Below are positions 1 to 37,662 of a stretch of DNA of 37,662 nt, piece after piece. The translations under genes were made by a program, and so were the position numbers. Origin of the DNA: a virus; IMG/VR virus record IMGVR_UViG_3300010299_000001, positions 1 through 37,662 of that record; one strand, written 5' to 3'. Position 1 is the first letter of the stretch, and each line of letters starts with the position of its first letter. The notes under the pieces are model-generated. The model was not told where the DNA came from. It did no database searches and was given only the letters and a program-made list of their open reading frames with translations.

Positions 1-123
1 GAACACCCCCAGCAACCGCCACCTACGATTGGTGCCGCGACAGGGCCCTACAGGCAGCCACAGATTCAAGAGACCCATGGGCAGCACTGGGCGACGGACG
101 GAAAACCAAGGACTTCGCGCGAC
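1..123. repeat. Terminal direct repeat, left copy (circular closure)
   Basis: These 123 bases are identical to the last 123 bases of the window (37540-37662). A gene reads continuously across the join, so the repeat most simply marks a circularly permuted or circularised assembly of a 37,539-bp genome. A true short terminal repeat of the virion DNA is the alternative, but the break lies inside a reading frame, which favours an arbitrary assembly cut. Confidence 0.95.
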
Positions 124-392
124 TCATCGCAAACCCCAACCAGCCCTACGTCGTGTGCATCGACCGCCACGCCTATCGCATCTTTCGAGGGGAGGCCCCG
201 GGCGACACTAGGGTCAGTAAATCGGACTACAGGGCTGCCAGACTGGCCTACTTCGATGCAGCTGAGCAGATCAACCGAGAGCATGGATTTTCCCTTGCGA
301 GCCCCCTGTTGGCGTGTCAGATTCAGAGCATCACGTGGCTGGCCTATCGCCGACAACACGGAATCAGCAAGGTAAAAGAGGAGAAAAAATAA
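1..392 (+). CDS. C-terminal part of a junction-spanning protein (begins at 37275)
   Basis: This is the 3' part of a gene whose start is at 37275 at the other end of the window. Joined, it makes a 218-residue protein. Visible features of the whole are an ALSPQNKWSRN stretch near residue 60, a GDGRKTKDFARL segment near the middle, and VVCIDRHAYRIF followed by a basic, Tyr-rich region. Phage proteins with an ALSP..W..N element, a G-K-x-x-F segment and a later x-ID-R-H-A element form a conserved hypothetical family (DUF7178-like) that I associate loosely with helix-hairpin-helix glycosylase folds. That link is a guess and no catalytic Asp/Lys pair is proven. The stop TAA overlaps the next start as TAATG. 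Confidence 0.75.
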   Translation, partial: TPPATATYDWCRDRALQAATDSRDPWAALGDGRKTKDFARLIANPNQPYVVCIDRHAYRIFRGEAPGDTRVSKSDYRAARLAYFDAAEQINREHGFSLASPLLACQIQSITWLAYRRQHGISKVKEEKK

Positions 393-499
393 TGGAAAAT
401 GAGACCGACCGCAAGGACCGTGGCAGCGAGGAGCCCGATTACAATGACTGGCGCTGGCTTTTGGCCGAGATGAAGCGCGAAGACGATGAGGACCCCTAG
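392..499 (+). CDS. Small acidic protein, 35 aa
   Basis: This 35-residue protein is very rich in Asp, Glu, Arg and Trp, with a central DYNDWRWLLAEMKRE segment that could form an amphipathic helix. The ATG is chosen because it overlaps the upstream stop (TAATG) and follows an AGGAG ribosome site at about 372-384. No family is recognised. Tiny charged proteins at this position in an early phage operon often bind and redirect host enzymes, but nothing in this sequence shows that. Confidence 0.6.
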   Translation: MENETDRKDRGSEEPDYNDWRWLLAEMKREDDEDP

Positions 500-507
500 G
501 ACAGACA

Positions 508-708
508 ATGACTCTCAAGTTTGAAATCTCCAGCAACGGATGCGCAGTATGCTCGCACGGTGGGCACCTGTACGTTGTGCGCCGCGTACGCGACAGGCAA
601 CGATGGGAGGTATACGCGGACGGGGTCCCTCTCGCCACTAATACCAAGTCCATTTGTGACGCATTCAGCGCCGCTCAGCAACACGCGGAGGCCTCGTATG
701 CATCCTGA
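508..708 (+). CDS. Unknown small protein, 66 aa
   Basis: This unknown 66-residue protein has an N-terminal Cys-x-x-Cys (CAVC), an alternating beta-like stretch (HLYVVRRVRDRQRWEVYADG) and a helical tail rich in Ala. The pattern resembles a small beta-sheet domain with a C-terminal helix. It starts at an ATG behind the leader AGGACAGACA. Close versions of that leader sit before the start codons at 34720 (minus strand) and 35740 (plus strand). The last 11 bases overlap the next gene. Function unknown. Confidence 0.6.
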   Translation: MTLKFEISSNGCAVCSHGGHLYVVRRVRDRQRWEVYADGVPLATNTKSICDAFSAAQQHAEASYAS

Positions 709-862
709 TTTCTATCTTGTTGGTTTCTTCAGGGTCGTGAGGGTTGTGGACGGGCGAGCACACACGTGCCAGCCAGTCAAACACGTGCCGCTTGACCCCG
801 GCCCCAATGCGTGGGTTGAGAAGTATGTGGCGGGCATTGGGTGGCTGTCGTATCCGTTGTGA
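698..862 (+). CDS. Unknown small protein, 54 aa
   Basis: This 54-residue protein begins at an ATG inside the end of the preceding gene (11-base overlap) and stops with TGA at 860-862. It has a hydrophobic, Val/Arg-rich first half (FYLVGFFRVVRVVDG), a single Cys and a Trp-rich end. The same frame stays open upstream to 521, but the downstream ATG gives the usual short overlap. After the TGA the frame continues straight into the PAPS-reductase-like fragment without a start codon until 977. Function unknown. Confidence 0.45.
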   Translation: MHPDFYLVGFFRVVRVVDGRAHTCQPVKHVPLDPGPNAWVEKYVAGIGWLSYPL

Positions 863-976
863 GCCGTTTGGGAGCGGACCCCTATCGCACGTCTGGATCC
901 CGCCGACACCTGCAACGCCCCGAAAACAGCTGGTGAGGGGAGACCCATTGAGGCTGCTGGCATTGAAGCGCCGCTG

Positions 977-1258
977 ATGTACAAGCTGGGATATGAGCAC
1001 AACAACTGCGTGGGTTGCGTCAAGGGAGGGGCTGGTTATTGGAACAAGATTCGGGTGGACTTCCCGGAGACATTTGACCGCATGGCCAAGGTTGAGCGCC
1101 AGTTGAATGTGGCCATCAACAAGCGCTACGAGAAGGGGAGGCGGCTTCGAGTGTTCCTAGATGAACTGGATCCGAAAGCTGGTCGCCCACAAGATTTAAA
1201 GGATGCAGGATGCTCGGTTTTCTGTCAAATAGAGATGAAGGAGATGCAAAATGATTAA
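977..1258 (+). CDS. C-terminal fragment of a phage PAPS-reductase-like protein
   Basis: The 93 residues match the end of phage phosphoadenosine-phosphosulfate-reductase-family proteins: LGYEHNNCVGCVKGG, then GYWNKIRVDFPETFDRMA, then FLDELDP. Full members have about 200-300 residues, with an N-terminal PP-loop nucleotide-binding site that is missing here. The frame is open upstream from 863 and reads EAAGIEAPLMYKLGY, which also looks like the family, but there is no ATG, GTG or TTG before 977. There is no clear ribosome site. This is either a remnant or a repurposed zinc-binding tail (Cys-x-x-Cys kept). A working sulfate-reducing enzyme is unlikely. Confidence 0.6.
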   Translation: MYKLGYEHNNCVGCVKGGAGYWNKIRVDFPETFDRMAKVERQLNVAINKRYEKGRRLRVFLDELDPKAGRPQDLKDAGCSVFCQIEMKEMQND

Positions 1259-1469
1259 GAACCGCCAAGACTACGCTGGCGACGAAGACATCGCCCACAT
1301 GTGGTCCTACTACCTCGACTGGGCTGAGCGCAACCGCTCCGAAATCCTCGCGACCTACCGCGAGCAGATGGAGCGCGACGAGCCCGAGCAAGACTACTGC
1401 CACGAGTGCGGGGCCTCGCCATGGGATTGCACTTGCACCTACAGCCCGCTTTCACGGGTCGGAGACTGA
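1251..1469 (+). CDS. Small protein with a C-terminal Cys cluster, 72 aa
   Basis: This 72-residue protein starts at an ATG overlapping the previous stop by 8 bases, behind GAAGGAGA. The first 45 residues are helical and charged (WSYYLDWAERNRSEILATYREQMER). The end carries CHECGASPWDCTC, two Cys-x-x-Cys-like pairs that could hold one zinc ion. I do not recognise a family. Its position among several small zinc-ribbon proteins suggests an adaptor or a nucleic-acid-binding role, but this is inference. Confidence 0.6.
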   Translation: MIKNRQDYAGDEDIAHMWSYYLDWAERNRSEILATYREQMERDEPEQDYCHECGASPWDCTCTYSPLSRVGD

Positions 1470-1470
1470 A

Positions 1471-1824
1471 ATGACCAAAAGCAAAATCTACAACCTGAAT
1501 GACGGAGCCGAGGATGTAGACGAGCGCGGGCCGCTAACCTTTGCAGACCTTGAGATCGGAGACGTGTTTAGGTTTGCCGACTGGGACCGCAGGCATCCAT
1601 GCGAGGTGTCGGCCATCAGATGGAAGGTGTCCAGTGGAGAGTATGTCCGCCTTACGACGGCGACGGCGATGGCGACGGCGACGGGGACGGCGACGGAGAT
1701 GGAGATGGAGATGGAGATGGAGATGGTGACGGTGACGGTGACGGTGACGGCGATGGACTCCGAAGTGGTGCGCTATGACCTCGGGCTAAAGCTCAGCAAC
1801 CCCCAGCGATACAGGGAGGACTAA
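1471..1824 (+). CDS. Unknown protein with a hexanucleotide-repeat insert, 117 aa
   Basis: This unknown 117-residue protein has an N-terminal acidic part, then LTFADLEIGDVFRF, a typical opening of small barrel-like phage proteins. A low-complexity stretch of about 34 residues (Thr-Ala, then Met-Glu, then Val-Thr dipeptides) is translated from the hexamer repeat at 1656-1757. The flanks, EYVRLTT before and DSEVVRYDLG after, look like one continuous domain split by the repeat. The repeat is a multiple of six bases, so copy-number change keeps the frame. Start ATG follows the previous stop by one base. Confidence 0.65.
   Translation: MTKSKIYNLNDGAEDVDERGPLTFADLEIGDVFRFADWDRRHPCEVSAIRWKVSSGEYVRLTTATAMATATGTATEMEMEMEMEMVTVTVTVTAMDSEVVRYDLGLKLSNPQRYRED
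1656..1757 (+). repeat. Hexanucleotide microsatellite, 17 units (GAYGGN)
   Basis: Seventeen successive six-base units run without interruption. The first block is mainly GACGGC, then GATGGA units, then GACGGT units. In the gene's frame it gives Thr-Ala, Met-Glu and Val-Thr dipeptides. In the +3 frame it would give a perfect (Asp-Gly)17. The block structure suggests repeated slipped-strand expansion from different seed units. Confidence 0.95.
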
Positions 1825-1825
1825 C

Positions 1826-2236
1826 GTGGGCAGCAACATCGACAACGGCACCAACGGCTCTGCTCTCACCCTCGCCGACATCCACCCAAACATGCCCGAA
1901 ATGAGCGACGCCGAAAGGGTGCGTGTGCTCCAGGGAATGGTGGCCGATATGGACATCGAATACCAGCGAATCCAGGACCGCCTAGACGAGCGCGACCGTG
2001 AAATCGAGCGGCTCCGAAAGGCCCTAGAGCCAAAGGGCTCTCGTGGTTCAATGACTCTGGGCGAAGTCAAGCGCTCCCAAACCTTTCAGCGACTGTGGGG
2101 TGTCTTGGAGATGCACCGATCCTACGACCGGGCCCTCGACAAGGCTAGCCAGCATCGACGGGTTGAGCTGTGTGAAGCGCTCACCATGGAAGTTGAATCA
2201 ATCAAAGAGGAAGAACGGGGGGGTACCGGTGAGTAG
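1826..2236 (+). CDS. Coiled-coil protein, 136 aa
   Basis: This 136-residue protein starts at a GTG behind AGGGAGGA. After a Gly/Asn-rich, flexible first 20 residues it has a long charged helix (roughly residues 28-75, with EYQRIQDRLDERDREIERLRKAL) that has heptad spacing of Leu and Ile, so a dimeric coiled coil is likely. A second helical segment fills the end. No catalytic motif is seen and the family is not recognised. The stop overlaps the next GTG by 8 bases, so the two are probably translated together. Confidence 0.65.
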   Translation: MGSNIDNGTNGSALTLADIHPNMPEMSDAERVRVLQGMVADMDIEYQRIQDRLDERDREIERLRKALEPKGSRGSMTLGEVKRSQTFQRLWGVLEMHRSYDRALDKASQHRRVELCEALTMEVESIKEEERGGTGE

Positions 2237-2582
2237 TCGCACCTACAAGTACACCCTGGCAATGCGGGCCCGTCGCAAAGAGTCCGGCCAGTGCTGGTAT
2301 TGTGCTTCGCCAGTCGAAAAGCACGGCGAGTCACGATGCCCAGCCTGCAAAGTCAAGGCAGCCGCACGCGACTCAGACCGCGTACGCGACCGAGCCGCAG
2401 ACCAGGCCCGCCAGAAAGAGCTCCGCCACCAACGCCGAATGATGGGGCTGTGTATGTCCTGCGAGACCCCGGTGGAACGTTTCGGAGCGGCCCGCTGCAC
2501 GTACCATCAGCAAAAGGAACGCGAGCGCGTGCGATGGAAACACGAGAAGAGACGGCACCTTATGCCATCGGAAAGGGTTTGA
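2229..2582 (+). CDS. Protein with two zinc-ribbon repeats, 117 aa
   Basis: Two similar Cys modules are seen. The first is GQCWYCASPVEKHGESRCPACK (near residue 20, CxxC...CxxC). The second is GLCMSCETPVERFGAARC followed by TYHQQ (near residue 75), in which His may replace the last Cys. A basic, Arg/Gln-rich helix lies between them and another follows. Phage proteins of this type are common, often annotated as HNH-like or zinc-finger proteins, but no HNH nuclease motif is visible here. RNA or DNA binding is likely. Start GTG 2229 is chosen for the GGGGGG upstream and the 8-base overlap. It contains one TTTCGGAGC at 2480. Confidence 0.65.
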   Translation: MSSRTYKYTLAMRARRKESGQCWYCASPVEKHGESRCPACKVKAAARDSDRVRDRAADQARQKELRHQRRMMGLCMSCETPVERFGAARCTYHQQKERERVRWKHEKRRHLMPSERV

Positions 2583-2584
2583 GA

Positions 2585-2899
2585 ATGCTCGTGCTGGTTG
2601 ACTTCGGCTCCACCGATGCCACGCCACACATTCCCGTCGGCGGTATCTACTGCGGGCTGCGCTACGTGGGACTGGCATCATCGACCGTCCTCTGCTTCGC
2701 GCACGACGAGGGCAAGCAACGGGGATGGGGCCGGCGCAACACGGAGCGGCTACTCATGCGGGTCCGACAAATCGCCGCCGAGTACTCAAATCAGGTTGAC
2801 ACCCCAAACCCCATCATGCATCTTTACCCCATGGAGGACGCTTCGTACCTCCCAAAGCACAGAGAAAGGCTCCACAATGAGCGACGACCGCGACCGTAA
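2585..2899 (+). CDS. Unknown protein, 104 aa
   Basis: This 104-residue protein opens with a hydrophobic beta strand (MLVLVDFGSTD), has a Gly-rich middle (VGGIYCGLRYVGLA) and a basic helical second half (RRNTERLLMRVRQIAAEY). No family is recognised. The start ATG lies two bases after the previous stop. The end overlaps the SSB gene by 23 bases, in a different frame, so the C-terminal Arg/Pro-rich tail is shaped by the SSB start. Confidence 0.55.
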   Translation: MLVLVDFGSTDATPHIPVGGIYCGLRYVGLASSTVLCFAHDEGKQRGWGRRNTERLLMRVRQIAAEYSNQVDTPNPIMHLYPMEDASYLPKHRERLHNERRPRP

Positions 2900-3287
2900 G
2901 ACCTATGACCAGTTCAACAAGGTCATCATGATTGCCACCCTGACCAAGGACCCCGAGCTGAAGGAACTCAAGAACGGGGCCCATGTGACCAGTTTCCGCG
3001 TGGCCAACAACCGCTACGGGGACAAAACCACCTTCATCGGCTGTGACCTCTTCGCGAACACTCGCGACGACGGCAAGGAAAATCGGGCCCAGGTGACCAG
3101 CCGCGTGCTCAAGAAGGGCTCCAAAATCCTCGTTGAGGGTAGCCTGGAGATGAGCCAGTCCGAGAAGGACGGTGTGAGCCGCACCTTCTACAACATCAAG
3201 GTCAACAACTGGGAGTTTGCCGGGGCCAAGCCTGCTGGTGGCACCGAAGACGCGGCCGACGACGACGGGGATATTGACTTCCCGTGA
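2877..3287 (+). CDS. ssb: Single-stranded DNA-binding protein
   Basis: This 136-residue protein has an OB-fold layout typical of bacterial-type SSB: a strand near VIMIATLTKDPEL, then VTSFRVANN, then a beta-hairpin ending in LVEGSLEM and a final strand FYNIKVNNWEF. It finishes in a very acidic tail, DDDGDIDFP, like the SSB C-terminal tip that docks host RecO, RecQ, PriA and other partners. It would coat single strands during replication and recombination, together with the Rad52-type protein and SF3 helicase downstream. ATG 2877 fits the fold; the reading frame is open further upstream but overlaps another gene. Confidence 0.92.
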   Translation: MSDDRDRKTYDQFNKVIMIATLTKDPELKELKNGAHVTSFRVANNRYGDKTTFIGCDLFANTRDDGKENRAQVTSRVLKKGSKILVEGSLEMSQSEKDGVSRTFYNIKVNNWEFAGAKPAGGTEDAADDDGDIDFP

Positions 3288-3379
3288 TGCCGCAGGGTCC
3301 GGGGCTTTCAGGGCACCCGGGCCTGCCTAACCCTACCGTTGGCGGTCCGAAGTCCGCATGAGAAAAGGTGACGGGGCGT

Positions 3380-3559
3380 ATGGCCAGAGAGTACGAAGCC
3401 GAAGACAAGTGCATCCACGTCTGGAGGCTAATCGGCGAGGGTATGTACAAGCTCAAGGGCAAGAAGTCACTACAGTGGCGGCGACGCTTTCGGTGCGCTA
3501 AGTGCCTGGAAGAAATCTACGCCCAGCAAAACGAAGCAAGAACAAAGGATTGGAAATGA
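3380..3559 (+). CDS. Small zinc-ribbon-like protein, 59 aa
   Basis: This 59-residue basic protein has Cys-x-His near residue 10 (KCIHVWRLIGEGMYKLKG) and Cys-x-x-Cys (FRCAKCLEEIY) near residue 40, enough ligands for one zinc. The layout resembles short zinc ribbons common in phage early regions. A GTG at 3368 is an alternative start; ATG 3380 is preferred because it opens the conserved-looking part, although the ribosome site AAAAGG is a little far. It overlaps the next gene as ATGA. The 80 bases before it show no convincing promoter. Confidence 0.6.
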   Translation: MAREYEAEDKCIHVWRLIGEGMYKLKGKKSLQWRRRFRCAKCLEEIYAQQNEARTKDWK

Positions 3560-3804
3560 CCCCAGCAGACCGAGCCGCCATTGGATGTTGCATCTCAGCG
3601 TGGGGCACCGCCTCCGTCATCGCAGCATCCGGCAACACCGAGAAGCTCATCGTGGCCATGAAGGCAGCGGAGCTCTCAACCCTCTCACTCATTACGGGTG
3701 ACCCCACACTACTGGAGCGCGCCAACGAAGCACTGGCGGTCGGTATCGCCATGGAGCAAGTGAGAAAGGCCACCGAGCAGGCCAACAAGAAGGAAGAAGA
3801 ATGA
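3556..3804 (+). CDS. Unknown Ala-rich helical protein, 82 aa
   Basis: This 82-residue protein is almost wholly helical by composition: an N-terminal CCISAWGTASVIAASG segment, a central helix with Leu/Ala spacing and a Lys/Glu-rich tail. The first 30 residues are moderately hydrophobic, but not enough for a sure membrane segment. It overlaps the genes on both sides by four bases (ATGA), so translation is coupled. No family is recognised. Confidence 0.6.
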   Translation: MTPADRAAIGCCISAWGTASVIAASGNTEKLIVAMKAAELSTLSLITGDPTLLERANEALAVGIAMEQVRKATEQANKKEEE

Positions 3805-4247
3805 CCCCAAACCCCGAAGACTTCCTCGACCCCGACGACCCACAGACCATCAAACTGAGCCACGAGCTGGGCAAAATCGCTGCGCTCGAAACCCGCCAGT
3901 CTGCGCTCCGAAATGTGTACGAGGATGTGCGAGCAGAGTGCGAGGCCCAGATTGATAAGTGGGGCGTCCAAAACCACCCCATCATCTACGCCCAAATGGT
4001 CGGCGACATGAGCCCAACCGCTCGCTATGCTATCCCCTCGGAGCTCCGGTGGAAGCACCAATACGACCTCGACGTGTTGCGCGGGCAGGTGAACTGGGGC
4101 ACAATCCTCCTGGAGGAAGTGGCCGAGGCTATCACGGCAGCCTCCAAAGGGGACACCGTGCATACCTACCACGAGCTGATTCAGGTGGCCGCTGTGGCTC
4201 TGCAGGCAGCCGCAAACGTTTCGGAGCGGACGCGGAGGAAGGCGTAG
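3801..4247 (+). CDS. MazG-like nucleotide pyrophosphohydrolase
   Basis: This 148-residue protein resembles phage MazG-like enzymes, which hydrolyse NTPs or dNTPs and may lower alarmone or damaged-nucleotide levels. Visible marks are AQIDKWGVQNHP near residue 52, a beta/loop region, then WGTILLEEVAEAI near residue 100 with the acidic helix that binds magnesium, and finally HELIQVAAVALQAA. The EExxE-type pattern is seen as EEVAEA, and the second metal helix is reduced to a single acidic residue (YHEL), so activity should be tested. It carries GCTCCGAAA at 3905, read as LRN. The stop abuts the FmdB-type gene. Confidence 0.75.
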   Translation: MTPNPEDFLDPDDPQTIKLSHELGKIAALETRQSALRNVYEDVRAECEAQIDKWGVQNHPIIYAQMVGDMSPTARYAIPSELRWKHQYDLDVLRGQVNWGTILLEEVAEAITAASKGDTVHTYHELIQVAAVALQAAANVSERTRRKA

Positions 4248-4445
4248 GTGCCCATCTACGAGTACAGGTGTCCGTCGTGTGGCCATGAGAAGGCCGAGAT
4301 GCGACGGGTGAATGAGAGACTGGAGCGTCTGGAGTGCCCAGAGTGTGGTTCCAACATGCTACTGGAAATCTCGCAGACCTCCTTCTCTCTTCGCGGTGGC
4401 GGCTGGGCCGATGAAGGTTACGGAAGTGTGAGGGGTAAGAAGTGA
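4248..4445 (+). CDS. FmdB-type zinc-ribbon protein
   Basis: The 65 residues follow the FmdB (Zn-ribbon_8) pattern closely: MPIYEYRCPSCGHE at the start, a second ligand pair LECPECGSNM near residue 36, and the tail SFSLRGGGW. The family binds one zinc through four Cys. It is named after a putative regulator of formamidase genes, but its real molecular role is unclear. In phages it may act as a small transcription or ribosome adaptor. The GTG start immediately follows the previous stop. Confidence 0.85.
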   Translation: MPIYEYRCPSCGHEKAEMRRVNERLERLECPECGSNMLLEISQTSFSLRGGGWADEGYGSVRGKK

Positions 4446-4450
4446 TTCTA

Positions 4451-4570
4451 ATGATGATTCGTACGCTTGCGCTGTCTCTTGCGGTTATTCTTCCGCCGGA
4501 ACATATGGCCATCAAGGGCGCGCTCGTGGGCATCTATGGCGGGTTGGGCAACTGGAAGCGTGAGGAGTAA
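4451..4570 (+). CDS. Small hydrophobic peptide, 39 aa
   Basis: This short frame begins ATGATG and encodes MMIRTLALSLAVILPPEHM followed by a Gly-rich second half ending NWKREE. The first 16 residues form a hydrophobic stretch behind one Arg, similar to a signal-like or membrane-anchored peptide. It sits in the 128-base gap between two well-supported genes and its end carries GAGGAG, which serves as the ribosome site of the next gene. Function unknown. Confidence 0.45.
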   Translation: MMIRTLALSLAVILPPEHMAIKGALVGIYGGLGNWKREE

Positions 4571-4573
4571 GAA

Positions 4574-5224
4574 GTGAGTTCTATGAATGTGGCCTGGGTG
4601 CTTGGAAACGGTCCGGGGCTTCCGACGGACCAACTCCACCTGCTGGAAGACGAGTTCACGGTTGGCGTCAACCGCATCTACCGCTCCGGGTTTGCCCCGA
4701 AGATTGTGATGTGGGTGGACCCGATGGAGAAGGTTTGCCGTGACGAGTGGCCCGACATGCGCCAGCACATGCTGGACAACGGCTCCATTGGCGTCTCGGC
4801 TTACGGGCACAACAAGAAGGGCCAGTGCGAGTACCTCCTCAACCTGGCCAACCCCAAAAGAAACGCGGACAAGATGACAGACCCGTCATACATCGTCTGC
4901 GATGGCACGGTCGGAATCGCTGCCATCAGGTGGTGCTTTGCCCTGGGGTTTCGGAGCGTACGGACCTTGGGCATTTCGGACGGTGACCACAAGCACACCG
5001 ACCCGCGTCACTTCTTTACTCGTGCCGGTGACAAGGGGTTCCGAAACGAGCACACGCCGACCCAGGCCGAGGTGTACCGAAAGCAGTGGCTGGATGCGTC
5101 CGCCATGCACCCAGGCCGAATCGTGAACGCAGAGAAAGAAAACCGAAAGGACTGGCCGCTTCAGGGCGGTTGGACCCGAGACAAGGTGGTGGACCTACTC
5201 CACCAGAAAGTGGTGTCAAAATGA
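4574..5224 (+). CDS. DUF115-like (MAF/glycosyltransferase-like) protein
   Basis: This 216-residue protein opens with VAWVLGNGPGLP, followed by VGVNRIYRSGFAPKIVMWVD and later CDGTVGIAAIRWCFALGF ahead of a VRTLGISDGD loop. This series, NGPSL-like loop, G-x-NR, D-x-x, then a Gly/Thr loop and a final strand with a G-x-D, is the pattern of DUF115/MptE-like proteins, including motility-associated factor glycosyltransferases that attach CMP-activated nonulosonic acids. The phage also encodes a CMP-sugar synthetase-like enzyme (31005-31694), so a glycan role is possible. A pterin-pyrophosphokinase-like role is the alternative. GTG 4574 is chosen for the GAGGAG six bases upstream. Confidence 0.65.
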   Translation: MSSMNVAWVLGNGPGLPTDQLHLLEDEFTVGVNRIYRSGFAPKIVMWVDPMEKVCRDEWPDMRQHMLDNGSIGVSAYGHNKKGQCEYLLNLANPKRNADKMTDPSYIVCDGTVGIAAIRWCFALGFRSVRTLGISDGDHKHTDPRHFFTRAGDKGFRNEHTPTQAEVYRKQWLDASAMHPGRIVNAEKENRKDWPLQGGWTRDKVVDLLHQKVVSK

Positions 5225-5853
5225 CCTTCTCAGACCGCATCAACAAGCTCCTCTCGGAGCCTCTGGACCCCACCCACGTGGAGACTCGGCAGCAGGCCGG
5301 GACTACCCTCAGCTACATCAAGGGTGACCATGCCATCCGGGAGATGAATCGCATCTTCGGCTATGGCGGCTGGAGCCGGCGTACGCTCCGAAACGAAATC
5401 ACCGAAACCCACGCCTATCAGAACAACTATGGCAAGGAGATGTTCGAGGCGTGCGCGGTGGCCGTGGTAGAGGTGAACGTGGACAGTGAGGCCGGCGTGG
5501 TTGTCCGCTCCGGTACGGGTTTCGGAAACGGCATGTGCAAGGCGGAAGGCATGCACAAGGACGCCTACGAGGGCGCACTAAAGGAGGCTGAGACCGACGC
5601 CTTCAAGCGGGCCTGCGTCACCCTGGGCGACCAGTTCGGCCTGGCACTGTACGACAAAAAGCAGCGGCATGTGCGGGCCCCCGAGGTGATTCCGGCTGGG
5701 GAGTTGGAGGGCACGGAGCTCTACACCAAAATCCTGGCAGCCACCAATAAGACCGAGCTGCAAGCGCTCGTGGCCAAGATGAGCAACCAGGAGCGCGCCT
5801 CCTATAAGCCCATCTACATCGCTCAAGCCAAGAACCTGGAGCGGGCGCAATGA
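5221..5853 (+). CDS. Rad52-family single-strand annealing protein
   Basis: This 210-residue protein matches the Rad52/Rad22 domain: HVETRQQAGTTLSYIKG, then AIREMNRIFGYGGWSRRTL, then a beta sheet with VAVVEVNV, and finally KEAETDAFKRACVTLGDQFGLALY. These are the core oligomerisation and DNA-binding elements of phage annealing proteins. It would anneal complementary strands exposed by the YqaJ-type nuclease encoded next (overlap ATGA), with SSB as the likely loading partner. The C-terminal 50 residues are variable and Gln/Ala-rich. It contains GCTCCGAAA at 5385. Confidence 0.9.
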   Translation: MTFSDRINKLLSEPLDPTHVETRQQAGTTLSYIKGDHAIREMNRIFGYGGWSRRTLRNEITETHAYQNNYGKEMFEACAVAVVEVNVDSEAGVVVRSGTGFGNGMCKAEGMHKDAYEGALKEAETDAFKRACVTLGDQFGLALYDKKQRHVRAPEVIPAGELEGTELYTKILAATNKTELQALVAKMSNQERASYKPIYIAQAKNLERAQ

Positions 5854-6641
5854 CTAGCCCCACCCAAGAATGGAAGCGCATTTGCGAAGAGGTCGGAAGG
5901 CCCCCCACAGAGGTTCGAATCGACCAGGGCACCAAAGAGTGGCACCAGCTTAGGCGGGGCAAGATTACCGGGTCGCTGATGGCTGCCGCTGCCGGGCTCA
6001 ACCCCTATCGCTCCCGTGGTGCGGTCTGGGATGTGATGACCGGGCGCAAGGAGTCTCCTGATTTGTCAGGCGTTCCAGCGGTGCGGCACGGCTCCGAAAC
6101 GGAACCGCTCGCAATCAACGCCTACGAGGCCGTAAGCGGCAACTTCGGGGTGCAGCCCACGGGCATTGTCTTGGACGGTCCCGACTGCTTCCTGGCTACG
6201 TCCCCGGATGGGTTCTGTGGGCCTCTGGATGAGGATGAGCGGGGCTCCATCTACCTTGAGGTAAAATGTCCCTATGGGCGTGATGGCTCTGGAATCCGCC
6301 TGTACGATGAGGTGCCCGAATACTACCTGCCACAGGTGCAGGGCGGTATGTCTGTCACCAGGCGCAAGGTGTGCCACTTCGTATGCTATGTACCAGGGCT
6401 ACGGGGCGACAACCCCGAGACAGGCGAGGTGGACGTTGTACTCAGGCCCGAACAAATCTGCATCTGGGAAATCCAAGCTCACCCGGAGTACCAGGCGGTT
6501 CTGCGCCACCTTCTTCGGGAGTTCATGGGCAAGTATGTGGTCCCGCACCGAAGGCCACCGAAGCTCAGCAAGCGTCCCGAGATGCCATACGTACCCACGA
6601 AAGTACTCTACCGAGGCCCAGTTGGCGGTTCCTCCGATTAG
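5850..6641 (+). CDS. YqaJ-type recombination exonuclease
   Basis: This 263-residue nuclease is of the lambda-exonuclease/YqaJ fold. Visible parts are QGTKEWHQLRRGKITGSLMA near residue 26, HGSETEPLAINAYE near residue 79 (helix with the first Glu), ATSPDGF near residue 114 supplying the catalytic Asp, LEVKCP near residue 136 supplying Glu and Lys, and YYLPQVQGGM near residue 155 with the conserved Gln. It would resect double-stranded ends to give 3' tails for the Rad52-type protein with which it overlaps by four bases. All active-site residues appear present. Confidence 0.9.
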   Translation: MTSPTQEWKRICEEVGRPPTEVRIDQGTKEWHQLRRGKITGSLMAAAAGLNPYRSRGAVWDVMTGRKESPDLSGVPAVRHGSETEPLAINAYEAVSGNFGVQPTGIVLDGPDCFLATSPDGFCGPLDEDERGSIYLEVKCPYGRDGSGIRLYDEVPEYYLPQVQGGMSVTRRKVCHFVCYVPGLRGDNPETGEVDVVLRPEQICIWEIQAHPEYQAVLRHLLREFMGKYVVPHRRPPKLSKRPEMPYVPTKVLYRGPVGGSSD

Positions 6642-6930
6642 CATCATTGCGGCGTTCTTCGTGGTCCAGTACGCGGTCGCCAGTATCCACGCAAACCCGT
6701 ACATCCCGTGGGATGAGTTGTTCGTGGAAGTCCTGTTTATGGCGGCTATCTGGGTTCCGCTCATGTTGCTGGAAGCGTTCATTGAGTATAGGGTGAAGTG
6801 CAAGCTGGACGACCGGGCGCACGAGATGGCGCGCGTACTCATGCACGAGCAGTTCGACCTAGAGGCTGAACGCGAGCAGGAACAGGAGTCGGATGACGAC
6901 GACGAAGACGAGGACGATTCTGGCGCTTGA
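6622..6930 (+). CDS. Two-helix membrane protein with acidic tail, 102 aa
   Basis: Two hydrophobic segments are clear: ISIIAAFFVVQYAVASIHA near residue 7 and LFVEVLFMAAIWVPLMLLEA near residue 35. A basic helix follows, then a run of Asp and Glu at the C-terminus. No ATG exists at the right place; TTG 6622 is chosen because a GAGG ribosome site lies five bases before it. The start overlaps the YqaJ gene by 20 bases and the end overlaps the RuvC-like gene by 38. Topology suggests both tails inside. The function is unknown: a holin-like or superinfection-exclusion role is possible but not shown. Confidence 0.6.
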   Translation: MAVPPISIIAAFFVVQYAVASIHANPYIPWDELFVEVLFMAAIWVPLMLLEAFIEYRVKCKLDDRAHEMARVLMHEQFDLEAEREQEQESDDDDEDEDDSGA

Positions 6931-7420
6931 CCCTGCCGAGACTACAGGCTGGGCACTGAGGTCTTCTGATGGTTCCCTTTTGCTGTCCGGCCAAGCAGGC
7001 CCCACCGAGATTGAGGACGTCATCCGCTCGTTCGGGCCAGACGCCAATATCACCCACCTGGCTATCGAGGACGGATACTATGCCGAGAAGTCCAGTCGGC
7101 AGCGCATCAACATGCGGCAGTTCGCCAAGCACGAAAAGAGGGTGGGCTATCTGTGCGGGGTTGCTCGTACTCTTTACCCCGGGAGCCTTCGTACTCTGTG
7201 GGTTATGTATCCTTCTGAGTGGCGTTCGGTTCTTCGCGGCGCGGGGCTGAGAATCCCACAGCACCCACGGTCGGAGTGCAAGAAGCGCGCTCTGGAGTTG
7301 GCACGGGAAGAGGGGGCGCCCTGCAAAGGCCCTCGTGGTGGCAGGCGAGAGGATGAGGCTGACGCTATCTGCATTTCGCGGGCAGCGTGGATTAAGTACT
7401 TCGGGCAGAAAGACGACTAG
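6893..7420 (+). CDS. RuvC-like Holliday junction resolvase
   Basis: This 175-residue protein has the RNase H-fold resolvase pattern: ILALDPAETTGWAL near residue 9 with the first catalytic Asp, LAIEDGYY near residue 56 with Glu, and EDEADAICISRAAW near residue 155 with the last Asp pair. It would cut four-way or branched DNA during recombination and before packaging. ATG 6893 follows CAGGAG. The gene abuts the SF3 helicase gene, whose GTG starts on the last base of the stop. This completes a recombination set with SSB, annealing protein and exonuclease. Confidence 0.88.
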   Translation: MTTTKTRTILALDPAETTGWALRSSDGSLLLSGQAGPTEIEDVIRSFGPDANITHLAIEDGYYAEKSSRQRINMRQFAKHEKRVGYLCGVARTLYPGSLRTLWVMYPSEWRSVLRGAGLRIPQHPRSECKKRALELAREEGAPCKGPRGGRREDEADAICISRAAWIKYFGQKDD

Positions 7421-8967
7421 TGACCGACGAAATCGCAAGACTCCCTGACGGCTCCAGGAACCCACTGTTTGAGCAGCTCCAGAAGGTGGAGCTCGGCGAC
7501 GTGGTCGATTGGTTGCAGGCCCAGTTGGACGAGGGGGAGCACCCACCGTCCGAGTTCATGGGTCGCTTCTCGCAGTCGGACCATATGTCGATTGCAGAGG
7601 CTGTCATCGACCGCATCAAGCGCAAGGAGGGAGACGGCCACGCCCCGCTGATTTGGGACGAGTCCACGTTCTGGGTCTACCGCAACGGGCACTGGTCTCC
7701 GTTCGCTGACAACATGGTCAAGAAGGTGGTGGCCCGCATCAACAGGTGGGCTGTGCCGATGTCGGACCGGCAGGAGAGCTTCTCGGTCAACGATGGCTTC
7801 GTGCGCTCCGTCTACAACGTAGTGAAGGTGGAGTGCGACTCGCGGGGCTTCTTCTCCGGCGACATCCCCACAGGCATCGGGTTCCGAAACGGATTCGTAC
7901 AGGTATCCGACCAGGGCATACACATTTCGGAGCACAAGTCCGAGAACCGCCAACGCCACGCGCATGATTTCGACTGGGACCCCAAGGCGGAGTGTCCCCG
8001 CTGGCTCCAGTTTCTGGAGGAGGTGTTCGAGCGCGACGACGACAAGGAGGAGAAGAAGCGGTTTCTGGCGCAGTTCCTGGGGGCAACGCTCACCGGACAG
8101 GCGGCAGTTCATAATCGGGCCGTCCTCCTCATCGGCGTGGGAGCCAACGGCAAGTCGGTGCTGTGCGATGTGGTTGAAGGGCTGTTCCCCCCCAAGGCGG
8201 TCTCGTCAATCCCGCCGCACGTGATGAACAATCCGAGCCGCGTGCATGTGCTCAGCGGCTGCCTACTCAATATCGTGACAGACATCCCGACACAGGAGCT
8301 CAAGGATGCAGGCGGATTCAAGCAGGTCATCTCCGGCGACCCCGTCGAAGGCCGCAGACTTTACGAAAACCCTTTTCGCTTCAGACCCGTCGCTGGGCAC
8401 ATCTTCTCCGCTAATGAGCTTCCTCTTGCTCACGATCACTCCGCTGGTTTCTTTCGGCGCTGGGTCGTTATGGATTTCAACTCTCGGTTCGACCCTTCAG
8501 TCGCCATCCCTCGCGACGAGCTTGTTACTTCTCTACTCGACGAGCGTCCTGGCATTATGCGGTGGGCTCTGGAGGGGGCTGTTGACCTCATGAAACACAA
8601 GGGCCTCTTCGTGCCAGCCTCGCACGAGCGCAACATTGAAGGCTGGAAGCGTCACTCCAACCAGGTCCAGGCCTACAAGGCGGACATGATTCTGGAGGAG
8701 TACAAGTGCGATACCGACAACCCGGGCTTGACCTCCCAGCGAGTTTACGATAACTACAAGGCATGGGCGGAAGCGTGCCACAAGGTGATTATGAGCAAGC
8801 AGGCTTTTTGTCGCCGTCTGTCAGCGCTGGACGTTCCGAATCGGCGCCTGTCTACCGGCCGTCACTGGGGCGTAAGGCTCAGGCCCGCTGGTGGTCTTTC
8901 CGAAATGCCGGACCATTCCTCTTCTGACGACAAACCCGAGGATGAGCGTGAAACCGAAATCGGCTAA
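7420..8967 (+). CDS. SF3 helicase (D5/P4-type replicative helicase)
   Basis: This 515-residue protein has a D5_N-like region near residues 70-210 (FWVYRNGHWSPF). It then has an SF3 helicase core with Walker A LIGVGANGKSVL near residue 238, a Walker B-like ILNIVTDIP region (hydrophobic strand ending in Asp) near 285, and sensor/motif C HIFSANELP near 327. A winged-helix-like DNA-binding part follows near residue 430. There is no N-terminal TOPRIM or primase zinc domain, so it is a helicase, not a fused primase-helicase. It most likely opens the origin and drives replication with the host polymerase. Start GTG touches the upstream stop. Confidence 0.88.
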   Translation: MTDEIARLPDGSRNPLFEQLQKVELGDVVDWLQAQLDEGEHPPSEFMGRFSQSDHMSIAEAVIDRIKRKEGDGHAPLIWDESTFWVYRNGHWSPFADNMVKKVVARINRWAVPMSDRQESFSVNDGFVRSVYNVVKVECDSRGFFSGDIPTGIGFRNGFVQVSDQGIHISEHKSENRQRHAHDFDWDPKAECPRWLQFLEEVFERDDDKEEKKRFLAQFLGATLTGQAAVHNRAVLLIGVGANGKSVLCDVVEGLFPPKAVSSIPPHVMNNPSRVHVLSGCLLNIVTDIPTQELKDAGGFKQVISGDPVEGRRLYENPFRFRPVAGHIFSANELPLAHDHSAGFFRRWVVMDFNSRFDPSVAIPRDELVTSLLDERPGIMRWALEGAVDLMKHKGLFVPASHERNIEGWKRHSNQVQAYKADMILEEYKCDTDNPGLTSQRVYDNYKAWAEACHKVIMSKQAFCRRLSALDVPNRRLSTGRHWGVRLRPAGGLSEMPDHSSSDDKPEDERETEIG

Positions 8968-9187
8968 CGAGGCCCAGGTCAAAGCGGAAGAGGTCGCCTA
9001 CGTGGCCCGCAACCGTGGAGCTAGCGTGCAGGTCATGCATTCCCGGGACGGCACTACGGTGGTGGCTTCGTTTCCGTCCACGAACTACGAGCCCCAGGAC
9101 CGTGGCGGGTGGTGGTGCGCGGACAAGGTAGCGGATGCCCAAGCCCTTTCGGAGTTTATCCGTCGCGTCAACGAGGAGGCGAAGTGA
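8942..9187 (+). CDS. Unknown protein, 81 aa
   Basis: This 81-residue protein has a Lys/Ala/Glu helix, a beta-hairpin segment (SVQVMHSRDGTTVVASF), a Trp-rich turn (GGWWCAD) and a C-terminal helix (ALSEFIRRVNEEA), the shape of a small alpha/beta fold. GTG 8948, two codons in, has better spacing from GAGGA and may be the true start. It overlaps the helicase gene by 26 bases and the next gene by four. Family not recognised. Confidence 0.55.
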   Translation: MSVKPKSANEAQVKAEEVAYVARNRGASVQVMHSRDGTTVVASFPSTNYEPQDRGGWWCADKVADAQALSEFIRRVNEEAK

Positions 9188-9486
9188 AAGTCATCTACAT
9201 TACCGGCCTGGTTGGCAAGAACATGGATGCTGAGATGTTCGCCCTTAAGTGCCTGGAGGCCGAGGTGGGCGAGCCAGACGCCTACGTGGTGGCTGACTCC
9301 CGAGAGCACGCTCCGCCTCCGATGCACCTTGAGACCCGTGGGATTCCCATCCACCTCCGGGGCCGACTGGAGAAGGGTGAGAAGTTGGTGGGGCTGCTGG
9401 TGTGCTGGAAGTGGGACGACCACGAGAAGAGCCTGACCGAGCGCGCCGATAAGCTGGGTGCGGCATCGTGTGTGGTGAGGGCGTAG
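9184..9486 (+). CDS. Unknown protein, 100 aa
   Basis: This 100-residue protein opens with a strand-loop (KVIYITGLVGKNMD) that resembles nucleotide-sugar or nucleoside-enzyme Rossmann starts, but there is no P-loop. The middle has YVVADSREHAPPPMHLETRG and a hydrophobic strand LVGLLVCWKWDD. It starts with GTG inside the previous stop (GTGA) and overlaps the next GTG by one base. Function is not known. It is placed in the replication block by position only. Confidence 0.55.
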   Translation: MKVIYITGLVGKNMDAEMFALKCLEAEVGEPDAYVVADSREHAPPPMHLETRGIPIHLRGRLEKGEKLVGLLVCWKWDDHEKSLTERADKLGAASCVVRA

Positions 9487-10121
9487 TGACCTCCCGCCAA
9501 GGCCCGTACATGGTCCCGTCGGTGGAGGAGTCCTGGCTCCAGGTCTTCCCGTCCGCAGTGGTGCCCCAGGAGATTGTGCCGCGCTCGCATCCTGACTTTG
9601 CGGTCGGCGTCACGAGGCGAATCTGGTTTGGCGGTGAATCGGAACCGCTTATCCACATGCCGGTGATGGACGTTGGCATGAAGGGGGAGTTCGGCGGTGA
9701 CATCTGCCTACCCCTGTGGCGCGACTGGAAGACTCCCTCAGGCCAGAAGAAGCACGCCCAGATGTGGGGGCTCCGAAACCTTTCGTGTCACTACGTAGGC
9801 TTTCGGTGGGCCAAGGACGGGCATTTCGAGTGCTTCCCGTGGCGCCCCCTGCAAGAGTGGTGGCTACAGGTGATGGAGCACCGAGGCGGCAAGACGTGGC
9901 GTCGCGAGTTCGCCACCAACAGCAACTCACAAGGCGTGCTCTCCGTGGTCATCCCGGCCCAGGTTGCACGCAAGGGTGTGCATGAGCAAATCGCATCTGC
10001 ATCCTTTCCGTGGACTCGTACGGCAGACAACGCACGGACCGGAGCCGCGTCATTGACGTTGACATCCGAGGATGAGCGCATAAACTACAGCGAGTGGGGC
10101 CGAAACCCCGAGGAGGACTAA
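9486..10121 (+). CDS. Unknown protein, 211 aa
   Basis: This 211-residue protein is rich in Trp, Arg and Gly, with a VTRRIWFGGESEPLIHMPV segment near residue 42, GEFGGDICLPLW near residue 67, WGLRNLSCHYVGFRW near residue 98, and a C-terminal acidic tail. Several Cys and His are present, but not in a clear metal pattern. No family is recognised. A DNA-processing role would suit its place after the helicase. It contains GCTCCGAAA at 9770, read in the LRN frame. GTG start follows GAGGG at a suitable distance. Confidence 0.6.
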   Translation: MTSRQGPYMVPSVEESWLQVFPSAVVPQEIVPRSHPDFAVGVTRRIWFGGESEPLIHMPVMDVGMKGEFGGDICLPLWRDWKTPSGQKKHAQMWGLRNLSCHYVGFRWAKDGHFECFPWRPLQEWWLQVMEHRGGKTWRREFATNSNSQGVLSVVIPAQVARKGVHEQIASASFPWTRTADNARTGAASLTLTSEDERINYSEWGRNPEED

Positions 10122-10444
10122 TGGCTGCACGTAAAACCAAACCCGTCCAAACCGAGATTGAAAAGCCACTCGTTTCGGAGCCGCAGCTAAGGTGCCTCTG
10201 CGACGGACTCATTGGCCGCACGCCTGCCGCTCGCATCCTGTGCCTGAGGGCGATGCTCAATCCGGGCTCAGAGATCGACCAGCACGAGATGCGCAACGGA
10301 ATGAAGATGGCCGCGTTCGAGGTGGAAGAGGGCCTGCGAGACCTGCGAATCCTCATCACCAACCGCAAGCTCAACAACTTCAACGTGGACTGGGAAAACC
10401 AGACTCTCACCTACACCGGGGGCGAGGTGAAGGATGCCGACTAA
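10121..10444 (+). CDS. Unknown helical protein, 107 aa
   Basis: This 107-residue protein is mostly helical: a basic start, then PQLRCLCDGLIGRTPAARIL, and MKMAAFEVEEGLRDLRILIT. The segment RTPAARILCLRAM followed by an acidic helix resembles a small helix-turn-helix or phage middle-gene regulator, though no HTH can be assigned with confidence. A strong GGAGGA ribosome site precedes the ATG, which overlaps the previous stop (TAATG). It contains TTTCGGAGC at 10173, read as VSE. Confidence 0.6.
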   Translation: MAARKTKPVQTEIEKPLVSEPQLRCLCDGLIGRTPAARILCLRAMLNPGSEIDQHEMRNGMKMAAFEVEEGLRDLRILITNRKLNNFNVDWENQTLTYTGGEVKDAD

Positions 10445-10904
10445 AATCTCCAAGCACGTCGCAAAGCTCTACATGGACGACGGCCTCTCAGAGGTCTGCA
10501 AGGCCGGTGCCGCAATCATGCACGGTGAGTGGGTGCTACTGCGCGGAATCACCGACGCCGACCTCTCGCAAATCGTAGGCGGCGAGCGCGGTGCCATTAC
10601 CGCTGGCGTTTCGGAGCAGTACGAAATGGGAGACCTTCGGAAGTGCGAGGTCTTCGAGGTGGTCGCAAAGGGCTCGGACGTTTCGGAGCGTATCGTCATC
10701 GGACACCACTGCCGCCCCGTCGCCGTCGCACTGGACCCCATGCAGTCCTCGTGGAAGACGGACCATGCACGAGCTCGTGAGCGTCACATCCCCATGACGT
10801 GGGACCCTGCCAGCGTCGAGGACCACGCCTATTCGGTTGCGCTGGCTAAGGAGAATGAGCGGCGCGAAAAGAACGGGCTGCCGACGATTGCGAACCTGGA
10901 TTGA
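10434..10904 (+). CDS. Unknown protein, 156 aa
   Basis: This 156-residue protein has a beta-rich middle (WVLLRGITDADLSQIVGGERG, then CEVFEVVAKGSDVSERIVIG) and a helical C-terminus with HARARERHIPMTWDP. Two copies of TTTCGGAGC lie 72 bases apart inside it (10609 and 10681), both read as V-S-E. No catalytic motif or known family is seen. It overlaps the gene before it by 11 bases. It is followed by a 44-base gap, unusually long for this block. Confidence 0.58.
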   Translation: MPTKISKHVAKLYMDDGLSEVCKAGAAIMHGEWVLLRGITDADLSQIVGGERGAITAGVSEQYEMGDLRKCEVFEVVAKGSDVSERIVIGHHCRPVAVALDPMQSSWKTDHARARERHIPMTWDPASVEDHAYSVALAKENERREKNGLPTIANLD

Positions 10905-10948
10905 CGACTAGGGCGAGTGATAGAATAGGGAATCAGGAGGTGCTCGCA

Positions 10949-11191
10949 GTGTCCTTTACCCCTACCGACCGCAAGACCCTGGGTCAGCTTATCCTGGACG
11001 CCTCCATCGCGCTCCAGCACTCTGAGCGCTCGCTCTCAAAGGACATGCAGTTTGACCTCCGCCGGCTGTGGAAGCTGGCAGAGGCCCTGATTGACGTGGA
11101 CGACCTGGAGTCCATTGACGGCATCGAGGCCGCCCTTATGGCTGGTGGCTGGATTCCCGCTGAAACCGAGCGCGAGGACTACGAACAGTGA
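10949..11191 (+). CDS. Unknown helical protein, 80 aa; last gene of the rightward block
   Basis: This 80-residue protein is helical and acidic (TLGQLILDASIALQHSERSL, then WKLAEALIDVDDLESIDGIEAALMAG). GTG 10949 is set by the AGGAGG ribosome site eight bases upstream. The gap before it holds TTGACG at 10901 and TAGAAT at 10921, with only 14 bases between, so a weak internal promoter is possible but not convincing. The gene ends 4 bases before the stop of the convergent leftward block. Function unknown. Confidence 0.62.
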   Translation: MSFTPTDRKTLGQLILDASIALQHSERSLSKDMQFDLRRLWKLAEALIDVDDLESIDGIEAALMAGGWIPAETEREDYEQ

Positions 11192-11195
11192 GCCG

Positions 11196-11711
11196 CTAAA
11201 TCTCCCCGGCCAGGTGCTGAGCCAGAATGTGCTTGGCGTGTTCGTCGTCCTGAGCGCCCTTAAGATACGACATGAGCGACTCTGCCTCTTCCGGTGGCAG
11301 CGTGGCCATGTAACTACGAAACCCGTCGGGCGTCGCTACCTGCTCCAGTGGTGGCCTGGGTCGCGCGGGCGGAGTGGGGATTTCCTGGACGCGGCCGGAC
11401 GCACGGGCCCTGCTTAGGTCTTCCATCATGACAGCCATGTCGCGCTGCTGAGGCGAACTCCAGGGCTGCGGCGGCTGCTGCTTGACGATACCGTGTTTCG
11501 GAACCTGCGACTCAAACGAGCGCCCCTGAGGGTCTTCCTCGGTCATGGTCTGCGGAACGTCGTACTGCGGCCCCAGTGCGGACTTCTGCGGGTCGATGTC
11601 TCCGCGCATGGCCTTGAGGAGCTCCAGCGCCAAACGCTGCTTGTTGCCTGTCGGAGCCGTTTCGGAGCTGGGCGTGTTGAACTCCAGCATGGTCTTCGGG
11701 GGGTTGGGCAT
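11196..11711 (-). CDS. Unknown virion-block protein, 171 aa; last gene of the late block
   Basis: This 171-residue protein is rich in Pro, Gln and Glu and probably largely disordered in its centre (KQQPPQPWSSPQQ, then PTPPARPRPPLEQV). It has a helical start (QRLALELLKAMRGD) and a compact helical end (EEAESLMSYLKGAQDDEHAKHI). It overlaps the 467-residue protein gene by one base (TAATG). As the last gene of the structural operon it could be a small ejection or tail-tip accessory protein, but nothing in the sequence shows this. It contains TTTCGGAGC at 11660. Confidence 0.6.
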   Translation of the reverse strand: MPNPPKTMLEFNTPSSETAPTGNKQRLALELLKAMRGDIDPQKSALGPQYDVPQTMTEEDPQGRSFESQVPKHGIVKQQPPQPWSSPQQRDMAVMMEDLSRARASGRVQEIPTPPARPRPPLEQVATPDGFRSYMATLPPEEAESLMSYLKGAQDDEHAKHILAQHLAGEI

Positions 11712-13114
11712 TATTGCTTCTCCGCCTTCTGCTTCTCGACAAGAGCCTGTAGTGCGGCCAGCTTTTCGGCGTCGGTCATATCCTCGGCCAGCAAATCTCC
11801 ACGGTAGTCAATGCTCTTGGCCCTGAGAGCCTCCTCGATGAGAGAGTTGACCTTTGACGGGCGCCTGAGGTCTGGCATGCGAGGGGCAACATTTTTGCTT
11901 ATGAAGTCCTCAACCTTCATGGCGGTTGCCGACCCTGGGCGGGACATCTTCTCCAGCCCAAACGGCAGCTTGATGCCGCCAGACTGAGCGGCTCTCATAT
12001 CTAGAATCTCCTTAGTCAGCTTTCGGAGCTCATTTTCGCTGAGAGACTGCTCTGCTGCCCTGGCCCTTAGCCCCGCCCTGGACTGTGCGTGTTTGGCCTT
12101 CGCTCCCTGATGCGCAGCCTTGGACTCTGCGTGCCTGGCCGCTGCGCCCTGTTGGGCGGCTCTTGACCTGGCCAGACTGGCAGCACCGCCGGCCTGCTCA
12201 GCCTTTTTCGCCGCAAGCCCTTTCGCCTCCGCCCCCGTGAGCTTGTTCAGGTAAGCCTCGTTCATGGCTTGCGCCCTGGTGGCCGAGGGGTTCGGCGCCA
12301 TCAGTTCCTTTTTAATGGGCTTTCCCCTGGGGTCCAGAATGGGAGAGTCAACACTCTGCTTCGACAGAGGCGGGGCCATCTTGGCATCTGCGCCTGGGCC
12401 AGCCAACTTCCTCTGCTCCCTGAGCCTGAGCAGCTTCTCTTGCTGGGAGAGACCCTGCTTGGACTTGGCTAGCTCTTCCGCCTGTTTTGCGACGGACTGC
12501 TTGCCCTGGGCCAACTGTCGGCCCTCAGACGCCAGTCCCTCACCGCCCTTAAGGATCTCAACTTCGGCATCCGCCAGCGCCTGCTTTTCCCTCAAAAGAG
12601 ACTGCTTGCCCTCAAACACCTCATCGCCCATGGTCTTCGCGCGCTGTTCGAGCGCCTCGATTGCGGCCTTTTTTCTGGCCGGCTTGGAGGCGATTTGAAG
12701 CCCCTTTTTAGAGAGAGCCTTAATGCCGCCGCCAATGATTCCGCCAGGGGTGACAAAGGACGACAGTGTGCCAAGGTCAGACGCCAACTCGTGGTGCCCG
12801 CCCTGCGCCCTGGCTCGCTCAAGCTCTCCCTCATACTGGAGGTCGTACGCATCGATTGAATCCCAGCGGCTCATACCAGGCACCGGGTCCGTAATGCCCT
12901 TGTAGCCCGACCACAGCTCAGAGGGGAGACCAAAGGATGCATCCTCTGCGAACTGTCTAATGTACGTCTGCAATGGACTCAGCGGCTGTCGGCCCTGCTC
13001 AATAACTGAGTCAGGCTCAAAGAGGTCAGACCTCCTTTTAATCTTGCCGGCCTTCGTGCGGGCCTTGATGCGCCTGTCTGCTTCCTCTTCCGAGGGGAAC
13101 TCGTCTCCAGCCAT
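11711..13114 (-). CDS. Probable internal virion (DNA ejection) protein, 467 aa
   Basis: This 467-residue protein has a structured first 110 residues (SPLQTYIRQFAEDASFGLPS), a Gly-rich hydrophobic hinge (FVTPGGIIGGGIKAL) near residue 120, and then about 250 residues of Ala/Lys/Gln/Glu-rich coiled coil. Near residue 315-360 there are repeating units of about 11 residues (ARSRAAQQGAA, ARHAESKAAHQGA, AKHAQSRAG). Long Ala-rich helices with a membrane-active Gly segment are typical of podovirus ejection proteins that leave the head and build a channel across the envelope. Position at the end of the tail genes fits this. No lytic transglycosylase site is visible. Confidence 0.62.
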   Translation of the reverse strand: MAGDEFPSEEEADRRIKARTKAGKIKRRSDLFEPDSVIEQGRQPLSPLQTYIRQFAEDASFGLPSELWSGYKGITDPVPGMSRWDSIDAYDLQYEGELERARAQGGHHELASDLGTLSSFVTPGGIIGGGIKALSKKGLQIASKPARKKAAIEALEQRAKTMGDEVFEGKQSLLREKQALADAEVEILKGGEGLASEGRQLAQGKQSVAKQAEELAKSKQGLSQQEKLLRLREQRKLAGPGADAKMAPPLSKQSVDSPILDPRGKPIKKELMAPNPSATRAQAMNEAYLNKLTGAEAKGLAAKKAEQAGGAASLARSRAAQQGAAARHAESKAAHQGAKAKHAQSRAGLRARAAEQSLSENELRKLTKEILDMRAAQSGGIKLPFGLEKMSRPGSATAMKVEDFISKNVAPRMPDLRRPSKVNSLIEEALRAKSIDYRGDLLAEDMTDAEKLAALQALVEKQKAEKQ

Positions 13115-13116
13115 GC

Positions 13117-14901
13117 CTACTTCCTGCCCGCCACAATGTATCCCTTGACAATAAGCGCCTTGAGGTCGTCAACGTCGTCAACGTACGCAACCTCCTCCTC
13201 CGAGCCCAGAGGCGGCATCATAACGATCACCTCTTTGTCTCGCAGAATGGCCTGGCCCTGGATGAGCTGGGACTTCTTCTTGCCGCGCCCCTTTTCCCAT
13301 TTCACCTTTTGGCGCCACTTGTCGCCCTCGCGCATCTGGCCCTCATCCTCGTAGATTTCGATAAGGTCCATGTGCTGGTCGTAGGCCCGGTCAATGAACT
13401 CGTACCACGCAGCGAGAACGGCCTCAGGGTTCTTGTCCATTCCAGGCAGAACCTTCTTGAGTCGCTTGGCCTCCCCCTCGTTAACCGTTAGACCCGACAC
13501 CTCGCGCATGAAGCCGGCCAGAACGTCCTCCGAAAGAGCCTCCATGGTCGTGAACTCAACTCCCTGCATGTCAAGGTATCCGAGCAGCTCCTCCTTGAAC
13601 GACTTGATTTTGGAGCTCGCGTTGGGGGTTCCGCCCGTCATCTGCTCAAGGCGCTGCGTGAAGTTGACAGCCTTCTCAAGGGTCTGGTTGCGCATGGCCA
13701 TTCCCTTGGCCGCGCTGTCCGCCATCTTGTACTGCTTCGCCTTCTCCTCATCCGGCTTCTTGCGCATGCCGTTCATGATGTAGGATGCGATGGCCTCGGA
13801 GCCCTTAACGGTCTTCTTCTTGGCCAGGTCATCGGTGACGAGCTTCATCCGCGTGGAGAACTCGTTGGTCATCACGTTCTCATAGTTGGGGTCGGTTCTG
13901 TCGATGCCCAGCTGCGTGCGAATCACCTTGGCCAGCGCCAACATCTTGGGGTCTCGCGTGTCCTCCCCGGGCCCGGTGTGCGGCTGGATGGCGTCACGGA
14001 ACAGTCCCTCATTGCGAACGTAGAACGCGCCGATATTCTTGGGGAGGTCGTTGACGAGTTGGTCTCGGAGCTTCTCAATGTTGAGCTTGTCGATTTCGTG
14101 CTCGGTCATCTTCTCCTGCAAAACCAGCTGCTTCCTGCGGTCCTCACCCAGGTGGTCCTCGTGGTCGAACTGAGCCTTGCTGAGCTCCTTGTCCTTCTCC
14201 ATGGCCATGCGCAGAACTTCACCCCGACTCACCTCGTAGCCGGCCGCCTGCATCTTGGCCATGATTCTGTTGGTCATCTCGGTCAGGTCACGGGGTTCCT
14301 TGTCCTTGACCGCCTGGTGGAACTTGCTGAAATCGTGAATCTCAGAGCCAGGCCCGGCCTCGGGGATCCTGCTCATCTCGCCGCCGATTTGCGTTCCTCC
14401 CATGTGAAGATTTCCACCCGAGACCTTGCCGCTCAGGGCCGAAGGTGGTCCTGGCATCTCAGCGGTGGGTGCGCCGTCGGCGAGGATATTTTCTCCGGTG
14501 CCCTCATCCAGGAGGTAGGCACTGTCCGGGGTGCCGCTGGAGGGGTGCGGCTTCTGATTGTGGTCTGGGTGCTTTGGGGTAAACTGCCAGCGCTTGTCCG
14601 CTGCAATCGCCTCCGTGAACTGGTCCTGCAACGCCTTCTCGGCCGCCGCCTTTCGCTTGGCCTCCTCCAGCGCCTGCTTCTGCATGGCGTACTTCTCCTG
14701 CTCCAGCGCCCACTTCTCCTTGGCTCTGCCCTCCTGCTGCTTCGCAATGTCCGCGTAGGTGTTGGCCCGCGTTTCGGAGCCGTAGTCCAAGATAGCCTGA
14801 CGCAACCCGGCCCCGCCCCGCTCGGCACGGTTCTGGTTGGACTCTGCCTGCTCACGCGCCGCCCGCAGAAGGGCCAGTCGACTTCCGCCCATGAACGCCA
14901 T
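13117..14901 (-). CDS. Probable internal virion (DNA ejection) protein, 594 aa
   Basis: At 594 residues this is among the longest late proteins after the portal. It has an Arg/Glu/Ala-rich helical N-terminus with a strong coiled coil (residues 55-100), a flexible Gly/Pro segment near residues 120-190, and long charged helices to the end. Later parts include FMREVSGLTVNEGEAKRLKK and a compact C-terminus with YVDDVDDLKALIVKGYIVAG. It lacks Cys almost wholly, which is usual for virion-packed proteins. The order and size fit the second ejection protein of P22-like phages. The stop-start junctions on both sides overlap or nearly touch. Confidence 0.6.
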   Translation of the reverse strand: MAFMGGSRLALLRAAREQAESNQNRAERGGAGLRQAILDYGSETRANTYADIAKQQEGRAKEKWALEQEKYAMQKQALEEAKRKAAAEKALQDQFTEAIAADKRWQFTPKHPDHNQKPHPSSGTPDSAYLLDEGTGENILADGAPTAEMPGPPSALSGKVSGGNLHMGGTQIGGEMSRIPEAGPGSEIHDFSKFHQAVKDKEPRDLTEMTNRIMAKMQAAGYEVSRGEVLRMAMEKDKELSKAQFDHEDHLGEDRRKQLVLQEKMTEHEIDKLNIEKLRDQLVNDLPKNIGAFYVRNEGLFRDAIQPHTGPGEDTRDPKMLALAKVIRTQLGIDRTDPNYENVMTNEFSTRMKLVTDDLAKKKTVKGSEAIASYIMNGMRKKPDEEKAKQYKMADSAAKGMAMRNQTLEKAVNFTQRLEQMTGGTPNASSKIKSFKEELLGYLDMQGVEFTTMEALSEDVLAGFMREVSGLTVNEGEAKRLKKVLPGMDKNPEAVLAAWYEFIDRAYDQHMDLIEIYEDEGQMREGDKWRQKVKWEKGRGKKKSQLIQGQAILRDKEVIVMMPPLGSEEEVAYVDDVDDLKALIVKGYIVAGRK

Positions 14902-15900
14902 TTAGTCCTCCTTTGGCTTGTCCATGCCGGGCTCAATGCGGACAGCGTACCTGTTGCCCTGGGAATCAACCCAGTATTCCTGCCCGTCATGCACCCCGTG
15001 GAACGTGGCATCAGGCGGGAGATCGGAGCGCCCACTGATGTACCTTGTCCCCCCAAGCAAACTGGAAACCCCCGAGTCCAGCCCGTACATGAGGTCAAGA
15101 AAGAACCCTGCCTCGTCGGCCGTGCCGTACTGCTCACCATCAGTATTGATTTGCGACTGGATAGAGTCATCAACCTCGGGCGGAGTGTCTCCGTCCATCA
15201 GAGAGTCGATGTACGCCTGAATAGCCGAATAGTAATCCTCGGACATACCCAGTTGACGCTCACCGGCCAGAATCTGTGCGGCCTGTGCGATTTGGTCCTG
15301 GTAGTCGTCACGGGACCGCTGACGCAGACCCATGATGTCCTCAGATGCCTGACGCGCCCCCCGCTGGTAGATGTCGCCGCTCAGGTTCATTGCAGCACCC
15401 GAGTCACCAAAACCCATCCCACCCATACGAGCGTTAAGGTCAGCAAGATTGCCACCCACCTGACCTGCCATCATTTGCCGGATGAGCTCCTCATCCTCAG
15501 TCGTGTCTCGCGGGCCCTGACCCAGCTGGTCTCCGAAAAGCTGCGTAATCATGGCCGCAAGCTCGTCGGGGTCGTAGCCGTCTGGAGGTCCCTCGTCCGG
15601 GGGAGGCACAGGTCCGGTGTCCATGTGCGTGGGTGCGCCCGGGGTGTTGATCGTACCCGTATTGCCGTTGACGCCCGGGAGGTTGCTCGCCCAGCCCTCC
15701 GTGGTGTAGTTGCCTGCGTCCGTGTGTGTGGGTGCGCCTGGGGTGTTAACTGTACCAATGTTGCCGCTGACGCCTGGGAGGTTGCTTGCCCAGCCGCTCT
15801 GACGTCGCCGTGGGGGCTGCCCTCCGGCGCCACCGTTGTAGGTGGGAACAGTCGGGGGAGGGTTACCGCCGCTCTGGTATCGGTTATTGTAGGTAGCCAT
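14902..15900 (-). CDS. Probable virion protein with a tandem Gly/Pro-rich repeat, 332 aa
   Basis: This 332-residue protein starts with a Gly/Pro/Asn-rich region holding two tandem repeats of about 33 residues, each opening GWASNLPGV and ending NTPGAPTH, near residues 36 and 68. The remaining part is helical with RQRSRDDYQDQIAQAAQIL and an acidic stretch, ending in a small beta region (GQEYWVDSQGNRYAVRI). Position between tail and ejection genes suggests a third virion-internal or tail-associated protein. The repeat may be a flexible spacer. Confidence 0.6.
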   Translation of the reverse strand: MATYNNRYQSGGNPPPTVPTYNGGAGGQPPRRRQSGWASNLPGVSGNIGTVNTPGAPTHTDAGNYTTEGWASNLPGVNGNTGTINTPGAPTHMDTGPVPPPDEGPPDGYDPDELAAMITQLFGDQLGQGPRDTTEDEELIRQMMAGQVGGNLADLNARMGGMGFGDSGAAMNLSGDIYQRGARQASEDIMGLRQRSRDDYQDQIAQAAQILAGERQLGMSEDYYSAIQAYIDSLMDGDTPPEVDDSIQSQINTDGEQYGTADEAGFFLDLMYGLDSGVSSLLGGTRYISGRSDLPPDATFHGVHDGQEYWVDSQGNRYAVRIEPGMDKPKED

Positions 15901-15914
15901 TTGTGGAGCCTTTC

Positions 15915-16943
15915 CTAGGAGATAACCCGCCAGCTACACACAGCATAACACCTTCCAAGGGTGGCAACCGACGTGCCTCCGGAGATGTCAAGGTCAAGAA
16001 GCGCGGCTACGGGTGACGACGATGTTTCAGCGTTGGAGATGGTTGCGGCAGCGGTTGCGAGGGTCGAAGAGGTTGGGATGGTCAGGGTTCTGGTCCACAG
16101 GTTCTGAGCCGCAAAGTGGTCGTACATGGTGAATACGATGTCCTGCGATACGCCAGTGTTTTTGATGCCATAAACCCTGGCCTCCTCCAGATAGTCCGGC
16201 TTTTTGCCCGGAAGGGCGATGAAGGCCCCGGAAGAGGTGGCGGTCGTTGCCAGGGCGATGTTGCGCCCCAGGTTGATGACTTCAAAACGCCTGCGCTGCT
16301 TGGCGGCCGTGACCAAGTTGGTGAGCTCGTCCGCCTCAAAAGAACTAAACCATGCGTTCCACTCGGAAACGCTCAGGGCCTCGCCGTCGCGCACCTGGGG
16401 GGGAGGGGTCAGGGTTCTTTGGCTGGCCAGCTCGTTGAAGCCCCAGACCATATCGTAGCGGCAGTAAAGCAGGGCGTAGACGCGGCACTCGGCGCTCGCC
16501 GTCACGGGAAGCGAAATGGTCCACGTAACGGTGTCGTCGGCCGAAACGCGAAGGCTCTGGTTCTTGAAGTCACGCCCGCGCGTGGTGGGGGCTGCGTGAG
16601 ATGCGGTGGCCGTGAGGGTGTTCCAGCCGCTCTGGCTACAGGTCAGCGTAATGCTTTCGGTGCCGGAGGAGGGTGTGCCGTCGTCATCCCCGTAGGCGAT
16701 GAGTTCGGCTGATACCACCTCGTAGTCGAACGGGACACGGATGGACCACTGACCCTCCACGGCGTTATCGTTCGAGGCCAAGACGCCCGGGTCCAAAACC
16801 ACCGGGAAGTAGTTGTACCTCTTCGACATTGCACGCAGGGCCGCGTCATAGAGGGACTGCGCGTTCTCGTTGACCTGGTGCGGTGATACGTTTTCCCCGC
16901 CGGCAGTGGGGAAGATGTAGGGCACAATGGGTTCGACGGTCAC
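15915..16943 (-). CDS. Probable tail or decoration protein, 342 aa
   Basis: This 342-residue protein is Ser/Thr/Ala-rich and mostly beta: VPYIFPTAGGENVSPHQVNE at the start, then a jelly-roll-like series (ITLTCSQSGWNTLTATAS, VTWTISLPV) and a C-terminal part with SGAFIALPGKKPDYLEEARV. The composition is typical of phage tail-fibre, spike-head or decoration proteins. The GTG start follows GGAGG at about six bases and overlaps the previous stop (GTGA). It and the 167-residue neighbour both carry a beta domain of similar style, perhaps from duplication. Confidence 0.55.
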   Translation of the reverse strand: MTVEPIVPYIFPTAGGENVSPHQVNENAQSLYDAALRAMSKRYNYFPVVLDPGVLASNDNAVEGQWSIRVPFDYEVVSAELIAYGDDDGTPSSGTESITLTCSQSGWNTLTATASHAAPTTRGRDFKNQSLRVSADDTVTWTISLPVTASAECRVYALLYCRYDMVWGFNELASQRTLTPPPQVRDGEALSVSEWNAWFSSFEADELTNLVTAAKQRRRFEVINLGRNIALATTATSSGAFIALPGKKPDYLEEARVYGIKNTGVSQDIVFTMYDHFAAQNLWTRTLTIPTSSTLATAAATISNAETSSSPVAALLDLDISGGTSVATLGRCYAVCSWRVIS

Positions 16944-17443
16944 ACTCGCCTCCCCTCAGAGGTAAGGCCCAGTCCGCCTGAGACCCAGGGAATACTGGCG
17001 CTAACGGTGCAGACGATTTTGTACTCCTCGCCCCGCTTGAACAGAACCCCGGGCCTGGAGTTGGTTTGCAGGTCTGCCGCCACGTCATCGCGCGTGGTGC
17101 CATCGGTGGTGATGGTCACGGTGGGGTGGTCGTCGCTGGACTGACCCAGCAGGTCCTTGGAGGCCGAGACGGGGGAGATCGTCACGGTCACGACGATGCT
17201 GGCAGTGGCGCCATACACACTGAGGACAAGACCGGAGGCCCGGCAGTCCATGGGCGGCGTGAAGTAGAAGGTGTTATCGCGCTCCGTGCTGGACGTCGTC
17301 AGGGCGTAGAAGGCAAACGGGAGCGTAGCGTGAGCCTCACCGTCGCTTGAGTTGCCCGTCAGAATCTCGTCGATACTGTTTCGGAGCGTCTCGAACTCGT
17401 CGTTCCAGTTGGCCCCGGTGATGTTGGAAGTTGGAAGTGCCAC
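16940..17443 (-). CDS. Probable tail or decoration protein, 167 aa
   Basis: This 167-residue protein begins LPTSNITGANWNDEFETLRN, an opening like that of small tail attachment proteins. A beta sandwich follows with FYFTPPMDCRASGLVLSVYG, IVVTVTISPVS and YKIVCTVSASIPWVSGGLGL. The GTG at 17443 is chosen because it shares its first base with the upstream stop (TAGTG), although the frame is open further upstream. The pattern of SxxL and VTVTI strands matches the middle domain of the next gene. Likely a short virion protein. Function unknown. Confidence 0.58.
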   Translation of the reverse strand: MALPTSNITGANWNDEFETLRNSIDEILTGNSSDGEAHATLPFAFYALTTSSTERDNTFYFTPPMDCRASGLVLSVYGATASIVVTVTISPVSASKDLLGQSSDDHPTVTITTDGTTRDDVAADLQTNSRPGVLFKRGEEYKIVCTVSASIPWVSGGLGLTSEGRRV

Positions 17444-18894
17444 TAGTTGGACCCTCGCTTCTTGCCGATTCCGGTCATGGCTACGTCGACGGACTCCGAA
17501 ACGCGCGAGAGACACCCAGAGGCGCCCACCTCAACGCCGTGGTCATCGGAGCGGCTGGCGAAAAGAAGTTGGCGGGAGCGCAGGGGGGCGGTAACCCATG
17601 TGTCCCCGTTGTCACCCGTTCCGAGCAGGATGCCCGATTGCGGAGGTGCGGCCGTCTTCTGCGTGCCACCGATGGACGCCACGATAACGCCCGAGGTGTC
17701 AGAGGCCGGCTGAATCTCGCGCACAATCAGCGACTGCCCGGGACTGGTGGGAATGCGCCCCAAAAAGGTCCCGTAGACGGTGGGGTTGCCCTGGTCCTGG
17801 TTCCCTGTTGGCCTGAGCACCTGGTCTGAGGTGAACAGGAGCATGCGCCCGAACTCGTCGGCCCCAGTGCCCATCACGTCCAGGCTCACCACGGAGCCGC
17901 TGCCGCTGGAGCTCCACCACGAGAAGGTCTGCGAAGCCTCATCGAAAGCGCAAATCACCTTCTGCTGTGGCATCGAAACCACAACGCCATCCTCGCCCGC
18001 GTACAGGTACGCCTGCATCCGGAAGTCATGCGTGCTGATGGGGTCAGAGGTCGTTTTGGAAACGCGAGGCTCAGCAAGCTGAATCTCGTAGGGGTCAGCA
18101 GTGTCAACGAGCCGAACGCCGGCCCGCGTCAGCCCCCATACCCTCCCACGAGAAGTAGTGGTGCATCCACGTTTCGGAGCGGAATAATCTGAGACCTTGC
18201 GCCAAACGCCCAGGACGATTTGACCGGCAGTGCTGGCCTCTCGTGAAAGAGCATATACCCCGGTTGTGGTGATTGCGTACAGGTCCCCTGAGGAGGTGAC
18301 TCGCAAATCCATGACGGCGCCCCCGGGCGGGTCCAGCACATTGGGGCTAACGAAGGTTCGGACCGCGTTCGGAGCCGTGGGGCCAACCGCGTCGGAGAAG
18401 TAAAGCCCAAGTCCGGTGCTAATGACCAGGCGACCAGCCCAGCCAACGCACACGCCAGAAGGGATCTCAAGAGCAGTGAGGTCAGGGTTGACGCCATCTT
18501 TCTTCTTCGCCTCGTACAGGTTGCCGCCGACGTATCCCCACAGCGTAGGGAGCCCAGGGGACGCAATCACAATCTGGTCACCAACGACCGCATACGTGAC
18601 CACCTCGGGGACAGCAGTGCCCCACGTAAGCAGGTTCTGGGCCGTGTAAGTCTCATCAAGGCGGTCCACATAAACAACGCCCGACTGCACCCGAACGCGA
18701 TAGTGGTACACCTCATCGTCGGTGTCAGTGCGGACCGAGAAGCACCCGCCCGGAACCGAGCTCCCGCTCAGGTCGGCGGCATGGGTTCGGCGGAGCCCGG
18801 GACGTACGGCCACCTCGCCGGATGGAAGCGGCCAGAGGTTGTGGCGGGCCCAGCCGGAGACGTTGATGGTTCGGTGCTGTGGTGCGAGGCTCAT
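17443..18894 (-). CDS. Tail nozzle/hub-like beta-propeller protein, 483 aa
   Basis: This 483-residue protein consists of repeated beta blades: VYHYRVRVQSGVVYVDRL, VTYAVVGDQIVIASPGLPTLWGY, GVCVGWAGRLVISTGLGLYFSD, MDLRVTSSGDLYAITTTGVYAL, then VWGLTRAGVRLVD. Repeated short G-x-L-Y/V-x-x elements are typical of propeller domains. The size and position, just beyond the adaptor and spike genes, fit the T7 gp12 nozzle or P22 gp10 class that closes the short tail. It carries TTTCGGAGC at 18172. Assignment to nozzle is by fold style and gene order, not by a unique motif. Confidence 0.6.
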   Translation of the reverse strand: MSLAPQHRTINVSGWARHNLWPLPSGEVAVRPGLRRTHAADLSGSSVPGGCFSVRTDTDDEVYHYRVRVQSGVVYVDRLDETYTAQNLLTWGTAVPEVVTYAVVGDQIVIASPGLPTLWGYVGGNLYEAKKKDGVNPDLTALEIPSGVCVGWAGRLVISTGLGLYFSDAVGPTAPNAVRTFVSPNVLDPPGGAVMDLRVTSSGDLYAITTTGVYALSREASTAGQIVLGVWRKVSDYSAPKRGCTTTSRGRVWGLTRAGVRLVDTADPYEIQLAEPRVSKTTSDPISTHDFRMQAYLYAGEDGVVVSMPQQKVICAFDEASQTFSWWSSSGSGSVVSLDVMGTGADEFGRMLLFTSDQVLRPTGNQDQGNPTVYGTFLGRIPTSPGQSLIVREIQPASDTSGVIVASIGGTQKTAAPPQSGILLGTGDNGDTWVTAPLRSRQLLFASRSDDHGVEVGASGCLSRVSESVDVAMTGIGKKRGSN

Positions 18895-19676
18895 CAGTAC
18901 ACCACGTTCGAGTAGGTTGTATCGAACAGGGAGTTCGCACCCACAATGGTCGGAGACGTGTTGACGAGATTGCCAGAGCCGACGTTGTAGTTGCAGCTGG
19001 ATGACTCGGTAAAGGAGAACATGTCGCAGCCAACGAACCTGTTGTAGGATGATCCTGACTGGAGGGCCATTGCGCCCATCTGGCAGTTGGAGAAGACGCT
19101 GGCGTCGGTGTCAAGGCTGACTGAGCCCAGCTCGGAGTTGGTGATATACAGGCCGTCTGACTCGTCATCACCGGACAGCGTGTTGAGTCCGCCGAGGGTT
19201 CCGCGAATGATGCACCCGTCGGCCCTGAATCCATGGGCGCCGTGAAGGGCTACACCGTAGGACTGCGCAGTGGTTCCGAGTGTTGGCGCAACGATGAGCC
19301 CCGTCAGCCATACGCCGGGCGAAGTGACCCTGATTACCTCACCGTCCATGTTCTCACCGTAGAGCAGGGTCAACCCCCTCCCAACGATGTGAACCGGAGT
19401 GGAAATCTCAAGCCGCGAGTCGAGACGGATGTGGCTCAGAATCTCAATGACTGACCGTGAGCGCGGGGCGTACGTGTAGGACTGTGACGGAGCCGAGTTG
19501 ACCTCAAACTGCTCTCCGACTTCCTGCGACGCGATATCGGTAAGCGCGTTTCGGAGCTCACCGTCCGACCTGACCACGCGACGCTCAAGGGCGGAGAAAA
19601 GGCTCTCACCGTACGGAGGCGGAGCGACAACCGCCGCCGCCGGGTACTTGGTCCTCTTCGCCCGTCCGTTATACAT
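18894..19676 (-). CDS. Beta-helix tail spike-like protein, 260 aa
   Basis: This 260-residue protein has an N-terminal Arg-rich, Pro-rich attachment region and then short repeating beta turns typical of a right-handed parallel beta-helix: VHIVGRGLTLLYGENMDGEV, GVWLTGLIVAPTLG, GFRADGCIIRGTLGGLN, GLYITNSELGSVSL, SVFSNCQMGAMAL and NRFVGCDMFSF. This is the fold of spikes and glycan-degrading enzymes of podoviruses. At 260 residues it is much shorter than P22-type spikes (about 600), so it may be a small capping fibre. No catalytic acid pair can be identified. Starts at ATG close to the stop of the adaptor gene. Confidence 0.65.
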   Translation of the reverse strand: MYNGRAKRTKYPAAAVVAPPPYGESLFSALERRVVRSDGELRNALTDIASQEVGEQFEVNSAPSQSYTYAPRSRSVIEILSHIRLDSRLEISTPVHIVGRGLTLLYGENMDGEVIRVTSPGVWLTGLIVAPTLGTTAQSYGVALHGAHGFRADGCIIRGTLGGLNTLSGDDESDGLYITNSELGSVSLDTDASVFSNCQMGAMALQSGSSYNRFVGCDMFSFTESSSCNYNVGSGNLVNTSPTIVGANSLFDTTYSNVVY

Positions 19677-19680
19677 GGGG

Positions 19681-20334
19681 CTAACCCAGCTTGCGGTGGA
19701 TGAGGATTTCGGAGCCCGCGTCGTTGAAGTCGTATCGGAGCCAGCGAGTGTAGTAGCCGCTGTTCCCGCGAAGCCGTTTGGCCCTGGGCTTCTTGGCGCG
19801 CTTCATCACTCGACCCAACATACGCTGCTCCTCCTCACGCAGGGCCGGAGGAATAAACCCGTCCTTCATGCACGCAACCATGGCCGCCCGCAGACACACC
19901 AGCTGCTCGTAGTCGAGCCAGGAGTTGGCCTGGGTGGTGCCGTCGGTGGACACAAGGGGGTCGCCGTCCGCGTCGCCAATCTGCACGCCGCGCTTGTACT
20001 GGAAGGAAAAGGTCCGGACCTGGTCGTCTTGGAACTCCCGGTCGGAAAGGTCGGCGTTGTGGATGGGGTAGTGCCGCCCACCCTGCACGAGGTTTAGCCC
20101 GTCAATCTGGGCCACGTTGTAGGCGGAGAGGTCGATGATGCCGCCCGCAGAGGAGCTAATCGACTCCACGTAAGCGTCAAAGGCGTCGCCCCCGGCCGTG
20201 ATGTACTCGCTATGCACACCGTCCAGGGCGAACTGCAAATGCTGCTTCATCTCCGCGTCGGGCCAGCGGGTCCCGTCGTCGTCCAGCACGTAAGACCTTG
20301 CGCGGGTTCGCGCCTCTGCTACCGTGAGTGCCAA
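19681..20334 (-). CDS. Head-tail adaptor protein (P22 gp4/T7 gp11-like)
   Basis: This 217-residue protein opens ARTRARSYVLDDDGTRWPDAE followed by a helix (MKQHLQFALDGVHSEYI), the standard entry of podovirus adaptors that dock below the portal. A beta part (IDLSAYNVAQIDGLNLVQGG) and a second helical part with CLRAAMVACMKDGFIPPALREEEQ follow. The C-terminus is basic and may contact portal or DNA. It starts with TTG, overlapping the gene upstream by 16 bases. TTTCGGAGC at 19707 lies near its end. Confidence 0.72.
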   Translation of the reverse strand: MALTVAEARTRARSYVLDDDGTRWPDAEMKQHLQFALDGVHSEYITAGGDAFDAYVESISSSAGGIIDLSAYNVAQIDGLNLVQGGRHYPIHNADLSDREFQDDQVRTFSFQYKRGVQIGDADGDPLVSTDGTTQANSWLDYEQLVCLRAAMVACMKDGFIPPALREEEQRMLGRVMKRAKKPRAKRLRGNSGYYTRWLRYDFNDAGSEILIHRKLG

Positions 20335-20810
20335 GACCTATCCCCGCTCGGGCTGCCCATGGAAACCTGCTTGCGCCCCTTTCGGAGCTTTTCCCAGTCC
20401 GCCCTGATTTCGTGGTCGATGTCGTCGACCTTGCCCTGGTGAACGCGCCTCTTTTCCTGCTCGGCCTTTTCGATGTATCCAGCCGAGGACTCGCCGATGT
20501 AGTACCGGCGGGAGCGCTCCACGTCGTACACGTTCCAGTCGCTACGGATGCAGCCAATAGAGACGGCAACGTTCTCGAAAACAGCCAGACCCGGCTCAAC
20601 GGCCATCAAGAGCATCGGTACGTGCTCATCGACAACCACCTCGCAGTCAGGGCTGGCGTGATTGAGGAGGTCCGGGGCGAGTCGCCTCCACCCCAGGCCG
20701 TATTCCTCGTAAAGCGAGCGGGAGAGAGGGTCATCCGACTCCTCATGCCCAAAAGTGTCCTCAAGGACATCCTCGACGACTTGAGCACCAGAAATCGGAA
20801 TCTTAATCAA
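20319..20810 (-). CDS. Unknown head or connector protein, 163 aa
   Basis: This 163-residue protein has a beta start (MIKIPISGAQVVEDVLED), an acidic middle with DCEVVVDEHVPMLLMAVEPG and a long charged helix (GYIEKAEQEKRRVHQGKVDD), followed by a basic tail. It sits exactly between coat and adaptor genes, where many podoviruses have a head-completion or decoration gene. TTG 20810 is supported by GGGGAG in its leader. Family not recognised; function by position only. Confidence 0.5.
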   Translation of the reverse strand: MIKIPISGAQVVEDVLEDTFGHEESDDPLSRSLYEEYGLGWRRLAPDLLNHASPDCEVVVDEHVPMLLMAVEPGLAVFENVAVSIGCIRSDWNVYDVERSRRYYIGESSAGYIEKAEQEKRRVHQGKVDDIDHEIRADWEKLRKGRKQVSMGSPSGDRSWHSR

Positions 20811-20830
20811 ACCCTCTACTCCCCCTAGCC

Positions 20831-22054
20831 TCAGCTACCCGTGATGCCGGTGATCTTCCACAGACCGTTACGGCGAGTGCAGCGGGTGTTCACAGCGCCC
20901 CACATCTGGCTGTCGTAGTCGAAGGTCGACTGCGAGACCTGGACGTGGCCCTTGCTGTTGCTGTTCTTGGCCTCACCATCACCGTCCGTACCGAAGGGCA
21001 CGAACTCGTGAATCTTGATGTCCGACTTCTTCACGCCGAACAGGGTGTCATCGCTGACGTTCTCGTCGACCTTGACGGGCTTACCCTCAAAGTCAATCTC
21101 AACCCCGCCCGTGGCATCCATCTTGCCGCCGCCGTGGTAGCGACGCTGGTCAAGAAGGGTGTCCGAGTAGAGCTGACGAGTACGGCTGTTGGCGAGGACG
21201 AAGTCAGTACGCTGACCCCGACGCCGAGCCGCCACCGTATCCATGTCGCGCATCTGCTGCACGGTCAGGTTACCGCCAGCCGCCTTCTCATTGCCCGACC
21301 AGTCGCCCGTGGCCGTGTGGCCGTAGACAGTGCCGGTCGAATCCGCAACCTCCGAAAGGGAGACGGGGGCATTCGCAAACGCACCGAGCGCGTGCAGGGT
21401 GTCACCAACCGCAGGGACGCCAGCGGCGCCGTTGCCCGAGGAGAACACGGAGATGGAGCGGTCGACGGTGATGGTGTGGCTAACGCCGTCATCGTCAATC
21501 GCAACGTTGGTGACCCGCATGTACTCTTCAAGGGTCTGGGCGGTGTCGTTGTCGCGACGCTCAAGAATCTGACCAACGCGGAACGGGGCCGAGCGAGGAG
21601 CAACAAAGGTCGTGCCAGCGGTGGCGAGGGAGCCCGCAGCCGCAGTGTCAATCGTGAACAGGGTGGTGTCGTTGATGAGACCCGAGCAGGCCTGACGCGC
21701 AAGGTCAGCGCCACAGGTGTCGAGCTGCTCAAAGACGATGTTGATACCGTCCTTCTTGCCCGTGCTTAGAGTCGCCGCACCACGCGGAATCAGAAGGCGC
21801 GAGTACATGAACTTCGGCAGGTAGGTGCCCTGCTCCGGCTGCACGCTGTCGCCCAGGGGCAGAGTCCCGCTGTCCGCAATCCAGCCAGTCGAATCCAGAC
21901 CGCCCTTCTTGATGTTGACGATACCAACAAGGCCGGGCTGCTTGAGCTTGTCGACCATGTTCATGTAGGGAGCATTCAGGTTGACCTGCTCCTCCACGCG
22001 CTCGTTACCGTAGCGGCCGACGAGGGCCGAAATGTCACTTACAGTGATTGCCAT
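20831..22054 (-). CDS. Major capsid protein (HK97-type fold)
   Basis: This 407-residue protein has the marks of a podovirus coat: QVNLNAPYMNMVDKLKQPG near residue 23, a region rich in Gly/Thr/Asp turns, then QQMRDMDTVAARRRGQRTDF near residue 266, and late elements PVKVDENVSDDTLFGVKKSDI and the C-terminal FDYDSQMWGAVNTRCTRRNG. The series of a spine helix, a sheet near the C-terminus and the V-D-x-V/D-T-L-F element is typical of HK97-fold coats. It lies directly after the scaffold gene. It lacks an exact TTTCGGAGC, in contrast to most other genes; one-mismatch copies exist. Confidence 0.85.
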   Translation of the reverse strand: MAITVSDISALVGRYGNERVEEQVNLNAPYMNMVDKLKQPGLVGIVNIKKGGLDSTGWIADSGTLPLGDSVQPEQGTYLPKFMYSRLLIPRGAATLSTGKKDGINIVFEQLDTCGADLARQACSGLINDTTLFTIDTAAAGSLATAGTTFVAPRSAPFRVGQILERRDNDTAQTLEEYMRVTNVAIDDDGVSHTITVDRSISVFSSGNGAAGVPAVGDTLHALGAFANAPVSLSEVADSTGTVYGHTATGDWSGNEKAAGGNLTVQQMRDMDTVAARRRGQRTDFVLANSRTRQLYSDTLLDQRRYHGGGKMDATGGVEIDFEGKPVKVDENVSDDTLFGVKKSDIKIHEFVPFGTDGDGEAKNSNSKGHVQVSQSTFDYDSQMWGAVNTRCTRRNGLWKITGITGS

Positions 22055-22073
22055 TTGAGTTACTTTTCCTTCT

Positions 22074-23054
22074 CTACTCGCCGTTGATGGCGTTGAGGAA
22101 CCTCAGGGCTCCATCAAGGCCTTCATCGACCGAGTAGGGGTCTCCGTCCGGGCGCCCAGATTTTCCTTTTAGTTTGGGCGATTTAGGGGCGGATTGGTTG
22201 GCGGATGCTTGTGACTCAGCAACCTGACGCTTCAGCTTGGCTCCGGAAAGCACGGCAACCTTCTTGGCAGCCTGGGCCGGGGTCATGTTCGACCCGGACT
22301 TGCGGCTAATCATGAAGGCCTCGAAAACCTCCTGGGGACTGACTCCGAACTCCTTGGCGGCACTGCCGATTTCGTTGGCAACCTGGAGCGCCTGCGCCTG
22401 CTTCTGCGCGCGCGCGGCTGCCTCTCGCTGTGCCATCTGGGCCTGCTGCTGCGACTTGAGGTGATTGAACTCACGCCGCATCTGAGCCAACTCTTGCTCA
22501 GCCTTGGACCCATACTCTGGGAGATCGAACTCTTTCAGCCTGTTCTGGAGGTGCGAGATTTCGTCACGGGCTGCCTGAAGTTCTGCTTGCGTATCCCGGA
22601 AGCGTCCGGCAAAATACTCAGCATGGTCCTGCAACTCCGTGAAGTTCGTCTCACTCTCCTTAAGCTTTCCCTCAAGAGACTTGGCTCTTTCCTGCGCCTC
22701 AGCTCTCTCACGTCGAAGTCGCGCACGCTGGGACTCACCCTTTTTGGGCCCGCCCTCTGCACCTTCGGATTCCTCCTCCGGCTCCTCTACAGCGTCCTCT
22801 TCGTCTTCATCCTGATTTTCGGTCTCGCCAGAATGGTCGAGATCGGGCTCTTGATTCAGTTCGGGGCTCTCGTCCCCGGTGTCCTCTTCGTCACCCTGGG
22901 ATTCACCCAGTGCCTGATTGAGGACTTCTTGAGCCTCAGATTCCGTGGCTACTCCTCGCTTGGTGGACCCAGAACCCCCTGCGGAGTTCCCGGCGTTTTT
23001 ATCACTGGCGAGGAATGCCTCTGCATCCGAAACCATGGTGTCGTTGTCTAGCAA
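22074..23054 (-). CDS. Capsid scaffolding protein
   Basis: This 326-residue protein starts with an acidic, low-complexity part (QDEDEEDAVEEPEEESEGAE), has a long charged coiled coil from residue 105 to 215 (RARLRRERAEAQERAKSLEG, then AEYFAGRFRDTQAELQAARDE), and ends with a basic region (KKVAVLSGAKLKRQV) that may bind coat. This is the usual design of a scaffolding protein that nucleates procapsid assembly and is removed later. The TTG start at 23054 has AGAGG nearby; an ATG at 23036 is the alternative but has no ribosome site. Confidence 0.82.
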   Translation of the reverse strand: MLDNDTMVSDAEAFLASDKNAGNSAGGSGSTKRGVATESEAQEVLNQALGESQGDEEDTGDESPELNQEPDLDHSGETENQDEDEEDAVEEPEEESEGAEGGPKKGESQRARLRRERAEAQERAKSLEGKLKESETNFTELQDHAEYFAGRFRDTQAELQAARDEISHLQNRLKEFDLPEYGSKAEQELAQMRREFNHLKSQQQAQMAQREAAARAQKQAQALQVANEIGSAAKEFGVSPQEVFEAFMISRKSGSNMTPAQAAKKVAVLSGAKLKRQVAESQASANQSAPKSPKLKGKSGRPDGDPYSVDEGLDGALRFLNAINGE

Positions 23055-23063
23055 CTCTTACCT

Positions 23064-23597
23064 CTAAGGGGCCGCTCCGCCTCCAAGTGAAGCCCAAAGC
23101 TCCCTCGCCTCGGTCTCGATTTTGGAGACGTTGACGAGAGGCCCCGGGCAACGCTTTGCTGCCGAATGACCCATGATGGCCGAGTTTGGCCACCGAAAAA
23201 GTATATCAGAACACAGCCACACTAGTGACTCGTGCATCTGTGGCGTAGGTGCCTGTTTCCGCCCGTCGATGTTTAGTGCGATACCGATGGAGCGCCAGTT
23301 TCCCCTGTTGCGTGCGTGCGGAGAAACGGTGAGCTCATCGTGTACCTTGGTAATCTCCCCAGCCTCGTCGATGAAGTAGTGGTACGGGAAGATTCGGAAC
23401 GACCATCTACCAGGCTCAGCGTGGAAGTGGTGCAGGGCCTCGACGGCAGACCCTTGAAAGTTGTTGTCTTTCGCCCACTTGTTGCCGGCCGTGTTGCGGT
23501 GGATGACGATTCGGTCGGGACGGTCTTTCCGGCGGTCGTTGACTGGATGGACCCTACCGGTGCAGTTCGCCAAATCGGGGCGGTACGTCAAGGGCAT
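23064..23597 (-). CDS. N-acetylmuramoyl-L-alanine amidase (endolysin)
   Basis: This 177-residue protein is of the Amidase_2/PGRP type: PDRIVIHRNTAGNK with the first zinc His near residue 33, YHYFIDEAGEITKVHDE as the core strand, SPHARNRGNWRSIGIALNID with the second His and the Asn-containing loop, and IMGHSAAKRCPGP with the last His and Cys. It would cleave the amide bond of peptidoglycan to free progeny. There is no signal peptide, so it needs a holin. The ATG at 23597 is preferred over upstream starts because the catalytic domain begins there and AAGG is eight bases before. Confidence 0.88.
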   Translation of the reverse strand: MPLTYRPDLANCTGRVHPVNDRRKDRPDRIVIHRNTAGNKWAKDNNFQGSAVEALHHFHAEPGRWSFRIFPYHYFIDEAGEITKVHDELTVSPHARNRGNWRSIGIALNIDGRKQAPTPQMHESLVWLCSDILFRWPNSAIMGHSAAKRCPGPLVNVSKIETEARELWASLGGGAAP

Positions 23598-23769
23598 CTC
23601 TCGGACCTTGAATGTCAAGCGGCACGTTTCCAGGGATGAGGCACAGGTTGAAGCAGCCAAGGAAGCACTCAACATCCTCGTACCGTGGCGTCTCCACGGC
23701 GTGGTCGGTGTCCTCGATTCGCGAATCAAGAACGCCAACCGCCACCAGGAAGGCCAGAATCCAGTTCAC
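23554..23769 (-). CDS. Small protein with hydrophobic N-terminus, 71 aa; possible lysis accessory
   Basis: This frame starts with GTG overlapping the stop of the holin-like gene (GTGA) and ends 44 bases inside the amidase gene. The first residues, MNWILAFLVAVGVLDS, look like a short membrane or signal segment. Two Cys occur in CFLGCFNLC. Overlapping the amidase start is typical for lysis cassettes, so an outer-membrane spanin is possible, but the Pro/Asp-rich tail fits only poorly. Could also be a chance frame. Confidence 0.4.
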   Translation of the reverse strand: MNWILAFLVAVGVLDSRIEDTDHAVETPRYEDVECFLGCFNLCLIPGNVPLDIQGPRDALDVPPRFGELHR

Positions 23770-24032
23770 TTGGCCTTGGGCTTCTTCTCGGGGATTTCCT
23801 GCTCCAGGCCCTTTTCGAGCGCGTCCACGGCCCGCTCAGCGAGGGCCACAACCGCATCGTCAAACTGGGTCTTGGTCTTGGTGCTCTGCTGCTTGAACTC
23901 CTTGAGGGCCGCACGGAGAACGGCGGGAGCCTTTCGGAGCATGCTCAGACTCAGGCCGAGGAGGATGACGATGGCCGTCTCCAGCATGGGCACGATGAAG
24001 TCGAGGAGTTTCGGGAGGAGTGCTTCAAGCAT
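23766..24032 (-). CDS. Holin-like membrane protein, 88 aa
   Basis: This 88-residue protein opens with LLPKLLDFIVPMLETAIVILLGLSLSMLRKAP, one strong membrane segment after an amphipathic start. A charged helix follows and a Lys-rich C-terminus (EIPEKKPKAK). A single-pass protein with a basic tail next to the amidase gene is the likely holin or pinholin, which triggers lysis and releases the endolysin. It overlaps both neighbours by 1-4 bases. TTTCGGAGC occurs at 23932 (coding strand GCTCCGAAA). Confidence 0.6.
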   Translation of the reverse strand: MLEALLPKLLDFIVPMLETAIVILLGLSLSMLRKAPAVLRAALKEFKQQSTKTKTQFDDAVVALAERAVDALEKGLEQEIPEKKPKAK

Positions 24033-24310
24033 TATCGATCCTGAAAGCCGGGCAGATTCAAACCCCGGCCGAGAAGGGTGATGGTGACGCGGAGCTCGCG
24101 CACCTCAAGAGCCATTGATTGTAGCGCTTTCGACTGTTCGTCCGCCTTCGCCTTGAGTTCCGCCCGCTGCGTCTGTAGCTGCGAAACGTCCTTGCGAATG
24201 TCCGTGATGTCGTCGCGCACGGTCAGAAACCACATGGCACCAAACGCCAATAGGCCCACAAATGCTTGCACGGCAGCGCCCCTGAAGGAGTCCTTGAGGG
24301 AGTCGGTCAT
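24032..24310 (-). CDS. Inner-membrane spanin-like protein, 92 aa
   Basis: This 92-residue protein has one N-terminal membrane segment (AVQAFVGLLAFGAMWFLTV) after a short cytoplasmic part, and then a periplasmic-type coiled coil (DITDIRKDVSQLQTQRAELK, then EQSKALQSMALEVRELR). This is the design of an i-spanin that links inner and outer membranes at the last lysis step. No separate o-spanin lipoprotein is clearly visible nearby. Position in the lysis group supports this. The ATG at 24310 shares a base with the upstream stop (TAATG). Confidence 0.6.
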   Translation of the reverse strand: MTDSLKDSFRGAAVQAFVGLLAFGAMWFLTVRDDITDIRKDVSQLQTQRAELKAKADEQSKALQSMALEVRELRVTITLLGRGLNLPGFQDR

Positions 24311-24906
24311 TACTCGGGGTCCTGGCACCTGGCAGCCCCGGGGAAGGGGGTCTGAATCATGCTCAGATAGCGCTCGTAAGTGGCGTTGTTGACGCCGCGA
24401 ATGGTGGGGGTGGACTGGACCACGGCCAGCACTCGGTCATACTCAGCCCCCGTCAGGCGAGCTCGTGCGCCCCTGGCAACCTCGGCACCGTCAACACACC
24501 ACCGCTCCCCCAGGTAGCCATCCTGTCGCGAGAGGCACAGGTTGTAGGCGGGGATGTCGTTTTCTGCCTGGAGGGGCGCGCACAGGGCAGCCGTAATCAG
24601 GTCCTCGTTTGCCTCGGCCTGGGCCAGCGTGGATGCGATGCCGACGTGCTCAGTGTGAAGCGACCTGACGATGCGTTCGCCGTTACCCTTGATGCGCCGT
24701 GCCAGGCGCTCGGCTCGGTCTTCAGAAACGCCGCGCTCAACGAGGCGGTTGTAGATTTGAACTGGGGTGGCTCCGGTCTTGTAGAGTGTGACAGCGTAGT
24801 CCTTGATTCGGTTCGTGGTCTCGCTGTCATCGACGGGGACGAGCGTAGACGCGGAGATGGCGGCACCGAGCAGGACGGCCCCGAGAATGGCGCTGCGGGT
24901 GCTCAT
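24310..24906 (-). CDS. Unknown exported protein, 198 aa
   Basis: This 198-residue protein has an N-terminal signal-like segment (STRSAILGAVLLGAAISAST) and then a helical domain with TGATPVQIYNRLVERGVSED and ERLARRIKGNGERIVR. Three Cys are seen in ALCAPLQ, NLCLSRQ and RWCVDGAE, plus one near the end, enough for two disulfides in the periplasm. No catalytic site or family is recognised. The gene overlaps both neighbours (ATGA, TAATG). It belongs to a set of three exported proteins inserted between portal and lysis genes. Confidence 0.58.
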   Translation of the reverse strand: MSTRSAILGAVLLGAAISASTLVPVDDSETTNRIKDYAVTLYKTGATPVQIYNRLVERGVSEDRAERLARRIKGNGERIVRSLHTEHVGIASTLAQAEANEDLITAALCAPLQAENDIPAYNLCLSRQDGYLGERWCVDGAEVARGARARLTGAEYDRVLAVVQSTPTIRGVNNATYERYLSMIQTPFPGAARCQDPE

Positions 24907-25715
24907 TGTGGGAACCCTCCACCGTACTCGCACTCCAGAACGCTCATGATGTCGGCCACCATCGTCGACGCGGTGGTCACGGTGTCGTAGTAGATGACCT
25001 CAGCAATGCGCCCGCTAATGCCGTTGGCCTCGGTGAACCGAGAGAACACGTGAAGACCCTCAAAGCCCTCCGTGCCAGCGTCTCCGGTTGCGATGCTTGA
25101 CCCGTCCAGCCACAGCTCCGAGCTGGCACCGTTAAAGTGGGCACAGACGACGTGATAGCTGCCGCTTGTGAAGGTTTCGGCCGCATTAAAGAGGTTGGCC
25201 CCCGCGCGCCCCGTAACAACCCCGTTGATTCCGTAGATTTCGTGCTCTGCCGACGCACGCGCTCCGCTTACGTAGTAGAAGGTACCCGATGCGTCTGCGG
25301 CGTCCTGCATAACAAGCGCACACAACAGACCGGGCTGTGCGCTGGCCGCGATGGTCGCGCTCTCCAAAACGTCGCCGCCGTCCCCGCTGGCGCAGGGCTG
25401 TTCGCCGAGCTTTCCTGCCTCACAGGGAACGCGAGCCGTTGGCTGCTGGCTCCCCGTTGCCTCGCTAAAGTCGAGACCAAGAGAGCCCTGGTCGGTGAGT
25501 GACGAAACCGGGTCGTTGTTGGCGTACGACTCGAAGCGCATCGCAACCTGAAGGCTGGGGGTGGCCGATAGCTGGGCGCAACCGCTGCCAGAGCTCGGAA
25601 ACCTGATACCCGTTTCGGAGCCCAGAGCCGTAGTTTGGTTGCCCAGATAGAATGCAGGCGCGCTCAGCAGGAGGCACGCACACGCCAAGAGCATGGTAAC
25701 GCCGAGACGATGCAT
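24903..25715 (-). CDS. Exported LamG/concanavalin-like lectin protein, 270 aa
   Basis: This 270-residue protein has a signal peptide (MHRLGVTMLLACACLLLSAP) and a beta-sandwich of the LamG/concanavalin type: LQVAMRFESYANNDPVSSLT near residue 60, GSYHVVCAHFNGASSELWLDG near residue 185, and SGRIAEVIYYDTVTT near residue 240. The final strands, W-L-D-G-x-x-I-x-T-G then IAE-x-IYYD, are standard for LamG-like folds that bind sugars. Several Cys could form disulfides. It may bind host glycans from outside or sit on the virion. The signal peptide argues for export. Confidence 0.62.
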   Translation of the reverse strand: MHRLGVTMLLACACLLLSAPAFYLGNQTTALGSETGIRFPSSGSGCAQLSATPSLQVAMRFESYANNDPVSSLTDQGSLGLDFSEATGSQQPTARVPCEAGKLGEQPCASGDGGDVLESATIAASAQPGLLCALVMQDAADASGTFYYVSGARASAEHEIYGINGVVTGRAGANLFNAAETFTSGSYHVVCAHFNGASSELWLDGSSIATGDAGTEGFEGLHVFSRFTEANGISGRIAEVIYYDTVTTASTMVADIMSVLECEYGGGFPQ

Positions 25716-26084
25716 TTACCGACCGCAGATGATGTTAGGCGTCAGGGTTCCCGAGGCCGCGACCACGTAGTAGGCCGAGGCGTCAATCACAATCTTGGAG
25801 TCGGGGCAGGATGCGGTATCGGTGCAGATGGGGAACCCGTCGGTGCTGTCCACATCGGGGCCGCCCACGTAAAGCACGGTGGCGCTGTTGTTCCACAGCA
25901 TGCACGACTTCCAGCCAGTGGTGAATCCAATCTCCTCGGTCACCCGCTCCGCCGTGGTCCCAACGGACAGGATTTCCGCCCGCACCTCCGAGACCGGCTG
26001 AGCCAGTGCAAAAACGCCAGCAGCAGGCAGAAGGAGAAAGAGAAGCGCCCCGAGGGCCATTGCTTTACGGTTCTTGGTCTTCAT
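25716..26084 (-). CDS. Exported small beta protein, 122 aa
   Basis: This 122-residue protein has an N-terminal hydrophobic segment after Lys/Arg residues (KAMALGALLFLLLPAAGVFA), typical of a signal peptide. A beta domain follows: ILSVGTTAERVTEEIGFTTG, then KSCMLWNNSATVLYVGGPDV, Cys-containing loop (PICTDTASCPD) and YYVVAASGTLTPNII. Four Cys could form two disulfides. The shape (strand, N-N-S, short turn, Y-V-G) resembles small decoration-like beta domains. ATG 26084 has GGAGG at a good distance and overlaps the portal stop by 1 base. Confidence 0.55.
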   Translation of the reverse strand: MKTKNRKAMALGALLFLLLPAAGVFALAQPVSEVRAEILSVGTTAERVTEEIGFTTGWKSCMLWNNSATVLYVGGPDVDSTDGFPICTDTASCPDSKIVIDASAYYVVAASGTLTPNIICGR

Positions 26085-28075
26085 CAAATACCTCCGCGCT
26101 TGGCGAGTCCTGGGCCAGTCGCGTCAAGTTCCGGAGTTGGCTGACCGCGCTTATTCTGCGGACGCCGGGAAAGGTTGGGGTTTGCGCCGGGCTTGGGTCC
26201 CTCTTGTGGGCCGCCAGCCTGCTGGGCCATCTGGGCCTGTTGCTGCATTTGCTGATAGGCCTGGATGAGGCCGTTAATGACCTGGTCTGCAGCCGGAATC
26301 ACACCCAGACCCTGCTGGAGGGTTTGGATTGCGATGGGCGGCGGGATGCTCGGGTCGGGCTGGACCTGCTCGCCACGGAACACGGCCATGAGGAGTTGCG
26401 AGGCCTTCTGGACAAACACGCCTTCGTTGAGCGTCTGGTCGAGACCCGTTTCGGAGCGCTCGCGTGCGGTGGCTGGGTCAATCGTGCCCATTTGGAGCTG
26501 CTCACCCATCTCGGCCGACTGCTGAGCTCGGAACTTCTCCAGACCACTATTCGGCTCAAGGTGAACGTCCACGCCCTCCAAATCGGAGCCCTTGAAGGCC
26601 TGATAGTGGACCTCGCCACCGGGACCAACCATGCGCACGAGCCGTTCCTCTTTGACGTAGTGGCGCGTCAAAGACAGAACCAAGCGCATCATGCGGATGT
26701 AGAAGCGCTCAAAGTTGCGGACGGCGCCGGACATCTTCATGGAGTCGAGGCGCGAGAGGTAGGCGATTTGCTTGGCGCTGGTGCCGGACTTGACGGAGTC
26801 CTTACCGCTCAGAACCTCATTCAGACCGAAGATGTCGAAGAGGTCCTGTACCGCACCCTCCTGCGAGTTCCAGATGAGGGGGCTCGGCTCGGGGGGCTCA
26901 AGGTATCGCGCACCCTGGTTGATTTGGTTGAGGTCGTCCAGAGCGATAGCGTGGACGCCGGGCTCATACGCATCGACAACCTCTGCGAGACCCAGCAGTT
27001 TCGGAACGCCCACCTTGTGGACCGTCTCCACCTTGGCCCGCTCCATTTCGTTGATGAAGCGCTGGATGGGGATGGCATCGTTAACGTGGGAGGTGGCGTA
27101 CTTGGAGCCTCGCACCGGGTTGATTTTGTACTCGTTAAGGGGGAGCAGCCCACCGTAGCCCTCGGGGTAGTCCTCAGCCACAGCCACGTGGCCGCCCACG
27201 ATAATGGCCCAGAGTCCCCGGGGGATGAAGTCGTTAGGGAGCACACACAGATGCTCAACCTTCACGCCCTCAGCTTTCGAGCCAAACGGGGTGGCGTAGA
27301 TTTCGCACGAGACGTCGACCATGACGCCCGTGTTCTTGTGGATGAAGGCCCGCGCCTGGACCTCGTCAATCCACTTGTAGCGAACGCAGCCGATAGCCTC
27401 CTCGATATCATCCGCACCGAAGTAGTCGTAGTCGAAAACAGTCAGGAGCTCCGTGGAGACCTCACCCTCTGCCCCGAGCGACTCCAGTATTTCGGAGCCG
27501 TCATCATCGAGCAGCGCCTCTTCCGTGAGGGGGTCCATCTTGGGGGCCAGAATCTCGCGTCCCTTGTCGGCATCCCAGGTGGTCCACGTACCGACCTTGC
27601 CGTGCAGCTGAGCGTAGATGGCGGACTGCCAGAGCTTGGCGTCCATGTTCTCGCGCCAGTGGAACTCCTCCAGAATCTGGTTGGAGATTTCCGCCGCCAT
27701 GACGTCGCGACCCTCGGCCTGTCCAGGGTATGCACGGATGATGGGGCGGTCTTCCTGGAAGCGGCTGGCCCACGTCTGTACGAGGTTGCGGGCGTAGTTC
27801 TTGGAGGGGCCGGAATCGCCCTGGTCCACGGAGGCGTCGTCTACGCCGTGAGCGGATTCGGGCTCGTACTGGACGCCGTGAAAGTAGCGCTCGTTTCGGA
27901 TGGCCGTCTCAAGGTAGTGACGGTCCGTGCTCGTAGCCTCGTCACGCAAGCGGGCCATGTACTGCGAGACGGTGAGGTCTGCGCGGTCGGACTCCGAAGC
28001 GTACTTGGAGACGTTGACAAAGGCGTCGGTGTATCCACCGAAGTCCTTGACGTTGTATTTGCCCTTGCGGCCCAT
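26084..28075 (-). CDS. Portal protein
   Basis: This 663-residue protein matches podovirus portals (P22-like about 725 residues). Marks are SKNYARNLVQTWASRFQEDR near residue 90, followed by the acidic crown region (LDDDGSEILESLG), the wing with VLPNDFIPRGLW and NEYKINPVRGSKYATSHVND, and the stem/tunnel region EVLSGKDSVKSGTSAKQIAY near residue 433. The C-terminal 60 residues are Gln/Met-rich and then basic, like a portal barrel. It would form the dodecamer to which terminase and adaptor bind. Gene order (terminase, portal) is standard. Confidence 0.85.
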   Translation of the reverse strand: MGRKGKYNVKDFGGYTDAFVNVSKYASESDRADLTVSQYMARLRDEATSTDRHYLETAIRNERYFHGVQYEPESAHGVDDASVDQGDSGPSKNYARNLVQTWASRFQEDRPIIRAYPGQAEGRDVMAAEISNQILEEFHWRENMDAKLWQSAIYAQLHGKVGTWTTWDADKGREILAPKMDPLTEEALLDDDGSEILESLGAEGEVSTELLTVFDYDYFGADDIEEAIGCVRYKWIDEVQARAFIHKNTGVMVDVSCEIYATPFGSKAEGVKVEHLCVLPNDFIPRGLWAIIVGGHVAVAEDYPEGYGGLLPLNEYKINPVRGSKYATSHVNDAIPIQRFINEMERAKVETVHKVGVPKLLGLAEVVDAYEPGVHAIALDDLNQINQGARYLEPPEPSPLIWNSQEGAVQDLFDIFGLNEVLSGKDSVKSGTSAKQIAYLSRLDSMKMSGAVRNFERFYIRMMRLVLSLTRHYVKEERLVRMVGPGGEVHYQAFKGSDLEGVDVHLEPNSGLEKFRAQQSAEMGEQLQMGTIDPATARERSETGLDQTLNEGVFVQKASQLLMAVFRGEQVQPDPSIPPPIAIQTLQQGLGVIPAADQVINGLIQAYQQMQQQAQMAQQAGGPQEGPKPGANPNLSRRPQNKRGQPTPELDATGPGLAKRGGI

Positions 28076-28384
28076 TTATCGCCTGGCCATTGAGAGGAAG
28101 AACTCCAGCTGACGCTGACGCTCCTGGTCCTCCATCGCCTTCCGCTCATCCTCGCGCGTACGCATGTCTGCGAGCTGGTTGGCCACACCGGCAATGGCGG
28201 GGCCCACGTAGGGGATTGCACTGCCGGCAGCACCACCGAGCCGAAGAAGGTCTGCCTGTCCCTGCCGAGCGTTCTGCCCACCACGGTTGCGCTCGTCCTC
28301 CTCACGCATTGCGCGGAGACGGTCTGCAAGTCGCGGCTGTGAGCGGCTCTGGTATGGATTAGCGTATGGTCCCTGGCCCTGCAT
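28076..28384 (-). CDS. Unknown small protein between terminase and portal, 102 aa
   Basis: This 102-residue protein has an Arg/Gln/Asn-rich first half (PYQSRSQPRLADRLRAMREE), a Gly/Ala-rich hydrophobic middle (GGAAGSAIPYVGPAIAGVA), and a charged helix with two Arg/Glu stretches at the end (DERKAMEDQERQRQLE). The middle resembles a short membrane-active or packing segment as found in ejection proteins. ATG 28384 is selected because it overlaps the terminase stop (TGATG) behind GGGGGG. Function unknown. Confidence 0.55.
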   Translation of the reverse strand: MQGQGPYANPYQSRSQPRLADRLRAMREEDERNRGGQNARQGQADLLRLGGAAGSAIPYVGPAIAGVANQLADMRTREDERKAMEDQERQRQLEFFLSMARR

Positions 28385-29919
28385 CAGCCCCCCCTGTGGT
28401 ACCCCCCCATCCGTCGTTTCTGGCGCCAATACCTTTCAAGCTGGGCCATCATGTCAACGCGACCGGGGACGGGTCCCGCTCTTTTACGCGGGTCGTTTGC
28501 GTTAGCCATCCAAGTATAGCAAAACCCTAGCGCCATACAGAGGTCTTTAGGTCCCTCAAAGTCCCCGTTGTCCACAAAAAGGTTATCGCACTCGTACGCC
28601 AACTCGGCTGGACCGTGTACTTCGCCCGCCTCTACGTAGCGCTTGACATACAGCAGGCCGTCGTAGCGTGAGGTCTTGGTGGTCTGGAGCTCCGAAATGC
28701 GTACGCCAAGGTTGATGCACTGCTGCACCGTTCCGACGCCTAGGCCATTCTTTTCGACCACACAAATCGGAACCCTGTTGTCGTATTTGCCTAGCTCGTT
28801 CTTTTCAGAGTAAGTGTATAGTTCTTGGGCCGTTTTGCAGACCCCGGCGAGGTCGTCCATCTTGCACTCGGAGTCCACGAATGAGGCCATGATTTCGCGG
28901 CTGAGTTGGTCCACCACCACCACGGCAGAGCGGTCCCTGCCGAGCCCAGCGGCCGTGTCAACGCCGATCACATAGTAGCCTGACCCCTCGTGGCACCGCC
29001 GGTAGATGTCCAAGTAGAGGCGCTCTGTGGCGTCCTCAACGTAGTGCCGGTCAATGGGGTCCTGCACGGGCGGGGTCTTCCGAATCCAGCGGCCGGCGGC
29101 GTACATCCATGAGTGTTCGGGAAGCTGTGGGTACTCACGAAAGCAGCGGATGATGTCACCGCCACACCGGTTCTTGAGCAGCCAAGCCCAGTAGGTCATG
29201 GACTCGATATCCTGAAAGCCGGCCTCCTCCAGCTCGTGTCGGAGCTCGTCGTCCAGCACCTGCTTGTCGTACGGCATCCGGTATTCGTGGTGGTCCTCAA
29301 AGGAGAAGAACCGCTTGGCGAAGTCGTTGTCCTTCTGCCAAAGCTCCTTGGCTAGGGGGTCGTCTACGCCCATGGTGGTTTCGATGATGACCCGGCCGCC
29401 CAGAACAAGGGCCTGCATGAGCGACGTATAGGAAGCGTTGGGGTCCCGCCAAAAGGGGAGCTCGGTGAAGTGGAACCGGTGGAAGGTCATGGAGGCACCG
29501 GCCCGCCTGCCGCCTGCCGTCATGCCGATGATTTCGGAGCCGTTCGGAAAGGTCAGCGTGTTGGTGCCGCGCTGGTAGCGAACCTCTAGGCCGAGCTGGA
29601 GGGCGAAGTCGTAGCAGACCCGCACACGCTCCTGGGCCTTCGTGTCGGTGTCCACGACGATGCCGCACCTGACCCGCTGGTGGTTGGAGTCGTTGGCCGA
29701 GCACCAGAGCACGTTATCCAAGCAGACGGCGGTAGAGGCGCCAATCTGACGCACCTTAAGCACGTAGAGCTGGCGGTACTTCCAGAGGTCCTGGAACAGC
29801 TGGACCTGCTCATCGTTCACGGGCCAATCTGTCAGCAGGCCTGATTCGTGGTTGATGATGCGAAGTTGTTTGGCGATTGCGAGGGTGTGCTCGGGCGGAA
29901 CCCCGATGAAGCCTGTCAT
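28384..29919 (-). CDS. Terminase, large subunit
   Basis: This 511-residue protein is the packaging motor. It has a Walker A-like loop at YVLKVRQIGAST near residue 52 (with R instead of the usual K/T pattern), motif GSEIIGMTAGGRRAGAS near residue 127, and a Walker B-like FHRFHFTELPFW near residue 146. The nuclease part starts at GYYVIGVDTAAGLGRDRSAV near residue 310, with later acidic positions in CVVEKNGLGVG and PGRVDMMAQLERY. ATP-driven DNA translocation and genome cutting are the known roles. It overlaps the small subunit gene by ATGA and contains GCTCCGAAA at 28689 and TTTCGGAGC at 29532. Confidence 0.9.
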   Translation of the reverse strand: MTGFIGVPPEHTLAIAKQLRIINHESGLLTDWPVNDEQVQLFQDLWKYRQLYVLKVRQIGASTAVCLDNVLWCSANDSNHQRVRCGIVVDTDTKAQERVRVCYDFALQLGLEVRYQRGTNTLTFPNGSEIIGMTAGGRRAGASMTFHRFHFTELPFWRDPNASYTSLMQALVLGGRVIIETTMGVDDPLAKELWQKDNDFAKRFFSFEDHHEYRMPYDKQVLDDELRHELEEAGFQDIESMTYWAWLLKNRCGGDIIRCFREYPQLPEHSWMYAAGRWIRKTPPVQDPIDRHYVEDATERLYLDIYRRCHEGSGYYVIGVDTAAGLGRDRSAVVVVDQLSREIMASFVDSECKMDDLAGVCKTAQELYTYSEKNELGKYDNRVPICVVEKNGLGVGTVQQCINLGVRISELQTTKTSRYDGLLYVKRYVEAGEVHGPAELAYECDNLFVDNGDFEGPKDLCMALGFCYTWMANANDPRKRAGPVPGRVDMMAQLERYWRQKRRMGGYHRGG

Positions 29920-30323
29920 TCTTCCTCGTGTTCCTCTACGAGCTGGTCAAAGTCCGCCTGCGCCTTGAACGTGGGGAGCTCGTCCTGACCGCGTGCATCT
30001 TCGGCCGGCTGCGAGCGCGCGAGAGACCTGAGAATCTGAGCCGCCTTGGAGGACTGGCCCTGACGCTCGCCCAGAATCTTGGCCGCCTTCTCGGCTGCCT
30101 GTAGGTTGATGCGGGCCTGCCGCTCCGAAATGAATCCGAAGTTGTAGGACCACGTGGTGCGGGCGATGTGCTCCAGGCACTCATCGTGGGTCTTAAACTC
30201 GGTGTAGACCGGCTCTTGTCCCTCGGGCGCTCCGTCAACCTTGGGCGCGTCTCGCTCTGTATGTGAGTACGTAACGGGCTGCGTATCAGGCGGAGCCCGG
30301 AGGTCGTCTAGTTCGTCGGACAC
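29916..30323 (-). CDS. Probable terminase, small subunit
   Basis: This 135-residue protein has a flexible acidic start, a compact helical centre (SYNFGFISERQARINLQAAEK followed by AAKILGERQGQSSKAAQIL), and an acidic tail with EEHEEE. The position next to the large subunit, the size and the helical core fit a small terminase that recognises the packaging site. It starts with GTG only six bases after a TATTAT box, and no Shine-Dalgarno is visible. A leaderless or near-leaderless mRNA is possible. Contains GCTCCGAAA at 30122. Confidence 0.55.
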   Translation of the reverse strand: MSDELDDLRAPPDTQPVTYSHTERDAPKVDGAPEGQEPVYTEFKTHDECLEHIARTTWSYNFGFISERQARINLQAAEKAAKILGERQGQSSKAAQILRSLARSQPAEDARGQDELPTFKAQADFDQLVEEHEEE

Positions 30324-30349
30324 GTTGACATAATATCAAACGTCGGAAC

Positions 30350-30379
30350 AAAAAACCCCCCGAGCGGATTCCCGGGGGG
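30350..30379 (-). terminator. Rho-independent terminator (leftward)
   Basis: Read on the minus strand, CGGGGGG pairs with CCCCCCG (7 bp, 10-base loop) and is followed by six T residues. This is a standard terminator. It stops leftward transcripts from the lipoprotein/sugar gene group before the terminase genes, and separates the two leftward units. The next 110 bases to the right (30380-30498) hold no gene. Confidence 0.85.
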
Positions 30380-30498
30380 CTAGGCAGAAACGACCTATAC
30401 GTACATGCGAACGAGGGTAAACAGCGAGACTGTTTTTCGGGCCCCTCGGACCCTGTGTTATAGGTTGAGGCTCTAGTCTAAACGTCTCGGAGCGGATG

Positions 30499-31035
30499 TC
30501 AAGGCGGGTCGGGATGATTTTCGAAGACGTACTGCTTGGCCTCGTTTTGGAGCTGAGTAGCGAACCTGCCCATGAGGAAGTGCTGGCCGGTCTCGTTCAT
30601 CGCTAGCCACTCCCAGCGCCCCAGACCCATCGCCCGGTCCTCGTACAGGTGCCATAGCTCGTGCGCCAGAGCCGATGACCACCATGGCTTATCCTTGTCG
30701 TGGCCGTGAAGCTCAATCCGGTTCTCACCGTAGTAGTAGTGACCCGAGTAGCCGGGGACGTTGCCGGTGAGCGAAACCTCGGTGCCGGCGGCAAGGGGCG
30801 TCATCTCTTGCAGGCCGTGGCTGACCAGCGAAACGTCGTACCCGTCCAGTAGTAGGTCCGAGCGTCCCCAGAGCTCGCCGCGCCTTCCCTCAAGCTGCCA
30901 CTTCTCCGAGCCGCAAGCCGTAAAGATGAGGCCGCGCCCGGTCACCACCTCGACGCAGTCGTCTGCCCTGTGGTTTAGCGTCTGACCGCAGCCGAGCGTG
31001 AGCACTAGGATGAGAACCGATGCGAGTCGTACCAT
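30499..31035 (-). CDS. Lipoprotein with HExxH metallopeptidase-like motif, 178 aa
   Basis: This 178-residue protein begins VRLASVLILVLTLGCGQTLN, a lipoprotein signal with lipobox LTLGC near residue 12-16. The central part has a beta domain and then SSALAHELWHLYEDRAMG, an HExxH zinc-peptidase motif (HELWH) near residue 125; a downstream Glu (EWLAMNETGQ) could be the third ligand. This is like small M78/gluzincin-type or toxin-like metalloenzymes anchored to the membrane. In phages it could cleave a surface protein or act in superinfection exclusion. It is the last gene before the leftward terminator. Confidence 0.62.
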   Translation of the reverse strand: MVRLASVLILVLTLGCGQTLNHRADDCVEVVTGRGLIFTACGSEKWQLEGRRGELWGRSDLLLDGYDVSLVSHGLQEMTPLAAGTEVSLTGNVPGYSGHYYYGENRIELHGHDKDKPWWSSALAHELWHLYEDRAMGLGRWEWLAMNETGQHFLMGRFATQLQNEAKQYVFENHPDPP

Positions 31036-31694
31036 TCCTCAACTTTATCAAGGTCTGCTGGATGGTCGACAGGAACGGTGGACTGCTTCACCTCGCACAT
31101 CCTTACATCGCGGCCTGCATCCACCAGGCGCATGATTTCGATGTCGAGCTTTTCCTCCAGCGTACGGCGAGGCTTTCCCGCTCCGAAATAGCGGTAGAGC
31201 CCGGAGCCAAAGGAATACATGCCCACCTGTTTGAGCCCTGTCCCCAGGTCGCGCCTGTCTGCATACTGGAGGGTGTTCCGCTCCGAAACGACCATCTGCA
31301 CCTCCATGGTTGAGGAGCGCGTGTAGCAGCAGGACCATGGGTAGCTGGACTCGTAGATGAATGAATGGATGGACTCGGGGGTGATGGTTGGCTCGTCGCC
31401 CTGGACGTTCACCACGAGCCGCGCCGGGTGGGCCTTCGCAACCTCTGCCACCCTGTCCGTGCCGGTGGCGCAGTTCTCGGGCGTCATCATGGCCAGTCCT
31501 CCGTAGCCCTCCACCCAATCGTAAATGCGGCGGTCGTCTGTGGCAACGATCACATTTTCGCGCCCCACAGCATCGGCGCAGTTTGCCCACACCACCTCCA
31601 CCATGGGGACACCGCAGATAGGCTGTAGCGGCTTGCCAGGGAAGCGTGAGGAGCCCCAGCGGGCAGGGATTACGACCAACACGTCACGGCTCAT
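31005..31694 (-). CDS. CMP-Kdo synthetase-like cytidylyltransferase
   Basis: This 229-residue protein is like KdsB (about 245 residues), which makes CMP-Kdo from CTP and Kdo. Marks are VVIPARWGSSRFPGKPLQPI near residue 5 (nucleotide loop), IVATDDRRI near residue 48, ENCATGTDRVAEVA near residue 70, VVNVQGDEPTI near residue 90 with the Asp for magnesium, and the late PVDHPADLDKVE. KdsB-like and NeuA-like enzymes share this fold, so Kdo, a related eight-carbon sugar or another acid sugar could be the substrate. ATG 31694 has AGAGG upstream and overlaps the aldolase-like gene by 11 bases. Confidence 0.82.
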   Translation of the reverse strand: MSRDVLVVIPARWGSSRFPGKPLQPICGVPMVEVVWANCADAVGRENVIVATDDRRIYDWVEGYGGLAMMTPENCATGTDRVAEVAKAHPARLVVNVQGDEPTITPESIHSFIYESSYPWSCCYTRSSTMEVQMVVSERNTLQYADRRDLGTGLKQVGMYSFGSGLYRYFGAGKPRRTLEEKLDIEIMRLVDAGRDVRMCEVKQSTVPVDHPADLDKVEEWYDSHRFSS

Positions 31695-32535
31695 ATCGCC
31701 TCTTTCCGTGGAGCTCTCGGAGTTCGTCCAGCTCAGCGCCATTCTGTACGTACGTGGGGTGGATGCCGTGGCGTGCGGCGTAGGCGTAGAGCGGCGAGGG
31801 GCCCCACTTGAGCTCTGGGCGCATGGCCTCGATGTCGGCGCACAGGTCCACGAGTGACTGCGGGATGTCTCTTACTAGAAGCTCCGTGCGAGCGTTTCCG
31901 GCACCGCGACCCAGTCCGCACACGGACGAGTCAACGCAGGCGGCCCATGAGTTAAGAGCACGCTCGGCCTCTCCGGTGGCTTGCCCGAGGTTGTTGTGTG
32001 GGTGGTAGCCGAACTGGATATCGGAAAGCCAAATCTCCCCCTCTCCCGCGTCTGACTCTCCAAGCGAGTCCGCAAGCACAATCATGTCAGGCCTTCCCCA
32101 GCGCCTTGGAATGCTTGGCGGAGGGAAATACTGTGTCGCCTGCATGATGTTGAGCCAGCACTCGTAGCCCATCTCTTTGACCCGAGAGATGTAAGGCCCA
32201 ACACGGTCCAGGTCTTCAATGTGGGTGGCCAGCCGTACGATATCAACGGGCGAGTCTTTGGCTTGGGCTAGGTGTGTGCTCAGGTCCGACACATTTCGGA
32301 GCCGAGCCGTATTGAGCATGATGGCGATTCGCTTGGATTTCGGAACCTCAAGCGTCTCAATCCACTCGTCTGACAGGTCGGCGTACTTGCCTCCGGTCTC
32401 ACCTCTGAAACCGAGCTCCAGGATGTCCACGTCGTCGCAGCTCTCCATCGCCTCCAGATACTTGACCACGAAGTCGTAGGGCCAGTCCCAGTTTGTGTAG
32501 TAGCCACCGTCCCTGAGCGTGCAATCAAGAATCAT
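31684..32535 (-). CDS. DRE-TIM aldolase/lyase-like enzyme, 283 aa
   Basis: This 283-residue protein opens with MILDCTLRDGGYYTNWDWP, the signature of the HMGL-like/DRE-TIM family (Asp and Arg for catalysis and metal). A later GYHPHNNLGQATGEAERALN near residue 175 gives the metal-binding H-x-H, and the GLGRGAGNARTELL segment near residue 212 is the standard C-terminal loop. Relatives include 4-hydroxy-2-oxovalerate aldolase, and relatives occur in surface-sugar gene clusters. It is directly upstream of the CMP-sugar synthetase-like gene, with an 11-base overlap, so the two likely act in one pathway. The substrate cannot be read from sequence. Confidence 0.8.
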   Translation of the reverse strand: MILDCTLRDGGYYTNWDWPYDFVVKYLEAMESCDDVDILELGFRGETGGKYADLSDEWIETLEVPKSKRIAIMLNTARLRNVSDLSTHLAQAKDSPVDIVRLATHIEDLDRVGPYISRVKEMGYECWLNIMQATQYFPPPSIPRRWGRPDMIVLADSLGESDAGEGEIWLSDIQFGYHPHNNLGQATGEAERALNSWAACVDSSVCGLGRGAGNARTELLVRDIPQSLVDLCADIEAMRPELKWGPSPLYAYAARHGIHPTYVQNGAELDELRELHGKRRYEP

Positions 32536-33154
32536 AGTCGCCCTCCCCGTCGGCCTTGGCGTATGGGTTGTCCTGCTCGGGCAGGCAATGGCTCGCATGG
32601 TGATAGCCATCGGTCCAAGCCTCCGCCCTCACCTGCCGAAGCGCCTCGGCTCCGTGGGTTGTGGTGCCGAGCAGATCCTTGGCCAGATACGCAGCGAAGG
32701 CAGAAGAGCAGCATCGGTCGCACTCCTCGCCGGCCTCCCACGGGCCACACGTCGCCGGGTCCTCGCACTCGACGTGCTCAAGCATCGGCAGACACATCAC
32801 CACGACCTGCGTCAGCCGCTCGATAAGCGCCGCCTGCTCGCGGATGGTCTCGACGTACTCTCGAGCAAGGCGCCTCGTGTCCTTCATCAGCAGCGGCTGC
32901 GGCGACAGGTCGACGAGGATGCCCTGCACGTCGTCCATGCACTTCATGAGGAGGTCGTGTGACGCCCGCGTCTCCTCGTGGGCCTTGCGCTCGGCGTCGA
33001 GCTCGGCGCGGAGTTCGTCGATGGTGGCCAGCAAGCCTGCCGCCATCTCGTATTCGCCCGGTGCATCAAAGGCAACGTTCCAATCCGCCTCTTCCGCAGT
33101 CGACACAAGACCCCTCAACCCAAGCAACTGTTCTTCTGTAAAAGGATTAGCCAT
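32525..33154 (-). CDS. Unknown coiled-coil protein with Cys cluster, 209 aa
   Basis: This 209-residue protein has an N-terminal ANPFTEEQLLGLRGL, a long coiled coil (ATIDELRAELDAERKAHEET), and a Cys-rich centre (CEDPATCGPWEAGEECDRCC) that could bind metal. The end is Gly/Asp/His-rich. A strong AGGAGG precedes ATG 33154. It opens the leftward sugar-gene unit and its stop overlaps the aldolase-like gene by 11 bases. Similar short proteins in phages pair coiled coils with TTTC-rich leaders, but I cannot name a family. Role unknown. Confidence 0.6.
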   Translation of the reverse strand: MANPFTEEQLLGLRGLVSTAEEADWNVAFDAPGEYEMAAGLLATIDELRAELDAERKAHEETRASHDLLMKCMDDVQGILVDLSPQPLLMKDTRRLAREYVETIREQAALIERLTQVVVMCLPMLEHVECEDPATCGPWEAGEECDRCCSSAFAAYLAKDLLGTTTHGAEALRQVRAEAWTDGYHHASHCLPEQDNPYAKADGEGDYDS

Positions 33155-33670
33155 CACTACCTCCTGCCCCTAAAATGCCACCTCACGTTTCGGAGCGCAA
33201 GCGAAAATCCCCTCCCCCATCCCCCACCCCGCTTTGCTCATGCCGACGCCAGAGACGCCTGCTCCCAAACCGCTTGTAGTTGCGAGCCGCTCTGTCGCTT
33301 CGCTCCCGCTATGTTTCGTGGGCTGGGAAAGTAGATATCACATGGTCGCCTCTCGGGGCCTCCTTCGGACGTCCCCTCGGTTCCCTTTGGCTCGGCGGCG
33401 CTCGCGTCGGTCACACGGCTATTCGCTCCGAAACCGTTCCGAAATGCGAGTGAAACCGGGGACTTGCGAAAACATTTCGGAGTGCAGCCAGCCCGGAAAA
33501 AAGCTCTAGCCTATATTGCGTTTTGTGACTCCCCCCGCAGTACAAGCCGCGCCATATTGGGAGAGGGCCTGGGAGAGGGTTTGTGATGGGATGTGATTTG
33601 TGGTGATAATCCCTTCCGCTCGCTTTGCTCGCGCAAGCTACTCCCCCCCCTACCCCCCGAATCGTGCTCT

Positions 33671-33749
33671 TGCACCTATCGTGCCAGGAGGGTGGCATAG
33701 TTTTTGCAGGTAGCACACACCGTGCCAATCCGATGGCACACCCTTTGCA
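33671..33749. promoter_or_regulatory. Two dyad elements TGCA-N6-GTGCCA-N6-TGGCAY-N6-TGCA
   Basis: Two 38-bp copies, starting 41 bases apart (33671-33708 and 33712-33749), each have four blocks in the same order and spacing: TGCA (AGCA in the second), GTGCCA, TGGCAY, TGCA, with six bases between blocks. Each half, read outward, is TGGCAY-N5-nTGCW, which matches the sigma-54 -24/-12 pattern (GG and GC at the proper spacing): TGGCATAGTTTTTGCA and TGGCACACCCTTTGCA rightward, TGGCACGATAGGTGCA and TGGCACGGTGTGTGCT leftward. Either paired divergent sigma-54-like promoters or large operators for a dimeric regulator. Confidence 0.6.
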
Positions 33750-33799
33750 TATACACAAACCGTGCCACCCCTTTCGGAGCCACCCCGTTCCGAAATCCT

Positions 33800-33836
33800 G
33801 GGCACACTTCTTGCTCCCACTGCAAGCGTGGTGCCA
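33800..33836. promoter_or_regulatory. Two convergent copies of the TGGCAC-type element
   Basis: The right-facing copy is GGGCACACTTCTTGCT (33800-33815) and the left-facing copy TGGCACCACGCTTGCA (33821-33836 on the minus strand). They point at each other with five bases between. Both match the -24/-12 pattern. The tail-to-tail arrangement is the opposite of the two dyads to the left. Degenerate leftward copies lie at 33752 and 33869. Confidence 0.5.
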
Positions 33837-34247
33837 TGTGCGAATCGCGTACACATGTACGAATCGCGGCCACAAACCGTGCCAGCCGTTTCGGAGCCGA
33901 GTCCAGTGCGTGCAAACCCAACAAGGCTTAGAAGGGGCTTTTCGTTTGTGTTTCCAGGTACTTACAGGATCGTGTAGGCCACGGTGAAAAAAAGGTGGTT
34001 TATCCTTCACTAGATTTGGGTTTCGGAAAGCGCAACGAAAACAGAGGGTTAGGTCCTTTATGAGGGGGAGAGGGGTGAGGGTAGTGTGGGAAGTGACGGC
34101 AAAAGCTAGTGTTATATATATTCTTTTCCTTTCTCCAAAAGAAACCTAAGGGGTCTCAGTCGTCATCCATCACCTCTTGCCTAAACCGTGCCTATCCGAT
34201 TCCGAAACGTTTTTGGGGGCTTACGTCTCGTCTGGGGACTCCGCTCC

Positions 34248-34283
34248 GCAGTGAAGGCAAGGGGTTTCCGATACCTTCACTGC
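34248..34283. repeat. Perfect 10-bp inverted repeat
   Basis: GCAGTGAAGG at 34248-34257 and CCTTCACTGC at 34274-34283 form a perfect stem with a 16-base loop. There is no T run on either side, so it is not a standard terminator. It could form an RNA structure or be an operator. It lies downstream of the leftward gene at 34403-34720. Confidence 0.75.
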
Positions 34284-34402
34284 CCCCACGTGTGCCCTCA
34301 CTTGCCCGGAGGAGCTCCCCTCCCCAGCTGTGTTCGCTCGTCTCAGGCGTTGGCGTGAGCAAAAACAACCAGAGGGGGGCCGCTCCGAAATGGGCGGATG
34401 CG

Positions 34403-34720
34403 TCAACTGTTCGACATCGGGGTCAGAGGGATGCCGGAAAGCGGACTGTGGCAGAGAACAACCTCGTCCCCGTTTTCTTCAAGGATGTCATAGACGACAA
34501 AACCGTGGTCGCCGAAGTCCTTGACGCGAATCATGTAGAGGTTCTCAACGGCTCGGCAGATTGCTGCATCTAGGCACCCAAAGCCCCACATTTTGTCAAC
34601 CTCCCAGAGCAGGCTGTTGAGTTCTTCGCCATGAAAGCCGAGAATGCGAAGAATAAGGCGCACCTGTGAGAATGAGCTGTTAAGGGTGTCGGTGGTGGCG
34701 TTGCGGTAGGAGCGCTGCAT
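34403..34720 (-). CDS. Unknown small protein, 105 aa
   Basis: This 105-residue protein has a helical start (TLNSSFSQVRLILRILGFHG), a middle with DKMWGFGCLDAAICRAVENL, and a beta-rich acidic end (HGFVVYDILEENGDEVVLCHS). No family is recognised. Its leader, GGACAGACACAATGCAGCGC, is identical over 20 bases to that of the opposite-strand gene at 35740, including the start codon. It lies 35 bases downstream of the palindrome at 34755-34786, which contains a TGGCAC-type element, so it may be directly controlled by it. Confidence 0.6.
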   Translation of the reverse strand: MQRSYRNATTDTLNSSFSQVRLILRILGFHGEELNSLLWEVDKMWGFGCLDAAICRAVENLYMIRVKDFGDHGFVVYDILEENGDEVVLCHSPLSGIPLTPMSNS

Positions 34721-34754
34721 TGTGTCTGTCCTTGGTTTGGGTTGGGGTTCACTC

Positions 34755-34786
34755 TTATACGTTGCAGCATCGGTGCCAACGTATAA
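34755..34786 (-). promoter_or_regulatory. Palindromic operator-like site with a TGGCAC-N5-CTGCA element
   Basis: TTATACGTTG (34755-34764) and CAACGTATAA (34777-34786) form a perfect 10-bp inverted repeat with 12 bases between. The minus strand inside it reads TGGCACCGATGCTGCA (34763-34778), matching the repeated -24/-12-like element. If it is a promoter, transcription would begin near 34752, about 30 bases before the ATG at 34720. The palindrome would let a regulator cover the same site. Confidence 0.6.
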
Positions 34787-34809
34787 CCCGCCCCCATCTG
34801 CATCCTAGG

Positions 34810-34885
34810 CCGTTTCGGAGCCGCACACCGTTAGAAACCACGACATTTCCGTCCGCATCTATGACACCGATGCCCTGGTTTTAAT
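34810..34885. repeat. 76-bp repeat, copy 1
   Basis: This aligns without gaps to 35450-35525 (640 bases apart), with perfect runs such as CCGTTAGAAACCACGACAT and GCCCTGGTTTT. On the minus strand both copies read as a peptide NQGxxVI....VVVSNGVRLRNG. In this copy the peptide follows, in frame, the TAA of the gene at 34881-35165. The copy includes TTTCGGAGC at 34813; the other copy has a changed site (TTTCGCAGA). Confidence 0.8.
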
Positions 34886-35165
34886 CGGAGTCGCCGGCCT
34901 GCCTGCACGCCTTTAGCTTGTCCCTTAGGCGGACAATCTCATTGTAGGCATTTGCCCCTGGATGGCGCATCCCAGCGGCGCTAACGGCCGTCCAGCGGCC
35001 ATCATACTGCTCACACCCATCCGATACCGAGAACAAGATGTCACACCAGTCAACGCCGCTTGGCCCAGCTGACATCTGATAAGAAACCTCAGCGTGCCAT
35101 CCTGCGTCCAGCTGCTCAGACGCTGCGTATCCGACACCGTTTACGATTTCCTCGAAGTACTTCAC
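34881..35165 (-). CDS. Unknown small protein, 94 aa
   Basis: This 94-residue protein is acidic with a beta start (GYAASEQLDAGWHAEVSYQM), WCDILFSVSDGCEQYDGRW in the middle and a helical end (AYNEIVRLRDKLKACRQAGD). Two Cys sit in the middle. GTG 35165 overlaps the stop of the gene upstream (GTGA), so the two are coupled. After its TAA the frame stays open and reads the NQG...VVVSNGVRLRNG repeat peptide. Function unknown. Confidence 0.55.
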   Translation of the reverse strand: MKYFEEIVNGVGYAASEQLDAGWHAEVSYQMSAGPSGVDWCDILFSVSDGCEQYDGRWTAVSAAGMRHPGANAYNEIVRLRDKLKACRQAGDSD

Positions 35166-35389
35166 TGGTAGAACCCCATTTCATCGGCTGCCGCCTCAAC
35201 AAGCTTCCGCCCATCGTCACCATTGGCAATACGATAGGCATCGTCAAGAGCCATGCCGCCCTTGATTGTGGCAGGGTGCGAGGCGGGTAGTCCAAGGCGG
35301 GCCGCGCGGCATCCATCGTAAATCATGGCACCTAGGGCGCCACCAAGAATGTCGGCGAGAAGATAGGCGTTTTTGTAGTTGTTGCTCAT
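35162..35389 (-). CDS. Unknown small protein, 75 aa
   Basis: This 75-residue protein begins SNNYKNAYLLADILGGALGAMIYDGC, a Gly/Ala-rich partly hydrophobic helix. Then comes LGLPASHPATIKGGMALDDAYRI and a short acidic end. The ATG at 35389 overlaps the stop of the frame upstream (ATGA). A TGGCAC-type element ends about two bases before a possible transcript start (see 35402-35417). No family recognised. Confidence 0.55.
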   Translation of the reverse strand: MSNNYKNAYLLADILGGALGAMIYDGCRAARLGLPASHPATIKGGMALDDAYRIANGDDGRKLVEAAADEMGFYQ

Positions 35390-35577
35390 GCCCGTACACA
35401 ATGCAGCCGACGTGCCAAAGTGCAAATGAGCTTTACTTTGCCGGCGGAGCCGTTTCGCAGACGCACGCCGTTAGAAACCACGACATCAGGCGTAAAAACT
35501 ATGACACAAGCGCCCTGGTTTTGATTTTGCCCTAACCGCCTGCAAACAATGGACTTTCGCTCCGAAACGCCTCTCAA
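35386..35577 (-). CDS. Possible small protein carrying repeat peptide, 63 aa
   Basis: This frame starts with TTG and ends ATGA-coupled to the gene at 35162-35389. It reads RGVSERKSIVCRRLGQNQ, then the repeat peptide NQGACVIVFTPDVVVSNGVRLRNG, and a basic, Cys-containing end. The conserved peptide and the coupled stop support coding. The weak start and the overlap with the 76-bp repeat argue against. An alternative overlapping minus-strand frame (ATG 35620 to 35486) exists. Confidence 0.4.
   Translation of the reverse strand: MRGVSERKSIVCRRLGQNQNQGACVIVFTPDVVVSNGVRLRNGSAGKVKLICTLARRLHCVRA
35402..35417 (-). promoter_or_regulatory. TGGCAC-N5-CTGCA element
   Basis: The minus strand reads TGGCACGTCGGCTGCA, a further copy of the repeated 16-bp element, with the same CTGCA right half as the copies at 34763 and 35680. 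It lies just upstream of ATG 35389, so a transcript from it would be nearly leaderless, or it may be an operator. Confidence 0.5.
35450..35525. repeat. 76-bp repeat, copy 2
   Basis: This is the second copy of the 34810-34885 element, gap-free in alignment. It lies inside the minus-strand frame at 35386-35577. A third partial copy of its right end (TGACAC...GCCCTAGTTTTG) is at 35591-35611. Confidence 0.8.
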
Positions 35578-35679
35578 CCCCCCCGAGCTCTGACACTGGC
35601 GCCCTAGTTTTGCGGGACATGTTTCGCACCGAATCCGCTGAGATGGGGGCTATCGGCTCCGAAACGCGAATCCGAAAGT

Positions 35680-35695
35680 TGGCACTGGGCCTGCA
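35680..35695 (+). promoter_or_regulatory. TGGCAC-N5-CTGCA element, candidate promoter of the rightward block
   Basis: The plus strand reads TGGCACTGGGCCTGCA, fitting the -24/-12-like pattern. A transcript would begin near 35706, about 34 bases before the ATG at 35740. An alternative sigma-70-like reading of the same place is TTGGCA, 16 bases, TATGTT. Either way it is the best promoter candidate for the rightward block. Confidence 0.5.
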
Positions 35696-35739
35696 ATGTA
35701 TATGTTCAGAGACAGCAACCCCCAACAGGGACAGACACA

Positions 35740-35880
35740 ATGCAGCGCCGCTCAACCATCCCCTTCCCCAAGTCCAAGCCCTGCGTTCCGTCGTGGTTCT
35801 ACATTTTTCAGTCCGAAACCGAGGGATGGGGCGTCTGCAAGGAAACCATCGCGCTCGCCGCCTACTCTCTCTCTCGCTAA
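35740..35880 (+). CDS. Small protein, 46 aa; first rightward gene
   Basis: This short frame encodes MQRRSTIPFPKSKPCVPSWF, then a YIFQSETEGWGVCKETI segment and a helical end. The basic start with Trp and Phe and two Cys is typical of small early phage proteins, but no family is recognised. Its leader, GGACAGACACAATGCAGCGC, is shared with the opposite-strand gene at 34720. The start follows the candidate promoter at 35680 by a normal distance. Confidence 0.5.
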   Translation: MQRRSTIPFPKSKPCVPSWFYIFQSETEGWGVCKETIALAAYSLSR

Positions 35881-35912
35881 CGACCCACAGCCACCCAACG
35901 AAAGGCAAGACA

Positions 35913-36242
35913 ATGACCAACCCCTACCCCAACGCTGAGACCCGCGAGTTCATGCTTACCATCCAGAACGACGAGGGCATCTACCGCAACATTATGGATA
36001 ACCTTGGCGAGCAAGTGTCCGACGATGGCGACGAGGCCGACGCCGACTCCATTCTCCACAACCTAGCGCATGGCCTTCTCGCCTCGATTCTTGAGGACCT
36101 TTGCAGCGCAGAGTTCAACACCGCTTTCGGCGAGCGCATCGTAGACCTCTACATCCAAGCGGTTGACCTTGACGAAGCCGCCGAGTACTACCGCGCGGAC
36201 GTTGAGCAGATGATTGAGGAAATGCAGGCCGGTTGCGACTGA
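35913..36242 (+). CDS. Unknown acidic protein, 109 aa
   Basis: This 109-residue protein starts MTNPYPNAETREFMLTIQNDE, followed by IYRNIMDNLGEQVSDDGDEAD and a long helix with NLAHGLLASILEDLCSAEFN. It is acidic and mostly helical, without a catalytic motif. The ATG is preceded by AACGAAAGGCAAGACA, close to the leaders of the two cassette genes that follow. An in-frame ATG at 35619 exists but would overlap the gene at 35740. Similar short acidic proteins are found in phages of unknown role. Confidence 0.62.
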   Translation: MTNPYPNAETREFMLTIQNDEGIYRNIMDNLGEQVSDDGDEADADSILHNLAHGLLASILEDLCSAEFNTAFGERIVDLYIQAVDLDEAAEYYRADVEQMIEEMQAGCD

Positions 36243-36341
36243 CCGGCGACCACATACGGCCCAGATGCCCCTACCGCCCCGGCATTAGCGGGGCCTAGGG
36301 CGTTAGAAACCCCAACCAAGAGGCACAAAGTGACCAAGAGC
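36243..36341 (+). repeat. Intercistronic repeat cassette, copy 1
   Basis: About 95 bases nearly identical to 36672-36771. Shared parts are ACCACATA, GATGCCCCTA, a hairpin GCCCCG...CGGGGC (6-bp stem), CCTAGGGCGTTAGAAACCCC and AACCAA with an AGGCACAAA ribosome site before the start codon. The loop differs between copies (GCATTAG or GCTTCTAG), while the stem is kept, so the hairpin is conserved. Could be a processing or terminator-like element. Confidence 0.85.
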
Positions 36342-36671
36342 GTACACGTTGAAATCAGCAATATCCGCCGCAAACCTGCCGATATCCTTAGGAGGGCATC
36401 AGAGTTGGGCATCAAGCTCCCGTGTGTCGTGTTTGACGCGGACTCCCACGGTGAGCGAAACCACAATATTGGCATCGGCGTCTATGGCGCGGGATACGCC
36501 AGCCCATCAACCGTTGGCACTCGGCGCGGCTGCAAGCCAAGCGGATTTGGTGACGGCGGATACATTGTCGGAACTATCAGTCGCATGAGCGATGACGAAA
36601 TGGCATGCATTACCGTTGACGGGGCTAGGCTTCTCGGCTTGTCCGTTGTGTTTACCGATAGCGAGGATTGA
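36330..36671 (+). CDS. Unknown protein, 113 aa (cassette gene 1)
   Basis: This 113-residue protein has a basic helical start (KSVHVEISNIRRKPADILRRA), a beta strand PCVVFDADSHGE, and a Gly-rich middle with VYGAGYASPSTVGTRRGC and GFGDGGYIVGTISRMS, then an end with ACITVDGARLLGLSVVFTD. No family is recognised. The GTG start is directly after the AGGCACAAA site of the repeated leader. It is one of two small genes framed by the same repeat, so it may be a recently acquired or exchangeable cassette. Confidence 0.6.
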   Translation: MTKSVHVEISNIRRKPADILRRASELGIKLPCVVFDADSHGERNHNIGIGVYGAGYASPSTVGTRRGCKPSGFGDGGYIVGTISRMSDDEMACITVDGARLLGLSVVFTDSED

Positions 36672-36771
36672 GACCGGTCACCACATAAGGCCTAGATGCC
36701 CCTATCGCCCCGGCTTCTAGCGGGGCCTAGGGCGTTAGAAACCCCAACCAAAGGCACAAAATGACCATTCT
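36672..36771 (+). repeat. Intercistronic repeat cassette, copy 2
   Basis: Second copy of the element at 36243-36341, including the hairpin, the GGGCGTTAGAAACCCC block and the leader with AAAGGCACAAA before ATG 36761. The two copies frame the gene at 36330-36671 and share the GTTAGAAACC block with the 76-bp repeat. Confidence 0.85.
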
Positions 36772-37000
36772 CGATTACATCGACTCAGACCTTATCGCCA
36801 AGACTCGCGGAAGCATCGACATCTTCGTGGGGCGTGATGAGCACGGATTCTATACCAGTGTCGTCCCATGCGGCGGCTTGGTGCCCGCTCGGACGTTTCG
36901 GAACGCATCCGTCCACACACAGGAGACCATGGCAGCCAAGTATGCCTCTGACGTCGCGCGCGCTACCGGTCGGAAAATTACGGTTCATCTGGGCTACTAA
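36761..37000 (+). CDS. Unknown protein, 79 aa (cassette gene 2)
   Basis: This 79-residue protein has a helical start (TILDYIDSDLIAKTRGSID), then IFVGRDEHGFYTSVVPCGG (beta hairpin) and a helical end (TQETMAAKYASDVARATG). The fold could be a small alpha/beta protein. No family is recognised. Its stop TAA overlaps the ATG of the next small frame (TAATG). It contains the variant motif TTTCGGAAC at 36896. Confidence 0.58.
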   Translation: MTILDYIDSDLIAKTRGSIDIFVGRDEHGFYTSVVPCGGLVPARTFRNASVHTQETMAAKYASDVARATGRKITVHLGY

Positions 37001-37074
37001 TGCTTTCCCCCTCCCTCATCCTCGCCGCCTACACCTACGCCCGCTCCGCCGCCAAAGCAAAGAAAGGCCGCTAA
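37000..37074 (+). CDS. Very small peptide, 24 aa
   Basis: This 24-residue frame (MLSPSLILAAYTYARSAAKA, then KKGR) starts on the last base of the previous stop. It is a hydrophobic helix with a basic end. Coupled overlap is the main support; size makes it uncertain. Confidence 0.3.
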   Translation: MLSPSLILAAYTYARSAAKAKKGR

Positions 37075-37079
37075 CCGAA

Positions 37080-37151
37080 ATGGACGCTCTCTTTGTCGAC
37101 GCCAACGGCATATATAAGCACCTCCGAAACCCGGCGATACCATGCGACTAG
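37080..37151 (+). CDS. Very small peptide, 23 aa
   Basis: This frame encodes a 23-residue peptide beginning MDALFVDANGIYKHLRN. It sits in a chain of short overlapping frames. No ribosome site is clear. It may be a translated leader for the following gene, which it overlaps by 10 bases, or not a gene. Confidence 0.25.
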   Translation: MDALFVDANGIYKHLRNPAIPCD

Positions 37152-37282
37152 AGGAAGGCGTTCACATCGGCAAAGACCGCCCCGCCAAGAAAGCCAAGCG
37201 CATTTCGGAGCGCGAACGCTGGGCTACTCCGGAGCCATTCGCCAGGCTTCTCATTCGGATTGCGAGCGCTTGCAATGTCTAA
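37142..37282 (+). CDS. Small basic protein, 46 aa
   Basis: This 46-residue protein has a Lys/Arg-rich start (GKDRPAKKAKRISERERWA) and a hydrophobic helical end (FARLLIRIASACN). It overlaps the junction gene by 8 bases and the peptide before it by 10 bases. The basic region could bind nucleic acid. It contains TTTCGGAGC at 37203, read as I-S-E. Family not recognised. Confidence 0.45.
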   Translation: MRLEEGVHIGKDRPAKKAKRISERERWATPEPFARLLIRIASACNV

Positions 37283-37662
37283 ACACCGCCACATCATCGA
37301 CACGTTCCGAAGCGCCACACCATCCGAGCGCACACGAGGTGAGCTCTGGTACCACACGGCACGACTCTCGGCCCTGGAGCTAACGGCGCTATCAGGCCAC
37401 GGTCCCCACGAGCCATGGAGCATCGACCAAGCCGCCTGTGTCATCGCCGCCCTCAGCCCGCAAAACAAGTGGAGCCGCAACCTAGAAGACGCACAGGCCG
37501 TAGCCCGCTGGTATGCCTCCCCCGAGCCCGTTTCGGAGCGAACACCCCCAGCAACCGCCACCTACGATTGGTGCCGCGACAGGGCCCTACAGGCAGCCAC
37601 AGATTCAAGAGACCCATGGGCAGCACTGGGCGACGGACGGAAAACCAAGGACTTCGCGCGAC
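37275..37662 (+). CDS. N-terminal part of the junction-spanning protein (ends at 392)
   Basis: First 129 codons of the 218-residue protein that continues at base 124 after circular closure. It starts MSKHRHIIDTFRSATPSERT, with WYHTARLSALELTALSG next, and carries the ALSPQNKWSRN element near residue 60. The ATG lies inside the end of the preceding small gene. TTTCGGAGC at 37531 is read V-S-E and lies directly before the terminal repeat. Confidence 0.75.
   Translation, partial: MSKHRHIIDTFRSATPSERTRGELWYHTARLSALELTALSGHGPHEPWSIDQAACVIAALSPQNKWSRNLEDAQAVARWYASPEPVSERTPPATATYDWCRDRALQAATDSRDPWAALGDGRKTKDFAR
37540..37662. repeat. Terminal direct repeat, right copy
   Basis: Identical to bases 1-123. 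Joining the two removes one copy and gives a 37,539-bp circle. Confidence 0.95.

Follow-up and report, generated by a model that had tools for sequence, protein, structure and literature searches.

A paired array of sigma-54-type sites

The window (the whole stretch of 37,662 nucleotides of viral DNA analyzed here) contains a non-coding control region of 1.25 kb (33155..34402), which lies between a leftward late operon and a region of small genes and holds a paired array of short sites. No gene was called between these coordinates when codon score and RBS were used as criteria. The leftward operon begins with a gene at 32525..33154 (minus strand) and continues to the terminase, portal, and capsid genes; the terminase large subunit gene (28384..29919, minus strand) is a common neighbor of such arrays.

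An earlier note on this DNA reported nine copies of a sigma-54-like element, TGGCAY-N5-nTGCW, that keep GG and GC at the sigma-54 spacing and are confined to the control region. Scanning the window with the equivalent pattern TGGCAY-N6-TGCW, we found eight exact matches in 37,662 bases, all within 33671-35695 (33671-, 33693+, 33712-, 33734+, 33821-, 34763-, 35402-, and 35680+). The ninth copy, 33800+, reads GGGCAC and has one mismatch. Every reported coordinate and strand is correct, GG and GC are kept in all eight matches and the variant, and the other spacings between TGGCAY and TGCW (0-5 and 7-15) gave 0 or 1 match each. With two mismatches permitted, the window yielded 114 matches versus 105.5 in shuffles, which is chance level; the signal therefore lies in the exact matches and their position. 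We also found a tenth site that the note had not listed, 33752- (TGGCACGGTTTGTGTA, with GT at -12), opposite 33734+ at 18 bp.

The sites are laid out as three face-to-face pairs, a lone outer site, a weak relic, and three gene-proximal singles. We scored them with a sigma-54 matrix built from 29 published Salmonella promoters (PMC3844500), which themselves score 16.0-23.2. The outermost site, TGGCACGATAGGTGCA (33671..33686, minus strand; score 18.0), is directed at the late operon. Pair 1 joins TGGCATAGTTTTTGCA (33693..33708, plus; 15.8, just under the lowest Salmonella promoter) to TGGCACGGTGTGTGCT (33712..33727, minus; 12.5) at a spacing of 19, and pair 2 joins TGGCACACCCTTTGCA (33734..33749, plus; 19.9, the top score of the window) to the additional site (33752..33767, minus; 16.4) at a spacing of 18. 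Pair 3 consists of the variant GGGCACACTTCTTGCT (33800..33815, plus; 8.2) and TGGCACCACGCTTGCA (33821..33836, minus; 10.6) at a spacing of 21. The relic is a degenerate copy, TGGCACGGTTTGTGGC (33869..33884, minus; 8.2), that belongs to direct-repeat family D2, and two 19-bp direct repeats, CATGTRCGAATCGCGNNCA (D10; 33835..33872), adjoin the array as a possible protein site.

The single sites stand close to small genes. TGGCACCGATGCTGCA (34763..34778, minus; 9.6) ends 42 bp before the start, at 34720, of a 105-amino-acid gene (34403..34720, minus) that has the leader GGACAGACACA-ATGCAGCGC in common with the gene at 35740 (I1). TGGCACGTCGGCTGCA (35402..35417, minus; 18.5) precedes a 75-amino-acid gene (35162..35389, minus), with its predicted +1 only ~2 nt ahead of the ATG at 35389. 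TGGCACTGGGCCTGCA (35680..35695, plus; 10.0) lies ahead of the rightward genes, the first of which encodes 46 amino acids (35740..35880, plus) behind a predicted leader of ~34 nt. All three singles have a common element 66-108 bp upstream, which is enhancer distance. For 34763-, the element is CTATGACACCGATGCCCTGGTTTTAAT, at 81-107 bp upstream within a module of repeats D3 and D6 (34809..34885); a second copy of the module (D3, D6; 35449..35525) stands at the same distance from 35402-, with the element at 82-108 bp; and a third copy of the element, CTCTGACACTGGCGCCCTAGTTTTGCG (D3; 35588..35614), lies 66-92 bp upstream of 35680+. The string CCCTRGTTTT occurs in the window only at these three upstream elements.

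The window control region thus holds a genuine cluster of sigma-54-type sites, and the sites and their statistics are established. Six window sites score 12.5 or higher in the matrix scan that the earlier note had proposed, every one in the control region, versus 0.6 expected. Its statement that several copies match the consensus almost fully holds for 33734+, 35402-, 33671-, and 33752-, and nearly for 33693+, but not for 33712-, 33821-, 35680+, 34763-, and 33800+ (8.2-12.5); in all, 4 of 11 sites score above the lowest real promoter (16.0), and the rest, apart from 33693+, lie at 8.2-12.5. At positions outside the search letters, base preferences resemble those of the 29 Salmonella promoters (r = 0.77 over 8 positions); position 7, for example, is G.70/A.26 in the phage sites versus.66/.34 in sigma-54 promoters.

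Some observations in the window count against the explanation that we favor below, in which these are sites for the sigma-54 holoenzyme. Three sites, including the gene-proximal singles 34763- and 35680+, score only 9.6-10.6, and 35402- would yield a nearly leaderless message.

Distribution among phages and position relative to genes

At least 195 stretches of viral DNA (a lower bound) contain face-to-face pairs with members 17-21 bp apart, versus 4 stretches in 257 Gb of bacterial genomes, and the same search with the element spacing one base shorter returned 0. This pairing is specific to phages. In IMG/VR, we counted 729 clustered sites versus 8-13 per control in 1.2 Mb, and a scan blind to arrangement gave 347 sites versus 3-8 in controls. 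Among unrelated phages, one cluster per phage is the usual number; most records have ~2-20 sites, largely at a single control locus, and in jumbo and large-terminase contigs the sites spread across several kilobases. Of the clustered sites, 96% are not within a predicted gene. In most loci that hold the terminase large subunit gene, the array is upstream of it, mostly within 0.3-2.4 kb; the terminase proteins diverge among carriers, but the motif does not.

Only one bacterial-genome contig (L143) has a multi-site array, and the other three genome matches are single pairs. This contig comes from a Verrucomicrobiia bin with rpoN but gives no host link, because no phage family is a clear match for its genes. 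Searches for close relatives of the window phage, by its terminase patterns in IMG/VR and at the DNA level in a phage collection, found none, and its portal gave only weak matches. Caulobacter phage GB2A and two Manatee Spring relatives, which have terminase or portal similarity, lack the array. BLAST of the consensus pair against phages returned no match, the query being too short for sensitivity.

The motif is also present in cultured phages (PAK_P1, Ab1, and JG004 of the genus Pakpunavirus; Kassivere, UAVern, and SYP). TGGCAY-N6-TGCW matches number 8-14 in Pakpunavirus genomes and 6-8 in other Pseudomonas carriers, versus 0-2 in the comparison phages T4, T7, lambda, PB1, and phiKZ. The pair is conserved across phages of P. 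aeruginosa, P. putida, and P. plecoglossicida, with its letters fixed and the inner five bases free. Pseudomonas species, the hosts of the cultured carriers, possess rpoN. The papers on Pakpunavirus and its relatives that we consulted do not mention such sites.

Singles and pairs differ in their position relative to genes. Across the array phages, the gene next to a leading single site is co-directional in 126 of 155 cases, and within 200 nt of a co-directional start such sites stand in front 55 times versus 6 times behind. This promoter-like geometry is established and supports the view that single sites behave like promoters. Paired sites mostly stand 200-1,000 bp away from genes and favor neither direction, and their role is therefore different from, or additional to, that of a plain promoter. 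A C/T asymmetry of the pairs, considered as a direction signal toward the terminase, showed no preference (24/53). Arrays also contain phased tandem and back-to-back copies, with changes in copy number.

Candidate readers of the sites

No gene is common to more than 7 of 17 near-complete array phages, even with profile iteration, which makes a conserved host factor the likeliest reader. The RpoN DNA-binding domain (PF04552) was found in 0 of 19 records. The earlier note had suggested looking for an enhancer-binding protein, and the corresponding AAA+ activator domain (PF00158) had no match over the cut-off in 48 records. Both negative results weigh against the explanation favored below. Sequence comparison nevertheless gives good support to recognition by sigma-54 RNA polymerase, since base preferences agree, the motif recurs without shared genes, and Pseudomonas phages keep copies. 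The note's sigma-54 promoter reading is thus partly supported, for recognition and for the use of singles as promoters; nine plain promoters is too simple an idea, because five of the nine copies and 33752- are members of face-to-face pairs. A single pair is not expected to accommodate two holoenzymes, which counts against the promoter reading, as do the symmetry of paired sites and their distance from genes.

On balance, the cluster probably consists of sigma-54 (RpoN) holoenzyme sites, with singles as enhancer-dependent promoters and pairs as two-way docking sites or switches. The host holoenzyme would bind the cluster (RpoN in the host of the window phage is an assumption). Transcription would start at the singles 34763-, 35402-, and 35680+, acting as enhancer-dependent promoters of small phage genes, with the repeated upstream element as the likely site of a host activator. 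The mid-region pairs would be high-density docking sites that hold the holoenzyme as a closed complex in either direction. One pair is probably not occupied both ways at once, which would let the pairs serve as a promoter in both directions or as a switch between the leftward late operon and the rightward operon. More tentatively, the pairs may represent a type of control element peculiar to viruses and employed repeatedly by phages that are unrelated, which would capture the sigma-54 polymerase of the host, as a trap or a two-way switch, independently of any shared phage protein. Our literature search found no earlier report of sigma-54-type arrays or pairs in phages, nor of such a host takeover.

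It is unlikely, in our judgment, that the sites are instead operators of another DNA-binding protein, of phage or host, with nearly the same motif, such that pairs bind a dimer and singles overlap promoters under the control of that protein. Pairs are a typical operator form, arrays that change in copy number would suit operators, and a small, fast-evolving regulator could evade detection. In PAK_P3, the sites are separated from the gene by an annotated putative promoter (51015-51042) and may therefore act upstream of another promoter, which also counts against the holoenzyme reading. However, the absence of a common gene in the 17 array phages argues against such operators and disfavors the phage regulator that the earlier note had offered as its alternative. 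The gap between pair members ranges over 5 bp (17-21), which is nearly half a helical turn and unlike a rigid dimer; the members are less alike than chance (agreement at position 6 of 0.34 versus 0.51); and the sites agree with sigma-54 promoters at unselected positions. One host regulator, SrpA, was rejected as the binder, as its motif, NTATC-N(0,9)-GATAN, differs from TGGCAY-N6-TGCW.

Improbable, too, is a sponge, in which the sites sequester the host holoenzyme so that sigma-54 genes, such as those for pili, flagella, or stress responses, fall silent, transcription being incidental. Dense pairs distant from genes would fit it, as would sites that multiply with phage DNA, including those in the Ab1 terminal repeats. 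Singles, however, are placed and directed like promoters, overlapping pairs give no extra capacity, and most records have few sites at largely one control locus. We find it very doubtful that the array serves packaging or replication, as a pac/cos-like site or an origin to which a terminase small subunit or an initiator binds. Its proximity to the terminase large subunit gene and the sites in Pakpunavirus terminal repeats point that way, but in Ab1 the terminase (24.6 kb) is distant from both site loci (sites at 0-1, 79.7-79.9, and 91.8-92.7 kb), and the 79.7-kb locus is neither at the genome end nor by the terminase. Sites across several kilobases in jumbo and large-terminase contigs, a motif that stays constant as terminase proteins diverge, and a search of array phages that found no shared small terminase or initiator weigh against it as well. 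Chance or structured RNA/DNA hairpins are scarcely credible: inverted repeats can form hairpins and a terminator-like match overlaps one site, but the shifted-spacing control gave 0, and hairpin and Rfam explanations are ruled out by spacers of pair members that are less complementary than chance and by the lack of any Rfam family.

Comparison with known systems

The prevailing view has lytic phages relying mostly on host promoters of the sigma-70 type or on factors of their own. If the holoenzyme reading is true, viruses would have a second, activator-dependent route into host transcription, one present in many phages that are unrelated to each other, well-studied ones of P. aeruginosa among them. 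Infection would then be predicted to depend on signals of nitrogen, stress, or motility in the host. The face-to-face pair has enough specificity to be used as a marker when sequence data are searched for such phages, and because cultured Pseudomonas carriers exist, the idea is directly testable in the laboratory.

The T7 A1-A3 and T4 early promoters are host-type early promoters of lytic phages, of the sigma-70 type. As is proposed for the array, they group several promoters for host polymerase within a single control region of a virulent phage; the array differs in its sigma-54-type motif and its pairing. Lambda OL/OR are phage operator clusters and likewise comprise a number of inverted-repeat sites within a control region that is divergent, whereas for the array no repressor was found, the gap is variable, and phages without kinship carry the same motif. 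Pakpunavirus and its relatives share with the window phage the identical site type and the conserved face-to-face pair, but have larger genomes and no evident DNA relation to it. In P. aeruginosa phage K5, the host regulator SrpA acts on a palindrome (PMC5945682), as a host factor may on the array, through a motif unrelated to ours. The array also resembles the sigma-54 (RpoN) -24/-12 promoters of bacteria such as E. coli and Salmonella (PMC4591121, PMC3844500). Bacterial systems and phage sites share the 16-bp TGGCAY-R-N4-TTGCW, with equal spacing and base preferences, and singles ahead of genes; the window's upstream element, a candidate activator site, lies at enhancer distance. Unlike bacterial sigma-54 systems, array phages encode no activator that we found, and their sites form dense arrays in which copies stand in phased tandem, back to back, or as face-to-face pairs at 17-21 bp, an arrangement that bacterial genomes almost lack.

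Sites and architecture of the control region

The window contains eight exact matches to the sigma-54-like element TGGCAY-N6-TGCW, all within 33671-35695 and none elsewhere, and a ninth copy in this region is a GGGCAC variant; each of the other spacings from 0 to 15 gives at most one match. This confirms, and the results below greatly extend, the observation of an earlier note that such sites keep the sigma-54 spacing and are confined to the control region. We scanned the window with a sigma-54 matrix built from 29 Salmonella sites (PMC3844500, Table 3). Sites 33734+, 35402-, and 33671- (start coordinate and strand) score in the range of real promoters, as does 33752-, which the matrix added; the near-full consensus matches described earlier are borne out for the first three, and the rest of that list is weaker.

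Counting 33752-, six of the sites are arranged as three face-to-face pairs (33693/33712, 33734/33752, and 33800/33821; spacing of 19, 18, and 21 bp) mid-way in a 1.25-kb gene-free stretch, and 33671- faces outward, toward the late operon. The single sites 34763-, 35680+, and 35402- each lie just before a small gene (34403-34720 for the first and 35740-35880 for the second), with predicted leaders of about 32, 34, and 2 nt, respectively. The leader GGACAGACACA-ATGCAGCGC is common to genes 34403-34720 and 35740-35880. An upstream module is shared by 34763- and 35402- (58/80 bases) at equal distance from both sites; its element TNTGACAC..GCCCTRGTTTT has a third copy ahead of 35680+, and CCCTRGTTTT occurs in the window only at these three places. 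Relative to the -24 element of the singles, the shared element is located 66-108 bp upstream, a usual enhancer distance at sigma-54 promoters. Near-identical intergenic blocks (TAGCGGGGCCTAGGGCGTTAGAAACCCCAACCAA and flanks) at 36241-36319 and 36672-36751 precede genes 36330 and 36761, and their GTTAGAAACC recurs in both upstream modules of the singles.

The window, with a G+C of 0.60, is the genome of a phage in which the control region separates leftward genes at 11-33 kb (terminase, portal, and major head protein among them) from rightward genes at 0-11 kb (including SSB, Rad52-like, YqaJ, and primase/helicase). An exact 123-bp direct repeat (1-123 and 37540-37662) reflects a terminal repeat or a circular assembly. 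The late operon carries CTP_transf_3 (cytidylyltransferase-like) and HMGL-like aldolase genes at 31005-32535, possibly surface-sugar genes. The 9-mer TTTCGGAGC occurs at 41 places (about 0.3 expected by base count), both genic and intergenic and mostly on the plus strand from 10 to 33 kb; it was not found in the array contigs L004-L021.

Distribution and spacing among viruses

The face-to-face form is known from at least 195 viral stretches (at least 120 in an IMG/VR scan; a stricter form gave at least 77 further loci). Bacterial and archaeal genomes totaling 257 Gb yielded four matches to the loose form and none to the strict form, and an inner spacing one base shorter has no matches in the viral collection. 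The back-to-back form was found in 18 IMG/VR contigs, nearly all with clusters. Across 137 loci we counted 729 sites, versus 8-13 per control (control spacings and reversed motif), and an arrangement-blind single-site scan returned 347 sites versus 3-8 for controls; about half of its loci have at least two sites inside 400 bp, mostly in tandem. Among loci with at least three sites in a cluster, G+C spans 30-63%. Most records, even a 354-kb contig, have one main site locus, which frequently lies 0.3-2.4 kb upstream of terminase. Six sites, including two face-to-face pairs at 18 bp, occur on the 4.3-kb contig JAAZXX010000390.1, which belongs to a Verrucomicrobiia bin with rpoN and whose genes are perhaps of phage origin.

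Face-to-face spacing is 17-21 bp, with almost none outside that range; back-to-back spacing is 21-26 or 31-37 (none at 27-30), and tandem spacing is 25-29 or at least 35 (none at 30-34). Within one group of related arrays, site letters are constant, spacers vary, units are gained or lost, and distances shift in 10-bp jumps, about one helical turn.

Members of 249 face-to-face pairs (loci L004-L139 and L198-L384) are less alike than chance: 165 mix TGGCAC with TGGCAT, far above chance, position 6 agrees at 0.34 versus 0.51 expected, and inner bases agree at 0.29 versus 0.35. This dissimilarity argues against both a hairpin and a symmetric operator. The mixing might serve to prevent perfect palindromes or to make one side strong and the other weak; we found no bias in the direction of the TGGCAC member toward terminase.

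Sites in cultured Pseudomonas phages

One carrier contig corresponds to the Pakpunavirus Ab02/Ab1, a phage of Pseudomonas aeruginosa. In Ab1, eight different sites are strong (matrix scores of 15.6-22.0); they lie in the terminal repeat and at 79.7-79.9 kb, and the latter locus includes a face-to-face pair spaced 18 bp. This pair and the following approximately 65 bp form a conserved non-coding piece still alignable to P. putida and P. plecoglossicida phages. Across these phages GG, GC, and spacing of the pair are constant while the inner five bases vary; Kassivere has one mismatch in the second member, and the terminal-repeat sites are retained at 75-77% identity. The adjacent stretch of about 65 bp (CTCCNTGTTTGTCTCCGGTGCTCGGCCTCC..TGCGTTGCCCGC; L385:19935-20010, NC_019918.1 79934-80009), which is conserved in phages ranging from those of P. 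aeruginosa to those of P. putida, had no Rfam match in the two loci scanned (L390 and L391). The motif matches 0-2 times in T4, T7, lambda, PB1, and phiKZ.

Candidate reader and role of the sites

The earlier note had proposed either host RpoN or a phage regulator as the reader. Bases outside the search letters match sigma-54 promoter preferences (r = 0.77 over eight positions), and T precedes TGG in 65% of sites, consistent with the former. Against a phage regulator, no gene is common to more than 7 of 17 near-complete carriers, and the window phage has almost no genes in common with other carriers, in both cases also with profile iteration. A search of 19 records revealed no RpoN domain, and one of 48 records revealed no sigma-54 activator above the cut-off. 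The simplest common reader would be a conserved host factor. To our knowledge, sigma-54 polymerase is the only reader of such a motif, and, judging from sequence, the host sigma-54 polymerase most likely reads these sites.

Among 194 sites that are leading, unpaired, and non-coding, 126/155 have a next gene in the same direction as the site; within 200 nt, 55 gene starts are located in front of a site versus 6 behind. Paired sites are symmetric in direction and mostly 200-1,000 bp from starts. This placement suggests that singles are promoter-like and that pairs are not, or not only; singles would serve as enhancer-dependent promoters. In PAK_P3, an annotated putative promoter lies downstream of two sites, so some sites might act on a neighboring promoter. 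The face-to-face pair is a phage-specific arrangement that might act as a switch, two-way promoter, or trap.

Searches of the open-licence literature on sigma-54 with phage genomes, promoters, or genes turned up no description of such arrays, which does not in itself prove novelty. A sigma-54-like protein is reportedly encoded by the T7-like phage Q19 (PMC7693777); such a phage-encoded factor differs from the site arrays seen here.
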